54,240 bases of DNA from Polyangium sp. 15x6. GTDB lineage: Bacteria; Myxococcota_A; Polyangia; Polyangiales; Polyangiaceae. This document shows, one piece after another, positions 1 through 54,240 of the stretch. The notes under the pieces were generated by a model. The model searched no databases. It saw only the letters and a program-made list of their open reading frames with translations, and was not told the DNA's origin. The translations under genes and the position numbers were made by a program. Positions within the stretch are counted from its first letter, which is position 1. Each line of letters starts with the position of its first letter. The DNA is taken from NCBI RefSeq assembly GCF_029960785.1, contig NZ_JASBQE010000085.1, positions 1 through 54,240 on the forward strand, in the 5' to 3' direction.

Positions 1-949
1 GCAGCGAAGGAGCCGCCACCCAGAGCGACGCCTGCTTCTCACGTGTTCGCCCCATCGACATGACGCGGACAAACTACCATCGTCGCCAGTTCTTGTCGAT
101 CCTCCTTCGGGATAAGTCCACGGGCTGCTAGCGACTCCACAGAAATGCAACCCGATCCGTGCGTTGGCGCATAACCCAAAGACGCCCGACCAGATCGTCG
201 CCCTCGTCACCGTGGTTCCGATGGCTGTCGCCTCCAGGGAGGTGATCCCGCGCATCTCACCCAGGAGGGAGAACCTCGGCCACCTCAACGCCAGCGTCCC
301 GGCCCCGCCAAACCCAACGGCGGGGAGCCCGTAGGGCACGACCAGAGCGGTCGCCCCGACCTCCAACGTTGGCCCTTGACTCTCACTCGGGTTTGTCGGA
401 GGGGCGGGGACCGTCGTCACCTGGTAAAACGGATCCGGCGTACGCTGTCGAAGCGGGCCGTCATCGTCGTAGGCGACGAAGGGTCGCAGCGGGGGGGACG
501 GGGCCGGCGAGCCCACCTCGATCTGCGGTCGCAGGAGCAGCCACTCCGGCGCGGGCTGCTTCCGCAGCTCCCACCGCCCGAGGTTCAGCGCGATCGCGTA
601 GGCTGCATCCTGCACCAGCTCGCGACAATCGAGCTGCGTCGGGATGACGGCCTGCCACCGCTCGACCCCGTGCTCGTCCGAGGCAGAGACGTGCGCCTCG
701 CTTTCGCGACCTTTGCGCGTAAGCTCGACACGGACGAGGGCGCGCGCATCATCCCGGACAACCGGATAACCGAACCCCGACGAGAGCCACATGATGAAGT
801 CTTCGCGGCCCATGCAGCCGCGAATCGTGCGGGGCGGGGTGTATTCGAACCGGAACGCCACGCGGTTCGGCTCCTCGCCCGCGCTCACAGGCGCGAAGAG
901 GAAGAGGGAAAGACAGAGGAGCGGGGCGAGGGCTGCGGCGCGCGGCATG
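1..949 (-). CDS. Secreted envelope protein, 3' end missing
   Basis: Reading the minus strand from the ATG at 949-947 gives an uninterrupted frame that leaves the window at base 1 (about 316 codons, no stop), so the C-terminus is missing. It starts with a Sec-type signal peptide (MPRAAALAPLLCLSLFLFAP, then cleavage near VSA-GEE). The middle has paired Cys residues and an acidic/Pro-rich stretch (around PFVAYDDDGP). The part after about residue 195 alternates Gly/aromatic and hydrophobic residues, like the barrel-type envelope proteins common in myxobacteria. I do not recognise a named family and give no function. The last 20 residues in this frame (below base 60) turn abruptly Arg-rich, whereas a neighbouring frame reads more protein-like there (TREKQASLWVAAPSL), so a frameshift near bases 60-80 is possible. 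No clear Shine-Dalgarno precedes the ATG. Confidence 0.65.
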
Positions 950-1080
950 GCAGGGAGAAGATACCGCAACCTGCACAGAAAAAGGCGGAGGCCAACGCGA
1001 ACGTCTTGGTGCAACTCGGGTCAAGAGCGCACGCCCAACGTTGGCCTCCGAGGACAACCCTTACCGGCGACAAACGGGGC

Positions 1081-1097
1081 TGTCAAGTACCTTGACA
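1081..1097. promoter_or_regulatory. 17-bp perfect inverted repeat containing TTGACA
   Basis: TGTCAAGTACCTTGACA has 7-bp arms around a TAC centre. It lies 132-148 bases upstream of the envelope-protein ATG at 949. Each arm contains a consensus -35 hexamer TTGACA, one per strand. At 17-nt spacing the minus-strand -10 would be TAAGGG, which is poor. It could be a repressor or dimeric-activator operator overlapping a promoter for the minus-strand gene. This is inference from symmetry only. Confidence 0.35.
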
Positions 1098-1291
1098 AAC
1101 TTTCGGTTCCGGGACGAACGGGGGGGCGGCAGTCCCTTGCCGCGTCGAAATCGATATCCGTGGAGAGCGAGCGGACCGTGATCGTCACCTCGAAGGGGGT
1201 GGACATCGCTTCGCGGCCCCGGACCCGGCGGACGTGGAAGGCGGCGTCCCACCCCCGAGGTTCAGGGCGAGTCATCGAGGCGACGTGCTCC

Positions 1292-1890
1292 CGCTTGCCA
1301 AGTCCGCTGAGCTCGTCGTACCGTCCGCTACATACGCGACGTCTCCGCCTTCCAGGCGCGGATCCGGCCCTCGTGGCCGCGGCCAAGCGTATTCGCGCCG
1401 CGTTGATTCCCGAGCTCGAAGAGCTCCGCGACAGCTACGCCGACGAGGCCGCCGCCGCCGTCCGGCGCAAGGACGACCTACCCGCACTCGAGGGCGATCT
1501 CGAGCTCTTCCCTACCGCCAAGGGCGGCACACTCCACGACTGGGCCAACGCATACGTCGGCGCAGGCGAAAAACTGTCGATACTCCTCAGCAAGCGAGCC
1601 GACGTGGAGACGGACGGTCGCAAGCACGCCTCGAAGCTCCGGTCGGAGATCGTGGCATTGCTGAACCGGGTGCGGAATGCCATCGCGGACGATGTCGCGG
1701 CGACGCCCGAATTGCCGCGGGATCTCGACGCGCAGATCTCCGGCTACCTCGACGAGCTCGAGCAACGACGCGAGGACGCAAATCGCGCGGCGAAGGCGAC
1801 GAAAGAAGGACGCGGGGCCCAAGCCGGGCTGAACGTCACGCTCTCACGGACACGAACCCGCTCTGCGGGGAGGACGAGGCGGGCGGGTGA
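1292..1890 (+). pseudogene. Remnant of a small helical protein
   Basis: A frame from about 1370 to 1830 encodes a convincing soluble helical protein, with stretches such as LIPELEELRDSYADE, TLHDWANAYVGAGEKLS, RKHASKLRSEIVALLNRV and SGYLDELEQRREDANRA, followed by a Lys/Arg-rich tail. It has no ATG and no good ribosome binding site. The nearest in-frame candidate is a TTG at 1292. At the 3' end the frame fails to stop and runs to 2023, antisense into the convergent gene at 1900-2628, while other frames stop near 1830. Both ends therefore look lost, and I call it a decayed gene. Its plan (several helices, a Pro-containing turn, a basic tail) resembles the intact 172-residue protein at 48354-48872; that link is inference. 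Alternatively it is a live gene with a non-ATG start. Confidence 0.45.
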
Positions 1891-1899
1891 ATTCGGCCG

Positions 1900-2628
1900 C
1901 TATCGGGTGAATCGGACCCGGATCGGCGGCGTCTTCGCCGCCATCGGCCGGCCCTGTTTGTCGAGCGCCGGCGAATACGTTCTCACCATCGCGCATTGCG
2001 CCGCGACCATGCCGAACCCGTGACCCGGATCGTTCAGGATCTGCACCCACTCCGGGGATCCATCGGCGGCGACCGCGACCGTCAGCGTGACCGTGGCCTC
2101 GTCGATCTCCGCCGCGTCGGCCGCTTTCGGGAATTCACAATCCCACGCGGTCTTCCCGGGCCCCGCCCCGGGTGGCGGCGGCGTGGCGTTGCTCGGAGCC
2201 GGCCCTTGTCGGTTCACGCCGAATGCGACTTTCGCGATTCCGCCTTGTTTCAAGAGATCCATCGTGTGCAAGACGTTTCTCCACGACGTCGACGAATCCG
2301 CCTGGATGATGGCCCTGACGTCCGGGACTCGTTCGTGCGCGCGCGCCGCTGCCGCGCGGATCTCCTCGTCGGTCTGGACCACGTTCCCGTCGATGATCGT
2401 CAAGCCGTTCGCGTTGAGCACGACGCTGAAGAGCATCAGGACGCCCGACCATTCCGCGGCCTGCGGCAGGTCCAACGGGATTGCCGGCACCGTCGGCGCG
2501 GCGTCGGGGGGCGCAGGCGCGGGTGGCGCCGGCGACGTCGGGGCGGCGGGCGGCGCGGCCGCCTGGCACGCGGCGAGCAGCGGGAGCAAGCCGAGGAGGG
2601 CGCGGCGGAAGGGCACGGGTTGTCGCAT
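1900..2628 (-). CDS. Lipoprotein with ExbD/TolR-like and TonB-C-like domains
   Basis: A 242-residue lipoprotein with lipobox LLAAC (Cys21) and a Pro/Ala linker to about residue 55. Residues 65-138 match the periplasmic domain of ExbD/TolR: GLTIIDGNVVQTDEEIRAA, then VRAIIQADSS and a helix ending in GGIAKVAFGV. Residues 165-242 resemble a TonB/AgmX C-terminal domain, with VTLTVAVAADGSPEWVQILND, a Cys-containing helix and a final IRVRFTR strand. Canonical ExbD is held in the inner membrane by an N-terminal helix with a proton-channel Asp; here a lipid anchor replaces it, so proton-driven motor function is unlikely. A scaffold that contacts a Tol/Exb-type machine or peptidoglycan is plausible. 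It stands alone, convergent with the remnant at 1292-1890 and 28 bp downstream of the propeller lipoprotein gene. Domain calls are by eye. Confidence 0.8.
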   Translation of the reverse strand: MRQPVPFRRALLGLLPLLAACQAAAPPAAPTSPAPPAPAPPDAAPTVPAIPLDLPQAAEWSGVLMLFSVVLNANGLTIIDGNVVQTDEEIRAAAARAHERVPDVRAIIQADSSTSWRNVLHTMDLLKQGGIAKVAFGVNRQGPAPSNATPPPPGAGPGKTAWDCEFPKAADAAEIDEATVTLTVAVAADGSPEWVQILNDPGHGFGMVAAQCAMVRTYSPALDKQGRPMAAKTPPIRVRFTR

Positions 2629-2656
2629 CGAACCCGCATCCTGCCACGAGATGGGC

Positions 2657-4216
2657 TCAGGGCGAGAGCTTCATCACGAAGATATCGTCATACCCGGCGC
2701 TCGAGAGCTCCGTGGCGCCGAAGCTGATCCTCCCGTCGAACGATCCCGCGAAGATCGTGTTCCCCTCGCGGTCGATGGCCATGGCTTCGGTCACCTGGGC
2801 AGCCCCGTCCCCGAACTGTTTGGCCCAGAGGAACGCTCCGTTCGGATCGAGCTTGAGCGCGAAGAGGTCGTAGCCTCCCTGGATGTTCACGAGCGGTTCG
2901 CCCACGCCGAACGAAAGAACGCCGAGGAAACTCCCCGTGACGATCACGTTGTCGGCCGCGTCCACGGCGATGGCCTTTCCCTCCTGCGAGGTGACGCTGC
3001 CGGATCGGAGGCTCCACAGGTGCTCGCCATTCGGGGCGAATTTCGCGACGAACAGGTCCGGGTCGCTGTTCGACGAGGTCGAGAGCGGCTCGCCGCCGAA
3101 GTTCACGGTGCCGGCCATGTCCCCCGTGAGGAGGATGTTGTTCTTGGAGTCGACGGCGAGCGCGCGGCTCCGCTGCTCCGTATACGCGGCCCCGAAGACC
3201 TTTTGCCAGAGCGGCGCCCCGTTCGTGTCGAACTTCGCGAGAAGAATGGCGCGGTTGCCGGGGCTCGCCTGGTCGGGGAGCGGCGCGCCAAGGCTCATCG
3301 TGCCCGAAAATGCTGTCTCCAGGACGATGTTGTCCAGGTGATCGACCACGACGCGGCACAGGAGGTGGTTCGGTGGGTCGCCCGGTGACCCATTGCCCAG
3401 GCGCTTGCTCCAGAGCGTATTGCCGTCCTTGTCGAGCTTGGCGAGGAAGATGTCTCGACCGCCCATCGCGTTGAGCGGCTGGCCCGGGATGAACTCCAGC
3501 GATCCGTCGAAATACCCGGCGATGATCGTATTGCCCTTCGAATCGACGGCGAGCGTCGTCGCGAGCTTCGGCATCGTGGAGCCGTCTCCGAATCCCTTCG
3601 CCCACACGGGCACGCCCTCCGGGGTGAGCCTCACGGCGAACACGTCGGACTTGCCGCCGGTGCTCATGAGCTTGACGCCGTTCAGCAGCGTGAGCTCCCC
3701 CTGGAATGAGCCGGCGAGGAAGATGTCTCGATCGGCGGAGACGGCGACGGCGTTGACGTACTGGGCATCCTGGTCGCCGGACCGAATGGCCCATTGAGCT
3801 GCGCCCGTCGCATCGAATTTGGCCAGGTAGATGTCCTCGAGCCCCGAATGCGGCAGCTCCTCGAGTCCATCGAACGAGAATTGGCCCTCGTAGTTCCCCA
3901 CGAGGAAGATGGAGTCGTCCGTGGGATCGAGGGCGACGCCCGAGGCGTGCTGGTCGCCGAACTGGGCGCCGAACGCCTTTCCCCACAGAACATCCCCGGT
4001 CGCCGTGCCTCCGGTTCCGCCGGCGCCTCCCATCCCCCCGGCTCCACCGCTGCCACCCACGCTCGACGAGCTGGTGCTGCTCGTGCTGGCGCTCGGCGGT
4101 TTCGATGTGTCGAGCGAGAGGCATGCAGTGAGGATGGCCGCGGCCGTTCCTGCGAAGAGGATGGCACGAGAGGAGGCAGCCGCCGCGACCGAGCGTTGAT
4201 GATGCGTTCGTTTCAT
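2657..4216 (-). CDS. SBBP-type beta-propeller lipoprotein (paralogue 1)
   Basis: 519 residues. The start ATG at 4216 is supported by GAGG six bases upstream. An N-terminal signal ends in a lipobox (ILTACLS), followed by a Ser-rich and then Gly-rich flexible linker (GGSGGAGGMGGAGG). The rest is built of repeats of about 50-55 residues with the pattern A-D-x-N-x-I-(L/V)-x-G-x-F-x-G-x(2)-x-F-G, alternating with D-(L/I)-(F/Y)-(L/V)-A-K-(F/L)-D-x(3)-G-x(2)-L-W. This is characteristic of SBBP-type surface beta-propellers. It is probably exposed on the outer membrane; the ligand is unknown. It sits 17 bp downstream of a close paralogue (4234-5754), so the pair is a recent tandem duplication within an operon that starts with a Ser/Thr kinase. 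Confidence 0.88.
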   Translation of the reverse strand: MKRTHHQRSVAAAASSRAILFAGTAAAILTACLSLDTSKPPSASTSSTSSSSVGGSGGAGGMGGAGGTGGTATGDVLWGKAFGAQFGDQHASGVALDPTDDSIFLVGNYEGQFSFDGLEELPHSGLEDIYLAKFDATGAAQWAIRSGDQDAQYVNAVAVSADRDIFLAGSFQGELTLLNGVKLMSTGGKSDVFAVRLTPEGVPVWAKGFGDGSTMPKLATTLAVDSKGNTIIAGYFDGSLEFIPGQPLNAMGGRDIFLAKLDKDGNTLWSKRLGNGSPGDPPNHLLCRVVVDHLDNIVLETAFSGTMSLGAPLPDQASPGNRAILLAKFDTNGAPLWQKVFGAAYTEQRSRALAVDSKNNILLTGDMAGTVNFGGEPLSTSSNSDPDLFVAKFAPNGEHLWSLRSGSVTSQEGKAIAVDAADNVIVTGSFLGVLSFGVGEPLVNIQGGYDLFALKLDPNGAFLWAKQFGDGAAQVTEAMAIDREGNTIFAGSFDGRISFGATELSSAGYDDIFVMKLSP

Positions 4217-4233
4217 GGCGGGCCTCTATTACT

Positions 4234-5754
4234 TTACGGCGAGAGCTTCACCACGAAAATATCGTCGTCCCCAGCGCTCGAGAGCTCCGTGTCGCCGAGG
4301 TTGATCTTCCCGTCGAACGCTCCCCCGAAGATCGTGTTCCCCTCGCGGTCGATGGCCATGGCTTCGGTCACCTGGACGTCCCCGTCCCCGAACCGCTTCG
4401 CCCACAGATACTTTCCATTCGGATCGAGCTTGAGCGCGAAGAGGTCGTATTGACCCCCATTGATTCCGCTGTTCACGAGCGCGTCGTCACCCGTGAACTG
4501 AAGGACGCCGGTATAACTGCCCGTGACGAGGACGTTGTCGCTTGCGTCCACGCCGATGGCCTTGCCCTCTTGCGCGCCGACGCTGCCCGCGCGGAAGCTC
4601 CAGAGGTGCGCTCCCTCGGGATCGAATTTCGCGACGAACAGGTCTGAATCGTCATTCGACGGGCTGGAGAGCTGCTCTCCGCCGAAGCTGATCGTGCCGG
4701 CGAGCTCGCCAGTCAGGAGGATGTTGTTGTTCGAATCGATCGCGAGGGCGTGGCTGCGTTGCTCGGTGTTGGCGGCGCCGAAGACCTTCTGCCAGAGCGG
4801 CGCGCCGTTCGTGTCGAGCTTCGCGAGCAGAATGGCGCGGTTGCCGGGGCTCGCCTGGTCGGGCAGCGGCGCGCCGAGGCTCATGGTGCCCGAGAAGGCC
4901 GTCTCCAGGACGATGTTGTCCTGGTGATCGAGCGCGACGCGGCAGAGGAGGGGGGTCGTCGAGCCGATCGCGGTTCCGTTGCCGAGGCGCTTGCTCCAGA
5001 GCGGATTGCCGTCCTTGTCGAGCTTCGCGAGGAAGACGTCTCGACTGCCCATCGCGTTGATCAGTTGGCCGTCGGCGAACTGGAGCGAACCCTCGAAATA
5101 CCCCGCGATGATCGCATCGCCCTTCGAATCGAGGGCGATCGTCGTCGCGACCTTCGGCTGCATGCTGCCGTCTCCGAATCCCTTCGCCCACACGACCGCG
5201 CCTTTCGGGTCGAGCCTCACGGCGAACACGTCGGACTTGCCGCCGGTGCTCATGAGCTTGACGTCGTTCGGCAGGTTGAAGTCCCCCTCGAACGAGCCGG
5301 CGAGGAAGATGTGGCCATCGGCGGAGACGGCGATCCCATTGACGAACTGGGGAGAGAAGCCGCCGGCGTGGACGGACCATTGAAATGCGCCCATGGGGTC
5401 GAATTTGGCCAGGTAGATGTCCCCGCCCCCCGGATCCGTCAGGACGTCCATTCCATTGAACGAGAATTGGCCCTCGTAGTTCCCCGCGACGAAGATGGAA
5501 TCGTCCGTGGGATCGAGGGCGACGGCCGAGGCGCGCTGGTCGCTGAACTGGGCGCCGAACGCCTTTCCCCAGAGGACCTCGCTCGTCGCCGCGCCGCCCG
5601 ATCCGCCGGCCCCGCCGCCGCCCGTGCTCGACGAGCTGCCCGGCCCGCCCATCCCGCCCGCGCCCGCGTCGCGCTCGGGCGACGGGACGGCGTCGGGCGT
5701 GAGGCAAGCCGCGAGGAGGAGGACCGACGAGCCCAGAGCGACGATAGGTTTCAT
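4234..5754 (-). CDS. SBBP-type beta-propeller lipoprotein (paralogue 2)
   Basis: 506 residues from the ATG at 5754. A longer in-frame extension exists upstream, but only this ATG is followed by a signal peptide (MKPIVALGSSVLLLAACLTP, lipobox LLAAC), and it overlaps the preceding gene's stop as ATGA, which fits translational coupling. After a Ser/Gly-rich linker the protein repeats the architecture of its neighbour at 2657-4216, with long near-identical stretches (for example LWGKAFGAQF, DPTDDSIF, SLGAPLPDQASPG). Divergence is concentrated in the linker and in scattered repeat loops. It is a predicted surface beta-propeller of unknown ligand, co-expressed with the TPR/PEGA-like protein and the kinase. 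Confidence 0.88.
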   Translation of the reverse strand: MKPIVALGSSVLLLAACLTPDAVPSPERDAGAGGMGGPGSSSSTGGGGAGGSGGAATSEVLWGKAFGAQFSDQRASAVALDPTDDSIFVAGNYEGQFSFNGMDVLTDPGGGDIYLAKFDPMGAFQWSVHAGGFSPQFVNGIAVSADGHIFLAGSFEGDFNLPNDVKLMSTGGKSDVFAVRLDPKGAVVWAKGFGDGSMQPKVATTIALDSKGDAIIAGYFEGSLQFADGQLINAMGSRDVFLAKLDKDGNPLWSKRLGNGTAIGSTTPLLCRVALDHQDNIVLETAFSGTMSLGAPLPDQASPGNRAILLAKLDTNGAPLWQKVFGAANTEQRSHALAIDSNNNILLTGELAGTISFGGEQLSSPSNDDSDLFVAKFDPEGAHLWSFRAGSVGAQEGKAIGVDASDNVLVTGSYTGVLQFTGDDALVNSGINGGQYDLFALKLDPNGKYLWAKRFGDGDVQVTEAMAIDREGNTIFGGAFDGKINLGDTELSSAGDDDIFVVKLSP

Positions 5755-6729
5755 TGAAATCGACCCCCGATGGCAGCACCTGCGACATTCGGTCCGATCC
5801 AGGGGACGACCACGGGGCCCGCCGACGTCCCCCGAGAGGGCGAACGGGACCCGAGGACAAACCCCGTCACCGCCGCGCCGAGCGCCATCACGCCCCCGGC
5901 GCCGAGGCCCACGAAGAGCGCAAAATCCCGTTTCTTGCGGGCGTTGTCGTCCGCCGGATCGTATTCCGAGAGCGGCGGGCACCCGCGCTCGAGGTCGCCC
6001 CCGCAGAGCGCCTCTTGCCGCCCTTCGACGCGGGCCTGATCGACGCGGAAGGCCGCGGCCGCGACGCCGAGCGCGACGCCCCCGCCCGCGGCGACCCACG
6101 CCCAGGCCGGGATGCGCCCGCCGCCCGGCGTGGTCGCGTCGCCGCGCTCCGGTTCGAGCTTGATCGCAATCTCCTCCGTCTTGCCCTCGGCCGCGGTGAA
6201 CGATTTGCGGATCGCGCGGAAGCCCGGCGCTTGCACGGCGATCGTCTGCGGGCCCGGGTCCACGGGAATGACGCTCCCGAGCATGGCCGCGGGCACCTCC
6301 TGGCCATTCCGCGTGATGTAAAGGCCGGCGGGCGGGTTCGCGACGGTGAGCTTCACGCGCGGCAGCTTCGGCTCGATCTGGGTGATGCCTTCCTTCGCGA
6401 TCGTGTCGAGCGCGCTTTTCCGCTCCGCGCCGGGCGTCTCTTGATTGAGGACGAGCGCCCGCTTGTACGCGGACCAGGCTTTGGCGAGCTTGCCCTCGTG
6501 CTCGTAGCACTTCGCGAGGTTGAGCATCGTGCTCGGCGCTGAATACACCATCAGGCTCGCCTCGAACTTCGCGCAGCCGGCGGCCCAGTCGCCCTTCTCC
6601 ACGAGCTCCCGCGCGCTCTCGAAGAGCGCGAGCGCCGCGGGATCCGGCACGGCGGGCTCCGCGGCGACCGCGGGGCGGGTCCACGCGGTCGCCGCGACGA
6701 GGCCGAGCCAGGCGGCGCGCCGGGAATGC

Positions 6730-6752
<23 letters not shown>
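5751..6752 (-). CDS. TPR plus PEGA-like membrane protein, kinase-linked
   Basis: 333 residues. The chosen ATG at 6752-6750 lies inside the 3' end of the upstream kinase gene (23-nt overlap) and gives a signal peptide (AAWLGLVAATAWTRPAVAA). Residues about 35-105 form TPR-like helices (ALFESARELVEKGDWAAGC, MLNLAKCYEHEGKLAKAW). Residues about 145-205 are PEGA-like (VANPPAGLYITRNGQEVP, VDPGPQTIAVQAPGFR). Two hydrophobic segments follow (AWAWVAAGGGVALGVAAAAF and FVGLGAGGVMALGAAVTGFV). This TPR-PEGA-TM layout is a frequent partner of Hanks-type kinases in myxobacteria, where it probably acts as an envelope sensor or output protein. The stop overlaps the next gene's ATG. Confidence 0.82.
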
Positions 6753-8046
<1,294 letters not shown>

Positions 8047-8145
8047 GTGAACGCATCGTACCGCGGCCTCGCGCGGCGGTTCAAGAAGGAGGAGGCGCCG
8101 GGGGACTGCTCGTGATGGCGATTGCCGGCGCCCGCGGGGCGCGTT

Positions 8146-10128
8146 TCACTTGGGCGATTCCATGATGCATTTCTGATCGCATCCGTCGCCCGGCGTCTTG
8201 TTTCCGTCGTCGCACGACTCGAAGCCCGTCTGCACGATGCCGTCGCCGCAGCGCGGCCCGAGCGTGCAGCCCGCGGCGCATTCGCCGTAGCCGCCGTCGT
8301 TCGTCCCGTCGTCGCAGAGCTCGCCGAAGAGGCTGTCGATCTGGCCGTCGCCGCAGGACGCGGCCGTCTTGCAGCCCGGCGCGCACCCATTGCCGTACGG
8401 GGTCAAATTCACGCCGTCATCGCACTCCTCGTTGCCTTCCGGCTGCACGATGCCGTCGCCACAATACGGGCCCTTCTTGCAATCGGGCGTGCACGAGCCG
8501 TAGCTGCCGTCGTTCGTCCCGTCGTCGCAGGCCTCGTTCGGGGTGACGATGCCGTCGCCGCAGACGCTCTGGCAGGTCGATTTCGTGTTCACGAAGTTGG
8601 AGAGCGTCAGCCGGTAGTTCGATTGCGTCGTGTGCCGCTCGGCCTGGAGCACGACGGTCTCGTAGATCTTGCCGACCTCGAGCCCGAGCTCCACCGCCTT
8701 CGCCGCGTTCAGCAAGACGCTGCCGGAGAGCGCCCCGTGCACGCCGCCGAGGTTCACGGCGAGCCGCTTGTTCACGAAGACCCACACGTCGTCGTCACCC
8801 GTGAAATCGAGCTGCTCGTTGCCCTTGTACTCGAACCAGTACCGGACCTCGCTCGTGAAATGGAAGTTGTTCGCGTTCCCTTCGTTGCCGAATCCGAGCC
8901 CGTTCAGCGGGAAGAACGTCGTGTCGTCGAACCGGTACGCGCCCGAGGGCAGCTTGTTCAGCACGAGGTTCTGCAGGACCGTGAAGTTCACCCCGGCGAC
9001 GTCGCGGTACCATTGATCGAAATTCGCCTTGCCCGAGGTGGTCGGCGTGGTCGGGTTGCCCGCGTAGACGGGTTTGCCGTCCGGGCCGAGCATGTTCTGC
9101 ACGATCCCGAGGTCACTGCCGTTCGGTCCCTCGAAATCGGGGTGCGCGATCTTGAAGTCGCGCAGGACGATCGGGATCTCCAGCGTGTCCCCCGCATTCT
9201 GCGCGACGTCCTGGCAGGAAAAACCCGGCTCGATCTGGCAGGTCGAGGAGCAGCCGTCGCCGCTGGCGCTATTGCCGTCCTCGCATTGCTCGTCGTCGCC
9301 CGGCAGCTTGAGGCCGTCGCCGCAGGTCGACTTGCACGCGCCCATCATGCAGTCGGGCTCGCGCTGGCAAAACGGCGTGCAGCCGTCGCCCATGTCGTTG
9401 TTGCCGTCGTCGCAGGGCTCTTTGCCCTCGACCACGGCGTCGCCGCAGACGGTGGGCTTGCAAGGCATTCCAGGCGGACAAACCCACCCGATTTCGAGCT
9501 GGCAATTCGCGTCGCAGCCGTCGCCGGGCGCCATATTGCCGTCCTCGCATTCCTCCTGTCCCGCGAGGATGCTGTCGCCGCACGCGGCCGCCTGGCAGGC
9601 GGCGCCGATGACGGGGCATTGCCAGCCGAGCTCGACCTGGCAAAGCGCGTCGCAGCCGTCGCCCGGCACCGCATTCGTATCGTCGCACGTCTCGGCGCCC
9701 GTCACCTTGCCGTCGCCGCAGACGACCGTGCTTACGCAAGCCATGCCCGGCATGGGGCACGCGTAATCCTTCTCGATCACGCTGCAATCGTTGGAGCAGC
9801 CGTCCCCCGCGTTCACGTTGCCGTCGTCGCAGACTTCCCCCGGCTCGATGACCCCATTGCCGCACACCGGCCCGCAGGGCCCGCCGTCGCAATCGCCGCC
9901 GCCGCCCCCCGCGCCGCCCACGCCCCCCGCGCCGCCAGAGCCACCGGGCCCGACGAAAATGTCCCCGCCCTCGCCCCCGCCGCCCGAATCGCCGCCGTCG
10001 GGCGCGCCTCCGGTCCCGGTCCCGCCCGGCGTGCCGGGGTTCGACCCGCCTCCGCAGCCGACGGCGATCGCGGAGGCAAGGGAAACGGCCGCGAGGGGGA
10101 AGAAGATCAAGGCGTGTTTGTGTCGCAT
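8146..10128 (-). CDS. Fibro-slime/DUF4215 Cys-rich lipoprotein
   Basis: 660 residues. The ATG at 10128 has AAGGAG seven bases upstream; a TTG two codons earlier is less likely. Signal peptide with lipobox-like AVGCGGG, then a Gly/Ser-rich linker to about residue 85. Residues about 90-310 and 525-655 carry repeated DUF4215 modules with the signature CGDG-x(3)-x-G-E-x-CDDGN-x(3)-GDGC-x(3)-C, in which regularly spaced Cys should be disulphide-bonded outside the cell. Between the two blocks (about 315-515) lies a fibro-slime-type domain: DFEGPNGSD, FDDTTFFPLNG, FTSEVRYWFEYKG, DFTGDDDVWVFVNKRLAVNL. That family is associated with extracellular matrix or carbohydrate binding. It is likely a surface adhesin or matrix protein. 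The gene stands 99 bp upstream of the kinase gene. Confidence 0.9.
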   Translation of the reverse strand: MRHKHALIFFPLAAVSLASAIAVGCGGGSNPGTPGGTGTGGAPDGGDSGGGGEGGDIFVGPGGSGGAGGVGGAGGGGGDCDGGPCGPVCGNGVIEPGEVCDDGNVNAGDGCSNDCSVIEKDYACPMPGMACVSTVVCGDGKVTGAETCDDTNAVPGDGCDALCQVELGWQCPVIGAACQAAACGDSILAGQEECEDGNMAPGDGCDANCQLEIGWVCPPGMPCKPTVCGDAVVEGKEPCDDGNNDMGDGCTPFCQREPDCMMGACKSTCGDGLKLPGDDEQCEDGNSASGDGCSSTCQIEPGFSCQDVAQNAGDTLEIPIVLRDFKIAHPDFEGPNGSDLGIVQNMLGPDGKPVYAGNPTTPTTSGKANFDQWYRDVAGVNFTVLQNLVLNKLPSGAYRFDDTTFFPLNGLGFGNEGNANNFHFTSEVRYWFEYKGNEQLDFTGDDDVWVFVNKRLAVNLGGVHGALSGSVLLNAAKAVELGLEVGKIYETVVLQAERHTTQSNYRLTLSNFVNTKSTCQSVCGDGIVTPNEACDDGTNDGSYGSCTPDCKKGPYCGDGIVQPEGNEECDDGVNLTPYGNGCAPGCKTAASCGDGQIDSLFGELCDDGTNDGGYGECAAGCTLGPRCGDGIVQTGFESCDDGNKTPGDGCDQKCIMESPK

Positions 10129-10307
10129 GGGCAAGCTCCTTTGCTGGGGGCAGGGTGTGCTTTGGGCACAATCATGGAAGATAGCGCGAACGGGCGGGCT
10201 TGCTCGCGGATGGCAAGGGCTTGACGGGTCCGCTGGCTCGCTCTAGCCCGAAGAGCCCCGAGGCCTTGCCCCGCTCCCCTCCGAACCCCCATGAAACTCC
10301 GAACGCC

Positions 10308-11231
10308 ATGAGCGAAAACGACATCGCCACCCTGCGCCGCGCCCTCACCGAAGGCGCGCTCCTCCTCCGCGCGCCCGAGCTCGGGACGCTGTCGGTGCGC
10401 GGCAAGGACCGACAAACCTGGCTGAACGGGATGATCACCTGCGACCTCGGGCCGCTGAAAGCAGGGCAGGGCGCGTATGGATTCGCCGTCGCCAAGACCG
10501 GCAAGATCCTCGCGGAGTTGCGCATCCTGATCGACGACGACCGGATCCTCGTGGGCGCGCCGCGGGATCGGATCGCCACGCTCGTCGAGCACTTCGAGCA
10601 CTACCTGATCATGGAGGACGTCGAGCTCGAGGACACGAGCGAGGAGGTCGCCTGGATCGTCGCGCACGGCCCCGGGGCGAAGGATCTGCCATCGCTCGCG
10701 CGCGCGCACGGCGCCCTCGCCGCGGCGTCGGTGGACATGTCGGGCAAGGGCGGGGCGCTCCTCGCGTTCGAGCCCAAAGACGTCGATGCCGCGCTCGGAC
10801 GCTTGGAGCGCAAAGGATCAGCGCCGGTGCTCCTCGCGGACGAGGCCGCGTGGGACGCCTTGCGCGTGGAGATCGGCCTCGGCCGCTGGGGCAAGGATTT
10901 TTCCGGGGAGAACTATCCGCAGGAGGCTTCGCTCGAGGCTTTCGCGGTGTCGTTCCAGAAGGGCTGCTACCTCGGGCAGGAAGCGGTCTTCATGCTGCAG
11001 AACCGCGGGCACGTGAAGAAGAAGCTCGTGCCGATCTCGATCGAGGGCGACGCGGAGGTGCCTGCTTCCGCGGAGATCACCGATCCCACGGGGAAGGTGA
11101 TCGGCGCCGTGACGAGCGCGGCGAAGGGCGTCGAGGCGGGTCGCGTGCTCGCGCTCGGGTACGTGAAGTACAAGCAAGCGGCGAAAGGCACGGCGATCTC
11201 GGTGGCAGGGCGGCCGGCCGTCGTTTCCTGA
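10308..11231 (+). CDS. ygfZ: YgfZ/GcvT-like folate-dependent Fe-S protein maturation factor
   Basis: 307 residues from the ATG at 10308 (MSENDIATL). The N-terminal half has the aminomethyltransferase (GcvT) fold features seen in the YgfZ family (DRQTWLNGMITCDLGPL at 35-50, then GAYGFAVAKTGKILAEL). The family hallmark K-G-C-Y-x-G-Q-E is present at 218-225 (KGCYLGQE), containing the conserved Cys220. YgfZ/IBA57 proteins bind tetrahydrofolate and help repair or assemble certain Fe-S enzymes in the cytoplasm. It is monocistronic, divergent from the fibro-slime gene and convergent with gdhA. A TTGACG hexamer at 10221 with a poor -10 is the only promoter hint. Confidence 0.9.
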   Translation: MSENDIATLRRALTEGALLLRAPELGTLSVRGKDRQTWLNGMITCDLGPLKAGQGAYGFAVAKTGKILAELRILIDDDRILVGAPRDRIATLVEHFEHYLIMEDVELEDTSEEVAWIVAHGPGAKDLPSLARAHGALAAASVDMSGKGGALLAFEPKDVDAALGRLERKGSAPVLLADEAAWDALRVEIGLGRWGKDFSGENYPQEASLEAFAVSFQKGCYLGQEAVFMLQNRGHVKKKLVPISIEGDAEVPASAEITDPTGKVIGAVTSAAKGVEAGRVLALGYVKYKQAAKGTAISVAGRPAVVS

Positions 11232-11241
11232 GGGATCGGCC

Positions 11242-11281
11242 AAAAAAAAGCGGCGCGCGGATCCGAGATCACGCGCGCCGC
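11242..11281 (-). terminator. Rho-independent terminator of gdhA
   Basis: On the minus strand a perfect 10-bp GC stem (GCGGCGCGCG/CGCGCGCCGC, bases 11250-11259 and 11272-11281) with a 12-nt loop is followed directly by eight T residues (11249-11242). It lies 26-65 bp past the gdhA stop. On the plus strand the T-run is missing, so it would terminate ygfZ only weakly. Confidence 0.9.
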
Positions 11282-11306
11282 AAAGACGGCTTTTATCGGG
11301 CTTGGA

Positions 11307-12632
11307 TCAGGGGAAGATGTCGCGCTCGCCGTAGGCGGCCGCGATGCGCTGGAGCGCGACGGCGTAAGCGGCGACGCGCATCGAGCACTTCTTCTGCCGC
11401 GCGAGCTCGACGACCTCGCGGTAGGCGCGCTGCATTGCCTTCTCCAGGCGCTCGTCGACCTCTTCGAGCGTCCAGTGCTCCGAGCGCTTGTTCTGCACCC
11501 ACTCGTAGTAGCTGACGGTCACGCCGCCGGCGTTCGCGAGCACGTCGGGCAGGATGTCGATGCCACGATCGATCAGGATCTTCTCGCCCTCGGGCGAGCA
11601 GGGGCCGTTCGCGCCCTCGGCCACGAGCTTGACGTTCAGCGCCTTCGCCTCCTCGATGCCGATCTGGTTCTCCAGCGCGGCCGGGATGAAGATGTCCGCC
11701 TTGATCTTGAAGAACTCCTCGCGGCTGATCGTCTTGCCGCCCGGGTAGCCCGCGATCGAGCGGTTCTTCTTGACGTAGTCCTGGAGCTTGTGCGGGTTGA
11801 AGCCCTCGGGGTTGTAGAGGTAACCCGTGTGATCACCGACCGCGATCGTCGAGGCGCCGAGCCGCGACAGGATGAGCGAGGTGAACGAACCGACGTTGCC
11901 GAAGCCCTGCACGATGAGCGTCGCGCCGCCGAGCTGGAAGTCGCGCTCCTCGGCCCACTCCTGGATCGTGTAGACGAGGCCCTGGCCCGTGGCCTTCTCG
12001 CGCCCGAGCGTGCCGCCGCAGGCGACCGGCTTGCCCGTCACGACGCCCTTGACCGACTGGCGGAAGAGGCTGCCGACGGTGTTCATGTACGTATCCATGG
12101 CCCACGCCATGGCCTTCGCGTCCGTGCCGACGTCCGGCGCCGGGATATCCGTGTCCGGGCCGATGTTCGAGCCGAGCGCGTGGAAGAATCGACGCGTGAT
12201 CCGCTGCAGCTCGTCGCGCGAGACCTTGTTCGGGTCGAACTTGACGCCGCCCTTGCCGCCGCCGAGCGGCAGGTTCATCAGCGCGCACTTCCAGGTCATC
12301 ATCGCCGCGAGCGCCTTGACGTCGTCGAGCGAGACACCCTCGTGATAACGAATGCCGCCCTTGTACGGGCCGAGCAGGTTATTGTGCTGGACCCGGTAGC
12401 CCTTGAAGAGCCGGATCGAGCCGTCATCCATCTTCACGGGGAAGTTGATGATGATCTCGTTCTTCGGCTGGCTGAGGATCGTCTTGATGTACTCGGGCAA
12501 ATCGATGACGCGGGCGGCCTCGTCCAGATAGCCCTGTACGACCTTGAAGAACTCGTACTTGTGGTGCTTCTCGACAGAGGCGGGCGGCACGCTCACGGAC
12601 CCGGCAGTGCTCACCGTCTGTTGGTTATCCAT
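11307..12632 (-). CDS. gdhA: Glu/Leu/Phe/Val dehydrogenase (glutamate dehydrogenase)
   Basis: 441 residues, the usual length for a hexameric glutamate dehydrogenase. It catalyses reversible NAD(P)-dependent oxidative deamination of glutamate to 2-oxoglutarate and ammonia in the cytoplasm. Seen: substrate-domain segment GYRVQHNNLLGPYKGGIRYH, Lys115 (TWKCALMNLP), the signature LPLGGGKGG at 121-129 with catalytic Lys127, the PAPDVGT loop with its conserved Asp, and the dinucleotide-binding GFGNVGS at 243-249. The ATG at 12632 is preceded by about 20 residues of disordered Ser/Val-rich leader. The 183-bp region upstream carries a palindromic operator candidate, and an intrinsic terminator follows the gene. 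Coenzyme preference cannot be read by eye. Confidence 0.95.
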   Translation of the reverse strand: MDNQQTVSTAGSVSVPPASVEKHHKYEFFKVVQGYLDEAARVIDLPEYIKTILSQPKNEIIINFPVKMDDGSIRLFKGYRVQHNNLLGPYKGGIRYHEGVSLDDVKALAAMMTWKCALMNLPLGGGKGGVKFDPNKVSRDELQRITRRFFHALGSNIGPDTDIPAPDVGTDAKAMAWAMDTYMNTVGSLFRQSVKGVVTGKPVACGGTLGREKATGQGLVYTIQEWAEERDFQLGGATLIVQGFGNVGSFTSLILSRLGASTIAVGDHTGYLYNPEGFNPHKLQDYVKKNRSIAGYPGGKTISREEFFKIKADIFIPAALENQIGIEEAKALNVKLVAEGANGPCSPEGEKILIDRGIDILPDVLANAGGVTVSYYEWVQNKRSEHWTLEEVDERLEKAMQRAYREVVELARQKKCSMRVAAYAVALQRIAAAYGERDIFP

Positions 12633-12701
12633 GGGTGGCCGTTCTAGTCCGTGCCAAAGCCCAAATCCATTTTTTGTTTCGCGGTTCTGCGCACGCGCCG
12701 C

Positions 12702-12796
12702 GCGTCATTCGACGATGACGCGCGTCATCGACCCTTTTGCGAAAAAATTGCCATTTGTGCGGTGCAACATCACGCCCATGCGACGACACGCGTCAT
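12702..12796. promoter_or_regulatory. Operator-like palindrome with flanking half-sites upstream of gdhA
   Basis: An 18-bp perfect palindrome CGATGACGCGCGTCATCG occupies 12713-12730, 81-98 bp upstream of the gdhA ATG. Extra GCGTCAT half-sites lie at 12702-12708 and 12790-12796. The core TGACGCGCGTCA recurs at 48226-48237, upstream of the 5'-nucleotidase operon. The arrangement suggests a dimeric regulator binding cooperatively upstream of gdhA. Regulator identity is unknown. Confidence 0.5.
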
Positions 12797-12815
12797 TGGG
12801 TGGTCACTCCATCGA

Positions 12816-13649
12816 TCAAGGGCGAGGCCAGAAGAACAGGACGTAGATGTATGTGAACGTCCCCGTCACCATCAACGCATCGACACGATCGAGGATGCCG
12901 CCGTGCCCAGGCACGATGCCGCCCGAGTCCTTGACCCCGGCCGATCGCTTGATCATCGACTCCGCGAGATCTCCGGCCTGTCCGGCCGCACCCGCCACGA
13001 GCCCGAGCACGATCGCGTGCTCGAGGGGCAAACTCTTCAAGTAGAGATAGGTCCCCGCGACAGCACCGCCGACGGCCGCCGCGAGCCCGCCGATCGCGCC
13101 CTCGATCGTCTTCTTGGGGCTGACCGCCTCGTAAAGCTTGTGTTTGCCCAGGAACCGGCCCGCGAAGTACGCGCCGGTGTCGCTGAACCACGAGAGCATG
13201 AGCGCGAGGAGCACGAAGCCTGGGCCCGAATCACCGCCGTCGCGCCGCAAGAGCGCGAGCGAGCCGAGGCCGCCGCCGAGGTAGAGCGGACCGAACCCCA
13301 TCGCCATCGCGCGGAGCGCCGCGGTTTCGATCGACCCGAGCCGCGCGAGCGTGAGGAAGAGCGCGACCGTCGGCAGGAGGAAGAGCAGGGCGACGAGCGC
13401 AGCCGCGTTCGTCGTAAAGAACCAGAGCGTCGCCATCACGCCGAGCGACAAGAGGACGCCGAGGACCCGCGAGGTGCGATCCTGCGGGTGCGTCATGCCG
13501 AACAGCTCTATCGCGCCCACGGCGAGCGCAAGCGCGAGGAAGAGCGCCCAGCCCCACGCAGGGCCGAGATAAAGCAGCGCGAGGAGGAGGGGGATGGCGA
13601 CGACCGCCGAGAGGAGGCGCATCGCGAGGTTGCTACGGGCCAAGGTCAA
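12816..13649 (-). CDS. cdsA: Phosphatidate cytidylyltransferase
   Basis: 277 residues, a polytopic inner-membrane enzyme making CDP-diacylglycerol from CTP and phosphatidic acid for phospholipid synthesis. Several hydrophobic helices run from residue 10 onward (LLSAVVAIPLLLALLYLG, WALFLALALAVGAIELFG and others). The C-terminal CdsA signature S-x(2)-KR-x(4)-KD-x-(G)-x(2)-(I)-PGHGG-x-LDR is complete (SMIKRSAGVKDSGGIVPGHG, then GILDRVD). The likely start is a TTG at 13649 that overlaps the uppS stop as TTGA; the first in-frame ATG, at 13622, is the alternative. The uppS-cdsA order is the common bacterial arrangement. Confidence 0.93.
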   Translation of the reverse strand: MTLARSNLAMRLLSAVVAIPLLLALLYLGPAWGWALFLALALAVGAIELFGMTHPQDRTSRVLGVLLSLGVMATLWFFTTNAAALVALLFLLPTVALFLTLARLGSIETAALRAMAMGFGPLYLGGGLGSLALLRRDGGDSGPGFVLLALMLSWFSDTGAYFAGRFLGKHKLYEAVSPKKTIEGAIGGLAAAVGGAVAGTYLYLKSLPLEHAIVLGLVAGAAGQAGDLAESMIKRSAGVKDSGGIVPGHGGILDRVDALMVTGTFTYIYVLFFWPRP

Positions 13650-14425
13650 ACCCCAATCGCCCCGCCGTCGAGGGGCGAAGCCGTGCGCGGAGACGTAGCA
13701 TGCGAGAGGACGCGACCGAAGCGTCTCTCGCGGCGCTGGTAGCTCGCGAGCGCCTCGAAGAGGTCCTCTTCCTTGAAGTCGGGCCAGAGGACGTCGGTGA
13801 AGGCGAGCTCGGCGTACGCCGCGCCGAAGAGCAGGAAGTTCGAGATCCGATGCTCGCCGCCGGTGCGAATGATGAGGTCGGGCTCGCCGACGCCGAGGCT
13901 CGGCAAGCGCGAGGCGATCGCCCGGGTGTCGATCGTCTGCGGGTCGAGCTTGCCCTCGCGCGCCTCGACCGCGAGGTCCCGCGCCGCCCGCGCGATCTCC
14001 TCCTGGCCGCCGTACGAGAGCGCGAGCGCCAGCGTCATCTTGCGGTTGTCGCCCGAGGCCATGCGCAGCGGATCGAGCGCGTCCCGCACGAACGGCGGCA
14101 GTCGCTCGAGGTCGCCGATCGCCACGAGCCGGATCTCGTTGTCGAGGATCTCGTTCCGCTCCGAGACCAGAAACTCGTGCAAGAGCCCCATCAAGGCGTC
14201 GACCTCACCGGTCGGCCGCGCCCAGTTCTGTTCGCTGAACGCGTACAAGGTCAGCGCCGTCAGGCCGAGCCGCCGCGCCGCTCGGACCACCCTCCGGACC
14301 GCTGCGCTTCCGGCCTTGTGGCCAGCCTCACGAGGTTCGCCGCGCAACTCGGCCCAACGGCCGTTGCCGTCCATGATGATCCCGACGTGGTGTGGGAGGT
14401 TGCTCGCGTCTACGTACGTCATCAC
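13646..14425 (-). CDS. uppS: Isoprenyl transferase (undecaprenyl diphosphate synthase)
   Basis: 259 residues. A cytosolic cis-prenyltransferase that extends farnesyl diphosphate with isopentenyl diphosphate to the C55 carrier lipid for peptidoglycan and O-antigen. Seen: the catalytic loop IIMDGNGRWA with Asp19, an ALTLYAFSEQNW motif, and the C-terminal signature DLIIRTGGEHRISNFLLF followed by YAELAFTDVLWPDF. Start: GTG at 14425 or ATG at 14422 (GTGATG in tandem). The stop overlaps the cdsA start, so the two lipid genes are probably translated together. Two REP-like hairpin repeats lie directly upstream. Confidence 0.95.
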   Translation of the reverse strand: MMTYVDASNLPHHVGIIMDGNGRWAELRGEPREAGHKAGSAAVRRVVRAARRLGLTALTLYAFSEQNWARPTGEVDALMGLLHEFLVSERNEILDNEIRLVAIGDLERLPPFVRDALDPLRMASGDNRKMTLALALSYGGQEEIARAARDLAVEAREGKLDPQTIDTRAIASRLPSLGVGEPDLIIRTGGEHRISNFLLFGAAYAELAFTDVLWPDFKEEDLFEALASYQRRERRFGRVLSHATSPRTASPLDGGAIGV

Positions 14426-14445
14426 AGTCTCGAACGCCCGAGGGG

Positions 14446-14542
14446 GTTCGGGGCTTCGGACGCCGAAGGCGATCCGTAGCCCCGAGCGCTAAACCAGAGT
14501 TCGGGGCTTCGGATGCCGAAGGCGATCCGTAGCCCCGAGCGC
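14446..14542. repeat. Two tandem 44-bp REP-like palindromic units
   Basis: Unit 1 is 14446-14489 and unit 2 is 14499-14542, 44 bp each with one C/T difference, period 53 bp. Each unit folds: outer arms TCGGGGCTTCGG and CCGTAGCCCCGA pair with one mismatch, and an inner pair CTTCGG/CCGAAG forms a nested hairpin. They fill the divergent region between uppS and the kal-kce gene. The design resembles extragenic palindromic elements rather than a gene-specific operator. Confidence 0.7.
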
Positions 14543-14605
14543 GAACCGCGGCGCGGCGCAGTTTCCCCTGTTGACTACCGACTGTCGACTGTTGAGTCTC
14601 CCGCC

Positions 14606-15943
14606 ATGAGCATCGGCCTAGGTTTGACCGTCACGCTTCGCGTCCGTATCGGAGCCCACGACGCCCACTACGCGGGCGAGCTCGTCGATGGGGCGCGGAT
14701 CCTCGGGCTCTTCGGCGACGTCGCCACGGAGCTGCTCATCCGCCTCGACGGCGACGAGGGCCTCTTCCGCGCCTACGAGGCCGTGGAGTTCCTCGCGCCC
14801 GTCCGTGCCGGCGACTACATCGAGGCGACCGGCGTCATCACGAAGGTCGGCAATACGTCGCGCACGATGGCCTTCGAGGCCCGCAAGGTCGTCGCGAACG
14901 TGCGTGATCCCGCGCTCTCGCCCTCCGCGGCGGACGCGTTCGCCGAGCCCGTCGTGGTCTGCCGCGCGATCGGCACGTGCGTGGTGCCGAAGGATCTGCA
15001 GCGCCGGCCGCGTCTCGTGCTCCCCGCGCTCTCCTCGCCCGGCCCCGAGCTCGTGGCGAAGCTGCCCGAGCCGCGCCCGATCATCACGCCGCCGCCGAAC
15101 GTGATCGTCACGCCGCCCGAGTCGCCGCTCGTGCTCACGGCCGCGATCGTGGGCGCCGAGGTGACGCGCGCGCACACGCCCTACCTGCCGATCACGGCGC
15201 AGGAGCTCGCCGACGAGGCCGCTCGTTGCCGCGACGCGGGCGCCGCCGTGATCCACCTGCATGTGCGCAACGCCGACGGGACGCCGTCGCAGTCGACCGA
15301 GCTCTTCGGCGAGGCGATCGCTCGCATCCGCGAGAAGACGGACGTCATCATCCAGACCTCGACCGGCGGCGCCGTCGGCATGAGCGTCGAGGAGCGGCTC
15401 GGCCCGCTCGCGTGCAAGCCCGAGATGGCCACGCTGAACTGCGGCACGATCAACTTCGGCGACGACATCTTCGTGAACACGCGCCCCGACATCCGCGCGA
15501 TCGCGCGTCGCATCCGCGAGGCCGGCAGCATCGCGGAGCTCGAGTGTTACGAGGTCGGTCACATCCACGAGGCGCTCGCGCTGCTCAAGGAAGGCCTCAT
15601 CGGCGCGCCGCTGCACTTCCAGTTCGTCCTCGGCGTGCCCGGCGCGATCATGCCGAGCGAGGAGGTCGTGCAGTTCATGCGCTCGCAGATCCCCGCCGGC
15701 GCGACGTGGGCCGTCGCCGCGGTCGGTCGCTACCAGCGGCCCATGACCGAGCTCGCGATCAAGCTCGGAGGCCACGCGCGCGTCGGCCTCGAAGACAACA
15801 TCTACCTGGAGAAGGGCGTCCTCGCCGAAGGCAGCGCGCCGCTCGTCGCGCGCGCCGCTGCGTACGCGAGGAGCCTCGGCCGCGAGATCGTCGACCCCGA
15901 TCGCGCCCGCGTGCTCCTCGGTATCACCACGGCCGCCGCGTGA
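14606..15943 (+). CDS. Fused 3-aminobutyryl-CoA ammonia-lyase / 3-keto-5-aminohexanoate cleavage enzyme
   Basis: 445 residues from the ATG at 14606, two enzymes of lysine fermentation in one chain. Residues 5-135 match Kal, a hotdog-fold ammonia-lyase ([55 protein letters not shown]). After a Pro-rich linker (140-175), residues 175-440 match Kce/BKACE: metal ligands His217 and His219 in [32 protein letters not shown], and a candidate Glu ligand 396 in [11 protein letters not shown]. Known chemistry: Kce converts 3-keto-5-aminohexanoate plus acetyl-CoA to acetoacetate plus 3-aminobutyryl-CoA, and Kal deaminates the latter to crotonyl-CoA, so the fusion joins successive steps. BKACE enzymes vary in substrate, but the attached Kal supports this one. 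No other lysine-fermentation gene is nearby. Confidence 0.88.
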
Positions 15944-15977
15944 TCGTGCGATCCCAGAACATCCTCGTCCAGAAGCC

Positions 15978-18497
15978 ATGACGTCGCCGCGAGGCACATT
16001 TGTCGACACCCTCGCGGCGCACGCGCGCTCGCGTGGACCGTTCGTCCTCGGGATCGCGCTCGTCGCGCTCCTGATCCGCGTCGCCACGAGCCCCGCGCCT
16101 CCCGCGCGCAGCGTCGAGGCAATCGCGGCCATGCTCGGCGCCTCCGTCGGTGGCTCCGTCCGGCCCGAAGATTTCGTGTGGGAAGAGCGCGGCGGGCTGG
16201 TGCACGACGCCATGCTCGGCCGGCGCGTGCTGTTCCTGGCGGCGCGGCCAAGTGGTCCGAATGCTACGCCCACGAACGATCTCTACCGCGCGGAGGTACG
16301 TATCTCGCGCGGCGGTAGGCCGGTCGCCGTGCGCAGGGTCGTCAACCTGACGAACACGCCGCTCGGGCACGAGCACGACCTCGTCGCGCACGGCCGCTGG
16401 GCCGCGTATGCCACGAGCGCGGATGGCCTCGTCCAGGGGATCACCGTCCTCGATCTCGCGGGCGACGCGGCCTCGCAGGCCGCGCGTACCCGGAGCGAGC
16501 GCCTGCGCGCCTCCGTGGAGAACTGGCTCTCCGAGGGCGCGCGGCGTGGCATCGGGGAGACCGCGGTGCTCTTCGGCGTGCCGCCCAAGGAAGCGCGCTT
16601 CGAGCTCACGGAGGACATGCTCGTCATGGCCCTCGGCGAGGCCGCGCTGCCCGCCGCGGTGACGCTCGAAGGCGCCTCGGTGAACCCCGGCCCGCGCGAC
16701 GAGCACGCGCTCGCGGCGCAGCGACTCCCTCACGACGTGACCCCGTGGTCGCGGTTCCTTGAAGAGACCACGCGTGAGCTCATCGGCGAGGGCGCGGCCG
16801 GCCGCGTGAAGCGGATCGCCACGAGCGCCCGGACCACGGCGATTCGCCTGCGCGAGGCGACCGCGTCGCCGCCGCCCGAGCTCCCGGCCGCGCCGGCACC
16901 GGAGACGCCCTCGGACGAAGGCTTCCCGCCGCCGCGCGTGGCCACGAAGCGCGACCGGACCTTGCCCGGCGAGGGCCTGTGGATCCCGGCGCCGGCGGCG
17001 CATCCCTTGCCGATGAGCAAGCCCGAGGCGCCGCCCGCGATCTTCACGACGCTCGTCCGCCCCGATCCCGATCGCCCGCACGCCGTCGTGCACCTCGTCG
17101 CGATGGATGGCCGTCGCCTCGAGCTGCGCCCGATGCCCGGCACGCTCGCGCCGCGCACGCCCACGGGCCTGCGCGGCGAGGGCCGCATCCCGGCCGCCGA
17201 CGTGCCCGCCGCCGTCGCCGTGTTCGCGGGCGGCCCGCCGGCAAACACGTCTCCGCTCGGCCTCGTCGTCGAGCGCCGCGCCTTCCTGCCGCCGCGCCCG
17301 GACGCCTCCACGCTCGCCATCGATCGCTTCGGCCGTCCCTCGATCGGCGCCTGGCCCTTCGGCGCAGACGTGCCTGCGGGGATCCGCTCCCTCCGGCAAA
17401 CCGGCGCGCCGCTCGTCACGTCGGGCCACATCGGAAAGCTCTCCGAGGCCGACGCCGTCCTCGCCGATCGCTCCGCGCTCTGCGTGACCGAAGCGGGCCA
17501 CCTGATCTACGGCTGGGGCGAGGCCTTGCCTGCGGAGCTCCTCGCGCGCGCGTTCGTGCTCGCCGGCTGCCGCGAGGCCCTCCCGCTCGCCACGAGCCCG
17601 GATCCCACGGGCATCGGCTTCTTCCAGCGAACGGGCGACGAGATCGGCGCGCGCGCGCACGCGGCCGGCATGTCCCTCGCCCCCGAGCGCGCGCTCTCCG
17701 GCTCGCCCACCGAGCTCGTCTACGTCGTCGTGCGCAAGGCGAACCCGGACGCGCCGCTGCCCGAGGGCGTCGCGTGGGAGCCGGATCCCGGCACGCAGCC
17801 CGCGCCGCTCTGGCAACCGGGCATCTACACGGCGACCGTCTCCAAGCTCGGCGCGCAGGTGCGCCTCGCGTGGTTTGCCCCCGAGCGCTTCACCTTCCAC
17901 ATCCGCGCCGGCGAGAAGGAGCTCTCGCACCGCTTCGGCGGCACCTTCCCGGCCGCGCTCTCCGATGCCGAGCGGCCCCACGTCCTCGCCGCCATCGGCC
18001 TCGGCACGGGCCGGCGCAAGGCCCCGCGTGGCCTCGCCATCGACGGCTCCATCGGCATCAAGTTCGGCCCTGGCGCCGGCGTGCTCGTCGTCTCCGACGG
18101 CCCCGTGCGCATCGACAAGAGCGAAGCCTTCACGCCCACGCCCGACGCCGACGCGACCGAGCTTCCTCTCACCGCGGACGAGGGCCGACCTCTCCCCGAG
18201 GCGCGCGTCGTCGGCTCGATGCGCCCGCGCGCGGCCCTCTGCGCGCTCGGCGACGGTGCGGTCCTCCTCGCGTCGACCACCTTCGACACGGACGAAGCCA
18301 CGACCGAAGCGCTCGTGGACGCTGGATGCTCGCGTGTCGTGGCGCTCGATCGCGGCGCGCACCTCAACGCCTTCGTCCACCGCGCCGGCGGCGACGCGCC
18401 GCCCGAGGCGCGTTACGAACAGACGACGCTCTACGCCCTCGAGAGCCCCATGCGGGGCCGCGCGTCCACGTTGGTTGATTCTACGAAAGCAAACTAG
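15978..18497 (+). CDS. Membrane-anchored protein with two NAGPA-like modules
   Basis: 839 residues. One N-terminal hydrophobic helix (residues about 21-38) should anchor it in the inner membrane with the rest outside. Two regions resemble phosphodiester glycosidase (NAGPA, DUF2233) domains. The first (about 355-545) has VRPDPDRPHAVVHLVAMDGR, GRIPAADVPAAVAVFAGG, GAPLVTSGHIG, DRSALCVTEAGHLIYGWGE and ELLARAFVLAGCREAL. The second (about 590-825) has VRLAWFAPERFTFHIRAGEK, FGPGAGVLVVSDG, AALCALGDGAVLLAST and VDAGCSRVVALDRG. The NGGF-type motif of active NAGPA reads FAGG here, so activity is uncertain. A Pro-rich segment lies between the anchor and module 1. It starts 34 bp after the kal-kce stop and may be co-transcribed. 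Function unknown. Confidence 0.75.
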   Translation: MTSPRGTFVDTLAAHARSRGPFVLGIALVALLIRVATSPAPPARSVEAIAAMLGASVGGSVRPEDFVWEERGGLVHDAMLGRRVLFLAARPSGPNATPTNDLYRAEVRISRGGRPVAVRRVVNLTNTPLGHEHDLVAHGRWAAYATSADGLVQGITVLDLAGDAASQAARTRSERLRASVENWLSEGARRGIGETAVLFGVPPKEARFELTEDMLVMALGEAALPAAVTLEGASVNPGPRDEHALAAQRLPHDVTPWSRFLEETTRELIGEGAAGRVKRIATSARTTAIRLREATASPPPELPAAPAPETPSDEGFPPPRVATKRDRTLPGEGLWIPAPAAHPLPMSKPEAPPAIFTTLVRPDPDRPHAVVHLVAMDGRRLELRPMPGTLAPRTPTGLRGEGRIPAADVPAAVAVFAGGPPANTSPLGLVVERRAFLPPRPDASTLAIDRFGRPSIGAWPFGADVPAGIRSLRQTGAPLVTSGHIGKLSEADAVLADRSALCVTEAGHLIYGWGEALPAELLARAFVLAGCREALPLATSPDPTGIGFFQRTGDEIGARAHAAGMSLAPERALSGSPTELVYVVVRKANPDAPLPEGVAWEPDPGTQPAPLWQPGIYTATVSKLGAQVRLAWFAPERFTFHIRAGEKELSHRFGGTFPAALSDAERPHVLAAIGLGTGRRKAPRGLAIDGSIGIKFGPGAGVLVVSDGPVRIDKSEAFTPTPDADATELPLTADEGRPLPEARVVGSMRPRAALCALGDGAVLLASTTFDTDEATTEALVDAGCSRVVALDRGAHLNAFVHRAGGDAPPEARYEQTTLYALESPMRGRASTLVDSTKAN

Positions 18498-18507
18498 TTG
18501 CGTGCGC

Positions 18508-18531
18508 CCCTCTTCCGAACGGGAGAGGGGA
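18508..18531. terminator. Hairpin between convergent genes
   Basis: CCCCTCTTCC and GGGAGAGGGG pair with one mismatch around a GAAC loop in the 42-bp gap between the stops of the NAGPA-like gene and the sigma-factor gene. There is no clear T-run on either side, so it may be a weak or Rho-assisted bidirectional terminator. Confidence 0.45.
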
Positions 18532-18539
18532 GGGGGCGG

Positions 18540-19256
18540 CTAGGCCGCGGCGCGCTGGATGAGGATCTTCAGCCGCCCGAGGGCGCGCGCGTGGAGCTGC
18601 GACACGCGCGGCTCGCTCACGCCGAGATGCGCGCCGATGTCCTTCAGCTTCACGCCGTCGAAGTAGTGCATGCCGACGATCTGCCGTTCGCGCTCGGGCA
18701 GCTGCTCCATCGCCCGGAAGAGCGCGCGGTACGACTCGCGGGCCTCGTACGCTGCCGCCGGGTCCTCGTCCTCGGCGATGAGGTGCACCTGCTCCTCCGT
18801 CGGCGTGAGCTCGTGCAGGCTCACGAGGCACGTCGGCCGCGCGGTGCTCGACTCGCCGTCTCGCGCGGCCGTCACCGCGGCGCGCCTTCGCCGGCTCAGC
18901 CAGTCCTGGGCGCGCAGCTCGTCCACCACCGCGCCGCGGATGCGCATGCGCGCGTACCACTCGAACGTCTCGCCCCCGTTGCCGCCGTTTCTGCGGAGCG
19001 AGTCGAGCAGCCCGAACACGCCTGCGGCGAGCAGGTCGTCCCGCAGCACGTTGGCCGGCAGCCGCCGCGCGATTTGCGCGACGATCTGGTTCACGAGCGG
19101 CAGGTAACTCTTGAGGGTCTGCGCGCACACCGGTGCCAGGCTCCCCTCCGGGAGCGCGCGTGCTCTCCGAGGTCTCACGTCGGACACCGGGCCTTCGGGG
19201 ATCGAGCGGCGACTGACCATGCTGGCGGGCTCTTGCGGGGCGCAGGGCGACACCAT
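18540..19256 (-). CDS. FliA/WhiG-family RNA polymerase sigma factor
   Basis: About 238 residues. Region 2 is clear (LPLVNQIVAQIARRLP, DDLLAAGVFGLLDSL, FEWYARMRIRGAVVDELRAQ), including the -10 recognition helix and the ARMRIRGA-x-D-E-LR motif typical of sigma-28/WhiG types. Region 4 is LPERERQIVGMHYFDGVKL followed by the helix-turn-helix IGAHLGVSEPRVSQLHARAL. The linker carries an acidic insertion. It directs RNA polymerase to alternative promoters; in myxobacteria such factors can govern developmental or motility genes, but the regulon cannot be read here. The start is uncertain: ATGs at 19256 and 19220 are both in frame and neither has a strong ribosome binding site. Its place next to a murein peptidase gene and the pil operon is suggestive only. 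Confidence 0.9.
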   Translation of the reverse strand: MVSPCAPQEPASMVSRRSIPEGPVSDVRPRRARALPEGSLAPVCAQTLKSYLPLVNQIVAQIARRLPANVLRDDLLAAGVFGLLDSLRRNGGNGGETFEWYARMRIRGAVVDELRAQDWLSRRRRAAVTAARDGESSTARPTCLVSLHELTPTEEQVHLIAEDEDPAAAYEARESYRALFRAMEQLPERERQIVGMHYFDGVKLKDIGAHLGVSEPRVSQLHARALGRLKILIQRAAA

Positions 19257-19538
19257 GGACGTGCACCCGCTCAGATCCGCCTGGGCGATGACGGTCGCGT
19301 CTCGTTCCTGAACATCCTGTCGGTGGAAGTAGGACTGCTGCATCTGTTCAGGGACCTCGTGATGTAAGCAACGTTCGTGGCACATCCTTGTGAGGTGGCA
19401 AGGAACGGCTCGTCCCAAACGTACACTGGTCCCGTCCTCCAGAGAAGGACCGCAGACGAATCTACACCACGCATTCTGCACCAGGAAATTCCCTCAGACT
19501 CTCAGGAAAATCCCTACGGTTGCCTTGCCGAAGCTGGG

Positions 19539-20624
19539 TCAGTTCTGACCCGCCTTCGGCGCGTTTCGAGGCGTCGGATCCTGCGTACTGGAGTTTCCAG
19601 TTGAAGGATCAACGACTTGCGAAGGGGGGGGATGGGTATCCCCGGACCCACCTCCCTGCGCGGGGGGTGTAGTCGGCGTTTCTTTTCCTGCCCCACTGGG
19701 GGCAGGGGTTGCGCCCGAAGGCGCTTGATCCACGTCCGCGGTCGACTCGTCCGCCGAAGCCTGGGCCACGGGGGAATCGTAGCGGGGGGCCTCACCTGGC
19801 CTGGAGTAGTCGATCCAGAAGGCCTTCGTGGTCCGAACGTCGAGGTGAACGAATGTGCTGTTCGGGTAGTAACCTACCCCAGCATTGCGGAAGGTCCGAC
19901 AGAAATCGCGCAGCATCGTGTTCGGCACGCCCTCGATGCTGAAATCGATCGCCCTGCCCAGGTTGTGGTTGCTGTGCTTCGTGTACTGGGTGGGGGAATA
20001 GGGCCGGAACCCACTCGTGATGTGGATCGTGCGCCCGCCGAAGTGATCGCTGACCATGCCGATCAGCGTGGCGAGGCGCGGATCGATCGCGGTCTTCGCG
20101 CCGGAAGGCCCGTGCCGCATCATCTTGCCGAGCCCCGTGAGCGCCGACGGCACGAGCCGCCCGTGCTTCGTGAGCAGCTGCGTCTCGAGCCGATCGGTGC
20201 CGCGCACGAGCTTCACGAACCCCGGACGCTTCGGCTTCATCACGAGCGGCTCGGGCTTCGCGGGCTTCGCGTCGCCCTTCTTTTTTCCCTTGCCAGCGGC
20301 GGCGTTCTCCTTCGTGTCCGCCTTCTTGCCGTCCTTCTTCGCTCGCTTCGCGGCTTCCGCTTCCTTCCCCTTTTCGGGGATCACGAGCTCCTGACCGGGC
20401 TTGAGGAGCTGCCCAGGACGCAGCCCATTTGCCGCTCGGATCGCATCCACCGTCGTGCGATACCGCTTGGCGATCTGGACGAGCACCTGCCCCTTGGCAA
20501 CGACGTGAACGACGTCCCCCGCCTCCGCGTATACTGAGGCGAGCGCGACCGCGGCGCCGGCCAGCAAGGCCACGCAGCGGAGCCGGAACGAAGATCGAGC
20601 CGGTTTCGAGGCGAAAGCGTCCAT
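19539..20624 (-). CDS. LysM and DUF882 (M15-like) murein endopeptidase
   Basis: 361 residues from the ATG at 20624. Signal peptide (CVALLAGAAVALASVYAEA), then a LysM peptidoglycan-binding domain (VVHVVAKGQVLVQIAKRYRT, AIRAANGLRPGQLLKPGQEL), a Lys/Ala-rich charged linker, and a DUF882/YcbK-type domain with metal-site motifs: ITSGFRPYSPTQYTKHSNHN, LGRAIDFSIEG and FVHLDVRTT. The spacing H-x(6)-D then H-x-D fits M15-like zinc peptidases that cut peptide cross-links. A Pro/Ser/Gly-rich tail of about 70 residues is probably disordered. It acts in the periplasm. It is divergent from pilM (203 bp between starts), so a role in opening the wall for pilus assembly is possible but only inferred. Confidence 0.88.
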   Translation of the reverse strand: MDAFASKPARSSFRLRCVALLAGAAVALASVYAEAGDVVHVVAKGQVLVQIAKRYRTTVDAIRAANGLRPGQLLKPGQELVIPEKGKEAEAAKRAKKDGKKADTKENAAAGKGKKKGDAKPAKPEPLVMKPKRPGFVKLVRGTDRLETQLLTKHGRLVPSALTGLGKMMRHGPSGAKTAIDPRLATLIGMVSDHFGGRTIHITSGFRPYSPTQYTKHSNHNLGRAIDFSIEGVPNTMLRDFCRTFRNAGVGYYPNSTFVHLDVRTTKAFWIDYSRPGEAPRYDSPVAQASADESTADVDQAPSGATPAPSGAGKETPTTPPAQGGGSGDTHPPPSQVVDPSTGNSSTQDPTPRNAPKAGQN

Positions 20625-20827
20625 GTGTGATGTGTTCAACGTTGCTCGGGGGCCCGATACGTACACGCACCCAAGGCTGTCTTACCTTCGGTACGCGGAA
20701 CCGTTCGATGCGTAAAGCACTATTTTGGCCGTGGATTGGCGGGGGTGCGATGCTGGCTCCGACCCCCTCCCGGGGTCTGGCCGGCGGAACCCCTCCGGGC
20801 CGCAGTTACGAGGACCAGGACTGATCG

Positions 20828-21886
20828 ATGGCGGACGGAAACAACCTGGTGGGCGTCGACATCGGTTCGAGCGCCATCAAGGTGTGCCAGCTCAAGGAAG
20901 GGCGCAAAGGGCTGTCGTTGGTCCGGGCCGGCTACTGCCCGCTGCCGCCGCAGAGCATCGTCGACGGCCACGTGATGAACGCCTCTGCGATCGTCGCGGC
21001 CGTGGGCCGTGCGCTCGCCGACGCGAAGATCAAGCAGCGCGAGGTGGCGCTGAGCATCAGCGGCCAGGCCGTGATCATCCGCAAGATCACGGTGCCGCTC
21101 ATGACCCAGAACGAGCTCGACGAGCAGATCCAGTGGGAGGCGGAGCAGCACATCCCCTTCGACATCAAGGACGTGCACGTCGACTACGAGGTGCTCCGCC
21201 GCCGGCCCGAGGCAGGGCAGATGGATCTTCTGCTCGTCGCCGCAAAGCGCGAAGAGGTCAGCGACTACTTGGAAGTCGCACGGCAAGCCAAGCTCAAACC
21301 TCTCGTCCTCGACATCGACGCCTTCACCGTCCAGAACCTCTTCGAGTACGGCCGCGGCATCCCCGCCGATCAGACGTTCGCGATCATCAACGTCGGCGCC
21401 TCGCTCACCTCGATCAACATCGTCTCGCGCGGCGCGAGCTCGTTCACGCGCGACATCCCGAACGCCGGCAACTACGTCACCGAGCAGATCCAGAAGCAGC
21501 TCGGCGTGACGTTCGAACAGGCCGAGGAGCTCAAGTGCCAGAGCGTGGCGCAGCCCTTCGGCCCCACGGCCCAGGTGCCGCCGATCGTCGACACCGTCTG
21601 CGACACGATCGCCGGTGAGATCCAGCGCTCGCTCGACTTCTTTCTCGCCACGAGCGGCGAGCCCGAGATGCACCGGATCTACCTCACGGGCGGCACCTCG
21701 AACCTGCCGGCGCTGCCTGCGGCGATCTCGCGGCGCTCGCGCGTGCAGGTGGAGCTGCTCCAGCCGCTCGAGCGCGTGGCCGTCGAGGGCAAGGACATCA
21801 GCGCCGACATGCTCCGCACCCGCGGCTCGCAGCTCTGCGTGGCCCTGGGTCTCGCCATGCGCAAGGACAAGGAGAAGCGCGCGTGA
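20828..21886 (+). CDS. pilM: Type IV pilus assembly protein PilM
   Basis: 352 residues, cytoplasmic actin-like ATPase of the type IV pilus alignment complex. It binds the N-terminal tail of PilN and links it to the motor side. Seen: the phosphate-1 motif VGVDIGSSAIKVCQLK at residues 8-23, VALSISGQAVIIRKI, the LMTQNELDEQIQWEAEQHIP segment conserved in PilM, and phosphate/adenosine motifs FAIINVGASLTSINIV and IYLTGGTSNLPAL. First gene of a five-gene operon; pilN begins inside its stop codon (GTGA overlap). Start ATG 20828 follows a moderate GGACCAGGA purine stretch. Confidence 0.96.
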   Translation: MADGNNLVGVDIGSSAIKVCQLKEGRKGLSLVRAGYCPLPPQSIVDGHVMNASAIVAAVGRALADAKIKQREVALSISGQAVIIRKITVPLMTQNELDEQIQWEAEQHIPFDIKDVHVDYEVLRRRPEAGQMDLLLVAAKREEVSDYLEVARQAKLKPLVLDIDAFTVQNLFEYGRGIPADQTFAIINVGASLTSINIVSRGASSFTRDIPNAGNYVTEQIQKQLGVTFEQAEELKCQSVAQPFGPTAQVPPIVDTVCDTIAGEIQRSLDFFLATSGEPEMHRIYLTGGTSNLPALPAAISRRSRVQVELLQPLERVAVEGKDISADMLRTRGSQLCVALGLAMRKDKEKRA

Positions 21887-22521
21887 TCCGGATCAACCTC
21901 CTGCCGCACAAGCGCGGCGCGGCGACGGGGGCCCCGAGCCAGCGCTGGCTCGTCGTCGTGCTCGCCGTGGTGCTGCTCGAGATCGTGGGGCTCTTCCTCT
22001 TCTACCAGTCGAAGCGCGAGGAGCTCGACGCGCAGAACCGCACGAACGCGCAGCTCAAGAGCCAGATCGACGACATCAAGCGGCTCGTCGCCGACCACGA
22101 CGAGCTCAAGAAGGCCCTCGCCGTGCTCCGCGCGCGGGAAGAGGCGATCGCGAAGCTCCAGGCCGGCCGCACCGGTCCGACCGCGGTCCTGCTCGAGCTC
22201 GCGCAGATCATGACGACCGGCAAGGGGCCCTCGGCCGATCCGGACAAACTCGCGAAGCTGCGCAAGGACAACCCCCTCGCCGTCTTCAACCCGGCCTGGG
22301 ACTCGCGCAGGCTCTGGCTCACGGGCTACCTCGAAGGGCAACGCACGGTGCGCATCGAGGGCCTCGCGCGCGACGGCAACGACGTCTACGAGCTCGCGCA
22401 GCGGCTCAAGCTCTCGCCCTACTTCTACGAGGTCACGCTTTTGCCGGGAAAGAAGGACGAGGACCGCGTCTCGAAGATCGATCTCGTGAGCTTCGCGCTC
22501 CAGCTCAAGGTGAGGTACTGA
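21883..22521 (+). CDS. pilN: Type IV pilus assembly protein PilN
   Basis: 212 residues, GTG start (GTGATCCGG) overlapping the pilM stop by 4 nt. A bitopic inner-membrane protein: the short cytoplasmic tail begins with the PilM-binding motif IRINLLPHK, followed by a transmembrane helix (WLVVVLAVVLLEIVGLFLF), a coiled-coil segment (about 45-95, LDAQNRTNAQLKSQIDDIKR) and a ferredoxin-like periplasmic domain with the Fimbrial assembly/PilN pattern (WLTGYLEGQRTVRIEGLARD, YELAQRLKLSPYF). It pairs with PilO to connect PilM to PilP and PilQ. Confidence 0.95.
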   Translation: MIRINLLPHKRGAATGAPSQRWLVVVLAVVLLEIVGLFLFYQSKREELDAQNRTNAQLKSQIDDIKRLVADHDELKKALAVLRAREEAIAKLQAGRTGPTAVLLELAQIMTTGKGPSADPDKLAKLRKDNPLAVFNPAWDSRRLWLTGYLEGQRTVRIEGLARDGNDVYELAQRLKLSPYFYEVTLLPGKKDEDRVSKIDLVSFALQLKVRY

Positions 22522-23165
22522 TGGCCGCCAAAGCCCCCGCGGCGGGCAGCTCGTCGCTCGATCGCCTGCCCCTCGCCGGAAAGATCGGCGTCGGCCTCCT
22601 GTTCCTGACGCTCGTCGGCGCGCTCTTCTTCGTCTTCGTCTACGAGGACCTCTCGAACGAGCTCGCGGCTGCCAAGCAACGCGAAGGCACGCTCCGCGGC
22701 GAGCTGCGCGCGGCCGAGGCCGTGCGCGACGCCTACCAGAAGGACCGCGACGAGAAGATCCGCAGCGAGGCGCGCGCCGAGCAGACGAAGAAGATTCTGC
22801 CCGACGAGCCCGAGACGCCCGCGTTCCTCGCCTCGCTCCAGCAGACGGCCACCATCGCCGGCGTGAACCTCACGAGCTGGACGCCCATCGACGAGCTCCC
22901 GCAAGAGTTCTTCGCGAAGGTGCCGATGAAGCTCACGCTCACTGGCCGCTACCACCAGATCGCAAAGTTCTTCCACGGCGTGGGGCAGATCGACCGCATC
23001 ATCAACATGGAAGACATCCAGATGAAGCTGTCGACGAAGAACGGCACGGTGAAGCCCGAGAACCCCGGCGAGCCCGAGGTCAACGTCGAGTGCCTCGCGA
23101 CCGCGTTCCGCGCCCTCAGGCTCGACGGCAAGGACGGCGCGAAGCGAAGGGGGACCGGGAAGTGA
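22521..23165 (+). CDS. pilO: Type IV pilus assembly protein PilO
   Basis: 214 residues. The ATG shares one base with the pilN stop (TGATG). One transmembrane helix at about residues 20-42 (LAGKIGVGLLFLTLVGALFF), a coiled coil (NELAAAKQREGTLRGELRAA), then a ferredoxin-like domain with the PilO pattern PDEPETPAFLASLQQTATIA, VPMKLTLTGRYHQIAKFF and IINMEDIQMKL. It heterodimerises with PilN in the periplasm. The Lys/Arg-rich C-terminus (KDGAKRRGTGK) overlaps the start of pilP. Confidence 0.95.
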   Translation: MAAKAPAAGSSSLDRLPLAGKIGVGLLFLTLVGALFFVFVYEDLSNELAAAKQREGTLRGELRAAEAVRDAYQKDRDEKIRSEARAEQTKKILPDEPETPAFLASLQQTATIAGVNLTSWTPIDELPQEFFAKVPMKLTLTGRYHQIAKFFHGVGQIDRIINMEDIQMKLSTKNGTVKPENPGEPEVNVECLATAFRALRLDGKDGAKRRGTGK

Positions 23166-23794
23166 AGAGCGCGCGCTCGCTTTTCTGGCTCCTCTTCGCC
23201 GCGCTCGTGCTGATCGTGTTCGCCTCCGGCTGCGAGGAAGACGAGCTCTGGGTGCCGCCCCCGAGCGCGACCCCATCGCCCGGCGCCGCGCCCGACGGCG
23301 GCGTGGGCACGGACGGCGGGCCGCAGACGGCCGCGAAGAAAGATCAACCGGAGCTGCCGCAACGCGAGTTCGTCGAGGCCGACTTCACCGAGACCGAGAA
23401 GAACCGTGACCCGTTCCGCGGCTTCGCGAGCGTGTTCGCGCAGCAGGCCAAGGGCCGCGCCGTCGTGCAGCGGACCGTGGTGATCGAGCGGTACGCGCTC
23501 GACGAGCTCAAGCTCTCCGGCCTCGTCACGCGCTCGCAGCCCCGCGCGCTCTTCATCGACCCCGCGAACGTGGGGTGGGTCGTCAAGGTCGGCGATTACG
23601 TGGGCAAGCCCGAGATCGTGCGCACCGGTGGGCCTGCCGGGATCGACGTCGCCATCAACTGGCGCGTCGATCGTATTCGCGAGGGGGACGTCGTCTTTGT
23701 TCGCGAGGACCCGGCACATCCGGAAATCGCCCCCGTCACGCGCGTGATCGCGCTCTTCCCCGAGGAAAACGCCGGGAACGAGGCCCGGCGGTAG
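23162..23794 (+). CDS. pilP: Type IV pilus lipoprotein PilP
   Basis: 210 residues from the GTG at 23162, overlapping the pilO stop as GTGA. Signal peptide with lipobox FASGC (Cys24), a disordered Pro/Ala/Gly segment to about residue 65, then the PilP beta-sandwich: NRDPFRGF, LDELKLSGLVT, ALFIDPANVGWVVKVGDYVG and WRVDRIREGDVVFV. It connects the PilN/PilO heterodimer to the N0 domain of the PilQ secretin across the periplasm. Longer in-frame starts upstream lie inside pilO and are less likely because they bury the signal peptide. Confidence 0.94.
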   Translation: MKSARSLFWLLFAALVLIVFASGCEEDELWVPPPSATPSPGAAPDGGVGTDGGPQTAAKKDQPELPQREFVEADFTETEKNRDPFRGFASVFAQQAKGRAVVQRTVVIERYALDELKLSGLVTRSQPRALFIDPANVGWVVKVGDYVGKPEIVRTGGPAGIDVAINWRVDRIREGDVVFVREDPAHPEIAPVTRVIALFPEENAGNEARR

Positions 23795-23839
23795 CGACGA
23801 ACTGGGCCCGTCTCGCGCGGTTTGGGTAGGATCGGGGGC

Positions 23840-26146
23840 ATGCTGACGAAACCGCGCTCCGCGATGCTGCTCGCGGCGCTCCTCTCCTTCGTCCCCGCGA
23901 GGGCACACGCCGACGGCAACACGCGGCTCGAAGTACGGGACGTCAAGCTCGCGAAGGCCGGCGAAGGCGAGGCTCGCGTCTCCGTCGCGACGAGCGCCGA
24001 GCCGCGCTTCTTCGCGCGCGTCGACAGCGGCGGAAAGCGCCTCGTGATCGACATCGCGGGTGCGGAGATCAAGGGCGCGCCCGCGGCCATCACGCAAGGC
24101 AACGCCCTCGTCGGCGGCGTCCTCACGCAGACCTTCGATCAGGACGGCAAGAAGATCACGCGTGTCCTCGTGCAGCTCGCGCGCACGGCCGAGTACCGCA
24201 TCAGCGCGACGCCCACGGGCCTCGTCGTCGACCTCGCGGCCGCCGACGCGACCGCGCCGATGCGCGCGCCCGCGCCCGTGGTGACGTCGTCGTCGCCCTC
24301 CACGACGCCGAAGGCCGAGGCGCGCAAGGTCGAGCAAGCCACTGGCGCAGCCGTCACGAACGTCCGCTACGACCACCAGGCTGGCAAGGATCGCGTCACG
24401 GTCGAGCTCAACGAGAGCGTGAAGTTCTCGTACGTGACCTCGGCGAGCGGCCGCTCGATCCTCGAGCTCGAAGGCGCGCGTCTGCCCGACGCGCTCGAAC
24501 GCAAGCTCGACGTGAGCGCCTTCGGCGGCACCATCACGGCGATCTCCACGTACCGGCGCAAGAGCGACCCCTCCCGCGTCGTCGTCGAGGTCGAGCCGAA
24601 GGGCGACGCGAGCGGCGTCGTCTCGCGGGAAGGCAACACGCTCGTCCTCACGTTCGCGGACACGGCGGCGCACCCGATGCTCAGCGGCGTCGGCGCCGAC
24701 GGCGGGGCCGCGCGCCGCGTGCGCACGGTGGCGCGGGAAGAGGACGTCCTGGCGACGCCGAACACCTCGCGCGCCGCCGAGACGACGATCGACGGCGAAG
24801 AGGCCGCGGGCTTCTTGCCGACCACGCTCGCGCAGCAACGCCGCTTCACGGGCCGGCGCATCGACCTCGACCTCAAGGACGCCGACATCCACAACGTCCT
24901 GCGCCTCATCTCCGACGTCGGCCGCGTCAACATCGTCACCTCCGACGACGTGAAGGGCAACGTCACGATCCGGATGCGCAACGTCCCTTGGGATCAGGCG
25001 CTCGAGACCGTCCTCCAGGCCAAGGGCCTCGGCATGGTCCGCCAGGGCAACATGATCCGCGTCGCGCCCCAGGCCGAGCTCAACAAGGAGCGCGAGCTCG
25101 ACCTCGCGCGCAGGCGGAGCGAGCTCGCGCTCGCGCCGCTCGAGACGCGCCTCATCCCGGTGAACTACGCCGTCGCGAAGGAGCTCCAGGCGCGTGGCAA
25201 GGACCTGCTCTCGCCGCGCGGCTCGCTCGCCGTCGACGAGCGCACGAACGTCCTCGTGGCGCGTGACGTCGCGGGCAACCTCGACCAGCTCGAGGAACTC
25301 GTGCGCGCGCTCGACACACAGACGCCGCAGGTCCTCATCGAGGCGCGTATCGTCGAGGCCACGAGCCGCTACCTGCGCGACGTCGGCATCCAGTGGGGCG
25401 GCGACGGCACCTTCAGCCCTGCGACCGGCAACCCGACGGGCCTCGTCTTCCCCTCGCAGATCGGCCTCACCGGCGGCGCGAGTGATCAGACGACGCCCAC
25501 GGGCGGCCTCTCGCCGTTCCAGAACACCGTCCCGAACCCGAACTTCGCGGTCAACTTGCCGGCCACCACGGGCACGGGCCTCGGCGGCGCGATCGGCATG
25601 ACGCTCGGCTCGATCGACAACACGATCAACCTCTCCGTGCGCCTCTCGGCGGCCGAGGCGAGCGGCCTTTTGCGGATCGTCTCGAGCCCGCGCATCCTCA
25701 CGCTCGACAACCGCGAGGCGCGCATCAGCCAGGGCACGCTCATCCCGTTCTCGCAGATCAGCGCGCAGGGCGTGCAGACGACGTTCCAGGAGGCGAAGCT
25801 CCAGCTCCTCGTCAAGCCGCACGTCACGAGCGACGGCAGCGTCTCGATGCACGTCAAGATCAACCGCGACGAGCCCGACTTCAACCAGACCTCGGCGCGC
25901 GGCGATCCCACCATCTTGAAGCGCGAAGCCGAGACCGACCTGCTCATCATGGACGGCCACACCGCGGTCATCGGCGGCATCTTCACGCGCAACACGGGCA
26001 GAAACCTCGATCAGGTCCCCGTGCTCGGCGACATCCCGATCCTCGGCGTGCTCTTCCAGCGCCGCAGGTCGAGCGACAGCCGCAGCGAGCTCGTCATCTT
26101 CATCACGCCGCGCATCGTCAATCGGGCGGAGTCGCTCGGAAAGTAG
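23840..26146 (+). CDS. pilQ: Type IV pilus outer-membrane secretin PilQ
   Basis: 768 residues; signal peptide (MLLAALLSFVPARAHA). Two AMIN domains bind peptidoglycan (about 28-140 and 175-275). They are followed by an STN/N0-type domain (RIDLDLKDADIHNVLRLISD, VTIRMRNVPWDQALETVLQA), an N1-type secretin_N domain (RLIPVNYAVAKELQ, NVLVARDVAGNLDQLEELVR) and the secretin barrel (VLIEARIVEATSRYLRDVGI, SSPRILTLDNREARI, GTLIPFSQIS, VPVLGDIPILGVLFQRR, ELVIFITPRIV). The multimer forms the gate through which the pilus leaves the cell. It begins 45 bp after pilP and closes the operon. The segment after IQWGG is long and Gly/Pro-rich, as usual for the gate region. Confidence 0.96.
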   Translation: MLTKPRSAMLLAALLSFVPARAHADGNTRLEVRDVKLAKAGEGEARVSVATSAEPRFFARVDSGGKRLVIDIAGAEIKGAPAAITQGNALVGGVLTQTFDQDGKKITRVLVQLARTAEYRISATPTGLVVDLAAADATAPMRAPAPVVTSSSPSTTPKAEARKVEQATGAAVTNVRYDHQAGKDRVTVELNESVKFSYVTSASGRSILELEGARLPDALERKLDVSAFGGTITAISTYRRKSDPSRVVVEVEPKGDASGVVSREGNTLVLTFADTAAHPMLSGVGADGGAARRVRTVAREEDVLATPNTSRAAETTIDGEEAAGFLPTTLAQQRRFTGRRIDLDLKDADIHNVLRLISDVGRVNIVTSDDVKGNVTIRMRNVPWDQALETVLQAKGLGMVRQGNMIRVAPQAELNKERELDLARRRSELALAPLETRLIPVNYAVAKELQARGKDLLSPRGSLAVDERTNVLVARDVAGNLDQLEELVRALDTQTPQVLIEARIVEATSRYLRDVGIQWGGDGTFSPATGNPTGLVFPSQIGLTGGASDQTTPTGGLSPFQNTVPNPNFAVNLPATTGTGLGGAIGMTLGSIDNTINLSVRLSAAEASGLLRIVSSPRILTLDNREARISQGTLIPFSQISAQGVQTTFQEAKLQLLVKPHVTSDGSVSMHVKINRDEPDFNQTSARGDPTILKREAETDLLIMDGHTAVIGGIFTRNTGRNLDQVPVLGDIPILGVLFQRRRSSDSRSELVIFITPRIVNRAESLGK

Positions 26147-26165
26147 CGTCTGCGCGTACCGGGGG

Positions 26166-26403
26166 GCGCTTGCAACGCTTGCAAGCGCCTCTTTGCGTGG
26201 ACCGGGAGCCGCTTGCAACGCTTGCAAGCGGCTCTTTGTATGGTCACGGAGCCGGTTGCAACGCGTGCAGGCGGCTCTTTGTGTGTTCAGGGAGCCGGTT
26301 GCAACGCGTGCAGGCGGCTCTTTGTATGGTCACGGAGCCGGTTGCAACGCGTGCAGGCGGCATCCGGTACGCGCAAAGTGCGGTTTGCACGCGTTGCAAG
26401 CGG
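26166..26403. repeat. Six-unit 43-bp tandem array of palindromes
   Basis: Six 23-bp elements begin at 26166, 26209, 26252, 26295, 26338 and 26381, exactly 43 bp apart. Units 1 and 2 are perfect inverted repeats with 10-bp arms around CGC (unit 2: CCGCTTGCAA, CGC, TTGCAAGCGG). Units 3-5 are a degenerate form (CCGGTTGCAA, CGC, GTGCAGGCGG). Unit 6 is close to the reverse complement of that form. The 20-bp intervals are themselves conserved (CTCTTTGTATGGTCACGGAG and variants), except the last. The array starts 20 bp after the pilQ stop. It could act as a terminator region, a protein-binding array or a mobile palindromic repeat. Confidence 0.85.
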
Positions 26404-26565
26404 AGGCGGGGAGGCGCGGAGGGCCGATGGCTGCGGTGGAGCGTCACGCTCGGTCCGAGTCCTTCCGAGCCGCCGCTGCCCGAGGGGCGCTGCGTTGCGA
26501 TTCGGTCGCGGCTCCGCTCTTGCCAAGTTTGGCTGGTCAGGACACGCTCGCTGCGAGGTACGGAC

Positions 26566-27540
26566 GTGAACCGCAAATTCTAGGTCTTCATCTCCTCCAC
26601 CTACAACGACCTCCGGAAGGAGCGGCAGACCGCCGTCCAAGCGGTGCTCGACGCCGGGCACATCCCCGCCGGCATGGAGCTCTTCTCGGCCGGGGACGAA
26701 GCCCAGCTTGAGGTGATCAAGCGTTGGATCGACGACTCCGACGTCTACATGCTGATCCTGGGCGCGCGGTACGGCTCGATCGAGCCGACAACGAAGAAGA
26801 GCTACACCCACGTCGAGTACGAGTACGCCGTGGAGCGAGGAAAGCCGGTCTTTGCTGTCTATATCGCGGACGCGGTCTTCAACGAGCGCGTCACCAAGGA
26901 ACTCGCCTTGGAGATCGCGAACGAGGATCGCACAAGGTACAAAGAGTTTCGGGAGCTCGTGAAGTCGAAGATGTGCAGCGAATTCAGCGACCCGAAAGAC
27001 ATCACGATTGCCGTCCTCAAGACGCTCAACGACTTCGGGCGGAGGCCAGACTTGCAAAATGCAGGCTGGGTTCGCCGTCGAGATGTTCCCGACACGGCCA
27101 AGTTGACGAGCGAATCCGCCCAGCTCAACGCTGATATCGCACGACTCACCACGGAGATCGCGCGGCTGACGGCCGAGAACAGTGCGCTACGTGTGAAGTC
27201 CGAGGGGGCGGGGAGTAATGCCGAGGAAGATCGGCTTGGAAGCTTCACGTACCGCCAGCTCGTCGCGACGCTTGGCGCCACACGCGTAGGCGGGCGTTCG
27301 CTTCTCGATAATATGGTGACATTTGCGAATGACTTCGTCATGGGTGTCGCGGATCCTGAATCCACCGTTGGACAAAGAAGCAATGCGCCGCCGATGCTCT
27401 ACAACGACGTCGCGCCCAAGCTTGCCACCTTCGGGCTTCTGAAGCGGGACACGATATACGGCGCACAAGCCTTCCGTACTTCGGAGGCTGGTGATCTCTT
27501 CCTTGCAAGATTGGCCGTGGAACGCGCGGGGGCGGCGTAG
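26566..27540 (+). pseudogene. DUF4062-family gene with amber stop at codon 6
   Basis: The frame opens with GTG 26566 (GAGG seven bases upstream), then AAC CGC AAA TTC TAG GTC TTC ATC, and continues as DUF4062: VFISSTYNDLRKERQTAVQA, DAGHIPAGMELFSAGDEAQL, DDSDVYMLILGARYGSIEP, SYTHVEYEYAVERGKPVFA. Family members read K-(F/Y)-Q-VFISST here, so TAG replaces an expected CAG by one C-to-T change. The next usable start (GTG 26644 or ATG 26674) would remove the first beta-strand. After the N-terminal Rossmann-like domain come a leucine-heptad coiled coil (ESAQLNADIARLTTEIARLT) and a C-terminal winged-helix-like region. The remaining 319 codons are intact, pointing to a recent lesion, readthrough or a sequencing error. 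DUF4062 occurs in STAND-type and defence-associated proteins. Confidence 0.85.
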
Positions 27541-27634
27541 GAGGTCCGGCCGGTGCTCGTGGCCCCGCTCCCCGGGCCAACAATCCGCCGCCGATTTCTT
27601 TGCCTCCCGCCCACCCGACGCTAGGTTCCCCCCG

Positions 27635-28369
27635 ATGACCCCGCACTCGAACTGGTTTCGCGCGGCCACCGCGGCCCTCCTCGGCCTCGCCTCGGCGGGC
27701 GCGTGCGGCGCGGCCATGCCCGAGGCCGATTCCACGAAGCAAACCGCCTCCACGTCCGAAGCGGACGAGCTCGCCCGCAAGCGCGCGGAAGGCGAGGGCG
27801 CCGATTCTCCGTCGAAATGCCCTCACGGCGCCCTCGAAGATCCGCACCGCGGGTTCGTCCGTTGCTTGCGCCCCGACGAGCGTGACGCCGGCTGGCTCCC
27901 GCCGCCCCCGCAACCCGAGCCGTCCTCCCCGGACGCCGGCACGGACGCGGCCCCGCCGCCCGAGACGACCCCGCCGCCGCCTCCGCCTCCGCCGCCTCCG
28001 CCGCCGCCTCCGGAGAAACCCGCGGAAAAACCCAAGCCCGGGCCTCCGCCCCTCGTCACGATCTCCGCGCCCAAATTCGAGGGCGGCGACGTGCCTCGCG
28101 CCGAGAAATTCATCAACTCGAACCTCGAAGGCATTGCCAAGTGCATCGCCGACAATGGCGGCCTCGAGGCGGCGAAGGGCTCGCTCAAGGTGACGTTCCT
28201 CGTCCGCGCGCGCGGACGCGCCGAGGGCGTCGAGATCGAGAGCAAGAAGGGCATCACCGAGGAGGCGGCGTCCTGCATCCGCTTGCTCCTCAAGAACCGC
28301 GCCGTCGGCGCCCCGAGCTCGGACCCCGTCGGCGTCACGGTCACCTTCTCGCTCGAACGACCTCGCTGA
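27635..28369 (+). CDS. Pro-rich lipoprotein with AgmX/TonB-like C-terminal domain
   Basis: 244 residues, ATG 27635. Signal peptide with a lipobox-like LASAGACG, a short charged segment with two Cys (KCPHG, VRCLRP), a polyproline linker (about 100-140, including 14 consecutive Pro) and a C-terminal domain of about 95 residues. That domain has a helix with Cys (INSNLEGIAKCIADNGG), strands LKVTFLVRARGRAEGVEIES, a second Cys helix (EEAASCIRLLLKNR) and a final VGVTVTFSLER strand. This matches the AgmX/TonB C-terminal pattern in which two Cys are usually paired. A periplasm-spanning role in an envelope complex is likely; AgmX homologues in Myxococcus relate to gliding, but this short protein lacks the other AgmX domains. 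Confidence 0.78.
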   Translation: MTPHSNWFRAATAALLGLASAGACGAAMPEADSTKQTASTSEADELARKRAEGEGADSPSKCPHGALEDPHRGFVRCLRPDERDAGWLPPPPQPEPSSPDAGTDAAPPPETTPPPPPPPPPPPPPPEKPAEKPKPGPPPLVTISAPKFEGGDVPRAEKFINSNLEGIAKCIADNGGLEAAKGSLKVTFLVRARGRAEGVEIESKKGITEEAASCIRLLLKNRAVGAPSSDPVGVTVTFSLERPR

Positions 28370-28387
28370 CGATCGTATCCTGCCGGC

Positions 28388-31198
28388 ATGGCACGGCAGC
28401 GCTTCCTCTCCTTGTCCTCGGGCACGGGCGCCCTGATCCTCGCCTTCCTCGGCGCGGGCGCGCGCCTCCCCGACGTCGGCCCGAGCTCGGCCCGCGTCGT
28501 CTCGCCCGGCTTCCCGCTCGACGCGCCCGCTTATGGTCCTTCCAAGGGAAAACAGACGACCCCCGCGGTCGCCTATGACGGAACGAACTGGCTCGTCGTG
28601 TGGGAAGACCAAGAGGGAGGCGGTTTTTCCTCGGGTCTGCGCGGCGTCCTCGTGGGCCCCTCGGGCGCGCCGCTCGATCCGCAGGGGTTCGAGATCGAGC
28701 CGTCCGTCGGGGTAAACCTCGCGCCCGTCGCGGCCTGGGACGGCGCGGCCTGGGTCGTCGCGTGGGAGAGCGGCGTCTCCGGCGACGATACGAGCTTCGA
28801 CATTCGCGCGCGTCGCTTCGGGCCGACCGGCGTCCCGCTCGGCGATTCGTTCATCCTCGGCGGCGCCGCCAATGCGCAGCGCGCCCCGGCGATGGCCGTC
28901 GGCAGCAGCCGTGTCCTCGTCGTCTGGGAGGATCTTCGCAATGGCACGTCGAACGACATCTTCGGCGCGCGCATCCTCTCGAACGGCGTCTTGCTCGACC
29001 CGCTCGGCCTTCCCATCGGCGCGGCCACGAACGAGCAGAGCCGCCCCTCGGTCGCCTGGGACGGCGCGAGCTTCGTCGTCGCCTGGCAGGACTATCGCAG
29101 CGGCACGAACCAGGACATTTACGCGACGCGTGTGACGCCCGCGGGCGTCGTCCTCGATTCCGCGGGCATTGCCGTCTCCACGGTCGCGGGCAGCCAGATG
29201 TACCCGTCCGTCGCCAGCAATGGCCAAAGCTCGCTCCTCGTCTGGCGTGATTACCGCAGCGGCAGCTCGTACGACATCTACGGCGCGCGCGTCGATCCGA
29301 ACGGCGTGGTCCTCGACGCCGCGGGCCTGCTCGTCTCGGCCGCGTCGGGCGCGCAGCGATACCCCCAGGTCGCCTGGGACGGCGTGAACTTCGTCGCCGT
29401 CTGGGAAGACATACGTCATGGCGGCGGCGTGTACGATCTTTATGCCACCCGCATCGATTCCCAGGGCACGGTCCTCGATCCGGCCGGGTTCGCCGTGATC
29501 AAAGGCGGCACGGACGACCTCTCCGTCGCGCTCGCCCCCGGCGCGACCCATACCCTCGCCGTCTGGGATGTCGATAGAGAGGATCGCGACATCGTCGGCG
29601 CGCGTATCAGCCAGGGAGGCACGGCCGTCGACGCGCCCCCGGCGCTCCTCTCCACGGCGCCGAACGAGGAGCGCGTCGGCGACGCGGCGTTCGACGGGAC
29701 GAACTGGTTCGTCGTCTGGGCGGATTCGCGAAATGGAGAGAGCGTCATTGCCGGCGTCCGCGTGAGCCCTGCGGGGACGGTCCTCGACGCCTCGGCGATC
29801 CTCGTCGCCACCGGCCAGGGCCCCGTCGCGGATCCGCGCGTCGCGTTCGACGGGAAAAACCACCTCGTGGTATGGACCGACCGGCGCACGACGCAAAACC
29901 AGTCGGACGTCTACGCGGCGCGCGTGACCCCAGGAGGCGCCGTCCTCGATCCCAACGGATTTCCCGTCGCCACGGGCACCTCGTCGCAGGAATCGCCCTC
30001 CGTCGCGTCCACGGGCAGCGCCTGGCTCGTCGCCTGGCTCGACGACCGCAATGGCCCCACGGCCTGGGACATCTATGGCGCGCGCGTCTCGCCTTTCGGC
30101 GCGGTGCAGGACCCGCAGGGCTTTCCGATCACGACCGCGCCGGGCTCCCAGTTCATCTCGGACATGGCTTCGAATGGCTCGATCTTCCTCGCCGTGGCCG
30201 CCGATCACCGCACCGACACGAAGGGCGACGTCTACGCCTTCCGGATCGACTCGAGCGGCGCGGTCCTCGACGGCGCGGGCATTCCCGTCGCGGTCGCGCC
30301 GAATGCGCAGACGAACCCCTCGGTCGGCTTCGACGGCAAGGATTTCCTCGTCGTCTGGTCGGACGACCGAGCGGCCACGGCCCCCGACATCCACGCCGCG
30401 CGGGTCACGGCCGCGGGCACCGTCCTCGATCCGGACAGCCTCGTGCTCGCGGCGACCCCGAGCGCCGAGCGCGCGCCTTCCGTGGCCTTCGACGGCGCGC
30501 GCCACATCGTCACGTATTCGATTGCCTCGGACGGCGCGAACGACATCGCGGGGCTCCGACTGCACACGGACGGCACGCCCGTGGACGTGATGCCTTTCGT
30601 GATCAGCGCGCAGCCGGCGGAGGAAAACCCTTCGATCGCTTGCGCGGGGCCGCCTGGAAGTGTGCTCGTCGCGTACGGGGCGCAGGACGACGGGACGGAT
30701 CGAATTCGCGTCCGGGCGAGCGTCGTGACGGACGATGGTAGCGGCGGAGCCGGCGGCGCAGGAGGCGGAAGCGGGGCCGGAGGCGGAAGCGGAGGCGCAG
30801 GCGGAAGCGGAGGCGCAGGCGGAAGCGGAGGCACAGGCGGCGTCGGCGGAAGTGGTGGCACAGGCGGCGGAAGTGGTGGCGCAGGCGGCGGAAGTGGTGG
30901 CGCAGGCGCAGGCGGAGCCGGTGGCGGAAGTGGCGGCGCAGGTGGCGCAGGCGGCATCGCTGGAAACGGCGGCGCAGGCGGCAGCGCCGGCGCGGGCGGC
31001 GAGGGCGGCTTTGGCGGAATGGGTGGTGGGGCTTCGTCGGGCGGCGGTGATCGGCCTTCGGGTCCGATCCTCGTCGATGACGGTTGTGGATGCCGGATGA
31101 CCGACGACGCATCGGGGACCTCGCCGGCCCTCCTCTCCCTCGCCGCGCTTTTTCTCCTGCGGAGACGCCGGTTCGAGCGTAAGCTCCGGTCCGCGTGA
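28388..31198 (+). CDS. Repeat-rich surface protein with MYXO-CTERM-like tail
   Basis: 936 residues, 18 bp after the preceding stop. A signal sequence (GTGALILAFLGAGARL) is followed by about 13 repeats of 50-55 residues with the core P-S-V-A-(W/F)-DG-x-(S/N)-F-(L/V)-V-(V/A)-W-x-D-x-R-x(4)-DIY-(G/A)-ARV-x-P-x-G-x-VLD, a beta-propeller-like pattern. Residues about 780-890 are an almost pure Gly/Ser/Ala linker (GGAGGGSGGAGGSGG style). The end has the MYXO-CTERM layout: a Cys pair (DGCGCRM), a hydrophobic helix (SPALLSLAALFLL) and a basic tail (RRRRFERK). It is probably exported, sorted to the cell surface and cleaved at the tail. The stop overlaps the next gene's GTG (GTGA). Confidence 0.85.
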   Translation: MARQRFLSLSSGTGALILAFLGAGARLPDVGPSSARVVSPGFPLDAPAYGPSKGKQTTPAVAYDGTNWLVVWEDQEGGGFSSGLRGVLVGPSGAPLDPQGFEIEPSVGVNLAPVAAWDGAAWVVAWESGVSGDDTSFDIRARRFGPTGVPLGDSFILGGAANAQRAPAMAVGSSRVLVVWEDLRNGTSNDIFGARILSNGVLLDPLGLPIGAATNEQSRPSVAWDGASFVVAWQDYRSGTNQDIYATRVTPAGVVLDSAGIAVSTVAGSQMYPSVASNGQSSLLVWRDYRSGSSYDIYGARVDPNGVVLDAAGLLVSAASGAQRYPQVAWDGVNFVAVWEDIRHGGGVYDLYATRIDSQGTVLDPAGFAVIKGGTDDLSVALAPGATHTLAVWDVDREDRDIVGARISQGGTAVDAPPALLSTAPNEERVGDAAFDGTNWFVVWADSRNGESVIAGVRVSPAGTVLDASAILVATGQGPVADPRVAFDGKNHLVVWTDRRTTQNQSDVYAARVTPGGAVLDPNGFPVATGTSSQESPSVASTGSAWLVAWLDDRNGPTAWDIYGARVSPFGAVQDPQGFPITTAPGSQFISDMASNGSIFLAVAADHRTDTKGDVYAFRIDSSGAVLDGAGIPVAVAPNAQTNPSVGFDGKDFLVVWSDDRAATAPDIHAARVTAAGTVLDPDSLVLAATPSAERAPSVAFDGARHIVTYSIASDGANDIAGLRLHTDGTPVDVMPFVISAQPAEENPSIACAGPPGSVLVAYGAQDDGTDRIRVRASVVTDDGSGGAGGAGGGSGAGGGSGGAGGSGGAGGSGGTGGVGGSGGTGGGSGGAGGGSGGAGAGGAGGGSGGAGGAGGIAGNGGAGGSAGAGGEGGFGGMGGGASSGGGDRPSGPILVDDGCGCRMTDDASGTSPALLSLAALFLLRRRRFERKLRSA

Positions 31199-31635
31199 CG
31201 ACGGCGGGGGATCCATCGGTGGGCAGGGAGCTACGTTTCGGCGCGCACAGGCTCGTGTTCGAGGAGCCTGACACGGTCCATATCGAGCTTTGCGGCGAGC
31301 TCGGCGACGAGCTCCAGCCGATGGTCGAGGCCCTCGAGGCCTGGTGCGTGGGCCGCCCCTACATACTCACGCTCGCCTCGGTCGCGCGCGTCACGACCTG
31401 GACCGCGGGCGCGCGGAAGGTCGCATTGTCTTCGCACCAGATTCGCCTCCCGCCGCGCGCCCTCGCCCTTTATGGGGGAGGTTTCGCCTTGCGCATGTCC
31501 GTCGAAATGCTGATGCGCGCGACCGCCGTACTCGGCGCCCGTGATCGGCACTTCTTCCACGGCCACGACGAGGCCGAGGCGCGCGCGTGGCTCACGGACA
31601 TGCGCCCGAAGCTCGCGGGCGCGGCGAAGGCATAA
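31195..31635 (+). CDS. STAS/SpoIIAA-like protein
   Basis: 146 residues; GTG at 31195 overlaps the preceding stop by 4 nt, implying coupled translation. The strand-helix order fits a STAS/SpoIIAA-like fold: RLVFEEPDTVHIELCGELGD, PMVEALEAWCVGRPYILTLA, then helix GARKVALSSHQIRLPP, a hydrophobic strand (ALALYGGGFALRMSVEML), and a C-terminal HGHDEAEARAWLTDMRPKL typical of the lipid-binding STAS/SpoIIAA-like group (EAEARAWL). Such proteins can act as anti-anti-sigma factors or small sensors, but no phosphorylatable Ser motif is obvious. Its coupling to a surface repeat protein is unexplained. Confidence 0.7.
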   Translation: MTTAGDPSVGRELRFGAHRLVFEEPDTVHIELCGELGDELQPMVEALEAWCVGRPYILTLASVARVTTWTAGARKVALSSHQIRLPPRALALYGGGFALRMSVEMLMRATAVLGARDRHFFHGHDEAEARAWLTDMRPKLAGAAKA

Positions 31636-31659
31636 CCGCGCCCGCGCGTCGTCACGCGA

Positions 31660-32646
31660 TTACCCCTCGTTCCGCGGCGCGAGCCAGCGCGCGAGCTCCT
31701 CCGGCGACCGATCGAGCACGACGTCCCCGACGCGCACCGCGCCGAGCTTGGCGAGCCGGTCGGCCAGGGTTTGTCGCTCCGGCGTGGTCAACGGGCGCCC
31801 GAGGCGCCGTTCGAACTGGTGCGCGAGAGTCTCGAGACGCCCCTGCAGGCGCCCAACCTTGCGTCCCTCTTTACGCCCTTCCTTACGGCCTTCTCTGAAG
31901 AACCAGTTTTGCACGACCAACCTCCCGGGCAGCGCAGAGACTACCACATCCCGTAGCCCTTTCACACGATGGTTTGTCTCCGCGAAGACGGTCATGGCGG
32001 CGCAGAGCTCCTCGAACTCCGTGGCTGAGCTTTGCGCGCGCAAAATCTCCACCACCTCCGCCAGTTTGTCCGCGTCCACATCACGCGTCAGGGGCGCGAA
32101 AATCAACCAGAACGGACTTCCTTGTTCGGTTGCTCGTCGCACGAGCTCAGCCACGGTCCGCTGGTAGACCGGCTCCACGCGGAAGGAGACCCCGGAAAAC
32201 GGCCGATCGTCCGGCGAGGTTCGGTACACGCCCTGCTCGGGCCAGGGTTCGTCGCGGCCAGCCAGGAGCACGAGCACGCTCTCGATGCGCGGCGGCCTCT
32301 CTTCAGGGGTCGTCCCGCGCCGCGCGCGCGCCTCGTCCCCCAGCGCGAGCGCCGTCAGGGTGTTGTATTCGAACATGCGCCACGACACGTCGCGCGTCAT
32401 GGCCCGCGCCCATTCCACGTGCAGCAGCCGTTTTCCCTCGGCCGCCTTCACGAGCAGCGCTCGATCGAGCCGCCGCTGTCGCGACGTCACCTGTGTTTCG
32501 ACCCATTCCACAGGCTCGATGGGCCCCTCGCAATCGAGCAACGCCCGCGCGACCGCGTGGGGCAGCTTCCGCGAGACGTGCCGGAGGATCAGATCGATGT
32601 CGTCCTCCGCCAAGGCTCGCCCCGCCCTTCGCTCGGTCGCTTGCAC
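31660..32646 (-). CDS. Rpn-family (PD-(D/E)XK) nuclease-like protein
   Basis: 328 residues, GTG start at 32646. Residues about 35-115 carry the Rpn-like core (IEPVEWVETQVTSRQRRLDR, LVKAAEGKRLLHVEWA), in which the Asp and the HVEW Glu/adjacent residues match PD-(D/E)XK spacing (D...E-x-hydrophobic). The middle is helical. The C-terminus has the family's charged repeat EGRKEGRKEGRKVGRLQGRL followed by a DUF4351-like helical tail (RRLGRPLTTPERQTLADRL, SPEELARWL). Rpn proteins are described as recombination-promoting nucleases and as phage-defence factors in some bacteria. Convergent with the STAS gene, 24 bp between stops. The upstream edge of the gene is only loosely defined. Confidence 0.78.
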   Translation of the reverse strand: MQATERRAGRALAEDDIDLILRHVSRKLPHAVARALLDCEGPIEPVEWVETQVTSRQRRLDRALLVKAAEGKRLLHVEWARAMTRDVSWRMFEYNTLTALALGDEARARRGTTPEERPPRIESVLVLLAGRDEPWPEQGVYRTSPDDRPFSGVSFRVEPVYQRTVAELVRRATEQGSPFWLIFAPLTRDVDADKLAEVVEILRAQSSATEFEELCAAMTVFAETNHRVKGLRDVVVSALPGRLVVQNWFFREGRKEGRKEGRKVGRLQGRLETLAHQFERRLGRPLTTPERQTLADRLAKLGAVRVGDVVLDRSPEELARWLAPRNEG

Positions 32647-32839
32647 GCGCGGGCCGAGAGCGATCCTCGTGCCAGCACAAAACCCCTGAAAACCCCCACG
32701 CTCTTCGGCCTCCTCGGGTGGCGCCGTCGTTTCCCGCCGGGCGCCCGCCGGCCCCTCCCGAGCGGCCCCTCGGCCCCGGCCGTGGCCTCTTCGCGAGCGT
32801 AGCCCGGGGCGGAACCGGTGCTAAGGTGCGCGCGCCGCC

Positions 32840-34459
32840 GTGTCCGACCCTCAACTCCTCCAGCGCGAGATCGCTCGCCGCAAGACCTTCGCCATCATCT
32901 CCCACCCCGACGCGGGCAAGACCACGCTCACCGAGAAGCTCCTGCTCTACGGCGGGGCCATCCAGCTCGCGGGCGCGGTCAAGGCCAAGCGCGCGCGCGC
33001 GCACGCCGTCAGCGACTACCTGGAGATGGAGCGCGAGCGCGGCATCTCCATCCAGTCGAGCGTCCTGCAGTTCCCTTACAAGGGCCGCCTGCTCTCGCTC
33101 GTCGACACCCCGGGCCACGCCGACTTCAGCGAGGACACCTACCGCGCGCTCATGGCCACCGACGCGGCCATCATGCTCCTCGACTCGGCCAAGGGCGTCG
33201 AGGCGCAGACGAAGAAGCTCTTCCGCGTCTGCAAGCTCCGCTCGATGCCCATCTTCAGCTTCGTCAACAAGATGGACCGGCCCGGCCGTGATCCGTTCGA
33301 GCTCATCGGCGAAGTCGAGGAGGTCCTCGGCATCGGCGTCTACCCGATCACCTGGCCCATCACCGTCCGTGGCCAGTTCAAGGGCGTCTACCACCGCATC
33401 CTCCGGCAGGTGTTTCTCTTTCAGCAAGTCGCCCACGGCGCCGAGATGGCGCCCATGCAGGCCCACGATCTCTACGCGCCCGATCTCGAGGAGGCCGTGG
33501 AAGAGGAGGGCGTCAAGCAGCTCCGCGAGGACGTCGAGCTCCTCGACGCGGCCGGCGACGCCCTCGACACGGGCAAGCTCGCGCGCGGCGAGGTCACGCC
33601 GATGTTCTTCGGCAGCGCATTGACGAATTTCGGCCTCCCGCAGCTCCTCGATTCCTTCGTGGAGATGATGCCGCAGCCGGCCCCTCGCGCGAGCGACAAG
33701 GGCGCGATCACCCCCGACGACGAGCGATTCACCGCGTTCGTCTTCAAGATCCAGGCGAACATGGATCGCGCCCACCGCGACCGTATTGCGTTCGTCCGTG
33801 TCTGCTCCGGCCGGTACGAGCGCGGCATGAAGGTCCGCCACGTCCGGCTCGATCGCGACATTCGCCTCACGAACCCCGTGCAATTCCTCGCCCAGGAGCG
33901 CACCGTCGTCGACGACGGGTTCGCGGGCGACATCATCGGCGTCTTCGATCCGGGCATCTTCCTCATCGGCGACACCCTCACGGACGGCGCGAACGTCAAA
34001 TACGCGCCGCTCCCGCAGTTCCCGCCCGAGCATTTCGGCCGCGTGGTGATGGTCGATCCGATGAAACGCAAGCAGCTCAAGAAGGGCCTCGAGCAGCTCG
34101 CGCAGGAGGGCAGCGTGCAGCTCTTCCGGCCGCCGGAGGGCCGCGAGGGCGAGTCCATTCTCGGCGCCGTCGGCGAGCTCCAGTTCGACGTCGTCAAGCA
34201 CCGCCTCCTCAACGAATACGGCGCGGACGTGCGGATCGAGCGCCTCTCGTGGAACATCGCGCGCTGGGTCGAGGGCGAGCCCGTGCCCCTCGCGGAGCTC
34301 GAATCGCAGCTCTACGGTTATGGCGCGCTCGACGTGCATGGCCAGCCCGTCGTCCTTTTCAAGGGCGACTGGCAGCTCGAGACCTGCGCGAAGGCCTTCC
34401 CGAAGACCCGCTTCGTCGAGCTCGGCGCGGGCGCGCTCAAATTGCCCACGGCGGACTGA
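32840..34459 (+). CDS. prfC: Peptide chain release factor 3
   Basis: 539 residues, GTG start. A translational GTPase that recycles RF1/RF2 from the ribosome after peptide release. Seen: G1 SHPDAGKTT (21-29), switch I region YLEMERERGISIQSS, G3 DTPGHADFSEDTYRAL, G4 NKMDRPGRDP, then the domain II/III motifs of RF3 rather than EF-G (TPMFFGSALTNFG, FTAFVFKIQANMD, RDRIAFVRVCSGRYERGMK, GAVGELQFDVVKHRL). Length and order match the bacterial family. Upstream is a 193-bp gap shared divergently with the Rpn gene. A small UUCG-capped hairpin lies 16 bp after the stop. Confidence 0.96.
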   Translation: MSDPQLLQREIARRKTFAIISHPDAGKTTLTEKLLLYGGAIQLAGAVKAKRARAHAVSDYLEMERERGISIQSSVLQFPYKGRLLSLVDTPGHADFSEDTYRALMATDAAIMLLDSAKGVEAQTKKLFRVCKLRSMPIFSFVNKMDRPGRDPFELIGEVEEVLGIGVYPITWPITVRGQFKGVYHRILRQVFLFQQVAHGAEMAPMQAHDLYAPDLEEAVEEEGVKQLREDVELLDAAGDALDTGKLARGEVTPMFFGSALTNFGLPQLLDSFVEMMPQPAPRASDKGAITPDDERFTAFVFKIQANMDRAHRDRIAFVRVCSGRYERGMKVRHVRLDRDIRLTNPVQFLAQERTVVDDGFAGDIIGVFDPGIFLIGDTLTDGANVKYAPLPQFPPEHFGRVVMVDPMKRKQLKKGLEQLAQEGSVQLFRPPEGREGESILGAVGELQFDVVKHRLLNEYGADVRIERLSWNIARWVEGEPVPLAELESQLYGYGALDVHGQPVVLFKGDWQLETCAKAFPKTRFVELGAGALKLPTAD

Positions 34460-34474
34460 GCGCGCACCCGAGGA

Positions 34475-34520
34475 CGCCCTTCGGGGCGCGACCGGCGCAT
34501 GATACAAGGGATCATGCGCC
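34475..34520 (+). promoter_or_regulatory. Two hairpins between prfC and the deacetylase gene, one over its start
   Basis: Hairpin A, 34475-34488: CGCCC-TTCG-GGGCG, a UUCG-capped stem without a T-run. Hairpin B, 34494-34520: perfect 10-bp arms GGCGCATGAT and ATCATGCGCC around the 7-nt loop ACAAGGG. Hairpin B places the AAGGG Shine-Dalgarno-like bases in the loop and both candidate ATGs (34499 and 34514) in the arms, so folding would occlude the start. Whether this is regulatory is unknown. Confidence 0.4.
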
Positions 34521-35848
34521 TTCGATCTCCCTCTTTCCTTCTCCTCACGGCACTCTCCCTCCTCGTGGCGCCGGCTTGCGGCCCGGACGCGGAACCGCCC
34601 CCGACCATTGCCCCCGTCCGACCGAACCCGCCGGCGCAGAACGACCCTGCGTTCACCGTGACCGGCGTCCCGCGCTACGTCCTCGCAGGCGATGGCCTCA
34701 CGGTGCCCACGAAGGCCTTTGTGATCGGCGTCAAGGCGCCCAAGGACGTCCTCGACATCGACGCCTGGATCGACGGCGCCGCGGAGCCGGTCCCTCTCGT
34801 CTTCAACGCCGACACCATCCAGTCGGAGGGCGAGGTCCCGACACTGGAGCTCCCGATCGGCAACCATTCCTTCATGCTCTCCGTGCGCGGCTCGAAGGAG
34901 GCCTTTTTTCGAGCCGAGTTCGTCAAGGGGCACGCCCTCTACATGGTCATCTCGACGGACTGGGATTTTTCGGATGTCGACGACCGCGTCCTCGACCACC
35001 ATACGGAACTCCACACGGCGCACCCCGAGCTCAAGATCACGCACCTCATCGGTCCGTACATCTTCACGGATCCTGCCGTTTCCCAGCAGCGCCGCGACGA
35101 CCTCGTGAGCTTCGCCCAGGGCATGCGCAGCACGTACGGCGACGAGATCGGCCTCCACATCCACCCGTATTGCAACTTCGTCGAGGCGGCGGGTGTGGCT
35201 TGTAAAACCGCGCCTTCCGTCGCCGATCCGGCCGGTGATCCCACCGGCTACACCGTGCGCCTCGGGGCCTACAGCCGCGAGGAATGGAAAACCCTCTTCG
35301 GCAAGGCCAACGAGATCTGGGAGCAGGTCGGCTTCGGCAAGCCCACCTCCTTCCGCGCCGGCGCGTGGACACTGGAGACGCACGTCGCGCAGGCCCTCGT
35401 CGACACGGGCTTTCGGGTCGACTCCTCCGCGAACAACTGGAAGCTCATGGACGAGTGGATCGGCTACGACATCTACGAGTTCAACAAGACGCAATGGGCG
35501 TCCATCGGCGACACGAGCCAGCCTTATCGTCCGACCGAGGACAGCATCGTCGCCGGCGGCAAGGGCCCCGAGCTCGGCCTCCTGGAGGTCCCGGACAACG
35601 GCTGCATGGTCGATTACTGGGCCGTCGAGGAAATGGAAAACATCTTCGACGCGAACTGGAGCGGCGGCGCGCTCGTCGCGCCCACGCAGGTCTCGACGGG
35701 CTTCCACCCCGCGACCACGCAGTATTACTCCCCGTACGAGTTCGATCGCCTCGACGCGTTCTTCACGTACGTCGACCAGTTCCTCGCCTCGAAGCACGAG
35801 GGCCCGGTCATTTACATCAACATGACCGACGCCACGAAGGTCTGGTGA
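34499..35848 (+). CDS. Polysaccharide deacetylase-like lipoprotein
   Basis: 449 residues from ATG 34499 (444 from ATG 34514, which is the better fit to a signal peptide). Lipobox LVAPAC. Residues about 40-140 form a beta-rich domain; from about 150 a NodB-like deacetylase domain follows: TDWDFSDVDD with the putative catalytic/metal Asp residues, LHIHPY giving the H-x-H metal ligands, and the third motif SFRAGAWTLE (R-x-G-x-W). Family members remove N- or O-acetyl groups from polysaccharides; the substrate here is unknown. The lipid anchor places it in the envelope. Convergent with the S37-type peptidase gene, only 3 bp between stops. Confidence 0.82.
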   Translation: MIQGIMRLRSPSFLLLTALSLLVAPACGPDAEPPPTIAPVRPNPPAQNDPAFTVTGVPRYVLAGDGLTVPTKAFVIGVKAPKDVLDIDAWIDGAAEPVPLVFNADTIQSEGEVPTLELPIGNHSFMLSVRGSKEAFFRAEFVKGHALYMVISTDWDFSDVDDRVLDHHTELHTAHPELKITHLIGPYIFTDPAVSQQRRDDLVSFAQGMRSTYGDEIGLHIHPYCNFVEAAGVACKTAPSVADPAGDPTGYTVRLGAYSREEWKTLFGKANEIWEQVGFGKPTSFRAGAWTLETHVAQALVDTGFRVDSSANNWKLMDEWIGYDIYEFNKTQWASIGDTSQPYRPTEDSIVAGGKGPELGLLEVPDNGCMVDYWAVEEMENIFDANWSGGALVAPTQVSTGFHPATTQYYSPYEFDRLDAFFTYVDQFLASKHEGPVIYINMTDATKVW

Positions 35849-35851
35849 ACA

Positions 35852-37231
35852 TCAATCGCGATCGCGCCGCGTCCTCTGCGCCCGGATCGCCGTCTCCGGG
35901 GGCAGGACCGGCGTGACGCCCGTCCACGCTTCCAGCGCATCGAGCGCTTTCGCGCGGTCCGGCTCCATCAGATCGACGATCGACGCGGAATGGTTTATCC
36001 CCGGCGCGAGGAACCAGTAGCTGTCCTTCGCATTCCCGAGCTCGAAGGCCGCCGCCGTGTAGGGATCGGTCTCCCCGTACACGAAAAGGAGCCGCTCCCC
36101 CTCCGCCGAGATCCAGGTGGAAATGTCCTGCATCGCCGACGCATCGAACACCGGCGTCTTGCCGGGCGTGAGGTACGTCTCCGGCACGTCGATCCCGGGG
36201 AACTGCAACAGATCCGCGACGTTCGACTCCTCGACCGCCGGATACCCGAGCTCCGTGGCGGCTTGCCAGTAATAAGGCTCGTACGTGAGGAACTCCTCGT
36301 CCGACCAGAGGCTCGGTGAGGCGATCTCGTCGAGGAACGTCCACACATCGTCGTCTGTCGGCGCGACGCTCATGTCGGGACAAACGCTCTCGTCGTAATA
36401 CTGCCAGAACGTGAAAATGAGCTGCAGCGTGGCCACCTCGAGCGCCTTCTCCCGCCCGAGCAGCTCGTAACCGAGCCCGTTCTCCGCGGCCTGCGCGTCG
36501 ATCCGCGCGAGCATCGCCTCGCGCCGCAAGAGCACCTCCCGCTGGAAAACCTTCAGCGCGTCCTTGCAGGTCGAGCTCCCGAGCGACGCCACGAAATCGA
36601 GGTATCGCGCGTCCTGCGTGCCGAAGCTGTGCGGCGCCACGTACGCGACCGTCCCGTCCACGTCGTCCGGGAAAAACCGCCGGTGGTACACGGACGTCAT
36701 CCCGCCCTTGCTCGCGCCGGACGAGATCCATTTGCCCGTGTAGATCGGCTTCAGCGCCAGGGCGATGCGGTGGTGATCGGCCGCGGCTTGCTCGATCGTC
36801 AGGAGCGACCAGTCGGCCGGCTCCGGCCGCGAGGGAGAAAAGAACCGTTGCTCCACGAAGAGCTGATTCGCGCCGAGAAAATCGGCGGGCTCCCGGATCC
36901 TTTGCCGTGCCGGGTTGACGTTGTACCCCGACGTGCCGAGCACGAACGGCGCGGCCTCGTCCCTGTGGTGCAGGAGCAAGCGCTGCCGGAAGACGGGCCC
37001 GCCCGCCGCGCCGTGATCCGCCGGCTGCTCGTACTCCATCACGAAATATCGATACCCCTCGACCCCCGAGTTCTCCTCCGTCACCACCATTCCGGGGATG
37101 GCCTCGAGCCGGTCGAGAATATCGACCTCCGGCGGCGGGGGCGTCGCGGGTTCGTCCGAGCAGGCGGGCAGAAATCCAAGGGCGAGCGGGGCCACGAGGC
37201 AAGCCGCGCCCCGCATCGTTCGAGACATCAT
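35852..37231 (-). CDS. S37/PS-10-family serine aminopeptidase lipoprotein
   Basis: 459 residues; ATG 37231 has GAGG six bases upstream. Lipobox LPAC (Cys24). It matches the Streptomyces PS-10/Peptidase S37 family: VDILDRLEAIPGM, the ordered block RQRLLLHHRDEAAPFVLGTS, FVEQRFFSPSRPEPADW, the nucleophile elbow WISSGASKGGMTSVYHRRFF with Ser174, then a lid and a C-terminal part with the candidate acid (VYGETDPYTA) and His (PGINHSAS). These are prolyl tri/tetrapeptidyl aminopeptidases acting outside the cytoplasm. Third gene of an operon with the Cys-ladder lipoprotein and the Lgt-like fusion (7 bp after the latter's stop). Confidence 0.88.
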   Translation of the reverse strand: MMSRTMRGAACLVAPLALGFLPACSDEPATPPPPEVDILDRLEAIPGMVVTEENSGVEGYRYFVMEYEQPADHGAAGGPVFRQRLLLHHRDEAAPFVLGTSGYNVNPARQRIREPADFLGANQLFVEQRFFSPSRPEPADWSLLTIEQAAADHHRIALALKPIYTGKWISSGASKGGMTSVYHRRFFPDDVDGTVAYVAPHSFGTQDARYLDFVASLGSSTCKDALKVFQREVLLRREAMLARIDAQAAENGLGYELLGREKALEVATLQLIFTFWQYYDESVCPDMSVAPTDDDVWTFLDEIASPSLWSDEEFLTYEPYYWQAATELGYPAVEESNVADLLQFPGIDVPETYLTPGKTPVFDASAMQDISTWISAEGERLLFVYGETDPYTAAAFELGNAKDSYWFLAPGINHSASIVDLMEPDRAKALDALEAWTGVTPVLPPETAIRAQRTRRDRD

Positions 37232-37238
37232 CGTTCCC

Positions 37239-38954
37239 TCAGAGCGGCGCGACCTTCACCCAGAATCGCGGCTCGTACGTGAAGAGCGCGTTGACGCTGC
37301 CCGACCCCATGACGCCGAAGCCGAGCGGGGTGAAACCGATGGCGAAATGCGAGGTGAGCGGGAAGCCGAAGCTGAACTGGAATCGTGAGCCGAACCCGTT
37401 CGCGGGCTCGAAATAGGCCGAGTCGAATGACACCCGTGAGTAGAACGGGACGGCCGTGAAATCAAGCTCAGCGTACCTGCCGATCCCCGTCACGAACCGG
37501 AGGGGCACGCCGATGCCCCATTGCGCCGCGTCGGTCGTCCCCACGAAGCGCCCTTCGAGGCCGACCTCGAAGCGCTGCCGGGGCCCTGTCGCGATGCGGT
37601 ACGTCGCTTCGAGATCCACGAGCGCGCCGTCCTTCACGGCGAACCTGCCCGGCGCGAAATACCCTCCGCCCGCGAGCCCGATGCCGAAGCGGAGCTTGTT
37701 GTACTCCCTCTGCGGATCCGCGGGTTTCTCCTCCGGCGGAAGCTCCTCGGCCGGCACCGACCTCACGCCCGTCGGCGGCGTCGCGCCCTGCGGAGGCGGC
37801 GGATACGGGTAGGGGTAGGGATACGGATAGGGCGCAGCGCCCTGCGGAGGCGGCGGATACGGGTAGGGATACGGATAGGGCGCAGCGCCTTGCGGGGGCG
37901 GCGGATACGGATAGGGATACGCCGAGCCCTGCGGCGGCGGATACGGCTGCGCCTGCTGCACGGGCGGGGGCGGCGGGACGCTGGTTTGTCCCGCCGGCGC
38001 CTGCGTGGTTTGTCCCGCCTTCGCCGGCTGCTTGGGCGCATACAGCGTCGGCGACTGCGTGGTTTGTCCCGCCTTTGCCGGCTGCGCCGCGGCCTCCTCC
38101 GGCACGACGAGCGCCGCCGCCGCCAGCATGGCCGAGGCCAGGGAGAGCCGCGGACCCTTCCGGGCGAGCAGAACCGCCGCGCCCACCGCGAAGAGCAGCA
38201 CGATCGACACGACCTGCGCCGAGCTCAAGGGCCCGTACGTCCCGCGCGACGCGTCGCCGCGCAGCATTTCCAGGAAAAACCGCCCCACGGCATAAAGCGC
38301 GATCCACGTCCCGAACGCCCGCCCGTCGCGCCGCGGCCCGAGCAGCCACAGCGACGCGATCGCGGCCGCCACGAGCCCCACCGCGGCCTCGTAGAGCTGC
38401 GTCGGATGCACGGGCAGGCTCGGCGCGCCTCGAGGCACCCAGCCGAGCGATGCGTGATCGAGCGCCGCCGGGCTCTCCGCCGGGAAACGCACCCCGAACA
38501 GCCCCGCCGTCGGTTTGCCGTAATCACACCCGGCGAGGAAACAGCCCGTTCGGACGAACCCGTACGAGATCCCGCAAAGCGGAACCGCCCGATCCAGGAA
38601 AGGCAGCGCCTTCGCGCCCCCGCGGCGCAGCACCCAGGCCGCCGCGAGCGCCCCCATCAAGAGCCCGCCATACGCCGCGCGTCCCGCGTGGAGCAGCGGA
38701 TTGAGGGATCCCGCGGCGATCGCCTCCGGCACGGCCCGCAGCCATTCGAAGACGTATCCCCCCGCGAGCGCCCCGGCATAGGCCGCGATGAGCGCCCGCC
38801 CTTCGAGCCCCGCGTCGGCCCCGTCGCGCCGCGACAGTTTTTGCGTCGCGGCCGCGCCGAGCAGCGCCGCGAGCCCGACCATCATCATGTAATCGGGCGC
38901 GAGCCACCCGGGCAGCCCGTGGCGCTCGAGCCAGGCCACGATGAGCGTTCTCAT
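37239..38954 (-). CDS. Lgt-like membrane transferase fused to an outer-membrane-type beta domain
   Basis: 571 residues; ATG 38954 overlaps the upstream stop (ATGA). Residues about 1-270 are a polytopic Lgt-family domain: HAGRAAYGGLLMGALAA, the signature-like SYGFVRTGCFLAGCDYG, FPAESPAALDHAS, LPVHPTQLYEAAVG and FFLEMLRGDASRGTYGPLS. Against E. coli Lgt (GRxGNFINGExxG) the Arg and final Gly are kept, but Cys replaces the catalytic-loop Asn and the Glu, as in the CxxxxC Lgt-paralogue branch. Residues about 300-410 are a Pro/Gln/Tyr linker with PYPYPYPPPPQGAA repeats. The end (430-571) has alternating aromatic strands (YAELDFTAVPFYSRVSF, SRFQFSFGFPLTSHFAIGF, FTYEPRFWVKVAPL) like an outer-membrane barrel. 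The two halves would sit in different membranes unless processed. Confidence 0.82.
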   Translation of the reverse strand: MRTLIVAWLERHGLPGWLAPDYMMMVGLAALLGAAATQKLSRRDGADAGLEGRALIAAYAGALAGGYVFEWLRAVPEAIAAGSLNPLLHAGRAAYGGLLMGALAAAWVLRRGGAKALPFLDRAVPLCGISYGFVRTGCFLAGCDYGKPTAGLFGVRFPAESPAALDHASLGWVPRGAPSLPVHPTQLYEAAVGLVAAAIASLWLLGPRRDGRAFGTWIALYAVGRFFLEMLRGDASRGTYGPLSSAQVVSIVLLFAVGAAVLLARKGPRLSLASAMLAAAALVVPEEAAAQPAKAGQTTQSPTLYAPKQPAKAGQTTQAPAGQTSVPPPPPVQQAQPYPPPQGSAYPYPYPPPPQGAAPYPYPYPYPPPPQGAAPYPYPYPYPYPPPPQGATPPTGVRSVPAEELPPEEKPADPQREYNKLRFGIGLAGGGYFAPGRFAVKDGALVDLEATYRIATGPRQRFEVGLEGRFVGTTDAAQWGIGVPLRFVTGIGRYAELDFTAVPFYSRVSFDSAYFEPANGFGSRFQFSFGFPLTSHFAIGFTPLGFGVMGSGSVNALFTYEPRFWVKVAPL

Positions 38955-40273
38955 GGCCGCCTCCGACGCGAAAGGAGATACAGATACGCGACGGGGAGCG
39001 CGAGCCAGAATGCCGTTCCTACCGGCGCGGGCAGGGGCGACCGCCCCGGCCGCCGCGCGACGGCGCACTGGCTGCCTTTGCAGTTGTTGTTGCAGTCCTT
39101 GCAGTTCTGGTTGCAGTCCGCGCAATTATCATTGCACTTCGAGCAATTGTCGTTGCACTTCGAGCAATCGTCGTTGCATCCGCCGCACGAGTCGCCCGAG
39201 CAACCCCCGCAGCTCGACGAGCTACTGCCGCCCGACGGCTCGCCCGAGAGACTCCCGTCCGCGAGGCATTGCGCGAGCAAATTCATGCAGCTCTCGCTCG
39301 CCACGAACGCGAGCGCGTCCTCCCGCGTCGTCACGGGCAGCGCCGCGCACGCGGAGCCGCCCGACTCCACGCACGCCCGCACTCCGTCGATGTTCATGAG
39401 CGCGAGCACGCAGAGCGCCGCCGCGTTCGCCGGGCTCTGGTTCACCCACGTGCACTCCGCATTCGCGTCGGAGAACGTCGGATCCGTCACGTCGTGCCCA
39501 CACGACCCGCTCGTCGCGCAGCCGCACGTCGTCTGCACCTGCAGCGAGCACTCCTCCACGCTGTCGGGCAGCTTGTACGGATTGAAATCGACCGACAGAG
39601 GCTTCGATCCCGGCATCCCCGGCATCGCCACGACCGCGGGGACCGGCACGACGTTCGCGCCCTCCTCCTCCAGCGCCGCGAGCGCGACGAGCCACGACGC
39701 ATTCACGTAGACCTTGTCCTCGAAGGCCCAGGCGCCCATCGGCAGGCCCGTGGTCCGAACGATCTCCTTCGCCTCCGAGCGTTTCGCGAGGTCCCGCACC
39801 CAGCGCCCCGCGCGCCCTTCGAGCGCCGCCTCTTCGAGCGCCGCCGTCGTGCTCCCCGGGCGCCCTCGCATCTTGGGCGGCCCCTCGCTCGCGTCGCCGG
39901 TCTCCTTGGCATCACGCGCTTCGAGGTGGAGCTCCGCGCCCTCTCGCTCGATCGCGCCGAGCACGAGCGCATCCTTTCCTTGCTCCTCGCGCTCCTCGTC
40001 CGCGGCGCCCGCGAGCGCGTCGATCGTCGCGACGTCCTGCGGCGGGATCACGAGCCGCTCCTCCACGGGAGCGATCCCGGCCTCTTCCAGCCGCTGCGCC
40101 ACTTCGCGTCGCGTCTCCTTGGGCAGCGACGCCATCACCTCGGGCGCCGCGCGGAGCGCGTCTCGCAACGGAAGCGCGTCATAAGGCGGCGCCTCCTCCC
40201 CGCATCCCGTGGCGAGCAGCGCGGTCACGAACAGCGCCCCGCACGTCCCCCAGAGCCTCCCCAACCTCCGCAT
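38951..40273 (-). CDS. Lipoprotein with heptad-spaced cysteine ladder and C-terminal membrane tail
   Basis: 440 residues. ATG 40273 has AGGAAGGGGG upstream; an upstream in-frame start is less likely because it hides the signal peptide. Lipobox LLATGC. A helical charged domain (30-190) is followed by a globular domain with eight or more Cys (LQVQTTCGCATSGSCGHDV and onward). Residues about 353-401 hold 14 Cys; eleven consecutive ones alternate in 3- and 4-residue steps (CSKCNDNCSKCNDNCADC pattern), the a/d positions of a helical heptad. Then comes a sorting-tail layout: basic/Pro segment, hydrophobic helix (TAFWLALPVAYLYLL) and terminal SRRRRP. The stop overlaps the start of the Lgt-like fusion gene. 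Metal binding, lipidation or disulphide ladder are all possible; I recognise no family. Confidence 0.85.
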   Translation of the reverse strand: MRRLGRLWGTCGALFVTALLATGCGEEAPPYDALPLRDALRAAPEVMASLPKETRREVAQRLEEAGIAPVEERLVIPPQDVATIDALAGAADEEREEQGKDALVLGAIEREGAELHLEARDAKETGDASEGPPKMRGRPGSTTAALEEAALEGRAGRWVRDLAKRSEAKEIVRTTGLPMGAWAFEDKVYVNASWLVALAALEEEGANVVPVPAVVAMPGMPGSKPLSVDFNPYKLPDSVEECSLQVQTTCGCATSGSCGHDVTDPTFSDANAECTWVNQSPANAAALCVLALMNIDGVRACVESGGSACAALPVTTREDALAFVASESCMNLLAQCLADGSLSGEPSGGSSSSSCGGCSGDSCGGCNDDCSKCNDNCSKCNDNCADCNQNCKDCNNNCKGSQCAVARRPGRSPLPAPVGTAFWLALPVAYLYLLSRRRRP

Positions 40274-40619
40274 CGTGGCCCCCTTCCTATTCCCGGGCGA
40301 TCCACGAATATCAGACCCTTTTCCGCGCGCCAAGCCCCTCCGGAGATTCGGCTACTCGTCGCCGCGCGTCAAAATCATGTCGGTGGCCAGCCCACGCACG
40401 TTTTTGCAAAGCTACGCAAGCCGTATCGACCTCTTCGGGCCGGACTGCGAAAATGGCGTGGCACCAGGCGTGGGCGGAACGGCCTGCCCATTGCAATCGC
40501 CTTTCGGAGGCCCCGCTACGTGAAAGACGCCGCCCCGGCGCCCGGCCAAACCAGTTCTTTCGAGGCTCAGCCCCCGGGCAACGTCGTCTTCGGCGTCGCC
40601 GCCCGCGCGGGGCCGTCTG
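40274..40619. other. 346-bp intergenic region
   Basis: This region separates the Cys-ladder lipoprotein start from the stop of the zinc-ribbon protein gene. The base composition is mixed and I found no convincing ORF, tRNA, repeat or T-tailed terminator. It should contain the promoter of the three-gene operon that begins at 40273, but no good -35/-10 pair stands out. Confidence 0.5.
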
Positions 40620-41300
40620 TCAACGCCGCCGCTCGGTCCGCGTGCGGGCCTCTTCCTCGCCCATCTCCGCCTCGGCGAGCGCCTCTTCCTCGGACGAATG
40701 CGAAGGCACCCGCGCCCCCGTCCCCACGCGGACCCGCGGCGCGCCGATACGCGCGCCAGCCACGTCCTTCACGTAATACCGGAGCGTCCCATCGTCGTCG
40801 AGCTCCAGCGTGACCCGTCCATCCGGCCGTTTCGCCATTTCCGTGAGCAATGCGTCGGCCTCTGCCTCGGTGACGTTCACGGCGCGCGCGAGCTCGGCCG
40901 GCGTGACCGAGCCGGCATTGCGCCGCGCCACCGCCAGGACCGCCTGCTCCTGCGCCCCGCGCTCGCGCTCCTTGCCCGTCTTCCAGAGCAAGCGGCCGCC
41001 CAGGATGAACAGGAGGCCGAACAGCACGCTCATGCCACCCAGGAACCCGCCGACGATCCACGCGACCGTCGCATTCAGGAGCCCGATCAGCCCCCCGAGC
41101 GTGAGCGCCAGGAGGATGCCCGTGATCAGGATGATCCACCCGGCCACGCTCGCCACGCCCCCGCCGATCTTCGACGGCTGGCCCGCGACGTTGACGGGCG
41201 TGTCCTCCAGAAGCGAGCGAGGCGCGCCGCAGGCCGTGCAATACGCGCGAGCTCCTCGCACGATGGTGGGCGCATCCTGACGGCAGTTCTGGCATCTCAT
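40620..41300 (-). CDS. Zinc-ribbon, two-helix membrane protein with winged-helix tail
   Basis: 226 residues. The N-terminus is a zinc ribbon (MRCQNCRQDA, then YCTACGAPR, two CxxC pairs). Two long hydrophobic segments follow at about 50-75 and 80-105 (VAGWIILITGILLALTLGGL, AWIVGGFLGGMSVLFGLLFI). The cytoplasmic C-terminal part (about 110-190) looks like a winged helix (AVARRNAGSVTPAELARAVN, EAEADALLTEMAKRPDGRVT, LRYYVKDV), ending in an acidic/basic tail. This is a common layout for unassigned membrane proteins of myxobacteria; function not known. Confidence 0.75.
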   Translation of the reverse strand: MRCQNCRQDAPTIVRGARAYCTACGAPRSLLEDTPVNVAGQPSKIGGGVASVAGWIILITGILLALTLGGLIGLLNATVAWIVGGFLGGMSVLFGLLFILGGRLLWKTGKERERGAQEQAVLAVARRNAGSVTPAELARAVNVTEAEADALLTEMAKRPDGRVTLELDDDGTLRYYVKDVAGARIGAPRVRVGTGARVPSHSSEEEALAEAEMGEEEARTRTERRR

Positions 41301-41387
41301 CGTTCGGGCTCCGGCTCCTGGCGGCCGAACATAAGACTCGTCTTTCCCGTTGTCGCGGGGAAAGCAGACAGGCGACGGCCGAACCGC

Positions 41388-42449
41388 TCAGGGCGCAGGC
41401 GGGTGCACGAGGATCCGCTGGGTCTGCTTCCACGACACGAGGTCGGCCGTGCGCACGGTCGCCGAGACCTCCCAGCGCAGCTCGTTGTTCGGCGCGCCAA
41501 ACGAGGGCGGCGCGCGCAGCGGAATACGAAACATCTCCTGCACCACGGTCACGCGTCCCTGTGGCAACCGCAGCCGCGCCCGATCGACCGCGCGACGCTC
41601 GCCGTGGAGCGAATGACGATAATGCCGCGGCTCGTCCGGCTCGCTCGACGGGCGCACCACGACCTCCTGCGCCGCGAGCGAAACGATGATCTCCTTCAGC
41701 ACCTCGGGCCGGCCCGGCTTGAACGAGACCGACACCGTGATCACCTCGCCCGCCCGCACGATCTCCGGATGCACCGCGAGCTCGGGCGGACCGAGTCGTT
41801 CGCGCAGCGTGCGCCGCCTTAGGTGCGCGAACAGCGCCGAGAGCCCGCCGACGAGCAGGACCAGCGCGAAGACCCGCGCGAAGGCCCCCGCGCGCAGGAC
41901 GAGCAGCGCCGCGCTCGCCGCCGCGAGCGCCACGCCGACGATGGGATGTTCGAGGGTCTTCGGCTCGTCACGCTTGCCGAGCGTGGCCTCCGGCAAGGGC
42001 CCGGGGTTGTACACGAGCGCGTGACGCGACGGCGCCGTTCGATAACTCGTCGCCGTGAGCGCGCGCGCCTCCTCGGTCCACGGCAGGAGCAGAATGCGCG
42101 CCTCGACGCGCTCGCGCGACGCCCAGCCGAGCTTCGCCTCCACGCGCAAGGTCCAGCTCACCGTGAGAATGTGCCCGTGATACGTGAGCGGGCCGGCCGG
42201 CGCCGGAATCTCGAAAGGCACGACCGTCGACTCGCCGGCCGGGAGCGCGAGGCCCGCGGCGAGGACGATGGGCGCGCCGCGCACGGCATACGGTTCGCCG
42301 CGGCTCTCGACGTCCCAATCGAGCGAGGCCACGAGCTCGTCGCAGCGCTTGCTTTCGGGACAAACGATCTCCACGCGCCCGGTGATGAGCTCACCGGGCC
42401 TGTGGACGGCGTCGCGACGGTCGAGGTGGAGGGTCAGCCGGGGCGACAC
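41388..42449 (-). CDS. Arrestin-like beta-sandwich membrane protein
   Basis: 353 residues from the GTG at 42449 (VSPRLTLHLDRRDAVHRPGE). The N-terminal (1-140) and C-terminal (225-353) halves are beta-rich and resemble arrestin/Spo0M-type sandwiches (HRPGELITGRVEIVCPE, TVVPFEIPAPAGPLTYHGH, SWTLRVEAKL; later AGEVITVSVSFKPGRPEVLK). Between them two adjacent hydrophobic stretches (GVALAAASAALLVLRAGAFA, VFALVLLVGGLSALFAHL) form a helical hairpin that would put both sandwiches on the same side of the membrane. An alternative in-frame GTG-type start further upstream overlaps the preceding gene. It follows the outer-membrane protein gene by 19 bp, so is likely in the same operon. No function assigned. 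Confidence 0.72.
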   Translation of the reverse strand: MSPRLTLHLDRRDAVHRPGELITGRVEIVCPESKRCDELVASLDWDVESRGEPYAVRGAPIVLAAGLALPAGESTVVPFEIPAPAGPLTYHGHILTVSWTLRVEAKLGWASRERVEARILLLPWTEEARALTATSYRTAPSRHALVYNPGPLPEATLGKRDEPKTLEHPIVGVALAAASAALLVLRAGAFARVFALVLLVGGLSALFAHLRRRTLRERLGPPELAVHPEIVRAGEVITVSVSFKPGRPEVLKEIIVSLAAQEVVVRPSSEPDEPRHYRHSLHGERRAVDRARLRLPQGRVTVVQEMFRIPLRAPPSFGAPNNELRWEVSATVRTADLVSWKQTQRILVHPPAP

Positions 42450-42468
42450 GGCGTGGCCCTCGGTTGCC

Positions 42469-44316
42469 TCAGAAGCGCGCCGAGACGCTGGCGCCGAAGC
42501 CGAGGAAGTTCGGGCTGATGAAGGTGCGGAGCGCCAGCGTGCCCTCGCTCGGGTCACGCTCGACGTACGTGCCGTTGTTGTCGCGGACGTACTGGACCCA
42601 GAGGAGCGCCGACATGATGGTCGACAGGTCCCATCGCAGGCTCGCGCGCGCCTGGAAGATGGGCACCGAGCCCTGGTTGACGGGCAGGATGGCGATGTTG
42701 CCCTGCTCGCGCACGACGACGGTGCGCGAGATGGGGGCGTTCGACGCGTCCACCTGGGAGGTGGAGAACGTCGACGGGAACTGGAGGCCCGCGCCGAGCC
42801 CGACGGTGAGCCGCGGGGCCGGGATGTGATAATCGGAGGCGACGGCCAGGAAGAACTCGTTCGCGGTCGCGGCGTCGTTCGGCAGCGACTGGAACGGAAT
42901 GTAGCTCGGCTGGTTGCGCAGGACGTACGGCAGGTCGCGGTAGATGGCCGTGAAGCTGCCGCGCAAGAAGCCGGATTTCACGTTCGCCTGCACCGCCGCG
43001 GCCCGCGCCTGCTGGTACGTGGTCCCGCCGGCGACGTCGAAATCCTTCACGCGTTGCCAGAGGTTCGTCCCCTCGAGCGCGAGCGACCACGTCGTCTTGC
43101 CGGGGTTGTAGACCTCCGGCTTGAAGATGATCATCGGCTTGTTCGGATCGTTCCGGTACAGCGCGAAATCGATCGACTGCGGCACCGGCGTGCTCTTGTC
43201 GTGGACCAGGATCCGCATCGAGGCGCCGGCCGTGTGGATGCTCTGCCCCGCGACGTCGGGCAGATCGAACTTGCCCTGCTGGAAGAAGCCGCCGCCGAGG
43301 TCGATGTGGAGGTAATCGTTCACGTCGACGCTGCCGCCGCCGAGCAGACCGTAGTTCGTCTGGCCGATGCGGATCTCCTCGACCTCGCTCGTGCCCGGCG
43401 TCAGCGTCTGCTCGACCTGCACGATCGTCGCGGTCTTCATGCCGAAGTACACGCTCCACTTGTCGCCCGTGTATTCGATCTTTCCGCCGGGGGCGCCGCC
43501 CTGCACGCGCGGGAAGATCGATTGATTGATGAACGGGTTCGTGCCGCCCCAGGAGATGTCGTAGAGGTAGCCGAGGCGGAAGCGGTCGGTGTCGAGCGGC
43601 CAGAGCGTCACCGAGATGCCACGCTTGCCGTTCTTGTCGCCGTCCGTGTGATAGAAGGCGCGGATGAACGAGCCAGCGTCGTAGAGCGATTGATTGAGGT
43701 TGTTCGTCGCGCGCGCGAGCGAGGCGAGGTCGAAGCGCAGGACCATCGACGCCTCGGTGTCGAGGCCCTTGATGAACCCCGGCATCTTCTTGTAGAGCGC
43801 GAGGTGCGTCAGGTTCTCGCGGCCGGCGAAGCGCGAGTTCAGGTTGTCGAAGAAGAGCCGGTAGGTCCGCCGATCCCCGATCGAGAGGTCAGGTGAGAGC
43901 GGCTGCGCCTGCCCCGTCTGGTGCAGCACGTCGTCATCGCCCATGACCCACGTCAGGCGCGTATCCATGAAATCGCCGATACGCACCGACGGCGGATTGT
44001 TGTCGACCGTCTTCACCGGCGCCGGCTCGGCCATGAGCACGGACACCGCGGCGGGCTTCACCGGCTTCGGCGTCTCGACGGCGGCGGGCGGCGCGGGCGG
44101 GGGCGGCGGCGGCGCCTCGGTCGTCGTCGGAGGCGGCGGAGGCGTGGTCCCGCCGGGGTTCGTCTCCGCGGGCTGAGGGGTTGCCCCGCCAGGCTGTGCC
44201 GCCGGATCCGTCGGCGGAACCGGCTGGGCAGACGCGCCGGCGGCCGCGAGGAGGAGGGCAGGGATCAGGGCCAGGGGAGCGCCGGCGGCCTTGCGGAGTC
44301 GCATGCGGGAATGCAT
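42469..44316 (-). CDS. Outer-membrane beta-barrel protein
   Basis: 615 residues. A signal peptide (APLALIPALLLAAAGASAQP) and a Pro/Thr/Ala-rich linker (about 30-95) precede a porin-like domain of amphipathic strands (MDTRLTWVMGDDD, TYRLFFDNLNSRFAG, GYLYDISWGG, WSVYFGMKTATIV, SFTAIYRDLPYVL). It ends with a terminal Phe (FGASVSARF), the classic signature for BAM-dependent insertion. The recurring Asn/aromatic loops are typical of myxobacterial porin-like proteins. Cargo is unknown. 17 bp downstream of the lipoprotein gene at 44334-45779. Confidence 0.82.
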   Translation of the reverse strand: MHSRMRLRKAAGAPLALIPALLLAAAGASAQPVPPTDPAAQPGGATPQPAETNPGGTTPPPPPTTTEAPPPPPPAPPAAVETPKPVKPAAVSVLMAEPAPVKTVDNNPPSVRIGDFMDTRLTWVMGDDDVLHQTGQAQPLSPDLSIGDRRTYRLFFDNLNSRFAGRENLTHLALYKKMPGFIKGLDTEASMVLRFDLASLARATNNLNQSLYDAGSFIRAFYHTDGDKNGKRGISVTLWPLDTDRFRLGYLYDISWGGTNPFINQSIFPRVQGGAPGGKIEYTGDKWSVYFGMKTATIVQVEQTLTPGTSEVEEIRIGQTNYGLLGGGSVDVNDYLHIDLGGGFFQQGKFDLPDVAGQSIHTAGASMRILVHDKSTPVPQSIDFALYRNDPNKPMIIFKPEVYNPGKTTWSLALEGTNLWQRVKDFDVAGGTTYQQARAAAVQANVKSGFLRGSFTAIYRDLPYVLRNQPSYIPFQSLPNDAATANEFFLAVASDYHIPAPRLTVGLGAGLQFPSTFSTSQVDASNAPISRTVVVREQGNIAILPVNQGSVPIFQARASLRWDLSTIMSALLWVQYVRDNNGTYVERDPSEGTLALRTFISPNFLGFGASVSARF

Positions 44317-44333
44317 GAGCTATCGAGGGTCCT

Positions 44334-45779
44334 TCAGTTCGAGCCTTGATCGTTGTCGTCGATGGTCCGGAGGCGTACGCAGGCTTTCGTGGACGGCACG
44401 GTCGCTTTCACGCACCCCTGCGTCTGGCACACGAGATCGTCCGAGCAGCGCGTCTCGACGGTCCAGTTCAGCGAGCCTCCCGAGAAATTGCGGAGCGTGC
44501 CCGTGACGGCGTCGAGCGTCTCGCCCTTGTGCCCCGTCGGATCGAAGCTCGCCGCGGTGCCGGTCTGGATCTGGATCTGCGTGTTCCCTTTGAAGACCTT
44601 GTAATTGCCGCGCGCCGAATACGAGGTCCACTCGGTACACTCGGGATCCGCGGAGCAGGCGTCCGAACACGCGCCCTCGGCCTGGCTCGCGAAATCGACC
44701 TGGCCGTCGCCGTTGAGATCACAATTCGAGTGATCCGCGTCCGGAACGTTGTCGACCACGGGCTTCGGGCCGAACTTCGTGGCCACACGGAACCCCTCGA
44801 TCCGCACGAGGCCGGATTCGAGTTTTTCCATCGCGTCCGCGTTCCCGATCGTGGCGTCGTCGAGCACGGCCGGATCCGGCACCTCGCACGTGTCCTCGCC
44901 CTCGAGCGGATAACTCACGACGTACGAGGGGAACGAGAGCTCCGTGAAGCCGAAGAACTCGACCACGGTGCCCGTCAGGAACGTCACGCGGTCGCAGACG
45001 CGCATGCCCGGCGGCGTGGAGAAATTGAACGCGAAGATGTGGTTGTACCCCGTCGCCTGCTCCGACAGGTCCGTCACGTAAAAGCCGTCGCTCGCGACGC
45101 GCGTCACGACGAGCGGCTTCGGCCGGTGGGTATTGATCTCGATGGCCTCGTAAGGGAACGGCGTCGCCGCGCCGAGGCCCTGGATGTCGCTGATGCGCGG
45201 CAGCTCGTAATGCACGGGCGGCGAGATGCCGGCCGCGAACGTGCCCACGTCCTCGTTGTCGTCGTCCGCGAACGCGCAGCCGGGATCGGCGGGGAAATCG
45301 ATGAGCACGTCGCCATCGTCGTCCTTGCCGTTCGAGCAGGCGGGCTTGTCCGCGAGGGGCACGGGCGCATACCCGAGGTCCTCGATCCAGAGCCGCGCCG
45401 GGCCATACACGGCCGTCACCGTGGCGACGCCCTGCGCCTTGCCGCCCACCATCTTGATGTTCCGGCCCGCCGCGCCCTCGCCCGTGACGCCGAGGACGGT
45501 GCCCGGCTCGACGCTGACCCGCACCGTGCCATTGAAATCGACCGGCTCACCATAAGGCGAGCGCGCCTCGATCTCGAACGCCCACGTATCCTCGCGGTCC
45601 CCGCGGTTCGCGGGCAGCGGCGTGTCGTCCGAGGGCGCGTTCGCGCCGTTCACCTGCGTGATCACCACGCGGAACGTCGACGCGCCGCTCGGCAGCGGGA
45701 CCTGATCGGTACAGCCGGCGAGCGCGAGGAGCGAGGCGAGGCCGAGAGTTGCCCTCTGCGTAGCGGTGGAAAGCTTCAT
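44334..45779 (-). CDS. Lipoprotein with Asp-rich Cys module
   Basis: 481 residues; ATG 45779 overlaps the upstream stop (ATGA). Lipobox ALAGC (Cys23). Beta-rich N-terminal domain (FRVVITQVNG, DTWAFEIEARSPYGEPVDFN), an Asp-rich Cys module (ACSNGKDDDGDVLIDFPADP, GCAFADDDNED) that probably binds calcium, then a long region with scattered Cys pairs (CDLNGDGQVDFASQ, CSDACSADPECTEW) and a candidate OB-like segment (YNHIFAFNFSTPPGMRVCDR, VTFLTGTVVEFFGFTEL). It is translationally coupled to the 5'-nucleotidase-family gene and followed by an outer-membrane protein gene. An export or surface-attachment partner role is likely, but the family is not recognised. Confidence 0.8.
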   Translation of the reverse strand: MKLSTATQRATLGLASLLALAGCTDQVPLPSGASTFRVVITQVNGANAPSDDTPLPANRGDREDTWAFEIEARSPYGEPVDFNGTVRVSVEPGTVLGVTGEGAAGRNIKMVGGKAQGVATVTAVYGPARLWIEDLGYAPVPLADKPACSNGKDDDGDVLIDFPADPGCAFADDDNEDVGTFAAGISPPVHYELPRISDIQGLGAATPFPYEAIEINTHRPKPLVVTRVASDGFYVTDLSEQATGYNHIFAFNFSTPPGMRVCDRVTFLTGTVVEFFGFTELSFPSYVVSYPLEGEDTCEVPDPAVLDDATIGNADAMEKLESGLVRIEGFRVATKFGPKPVVDNVPDADHSNCDLNGDGQVDFASQAEGACSDACSADPECTEWTSYSARGNYKVFKGNTQIQIQTGTAASFDPTGHKGETLDAVTGTLRNFSGGSLNWTVETRCSDDLVCQTQGCVKATVPSTKACVRLRTIDDNDQGSN

Positions 45780-48067
45780 TGCCCGACCATCCGGATGCGA
45801 CCATCGGAGAAGTTTCCGATGTAACGATCCACGCAAGCGAGGAACTTGCAGGTCTCGCCCGCCGTCCGGCAGGGCGCGAGACCTTGCTCGCATTCTCGCT
45901 CGACCGCGGCGGTCGGCGCATTCTCGCAGACCGACCGCTGGAACGCCGCGATGTCGTTGCGGCAGGCGCGGAGCACGCACGTCCCGCTCGAGCAGGGGCG
46001 GGCCGGGTCGGAGCTGCAGATGTCGCCCTCGATGACGGACTCGGGGCAGGCGCAGACGAAGTCCTTGTCGAGCTTCTCGCAATCGGCGTCGACCTTGCAG
46101 CCGATGGGCTCGTCGTGGTCACACACGCCGTCGTTCGTGCACGTGGCGGCGAGCCCGAGGAGCGAGGAGCACTCGTCCGATTGCGTGCCGTTGCCGTTCT
46201 GATCGGCGGGGCAGGGGGGCCGGATCGTGCAGGGGTCGCCGGCGCGGATGTAATCGATGAGCGCGTCGCGCTGCTGGATCTGCGTGTCGAACTGCGTCGT
46301 GTTGCGCTGCAGGACGCGGAAGCCGCTGCCGCCGGCCGCGAGGTAGTTCGACGTGGCGAGCTCGTAGCTCGCGAGCGAGTCGAACGGCTGCCAGCAGACG
46401 CCGCCCTCGACGTCGCAGCTCCCGAGGCCCTTGTCGGGGCATTGCGCGTCGCTCGTGCAGGGGACCTTGGGGTTTCGCGCGCCGATGTAGATGTTCGTCG
46501 CGACGCCGGGCGGGCTGTCGGGCGTCTTCTGCTGCGTGCAATCGACCACGATGCGGGCGCCCGCGATCTGCACCTGCGAGACGCAGCCGCGGCCCGCGGA
46601 CCTGCGCGCCACGAAATCGAAGAGGTCCTGCACCTCGACGCCCGAGAGCTGCATCTTCGAGATCGAGTTGTCGAACGGGAAGATGTTGTACATCTGCTCG
46701 ACGGTCACCGGCCCGGGCACGAGATCGGCGCGAATACCCGTGGTGTTCGTCAGCGAGAAATCGGTCTGCACGCCGAGGCGCAGCCACATCGCGGTGGAGA
46801 TCATGTTGCCGAGCGGAGAATCGCCGCCGCTCGTGGAGAAGCGCCGCGACCCGTCGCGCGCATATCCCACGAGCAGCTCGAGGTTCGCCAGCGCGTCGAG
46901 GCTCTGCGAATAAGGCTCGAGCGTGGCGAGCACGAGCGGATCCTCGGGCACGTCCTCGGTGACGGGGAAGAGGCGGTAATCGTTGGAGATGACCTCGAAC
47001 CCGTTCGCCGGGTCGTATTCGGACTCGCCGCCGTTCTCGCCGGGGAAATCGACCGGGTCGTTGGAGAGGACGAGGTCGAGCCGGCCGACGTACTTGGCGA
47101 AGGCGCCGGAGTGGGCGAGGACGACATCGCGCGGCCGGCAATACCTGCGGATCTTGCCGCCGCCCGCGTTCGGGTCGTTCAGCTCGATGTAGTAGCTGTT
47201 CACCTCGGCGTCGTAATTGGCCGAGCAATCCCGCACCCGCTTCGGCGGCTGGAGCACGATGTGGTTGTGCCCGCCGAGCACGACGTCGATGCCCGTCGTA
47301 TTCTGGATCATGCGCTCGTCGACCTCGAGGCCGAGGTGCGTGACGAAGACGACGACGTCGACGATGGGGCGGAGCAGGTCGGTGTAGAACTGGGCGACCT
47401 CGACGGTGTTGAGCGGGGTGATCCCGAGCCGGTTCGGCGCGTCGAAGATCGAGGTCATGCTCGACAGGTTGCCCATGCCGATGAGGCCGACGCGCAGGCC
47501 GTCGAGGTGGTAGACGGTGTAGGGCTGGAGGACGGCGCCGAGGGGCGAGGCGCCGGGCTGCGCGGGGTCTTCGAGCAGGTAATTGGCGGCGAGGACAGGG
47601 AAGCTCGCCCAGTTCTGGAGCTGGATGCCGAGGTTCAAGGCGCCGCGGTCGAACTCGTGGTTCGCCACGAGCATCGCGTCGGCGCCCATGGCGCTGAGGG
47701 CGCGAATCTCGGCCTCGCCGGAGAAGAAGTTGAAGACGGGCGCGCCCTGGAAGCAGTCGCCGCCGTCGACGTGGAGGACGCGCGAGGCGCGCGCCCGTTC
47801 CCTGCCGACGATATGCGAGATCCGTGCAGCGCCGCCGACGTTGGCGATGCTGAGCGCCTCACCGAGCCCGAGCCCGGAGTCGACCTGTCCGAGCTGGAGG
47901 TTGTACGGATAGAGGCGCGAGTGGATGTCGGAGGTGTGGATCAGGGTCAGATGGGTCTGACCCTTGAGCCGTGGGGTGGGCGCGGACTCTTCACAGCCCG
48001 AGCCCAGGGCCAAGGTCGCGACGAGGGGGGCGGCCAGGAGGGGAGCCAAGAAGCGTCGGAAGCGCAT
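45776..48067 (-). CDS. 5'-nucleotidase/metallophosphoesterase-family lipoprotein
   Basis: 763 residues from ATG 48067; lipobox-like ALGSGC (Cys25). Metallophosphatase domain at about 38-340 with the metal motifs LIHTSDIHSRLYP (D-x-H), VDGGDCFQGAP (GGD), VANHEFDRG (NHEFD) and VVLGGHNHIVLQ (GHNH). The 5'-nucleotidase C-terminal domain (about 395-600) has GDSPLGNMISTAMWLR, TNTTGIRADLVPGPVTVEQM, NIFPFDNSISKMQLSG and ATSNYLAAGGSGF. A C-terminal extension of about 120 residues has many regularly spaced Cys (CTNDGVCDHDEPIGCK, CSSDPARPCSSGTCVL). UshA-type enzymes hydrolyse nucleotides or other phosphoesters outside the cytoplasm, which suits phosphate scavenging. Head of a probable four-gene operon to 41388. 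Confidence 0.93.
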   Translation of the reverse strand: MRFRRFLAPLLAAPLVATLALGSGCEESAPTPRLKGQTHLTLIHTSDIHSRLYPYNLQLGQVDSGLGLGEALSIANVGGAARISHIVGRERARASRVLHVDGGDCFQGAPVFNFFSGEAEIRALSAMGADAMLVANHEFDRGALNLGIQLQNWASFPVLAANYLLEDPAQPGASPLGAVLQPYTVYHLDGLRVGLIGMGNLSSMTSIFDAPNRLGITPLNTVEVAQFYTDLLRPIVDVVVFVTHLGLEVDERMIQNTTGIDVVLGGHNHIVLQPPKRVRDCSANYDAEVNSYYIELNDPNAGGGKIRRYCRPRDVVLAHSGAFAKYVGRLDLVLSNDPVDFPGENGGESEYDPANGFEVISNDYRLFPVTEDVPEDPLVLATLEPYSQSLDALANLELLVGYARDGSRRFSTSGGDSPLGNMISTAMWLRLGVQTDFSLTNTTGIRADLVPGPVTVEQMYNIFPFDNSISKMQLSGVEVQDLFDFVARRSAGRGCVSQVQIAGARIVVDCTQQKTPDSPPGVATNIYIGARNPKVPCTSDAQCPDKGLGSCDVEGGVCWQPFDSLASYELATSNYLAAGGSGFRVLQRNTTQFDTQIQQRDALIDYIRAGDPCTIRPPCPADQNGNGTQSDECSSLLGLAATCTNDGVCDHDEPIGCKVDADCEKLDKDFVCACPESVIEGDICSSDPARPCSSGTCVLRACRNDIAAFQRSVCENAPTAAVERECEQGLAPCRTAGETCKFLACVDRYIGNFSDGRIRMVGQ

Positions 48068-48225
48068 CGAGCGGGCGTAACCTAGGCAGGATGCCCCGCG
48101 TGGCTCAAGGGAAAAACGTGGTAGGAGAACACACCACTCGCATGCAGGATCCAGGGTTCGCCCGGATGCCCGCGAAAAACGGGGCGGTTCGAGGTGCCAG
48201 GCCGGAGCCACGCCGCTGTGCGTCG

Positions 48226-48237
48226 TGACGCGCGTCA
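48226..48237. promoter_or_regulatory. TGACGCGCGTCA palindrome
   Basis: A 12-bp perfect palindrome identical to the core of the operator candidate upstream of gdhA (12716-12727), lying 159 bp upstream of the 5'-nucleotidase-family start. A related GACGTCA sits nearby at 48253-48259. Possibly the same regulator acts at both sites; unproven. Confidence 0.35.
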
Positions 48238-48353
48238 GTAAGGAGGAGGCGACGTCACGGAATCGTCACCCGGGAGTGCTTGACAAACGGGGCGGTTTGG
48301 ATCTTGCGAACGGCCGAGGAGGCGGGGAGGGAAGTAAGGAGGCGAGGGAGCGC

Positions 48354-48872
48354 TCAGGCGTGGCTCGGGGCCTTGGCTTCCGTGGCGGGCGCGGGATCGG
48401 TTTCGGTGCGCGCTTGCTTGTTCTTGCGGCGCTGATCGGCGGCCTTCTTCGCGTACCGGGAGCGGTATTCCAGGGTCTTGTTGAAGGCCGCCTGCACGGA
48501 CGGGTCGCCGTGGAGGGCGGTGGCGTCGACGAATCCACCGATGCGGCTGATGTCGGCCTCGCGCGCGTCCTCGTAGTAGACCTCGCTCTCCTGGAGGACT
48601 TCGGCGAGCTTGAGGACGTCCTTCTTGAGCGCCCGGATCTCGTCGAGCGTGGCGGTCTTGTCGACGATCCTCTGCCACATGCTGGTGTGAATGCCGAGCG
48701 TCTCTCCGTACTGCGGGATGGCCTTCGAGAGTTCGTCGAAGACCTCCGGAAAACCAACCTTCTCGCGCTGCGCGCCCGCGAGCTTGCCATTGGCAAGGTC
48801 CACGAGCTTCGGGCGAACATTCGAAACGTCGATGATGCTGGGGCCCATATAGGGAGCGATCGTATCGTTCAT
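48354..48872 (-). CDS. Small helical protein of unknown function
   Basis: 172 residues. The ATG at 48872 has GGAGG six bases upstream, which decides against the slightly longer in-frame start. Mostly helical (PKLVDLANGKLAGAQREKVG, FDELSKAIPQYGETLGIHTS, LDEIRALKKDVLKLAEVLQE, VYYEDAREADISRIGGFVDA) and ending in a Lys/Arg-rich then acidic/Pro tail (RYAKKAADQRRKNKQART). No signal peptide, so cytoplasmic. The helical body, Pro-marked turn (HGDPSV) and basic tail recall the decayed gene at 1292-1890. A repeat-rich region lies immediately upstream. No function assigned. Confidence 0.82.
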   Translation of the reverse strand: MNDTIAPYMGPSIIDVSNVRPKLVDLANGKLAGAQREKVGFPEVFDELSKAIPQYGETLGIHTSMWQRIVDKTATLDEIRALKKDVLKLAEVLQESEVYYEDAREADISRIGGFVDATALHGDPSVQAAFNKTLEYRSRYAKKAADQRRKNKQARTETDPAPATEAKAPSHA

Positions 48873-48999
48873 GAAAACCTCCATGCCCGCACCTCGATGG
48901 AAGGAGCGAGACGTACTGGGGTGAGGGCGGCGTTGAGACGCCCGAGGGCGCGCTGCGATTCGACGGAAATTTGCTGTGTCGGTGTCGCGTCAGGGTCGT

Positions 49000-49620
49000 G
49001 GACGCGGTGGGGGGAATGCGCGGACGCGGTTGGCGAGGTCCAGGAGGCCAGGGAGAATCGCGCGGACGCGGTTACGGAGGTCCAGGGGTCCGGGGGAAAT
49101 CGCGCGGACGCGGTCGCCAAGGGTGAGGACGCGGTTGCCGAGGGGGAGGACGCGGTTGCCAAGGGTGAGGACGCGGTTGTCGAGGGGGAGCGCCCGATGG
49201 AGATCGCTCGGACACCGTTGCCAAGGGTGAGGACGCGGTTACCGAGGGTGCGGAGGCGGTTGCCGAGGGTGCGGAGGCGGTTGCCGAGGGTGCGGAGGCG
49301 ATGGGGAACCGATCGGACAGCGTTGCCAAGGGTGAGGAGGCGATGGGAATCCGCGTGGAGGCGGTTGCCGAGGGTGCGGAGGCGATGGGGAAGCGCGTGG
49401 ACGCGGTTGCCGCGGGCGAGGAGGCGATGGGATTTCGCGCGGTCGCGGTTGGCGAGGGGGAGGACGCGATGGGATCCTCGCGGGCGCGCTTGCCGAGGGA
49501 TCGAACGCGGTTACTGAGGGCTTGGGCGCAGGGGGGGAACCGCTCGGGCGTGGTTGCTGAGGGCTCGGGCGCGGTCGTCGAGGGCGCGGGTGCGGTTGCC
49601 TAGAGCGAGGACGCGGTTGT
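49000..49620. repeat. 21-bp/42-bp degenerate minisatellite
   Basis: A GC-rich tandem array built on 21-bp units like GCGGTTGCCGAGGGTGAGGA, with a 42-bp higher-order form that adds GCGATGGGGAA-type halves. Units around 49250-49310 are nearly identical and the edges are diverged. The plus strand translates to EDAVAKG/EAVAEGA heptads in one frame up to about 49190 and in another frame after it, so no single frame is conserved. I read it as non-coding, or as a decayed coiled-coil repeat gene, not as a live CDS. Confidence 0.7.
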
Positions 49621-50052
49621 CTAGAGCGAGGACGCGATGAGGAGGAGGTGCAGCGGTCAAAGACGGCGGCAACATGTGCAGAAGAAGAAGGAGACCCCCC
49701 ATCACTGGAACAAGGGCACGGCAGCCGAGCAATGCCTGTCCAACTCGGTCGGGGCCTTGCAGCTATTCACCCGTCTGGACGTAGTGCCCAGCACGCAGGC
49801 CGTAAGCGCAAGAGCCCGCATGCAGGCCGTACGCAACGACCTGAGAGGACTCACGCATGAGTGTCGTCACCCCAGTTTCGCGCGGAAACGCACCGCCCGA
49901 GCTTGGGGGCTCGTCCGTCGCTTTCAATAGTGGCTCGTCTCGTTGGCGCCTGGGGCCGCCAGGCTTCCTGTTGACCTGCTAGTAGTAGTCGACCTGCCCG
50001 TAGTAGTAGAGGAGGCGATGACACCTGACGTAGATGGGGATAGTCTGAGGAC
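49621..50052. other. Intergenic region before the ATPase-TOPRIM-DUF262 cassette
   Basis: No supported gene. It contains direct copies of CTAGAGCGAGGACGCG (around 49601 and 49620) and two TAG-triplet runs (around 49980 and 50000) separated by GTCGACCTGCCC. It is visibly less biased in base composition than the pil region and must contain the promoter for the three-gene operon starting at 50053. The stretch 48873-48999, upstream of the repeat array, likewise shows nothing. Confidence 0.5.
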
Positions 50053-51273
50053 ATGTCGCCCCCGACCGCCCTTCTCGTCGCACGTTACCGCGCTTTTGCG
50101 GGCGAGGAGACGCTGCCCCTGCGGCCCCTCACACTACTTTACGGACGCAACAACTCGGGCAAGAGCGCTCTCGCTCGCGCGCTAGCCATCATTGGTGCGT
50201 CCGTGACGGAGGCGGCGAAGGGCGCGCTGGTGACACTACCCGAAATTATCCGCGAGGGCGACTTCACGGACCTGGCTTGGCAAGGGGACGCGGGCGACTA
50301 CACCTTCGACATCGGACTGCGCTGGGACGACGGGGAAGTGCGGGAAGTCCGCTACACGCTTGACGGCGGCTCAGGGCGTCCGTCCTACGTCAAGGAGCTG
50401 CTCCTTCGCGGCGCAGACGGCAGGGTGCTATGGGCCGGGCTCACGCCTCCTGCACCTGGCCGCCCGATGCGCCCCCAAACTGGGCACAGCGGCGGCGAAC
50501 AGCGGCTCGCCGGGCTCGTACCCCTGGACTCGGACGTGCCCGTCTTGCAGGGTCTGGCAGCGCGCATGAAGACCCTCCATGGTCGAGTTCGGTGGATCGA
50601 TGGCGTGCGGGCTCGCCCGGCCCGAGTTGTAAAACGCACCGGGACCGCGCCCGCTAACCTGAGACCTGACGGGTCGAACGCGGCCAGCTTTCTCGTCGAG
50701 CAACCGGAGTTGGTCGAGGAGATCGGGCGGTTCTACGCTGACTTGACCCCTGCTCGGGAGCTGGAGGTCAGGGAGGTGCTCGATTTGGGTCACCGGATCA
50801 CCTTGAACCCCAAGAACCGGGCGAGCTTTCGGATCGATCTTGTGGACACAGGCGAGGGTATGGCGCAGGTGCTGCCCGTGCTGGTGGCTGTGGCATTAGC
50901 GGCGCGGGGGGGGCCTTCCGCCCTGCTCGCGGTGGAGGAGCCGGAGAGCCACCTTCACCCCGACGCACAAGCCGTCCTGGCCCGGTATCTCTGCCGGGTC
51001 GCCGGGAGCGAGAAACCCCCCACGCTCGTCATGGAAACTCATAGCCGAGTGTTTCTCCTGGGGATTCAGCTCGCCGTTGCACAGGGACGACTGCCTTGTG
51101 ATCGCGTCGGATTGGCTTGGGTCGATCAGGACGCGGAAGGGCGTAGCACCATCACGCCCGTGGAACTCTCGCCTTCCGGCCACCCGCGCGAGGGCTGGCC
51201 GATCGCAGCTTTCGCTGAAGATCTTCGTCTGGCCAGCGATCTTGCGCGGCTGGATATTGCGCGAGGCCCCTGA
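50053..51273 (+). CDS. OLD/AAA_21-type ATPase (first gene of the cassette)
   Basis: 406 residues. SMC/ABC-like ATPase: N-terminal strand pair (ALLVARYRAFAGEETLPLRP), Walker A LLYGRNNSGKSALARAL (GRNNSGKS at 31-38), a long insertion (about 70-230), the signature-like DTGEGMAQVLPVLVA (265-279), Walker B LLAVEEPESHLHPDAQ (291-306) and the switch METHSRVFLL (327-336). This is the AAA_21/DUF3696-type core found in OLD-family nucleases and other predicted defence ATPases, here without a fused TOPRIM domain. The next gene starts 2 nt after its stop and supplies a TOPRIM-like domain, so the pair probably forms a split OLD-type complex. Codon usage is less GC3-extreme than in the neighbouring housekeeping genes. 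Confidence 0.9.
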   Translation: MSPPTALLVARYRAFAGEETLPLRPLTLLYGRNNSGKSALARALAIIGASVTEAAKGALVTLPEIIREGDFTDLAWQGDAGDYTFDIGLRWDDGEVREVRYTLDGGSGRPSYVKELLLRGADGRVLWAGLTPPAPGRPMRPQTGHSGGEQRLAGLVPLDSDVPVLQGLAARMKTLHGRVRWIDGVRARPARVVKRTGTAPANLRPDGSNAASFLVEQPELVEEIGRFYADLTPARELEVREVLDLGHRITLNPKNRASFRIDLVDTGEGMAQVLPVLVAVALAARGGPSALLAVEEPESHLHPDAQAVLARYLCRVAGSEKPPTLVMETHSRVFLLGIQLAVAQGRLPCDRVGLAWVDQDAEGRSTITPVELSPSGHPREGWPIAAFAEDLRLASDLARLDIARGP

Positions 51274-51275
51274 AC

Positions 51276-52436
51276 ATGCGCGTCACTCTCGACCGCACGC
51301 TGTTCGACGTGCAATCTCCACCAGAGGCCGTAGCGCTCGTGGACTTACTCAGTACAGCCGTGCGCGATCTCCACGGCCACGCAATGCTGACCGATCCGCC
51401 ATACCTGCCCGGTCAGGACAACGGACCGATCGACGTGTGGCTGAATGGCAGGAATTGGCACGAAGCGCAAGCCTTTCGTACATTGCTGACCAATGGTTTG
51501 CTCACCGCAGCGGGCCCCCGCTCCGCAGGCGTATCCGACTCGTCCTGGCCACGACGATGGCACCTTGCGGGTCCGCTCGAGATCCGCGTGGAGCGCCGAG
51601 GGCAGAGCGATTGGAGGAATCGGGTGCTGACCCTTGCCGACGCCGTCGACTTACTGAGCGAGCCTGTCCATCTAGTTATGGAAAATGCGTGGACGGAACT
51701 TGCCTTCGTGCGGCACCTGGCGGGCCCGACGAATGGCACGACGCTGCAAGCATTGCTGGACCGCCCCGGCCGGGTAGCGACTCATGGTGGAGGATCGGGT
51801 GAAGCCAAAAAGTGGGTCGAGGCCCTGACCGAGAACCCACCGACGTCCAGAACCTGGCGCCGAATGTTACGAACATGGGTGCTTTTCGATAATGATGCTG
51901 GCGATCTGGATGTCCGTCAGCTATCCCGACATGCGATTGCGCTCATTCATGCATGCGAGTCAGTCGTGGCCATCCACGGCGCGGGGCTGTCCTGGGTCTG
52001 CTTGCGCAGAAGGGAACTAGAATCCTACATGCCCGACAGTGCGCTGCATGCGGAGGCGCCCATGGACCGAGTCCCGTTCGTCCAAAAGGTCATCTCATGG
52101 CGCTCTGATCCCTCCTGGGCGCCTTTGGCATGGGCGCTGGATCTGAAAAAGGGGCTCCATGGCGACCTTGTCGAGAGCTTATCCCAGGCAGATCGCACCG
52201 AATTGAAGAATAAAAAGATTCCTCTCCAAGCCCACATGCTCAAGCCCCCCTTTGCGGGACTCTCTCCGGGGGATGTAAGCATCTTGGCGCGCGGGCTGGG
52301 AGAAAAGCTAGGAGAGGCCCTTCGTGCAACACCTGACCGGGCCTGGACGTACCAGTTTCCCGCAGAGTACGACCGCGGTCCTGCAGATCAGGCGCCGCGA
52401 TTCTTGTTCGTACAATCCCTCTTCGATCGGATGTAG
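51276..52436 (+). CDS. Stand-alone TOPRIM/DUF4435-like protein (second gene of the cassette)
   Basis: 386 residues. The N-terminal 125 residues are unrecognised. From about 128 the TOPRIM-like motif order is visible: strand-turn with Glu (VHLVMENAWTELAFVRHL; Glu136/Glu141), the Gly turn THGGGSGE (170-176), the D-x-D motif WVLFDNDAGDLD (Asp205, Asp207), and the RRELESYMPDSAL segment (246-257), equivalent to the RREIENYL element of OLD/DUF4435 TOPRIM proteins. The acidic residues would bind Mg and allow DNA nicking or cleavage. The C-terminal about 130 residues are helical. Flanked by an ATPase gene 2 nt upstream and a DUF262 gene 2 nt downstream. The TOPRIM assignment rests on motif order and spacing, not on a search. 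Confidence 0.72.
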   Translation: MRVTLDRTLFDVQSPPEAVALVDLLSTAVRDLHGHAMLTDPPYLPGQDNGPIDVWLNGRNWHEAQAFRTLLTNGLLTAAGPRSAGVSDSSWPRRWHLAGPLEIRVERRGQSDWRNRVLTLADAVDLLSEPVHLVMENAWTELAFVRHLAGPTNGTTLQALLDRPGRVATHGGGSGEAKKWVEALTENPPTSRTWRRMLRTWVLFDNDAGDLDVRQLSRHAIALIHACESVVAIHGAGLSWVCLRRRELESYMPDSALHAEAPMDRVPFVQKVISWRSDPSWAPLAWALDLKKGLHGDLVESLSQADRTELKNKKIPLQAHMLKPPFAGLSPGDVSILARGLGEKLGEALRATPDRAWTYQFPAEYDRGPADQAPRFLFVQSLFDRM

Positions 52437-52438
52437 CG

Positions 52439-54004
52439 ATGGAACGCAAGATGTTTGACACGCCCGTGCTGCCTCGTCTGGAGACGATCCTAACAGAGGT
52501 GAAGTCCGGCGACCTCGTGATCCCCGAATTCCAGCGCCCTTTCGTTTGGGATGACGATCGGCGGCTAAATTTGCTGGATAGCATCGTCGAGGGCATGCCG
52601 ATCGGCAGTCTGCTAGTGTGGCGCACGAACAGGCGCGATTTGCGTACTTACGAGCGGGTAGGCGGAGTCAGGCTTGAAGGACCGCGGAAGGGCGACGAGA
52701 AGCTCAATTATCTCATTGACGGCCATCAACGCATCTCCACCCTCTTCGGTGCGCTGTACTCAGGAGATCGCGAGCCGTCCGAGGACGACGCGCGCTGGCC
52801 TTTATATTATGACTTGGAAGCGGGGCAACGCCCGGCCTTCCGGGTGCCCCCACGTCGCGGCTCCGTGTCCGCTCATTGGCTGCCGCTCAGCACTCTGCTC
52901 GACGGTGACAAGCTCTTCGATTTTACCCAGCGCCTGCGCGAGAAAGGCAGGCGTGACCTCGCCAAGGACGCAGAACGCCTGGCCAATATTTTTCGCGATT
53001 ATATCATCCCAATCGTTCCTTTGGTGACCGAGGAGCTGAACGTGGTCACGGATGCGTTTGTGCGCATCAACAGCCAGGGCAAAGGCATGAGCGAGGCCCA
53101 TATGCTACGGGCCCTTACCCACCTCGGAGCTATCGACACTGACAGCCACTTCAAGGAGGTTCGTGCTCGTCTCGATCCCTTGGGTTGGGGTACGCTGGAC
53201 GATCAGGTGCTGGTCAACGTCCTCAAGGCTCAGCTCGACCTGGATGTGTACGCATCCGATGTGCGCGGCGTGCATGAGAAGCTGAAGCAGGACCCGGCGC
53301 CCCTTAAAGGACTCGCAGGTGTCCTGGAAGAGGCTGTGGACTTCCTGGCCAAGGTCGGAGTGCGGGGACCAGGAGCGCTACCTTATACCTACCAACTCGT
53401 CACGTTGGCGACGCTGGCAGCTTGGCACCCAGGGATTCTGGGGCGTCCCGAGTTGCAGAGTCGCTTGCGTGAATGGTTTTGGATCACGACCTACACGGAG
53501 CTGTTCTCGGGGATCACCGGCAGCCGGATCCGGGATAGCATCCACCAGCTCAGCGATGAACTAACGCATGGCGGCCCTCCCATGAGGTTGGATCTCGCGG
53601 CGGTCAAGCCACTGACGCAGATTCGGGGCTCTACGGGTCGCACGCGGGCATTTCTGCTCTTCTTGGCGCAGCTCCCTAGCGATGAGGACGCTCGGCAGCG
53701 CCGGCAAGAGCGGCTCGGGATGGACGACACTCGAGCAGCTACCATCCTCATCGCGGGCGCAGCAGGTGGAGACCCCGGCAACCGCGTCATCGCAGATTTC
53801 ACGGAACAGCGGGTTCTTCGTGGAGCCATCAAGTTCGGCGTAATGGATCCGAAGATTGCCGATGAATTCGGCATGCCGCACGAGGCTCTTAATGCCCTGC
53901 CGGATCAGCGTGCTTTTCTGGACGCGCGAACAAGATGGCTCGTAGAGCAGGAGAAGGAATTTATCAAAACGTTTAATCTCGAGGTGAGCGATAGCGAGTC
54001 GTGA
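52439..54004 (+). CDS. DUF262 (GmrSD-N/ParB-like) protein (third gene of the cassette)
   Basis: 521 residues. The DUF262 core occupies residues about 10-225: VIPEFQRPFVWDDDRRLNLL (27-46; IPxFQRPFVW), DSIVEGMPIGSLLVWR, the DG-x-QR element as LIDGHQRISTLFGAL (DGHQR at 94-98) and FVRINSQGKGMSEAHM (207-222). These residues build the nucleotide-dependent ParB/Srx-like active site. The C-terminal about 300 residues are helical and lack a visible DUF1524 HNH nuclease, unlike GmrSD type IV restriction enzymes. DUF262 proteins are frequent in defence islands. The start 2 nt after the TOPRIM gene implies co-translation. Confidence 0.88.
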   Translation: MERKMFDTPVLPRLETILTEVKSGDLVIPEFQRPFVWDDDRRLNLLDSIVEGMPIGSLLVWRTNRRDLRTYERVGGVRLEGPRKGDEKLNYLIDGHQRISTLFGALYSGDREPSEDDARWPLYYDLEAGQRPAFRVPPRRGSVSAHWLPLSTLLDGDKLFDFTQRLREKGRRDLAKDAERLANIFRDYIIPIVPLVTEELNVVTDAFVRINSQGKGMSEAHMLRALTHLGAIDTDSHFKEVRARLDPLGWGTLDDQVLVNVLKAQLDLDVYASDVRGVHEKLKQDPAPLKGLAGVLEEAVDFLAKVGVRGPGALPYTYQLVTLATLAAWHPGILGRPELQSRLREWFWITTYTELFSGITGSRIRDSIHQLSDELTHGGPPMRLDLAAVKPLTQIRGSTGRTRAFLLFLAQLPSDEDARQRRQERLGMDDTRAATILIAGAAGGDPGNRVIADFTEQRVLRGAIKFGVMDPKIADEFGMPHEALNALPDQRAFLDARTRWLVEQEKEFIKTFNLEVSDSES

Positions 54005-54240
54005 GGACCTGAGGGCCCACCTCATCACGCCCGTCCACCAGATGCCTTGCCGCGACGAACGGGAACTGCTTCTGGCTGCCCGGCGAGCCCCGACCTCGCC
54101 GTCCAGCTTCTAGTTCTACTGCGGGACATTAGAATCAAGCAAGAGGGGTTGGCGCATGTTGGTGGCGTGGGATGGCGGCTCTCTACAGGAGGACCCGTGC
54201 ATGACATCGCCGGTGCGGTGACAGAATGGGCACCGTGGCA
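54005..54240 (+). other. Open frame at the right edge, possible partial gene
   Basis: After the DUF262 stop the same frame stays open to the window end (78 codons). Its last 45 codons read like protein (VQLLVLLRDIRIKQEGLAH, GPVHDIAGAVTEWAPW). A GTG at 54197 is preceded by AGGAGG four bases upstream and would start a gene leaving the window. The evidence is too short to be sure; the opposite strand shows nothing better. If real, it could be a fourth gene of the cassette. Confidence 0.25.

What the first reader, a model, noticed from the sequence alone, without database searches (positions are those of the whole stretch)
50053..54004. Three-gene ATPase / TOPRIM-like / DUF262 cassette, candidate undescribed defence system
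Three genes spaced by 2 nt each encode an OLD/AAA_21-type ATPase with Walker A and B, a separate TOPRIM-like protein with E/GG/DxD/RRELES motifs, and a DUF262 protein with IPxFQRPF and DGHQR. ATPase plus TOPRIM recalls OLD/Gabija nucleases but split; DUF262 recalls GmrSD and ParB-like enzymes but without an HNH domain. I know of no described system with exactly these three components. The cassette follows a repeat-rich, gene-poor stretch and its codons look less GC3-biased, consistent with acquisition.
Basis: partly seen in the sequence, partly recalled or inferred. Interest (0 to 1): 0.75.

Follow-up and report, generated by a model that had tools for sequence, protein, structure and literature searches.

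The report
Three-gene ATPase-nuclease phage defence candidate
A myxobacterium carries a compact three-gene unit, a molecular switch, a DNA- or RNA-cutting enzyme and a restriction-enzyme relative that has lost its own cutting site, which recurs across many bacteria and is probably an anti-virus defence; a database already lists it as an untested candidate.

Summary
In detail: three intact + strand genes with 2-nt gaps. Gene 1 is an OLD-type ABC ATPase. Gene 2 is TOPRIM-like: its AlphaFold2 model (pLDDT 94.5) matches OLD nuclease C-termini and PARIS AriB, and E136, G172, G173, D205 and D207 are invariant in 69 of 69. Gene 3 has the whole GmrSD/BrxU fold, but its HNH motif is lost here and in 69 of 69 trio relatives. 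The trio recurs in the same order in 69 of 80 loci, in eight phyla, and on two plasmids. It is not undescribed: the proteins match PADLOC's candidate PDC-M55 A, B and C. Menshen shares the ATPase and DUF262 families, but its NsnC shows no relation to gene 2. Most likely mechanism (inferred): the nuclease-dead GmrSD-type protein senses infection and the ATPase activates the TOPRIM nuclease. Nothing was tested in a cell. New member of a known, uncharacterised kind; a 2025 paper on Menshen variants, not readable here, may cover it.

The parts
50053..51273 (+). Gene A: 406-aa OLD-type ABC ATPase (PDC-M55A type)
   Evidence: Pfam AAA_21 3e-19; PADLOC PDC-M55A 5.9e-50, NsnB 3.4e-32; hhalign against ATPases next to NsnC-type genes prob 100, E 1.6e-40
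50143..50166 (+). Walker A GRNNSGKS (A residues 31-38)
   Evidence: G31, N33, G36, K37 invariant in 56 of 56
50851..50859 (+). ABC-signature-like GEG (A residues 267-269); name of the motif recalled
   Evidence: G267 and G269 invariant in 56 of 56
50920..50946 (+). Walker B region ending in EEPE (A residues 290-298)
   Evidence: E295, P297 invariant in 56 of 56; E298 in 54
51034..51045 (+). H-loop ETHS (A residues 328-331); name of the motif recalled
   Evidence: invariant in 56 of 56
51276..52436 (+). Gene B: 386-aa TOPRIM nuclease-like protein (PDC-M55B type), proposed effector
   Evidence: PADLOC PDC-M55B 2.1e-11; 69 of 69 aligned proteins match; AF2 pLDDT 94.5; Foldseek rank 1 AriB, E 0.02; VIA Z 8.9 against an OLD C-terminus
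51681..51683 (+). TOPRIM E136
   Evidence: 69 of 69
51789..51794 (+). TOPRIM GG172-173
   Evidence: 69 of 69 each
51888..51896 (+). TOPRIM DxD 205-207
   Evidence: 69 of 69 each D
52011..52028 (+). RELESY (B residues 246-251)
   Evidence: R246, E249, Y251 each 68 of 69
52146..52148 (+). K291, possible counterpart of the catalytic Lys/Arg of OLD nucleases (inferred, no residue-level superposition)
   Evidence: 63 of 69; role of Bp OLD K562 and Ts OLD R487 in PMC7049728 (passages)
52439..54004 (+). Gene C: 521-aa DUF262 protein with full GmrSD/BrxU-like fold and degenerate DUF1524 (PDC-M55C type), proposed sensor
   Evidence: GmrSD_N 5.2e-24; PDC-M55C 3.7e-77; AF2 pLDDT 93.3; BrxU Foldseek 4.6e-11, VIA Z 15.6 over 455 residues, rmsd 16.7
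52529..52537 (+). FQR (C residues 31-33), DUF262
   Evidence: F31, R33 64 of 64; Q32 63
52718..52732 (+). DGHQR (C residues 94-98), DUF262 NTP-binding motif
   Evidence: D94, G95, Q97, R98 64 of 64; (I/V)DGQQR as NTP pocket in PMC10952713 (passages)
53741..53755 (+). Place of the lost HNH motif: TILIA where HNH-bearing relatives have HH[IVF][FY]P
   Evidence: alignment; H in both columns in 0 of 70 trio rows

Best explanation
The cassette is a three-component anti-phage (or anti-mobile-element) defence operon of the PDC-M55 type. Gene C is a GmrSD-type protein that keeps its DUF262 NTP-binding site but has lost its HNH cutting site, so it most likely senses rather than cuts: it binds a feature of invading DNA (for example modified bases) or a phage protein, using NTP binding as its switch. 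Gene A, an OLD-type ABC ATPase, relays this signal and holds or releases gene B. Gene B is a TOPRIM two-metal nuclease and is the effector, cutting nucleic acid (phage or cell DNA as OLD and GajA do, or tRNA as AriB does). Shown: the three genes, their predicted folds, conserved active-site residues, the loss of the HNH motif, and co-inheritance as one unit. Inferred: defence function, order of signalling, nuclease activity and its substrate.
For: PADLOC match of all three proteins to PDC-M55 A, B, C. Same order and strand in 69 of the 80 best loci of a C-based scan and in 19 of 40 regions taken from relatives, 37 of them chosen by a C match and 3 by a B match. Searches with B also lead to C: in 4 of the 5 genomes matched (own genome included; the fifth is a weak match with two stops) the trio is there, and both plasmids found carry it. 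No fourth gene is shared by more than 4 of the 69 loci. Pairwise distances of A-B, B-C and A-C correlate at r 0.85, 0.82 and 0.91 in 55 loci, no permutation of 999 as high. TOPRIM fold and invariant acidic residues. HNH loss: 0 of 69 trio relatives carry xH[IVL]xP, while stand-alone relatives do; the C-terminal domain is homologous to the HNH-bearing ones (35 of 70 at E<1e-3 from residue 380, 0 of 273 shuffles). The NTP site is kept in 64 of 64. Neighbours hit 86 PADLOC models against 3 for 93 control genes.
Against: No function was tested. The island signal is weak in kind: no PADLOC model is matched by more than 3 of the 93 neighbours, 18 of the 25 models shown are PD-T4-6 models matched by the same number of proteins (2), mad3 also matches one control gene, and the controls come from 12 arbitrary stretches. 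The TOPRIM match is modest by numbers: Foldseek best E 0.02, none of 506 matches at 0.001; 2 of 999 chains reach Z 8, and unrelated lumazine synthases reach 6.4. Neither Pfam nor the PDB sequence search names gene B. C-type proteins also occur without A and B: 20 of 40 fetched regions and 9 of 80 loci, most of those in the 40 without the HNH motif too, so HNH loss is not confined to trios. L153, at a contig edge, groups on the trio side of the tree but keeps HH at the HNH columns. Which of A or C is the sensor is not determined: in PARIS it is the ATPase (PMC12409363, passages).
Confidence: 0.6

Rival explanations
1. Decoy (guard) model: gene C is a nuclease-dead copy of a type IV restriction enzyme kept as bait. 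Phage anti-restriction proteins that target GmrSD enzymes bind it, and this trips the ATPase-TOPRIM pair, as Ocr trips PARIS.
For: The HNH motif is lost while the fold is kept. PARIS, an OLD-ABC plus TOPRIM pair, senses the anti-restriction protein Ocr (PMC12409363; PMC12839542; passages). T4 carries three distinct GmrSD inhibitors (PMC12373910, passages).
Against: The NTP-binding motif is invariant, more than a pure bait would need. I know of no phage inhibitor of C (no search was made for one).
Confidence: 0.2
2. PARIS-like model: the ATPase itself is the sensor and jailer of the TOPRIM nuclease, and gene C is an accessory, for example a nucleotide-dependent brake.
For: Split ATPase and TOPRIM as in AriA/AriB; AriB is the top Foldseek hit of B.
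Against: C co-varies most tightly with A (r 0.91), and B-based searches also led to C. A systematic search for A-B pairs without C was not made.
Confidence: 0.2
3. Not defence: a toxin-antitoxin or housekeeping DNA-repair module.
For: OLD-family proteins can have other roles (Cran1 in archaea: title and start of abstract seen in a search listing).
Against: Patchy distribution mixing phyla, plasmid carriage, defence-type neighbours, match to a defence candidate catalogue.
Confidence: 0.1

Closest known systems
PDC-M55 (PADLOC-DB phage defence candidate, three models A, B, C)
   Same: All three proteins match the three models, in the order A-B-C; 69 of 69 B and 64 of 64 C proteins aligned here match.
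   Different: No difference found: this is the same candidate family. The window B is a divergent member (2.1e-11, residues 119-263). The name is in no paper of the library.
Menshen (NsnA, NsnB, NsnC; that these names belong to Menshen is recalled)
   Same: DUF262 protein and an ATPase of the same full-length family (hhalign prob 100, E 1.6e-40).
   Different: The third protein NsnC shows no relation to the TOPRIM protein (hhalign prob 0.1). NsnA is short (model of 385 positions); gene order is NsnA-ATPase-NsnC.
PARIS (AriA, AriB)
   Same: OLD-type ATPase and separate TOPRIM protein; AriB is the Foldseek top hit of B.
   Different: A third gene (C); no AriB model among the PADLOC matches of 69 B proteins; VIA Z only 5.3, rmsd 4.6, 161 aligned.
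GmrSD, BrxU, SspE type IV-like enzymes
   Same: C aligns to BrxU over residues 7-510 (Z 15.6, rmsd 16.7, 455 aligned) and to SspE.
   Different: HNH catalytic motif lost.
OLD nucleases and Gabija GajA
   Same: ABC ATPase plus TOPRIM; best fold match of B is an OLD C-terminus (Z 8.9, rmsd 3.8, 177 aligned).
   Different: The domains are on separate genes, and no GajB-like helicase is a regular part of the unit (a helicase-like family lies near 3 of 69 loci).
HEC-01 (PADLOC candidate with models HEC-01A and HEC-01B)
   Same: HEC-01A matches the ATPase (3.1e-13); HEC-01B matches 1 of 69 B proteins (2.8e-4).
   Different: Far weaker than PDC-M55; its full composition was not looked up.

Membership tests
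PDC-M55 (PADLOC) | PDC-M55A-type ATPase | tested here: met
   E 5.9e-50, residues 6-404
PDC-M55 (PADLOC) | PDC-M55B-type protein | tested here: met
   E 2.1e-11, residues 119-263; 69 of 69 aligned members match
PDC-M55 (PADLOC) | PDC-M55C-type DUF262 protein | tested here: met
   E 3.7e-77, residues 8-519
PDC-M55 (PADLOC) | genes adjacent | tested here: met
Menshen | NsnB ATPase | tested here: met
   PADLOC NsnB 3.4e-32, though PDC-M55A scores higher; hhalign prob 100 against ATPases of two Menshen loci and one Menshen-like locus
Menshen | NsnA DUF262 protein | tested here: inconclusive
   NsnA 9.8e-8, shared domain only; PDC-M55C scores far higher
Menshen | NsnC | tested here: not met
   no NsnC match; hhalign against three NsnC-type proteins (one of them a weak model match) prob 0.1. 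A Menshen subtype with a TOPRIM third gene is not excluded, as the 2025 paper could not be read
PARIS | AriA-type ATPase | tested here: inconclusive
   AriA models match at 1.8e-19 and 6e-19 but have 304 and 373 positions, close to the general Pfam models AAA_21 (304) and AAA_15 (374), so they may not be specific (inference)
PARIS | AriB-type TOPRIM | tested here: inconclusive
   fold match Z 5.3 and Foldseek rank 1; no AriB model matched among 69 members
PARIS | two-gene system activated by an Ocr-like trigger | not testable with these tools
   the trigger needs an experiment; here a third gene belongs to the unit
TOPRIM (OLD-like) nuclease | TOPRIM fold | tested here: met
   VIA ranks 1-5 are OLD proteins, Z 8.9-6.8, rmsd 3.6-4.6, 132-177 aligned; Foldseek E-values are weak (best 0.02)
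TOPRIM (OLD-like) nuclease | invariant E, GG and DxD | tested here: met
   69 of 69
TOPRIM (OLD-like) nuclease | nuclease activity | not testable with these tools
   needs purified protein
GmrSD type IV restriction enzyme | DUF262 domain with DGxQR | tested here: met
GmrSD type IV restriction enzyme | active DUF1524/HNH motif | tested here: not met
   motif in 0 of 69 trio relatives; H in both HNH columns in 0 of 70 rows, window included
Gabija | fused ATPase-TOPRIM plus UvrD-like helicase | tested here: not met
   ATPase and TOPRIM are separate genes; no helicase next to the window trio up to the contig end; a helicase-like family lies near only 3 of 69 loci

The most novel reading that the evidence does not exclude
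The trio is a guard system built round a dead restriction enzyme: a GmrSD-type protein that lost its nuclease serves as bait for phage anti-restriction proteins (or as a pure modified-DNA reader), and its lost cutting function has been handed to a TOPRIM nuclease that an OLD-type ATPase keeps in check.
Probability: 0.2. Interest if true: 0.75.

Novelty: new member of a known kind. Interest (0 to 1): 0.45.

Why it matters
PDC-M55 is a listed candidate for which I found no published description. The evidence here gives it a concrete, testable design: a restriction enzyme without a cutting site, coupled to a separate ATPase-nuclease pair. It links three known kinds (type IV restriction, Menshen, PARIS/OLD). 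Two plasmid-borne copies, one from an enterobacterial conjugative plasmid, make it easy to test in laboratory E. coli. If C proves to be a bait for anti-restriction proteins, it would show a new way in which bacteria turn counter-defence into an alarm.

Tried and rejected
Menshen with TOPRIM as NsnC: considered after the review (PMC10952713, passages) tied Menshen to a predicted OLD nuclease. NsnC proteins fetched from Menshen loci show no E/GG/DxD pattern to the eye and do not align with gene B, so membership was not claimed.

Pfam as a test for the lost HNH domain: rejected as uninformative, because GmrSD_C is also not called in the HNH-bearing relatives (only L152, E 0.079). The loss rests on the alignment and on BrxU/SspE fold matches instead. 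A looser pattern (HH, or xH[IVLF]xP, after residue 380) hits 3 of 70 trio C proteins (L086, L088, L101); I did not place these three hits one by one, but none has H in both HNH columns.

Searches of gene B: no Pfam, NCBIfam or PDB sequence match, none on plasmids with the window protein; the profile against the PDB gave only a ribosomal protein at E 1; Pfam on 69 members gave stray matches only (best VWA_CoxE 2.6e-4 in 2 members, 25 of 26 families shown). The scan of viral contigs with gene B found none; phage records none with two other B proteins; E. coli genomes none with the Leclercia trio DNA.

Parts barely tested by the fold lists: residues 1-82 of B and 379-521 of C (apart from the BrxU, SspE and DndI rows). 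No claim is made for B 1-82.

Defence-island test: 106 neighbours were chosen (six near-duplicate loci left out beforehand), 103 aligned, too long to scan; 93 of these were used. Dropped: L101:9502, L104:9678, L151:5844, then L080:9693, L133:2190, L143:9669, both L146, both L147, L151:652, both L154. In the ATPase alignment 56 rows stand for 69 trio loci and the window: 8 loci were left out because my script did not settle a start or Walker A position (L089, L095, L099, L101, L104, L108, L127, L143; at least three of these show a Walker A with other letters), 6 as near-duplicates, and 7 were put back by hand with the start of the ORF list. In the C alignment 6 near-duplicates were left out; in the B alignment L096 (short).

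Gap sizes lean towards small values, because the script chose the start codon nearest to the end of the preceding gene.
Full report
What is there. The window (one whole contig, C259, of a 13.4-Mb genome) ends with three + strand genes spaced by 2 nt: 50053-51273 (406 aa), 51276-52436 (386 aa) and 52439-54004 (521 aa). The host is probably a Polyangium (inference): G002 is 'same genus', and its contig C153 (55500 bases) has the length and the trio scores of L093, a record of Polyangium sp. 6x1. The own genome gave one GmrSD_N match and one gene-B match.

Gene A is an OLD-type ABC ATPase: AAA_21 3e-19, with Walker A, signature, Walker B and H-loop residues invariant in 56 aligned sequences. Nearly its whole length aligns with the ATPases of two Menshen loci and one Menshen-like locus (hhalign prob 100, E 1.6e-40).

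Gene B has no Pfam, NCBIfam or PDB sequence match. With 69 sequences the AlphaFold2 model is confident (mean pLDDT 94.5, pTM 0.91). Foldseek against the PDB puts AriB of PARIS first, weakly (E 0.02, probability 0.54). The realignment of Foldseek's candidates puts OLD nucleases at ranks 1-5 (6nk8 Z 8.9, rmsd 3.8, 177 aligned; 6p74 Z 6.8, rmsd 3.6, 132 aligned), AriB at Z 5.3 (rmsd 4.6, 161 aligned) and retron Eco2 at 5.2 (rmsd 4.3, 160 aligned). Unrelated lumazine synthases reach 6.4, so Z alone is not decisive, but E136, G172, G173, D205 and D207 are invariant in 69 of 69, and R246, E249 and Y251 in 68 of 69, which is the TOPRIM pattern (recalled). K291 (63 of 69) may match the catalytic Lys/Arg of OLD nucleases described in PMC7049728 (passages); this was not superposed.

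Gene C carries DUF262 (GmrSD_N 5.2e-24) with the NTP-site residues D94, G95, Q97 and R98 invariant in 64 of 64. Its model (pLDDT 93.3) matches BrxU over residues 7-510 (Foldseek 4.6e-11; Z 15.6, 455 aligned, rmsd 16.7, which suggests domain shifts) and the SspE C-terminal part over 215-521 (Z 8.9, rmsd 6.1, 286 aligned). So the DUF1524-type domain is still there. Its catalytic motif is not: xH[IVL]xP occurs in 0 of 69 trio relatives and in 7 of 29 DUF262 relatives for which no partners were found. Of these seven, five have HH[IV][FY]P, L153 has HHVLP and L067 an unrelated-looking EHIHP; three more of the 29 have HHFFP. The other stand-alone relatives lack the motif too, so its loss is not confined to trios. 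In the aligned columns the first H is found in 5 and the second in 16 of 70 trio rows, never both, and the loop after it is largely deleted in the rows shown. A profile of eight HNH-bearing C-termini still finds 35 of 70 trio C-termini from residue 380 (E<1e-3), 70 of 70 from residue 300, and none of 273 shuffled sequences.

Is the trio a unit? In 69 of 80 the genes lie A-B-C on one strand; with the starts chosen by my script, 67 of 69 A-B gaps lie between -20 and 8 and 68 of 69 B-C gaps between -10 and 24. Two more loci are cut at a contig end with B and C; nine have C only. Of these nine, seven form a supported branch of their own (100/100), of which five are HNH-bearing; L112 lies inside the trio group and has apparently lost its partners; L153, at a contig edge, sits on the trio side but keeps the HH pair. 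Of 40 regions fetched from relatives of the window genome (37 chosen by a C match, 3 by a B match), 19 have A, B and C, 20 have C only and one has none (B is split in L037 and L055). In a draw of 377 genomes of the phylum, 45 have a PDC-M55C match at 1e-20, which includes C-only proteins. Searches started from B also lead to C: in 4 of 5 genomes (own genome included) and on both plasmids. Pairwise distances of A, B and C correlate at 0.82-0.91 in 55 loci. No fourth gene recurs: among 427 neighbour ORFs the largest family spans 4 loci, all Streptomyces.

Mobility and surroundings. The window C is nearest to Corallococcus praedator (72%), of another family, and not to Polyangium sp. 6x1 (30%). 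Phylum labels need 21 changes on the tree where 8 would be the least (the tool warns that this is no proof of transfer). Trio rows of that tree come from eight phyla. Complete trios sit on a mobilizable Paracoccus plasmid and a conjugative Leclercia plasmid, annotated AAA ATPase - hypothetical - DUF262, and all six proteins match my profiles. Ninety-three nearest neighbours match 86 PADLOC models at 1e-20 (25 shown: 18 PD-T4-6 models, MADS mad3 and mad6, MkoA, a kinase model, a type III methyltransferase and IetS) against 3 models for 93 genes of 12 arbitrary stretches of genomes from the same set. No model is matched by more than 3 neighbours, and how many of the 93 match at all is not told.

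How it probably works. The ATPase-plus-TOPRIM pair is the core of OLD, Gabija and PARIS (PMC12409363 and PMC10568477, passages). In PARIS the ATPase holds AriB inactive until a phage protein binds, and its split genes have been proposed as a class of OLD proteins of their own. In SspE, NTPase activity of DUF262 activates the HNH domain (PMC10952713, passages). In the trio the HNH site is gone and a separate nuclease has come in, so the simplest reading is that C senses, A relays and B cuts. The decoy reading is kept as the boldest one that the data allow.

What is known. PADLOC lists the trio as PDC-M55. PDCs are putative candidates from a guilt-by-embedding study, and validation is pending for most of those in the core set discussed in PMC12988326 (passages); the study itself, Payne et al. 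2024, was seen only as a reference. 'PDC-M55' is in none of the library's papers. Searches for DUF262/GmrSD with TOPRIM and ATPase listed no paper that describes this trio, judged from listings and the passages read. Li et al. 2025 on Menshen domain polymorphism was seen only as a reference and is not held; it may treat this trio as a Menshen variant. That is the main uncertainty about novelty.

Noticed in passing
window 49010-49636: Tandem arrays of 21-, 42-, 84- and 104-base units, directly upstream of the trio, in a stretch where I see no convincing gene.
   Followed up: partly
L112:5585-7192: A trio-type C gene (Candidatus Marithrix) without A and B in the stretch held, nested among trio C proteins on the tree: probably a remnant of a decayed locus.
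   Followed up: partly
L153:228-1889: A C protein at a contig edge (Chitinophagaceae) that lies on the trio side of the tree but keeps HHVLP at the HNH columns: possibly an early branch that still has its nuclease.
   Followed up: no
L037:1656-2484 and L055:7331-7850: Gene B is split by a frameshift or stop in two copies, either decay or assembly error.
   Followed up: no
NZ_MH909329.1 101537-103252 (hit H4): In a second Leclercia plasmid the gene-B match is in two pieces with an IS1-like transposase annotated under the match, so gene B looks interrupted.
   Followed up: no
L125:7980-9569 and L150:7980-9569: DUF262 proteins on the branch of the HNH-bearing group that have themselves lost the HNH motif, each preceded by a closely spaced gene of 313-329 codons; possibly a different two-gene system.
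   Followed up: no
L047-L076 (20 C-only regions): Many DUF262 proteins of the same phylum match PDC-M55C but have no ATPase/TOPRIM neighbours found by my profiles, and most lack the HNH motif; their partners were not identified.
   Followed up: no
L080:9693-14234, L102:703-2802 and a gene in L103: A helicase-like family (my reading of the sequence, no profile search) lies near 3 of the 69 trios, 34 bases downstream in L080.
   Followed up: no
L157:1426-2427 and 2433-3449: An NsnC-like gene beside an OLD-type ATPase in the genome G456 that also holds the trio L081; the NsnC match is weak (8.8e-6).
   Followed up: no
Thermotoga maritima control genome: The PDC-M55C model also rings in Thermotoga maritima, one of the 14 named control genomes.
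   Followed up: no
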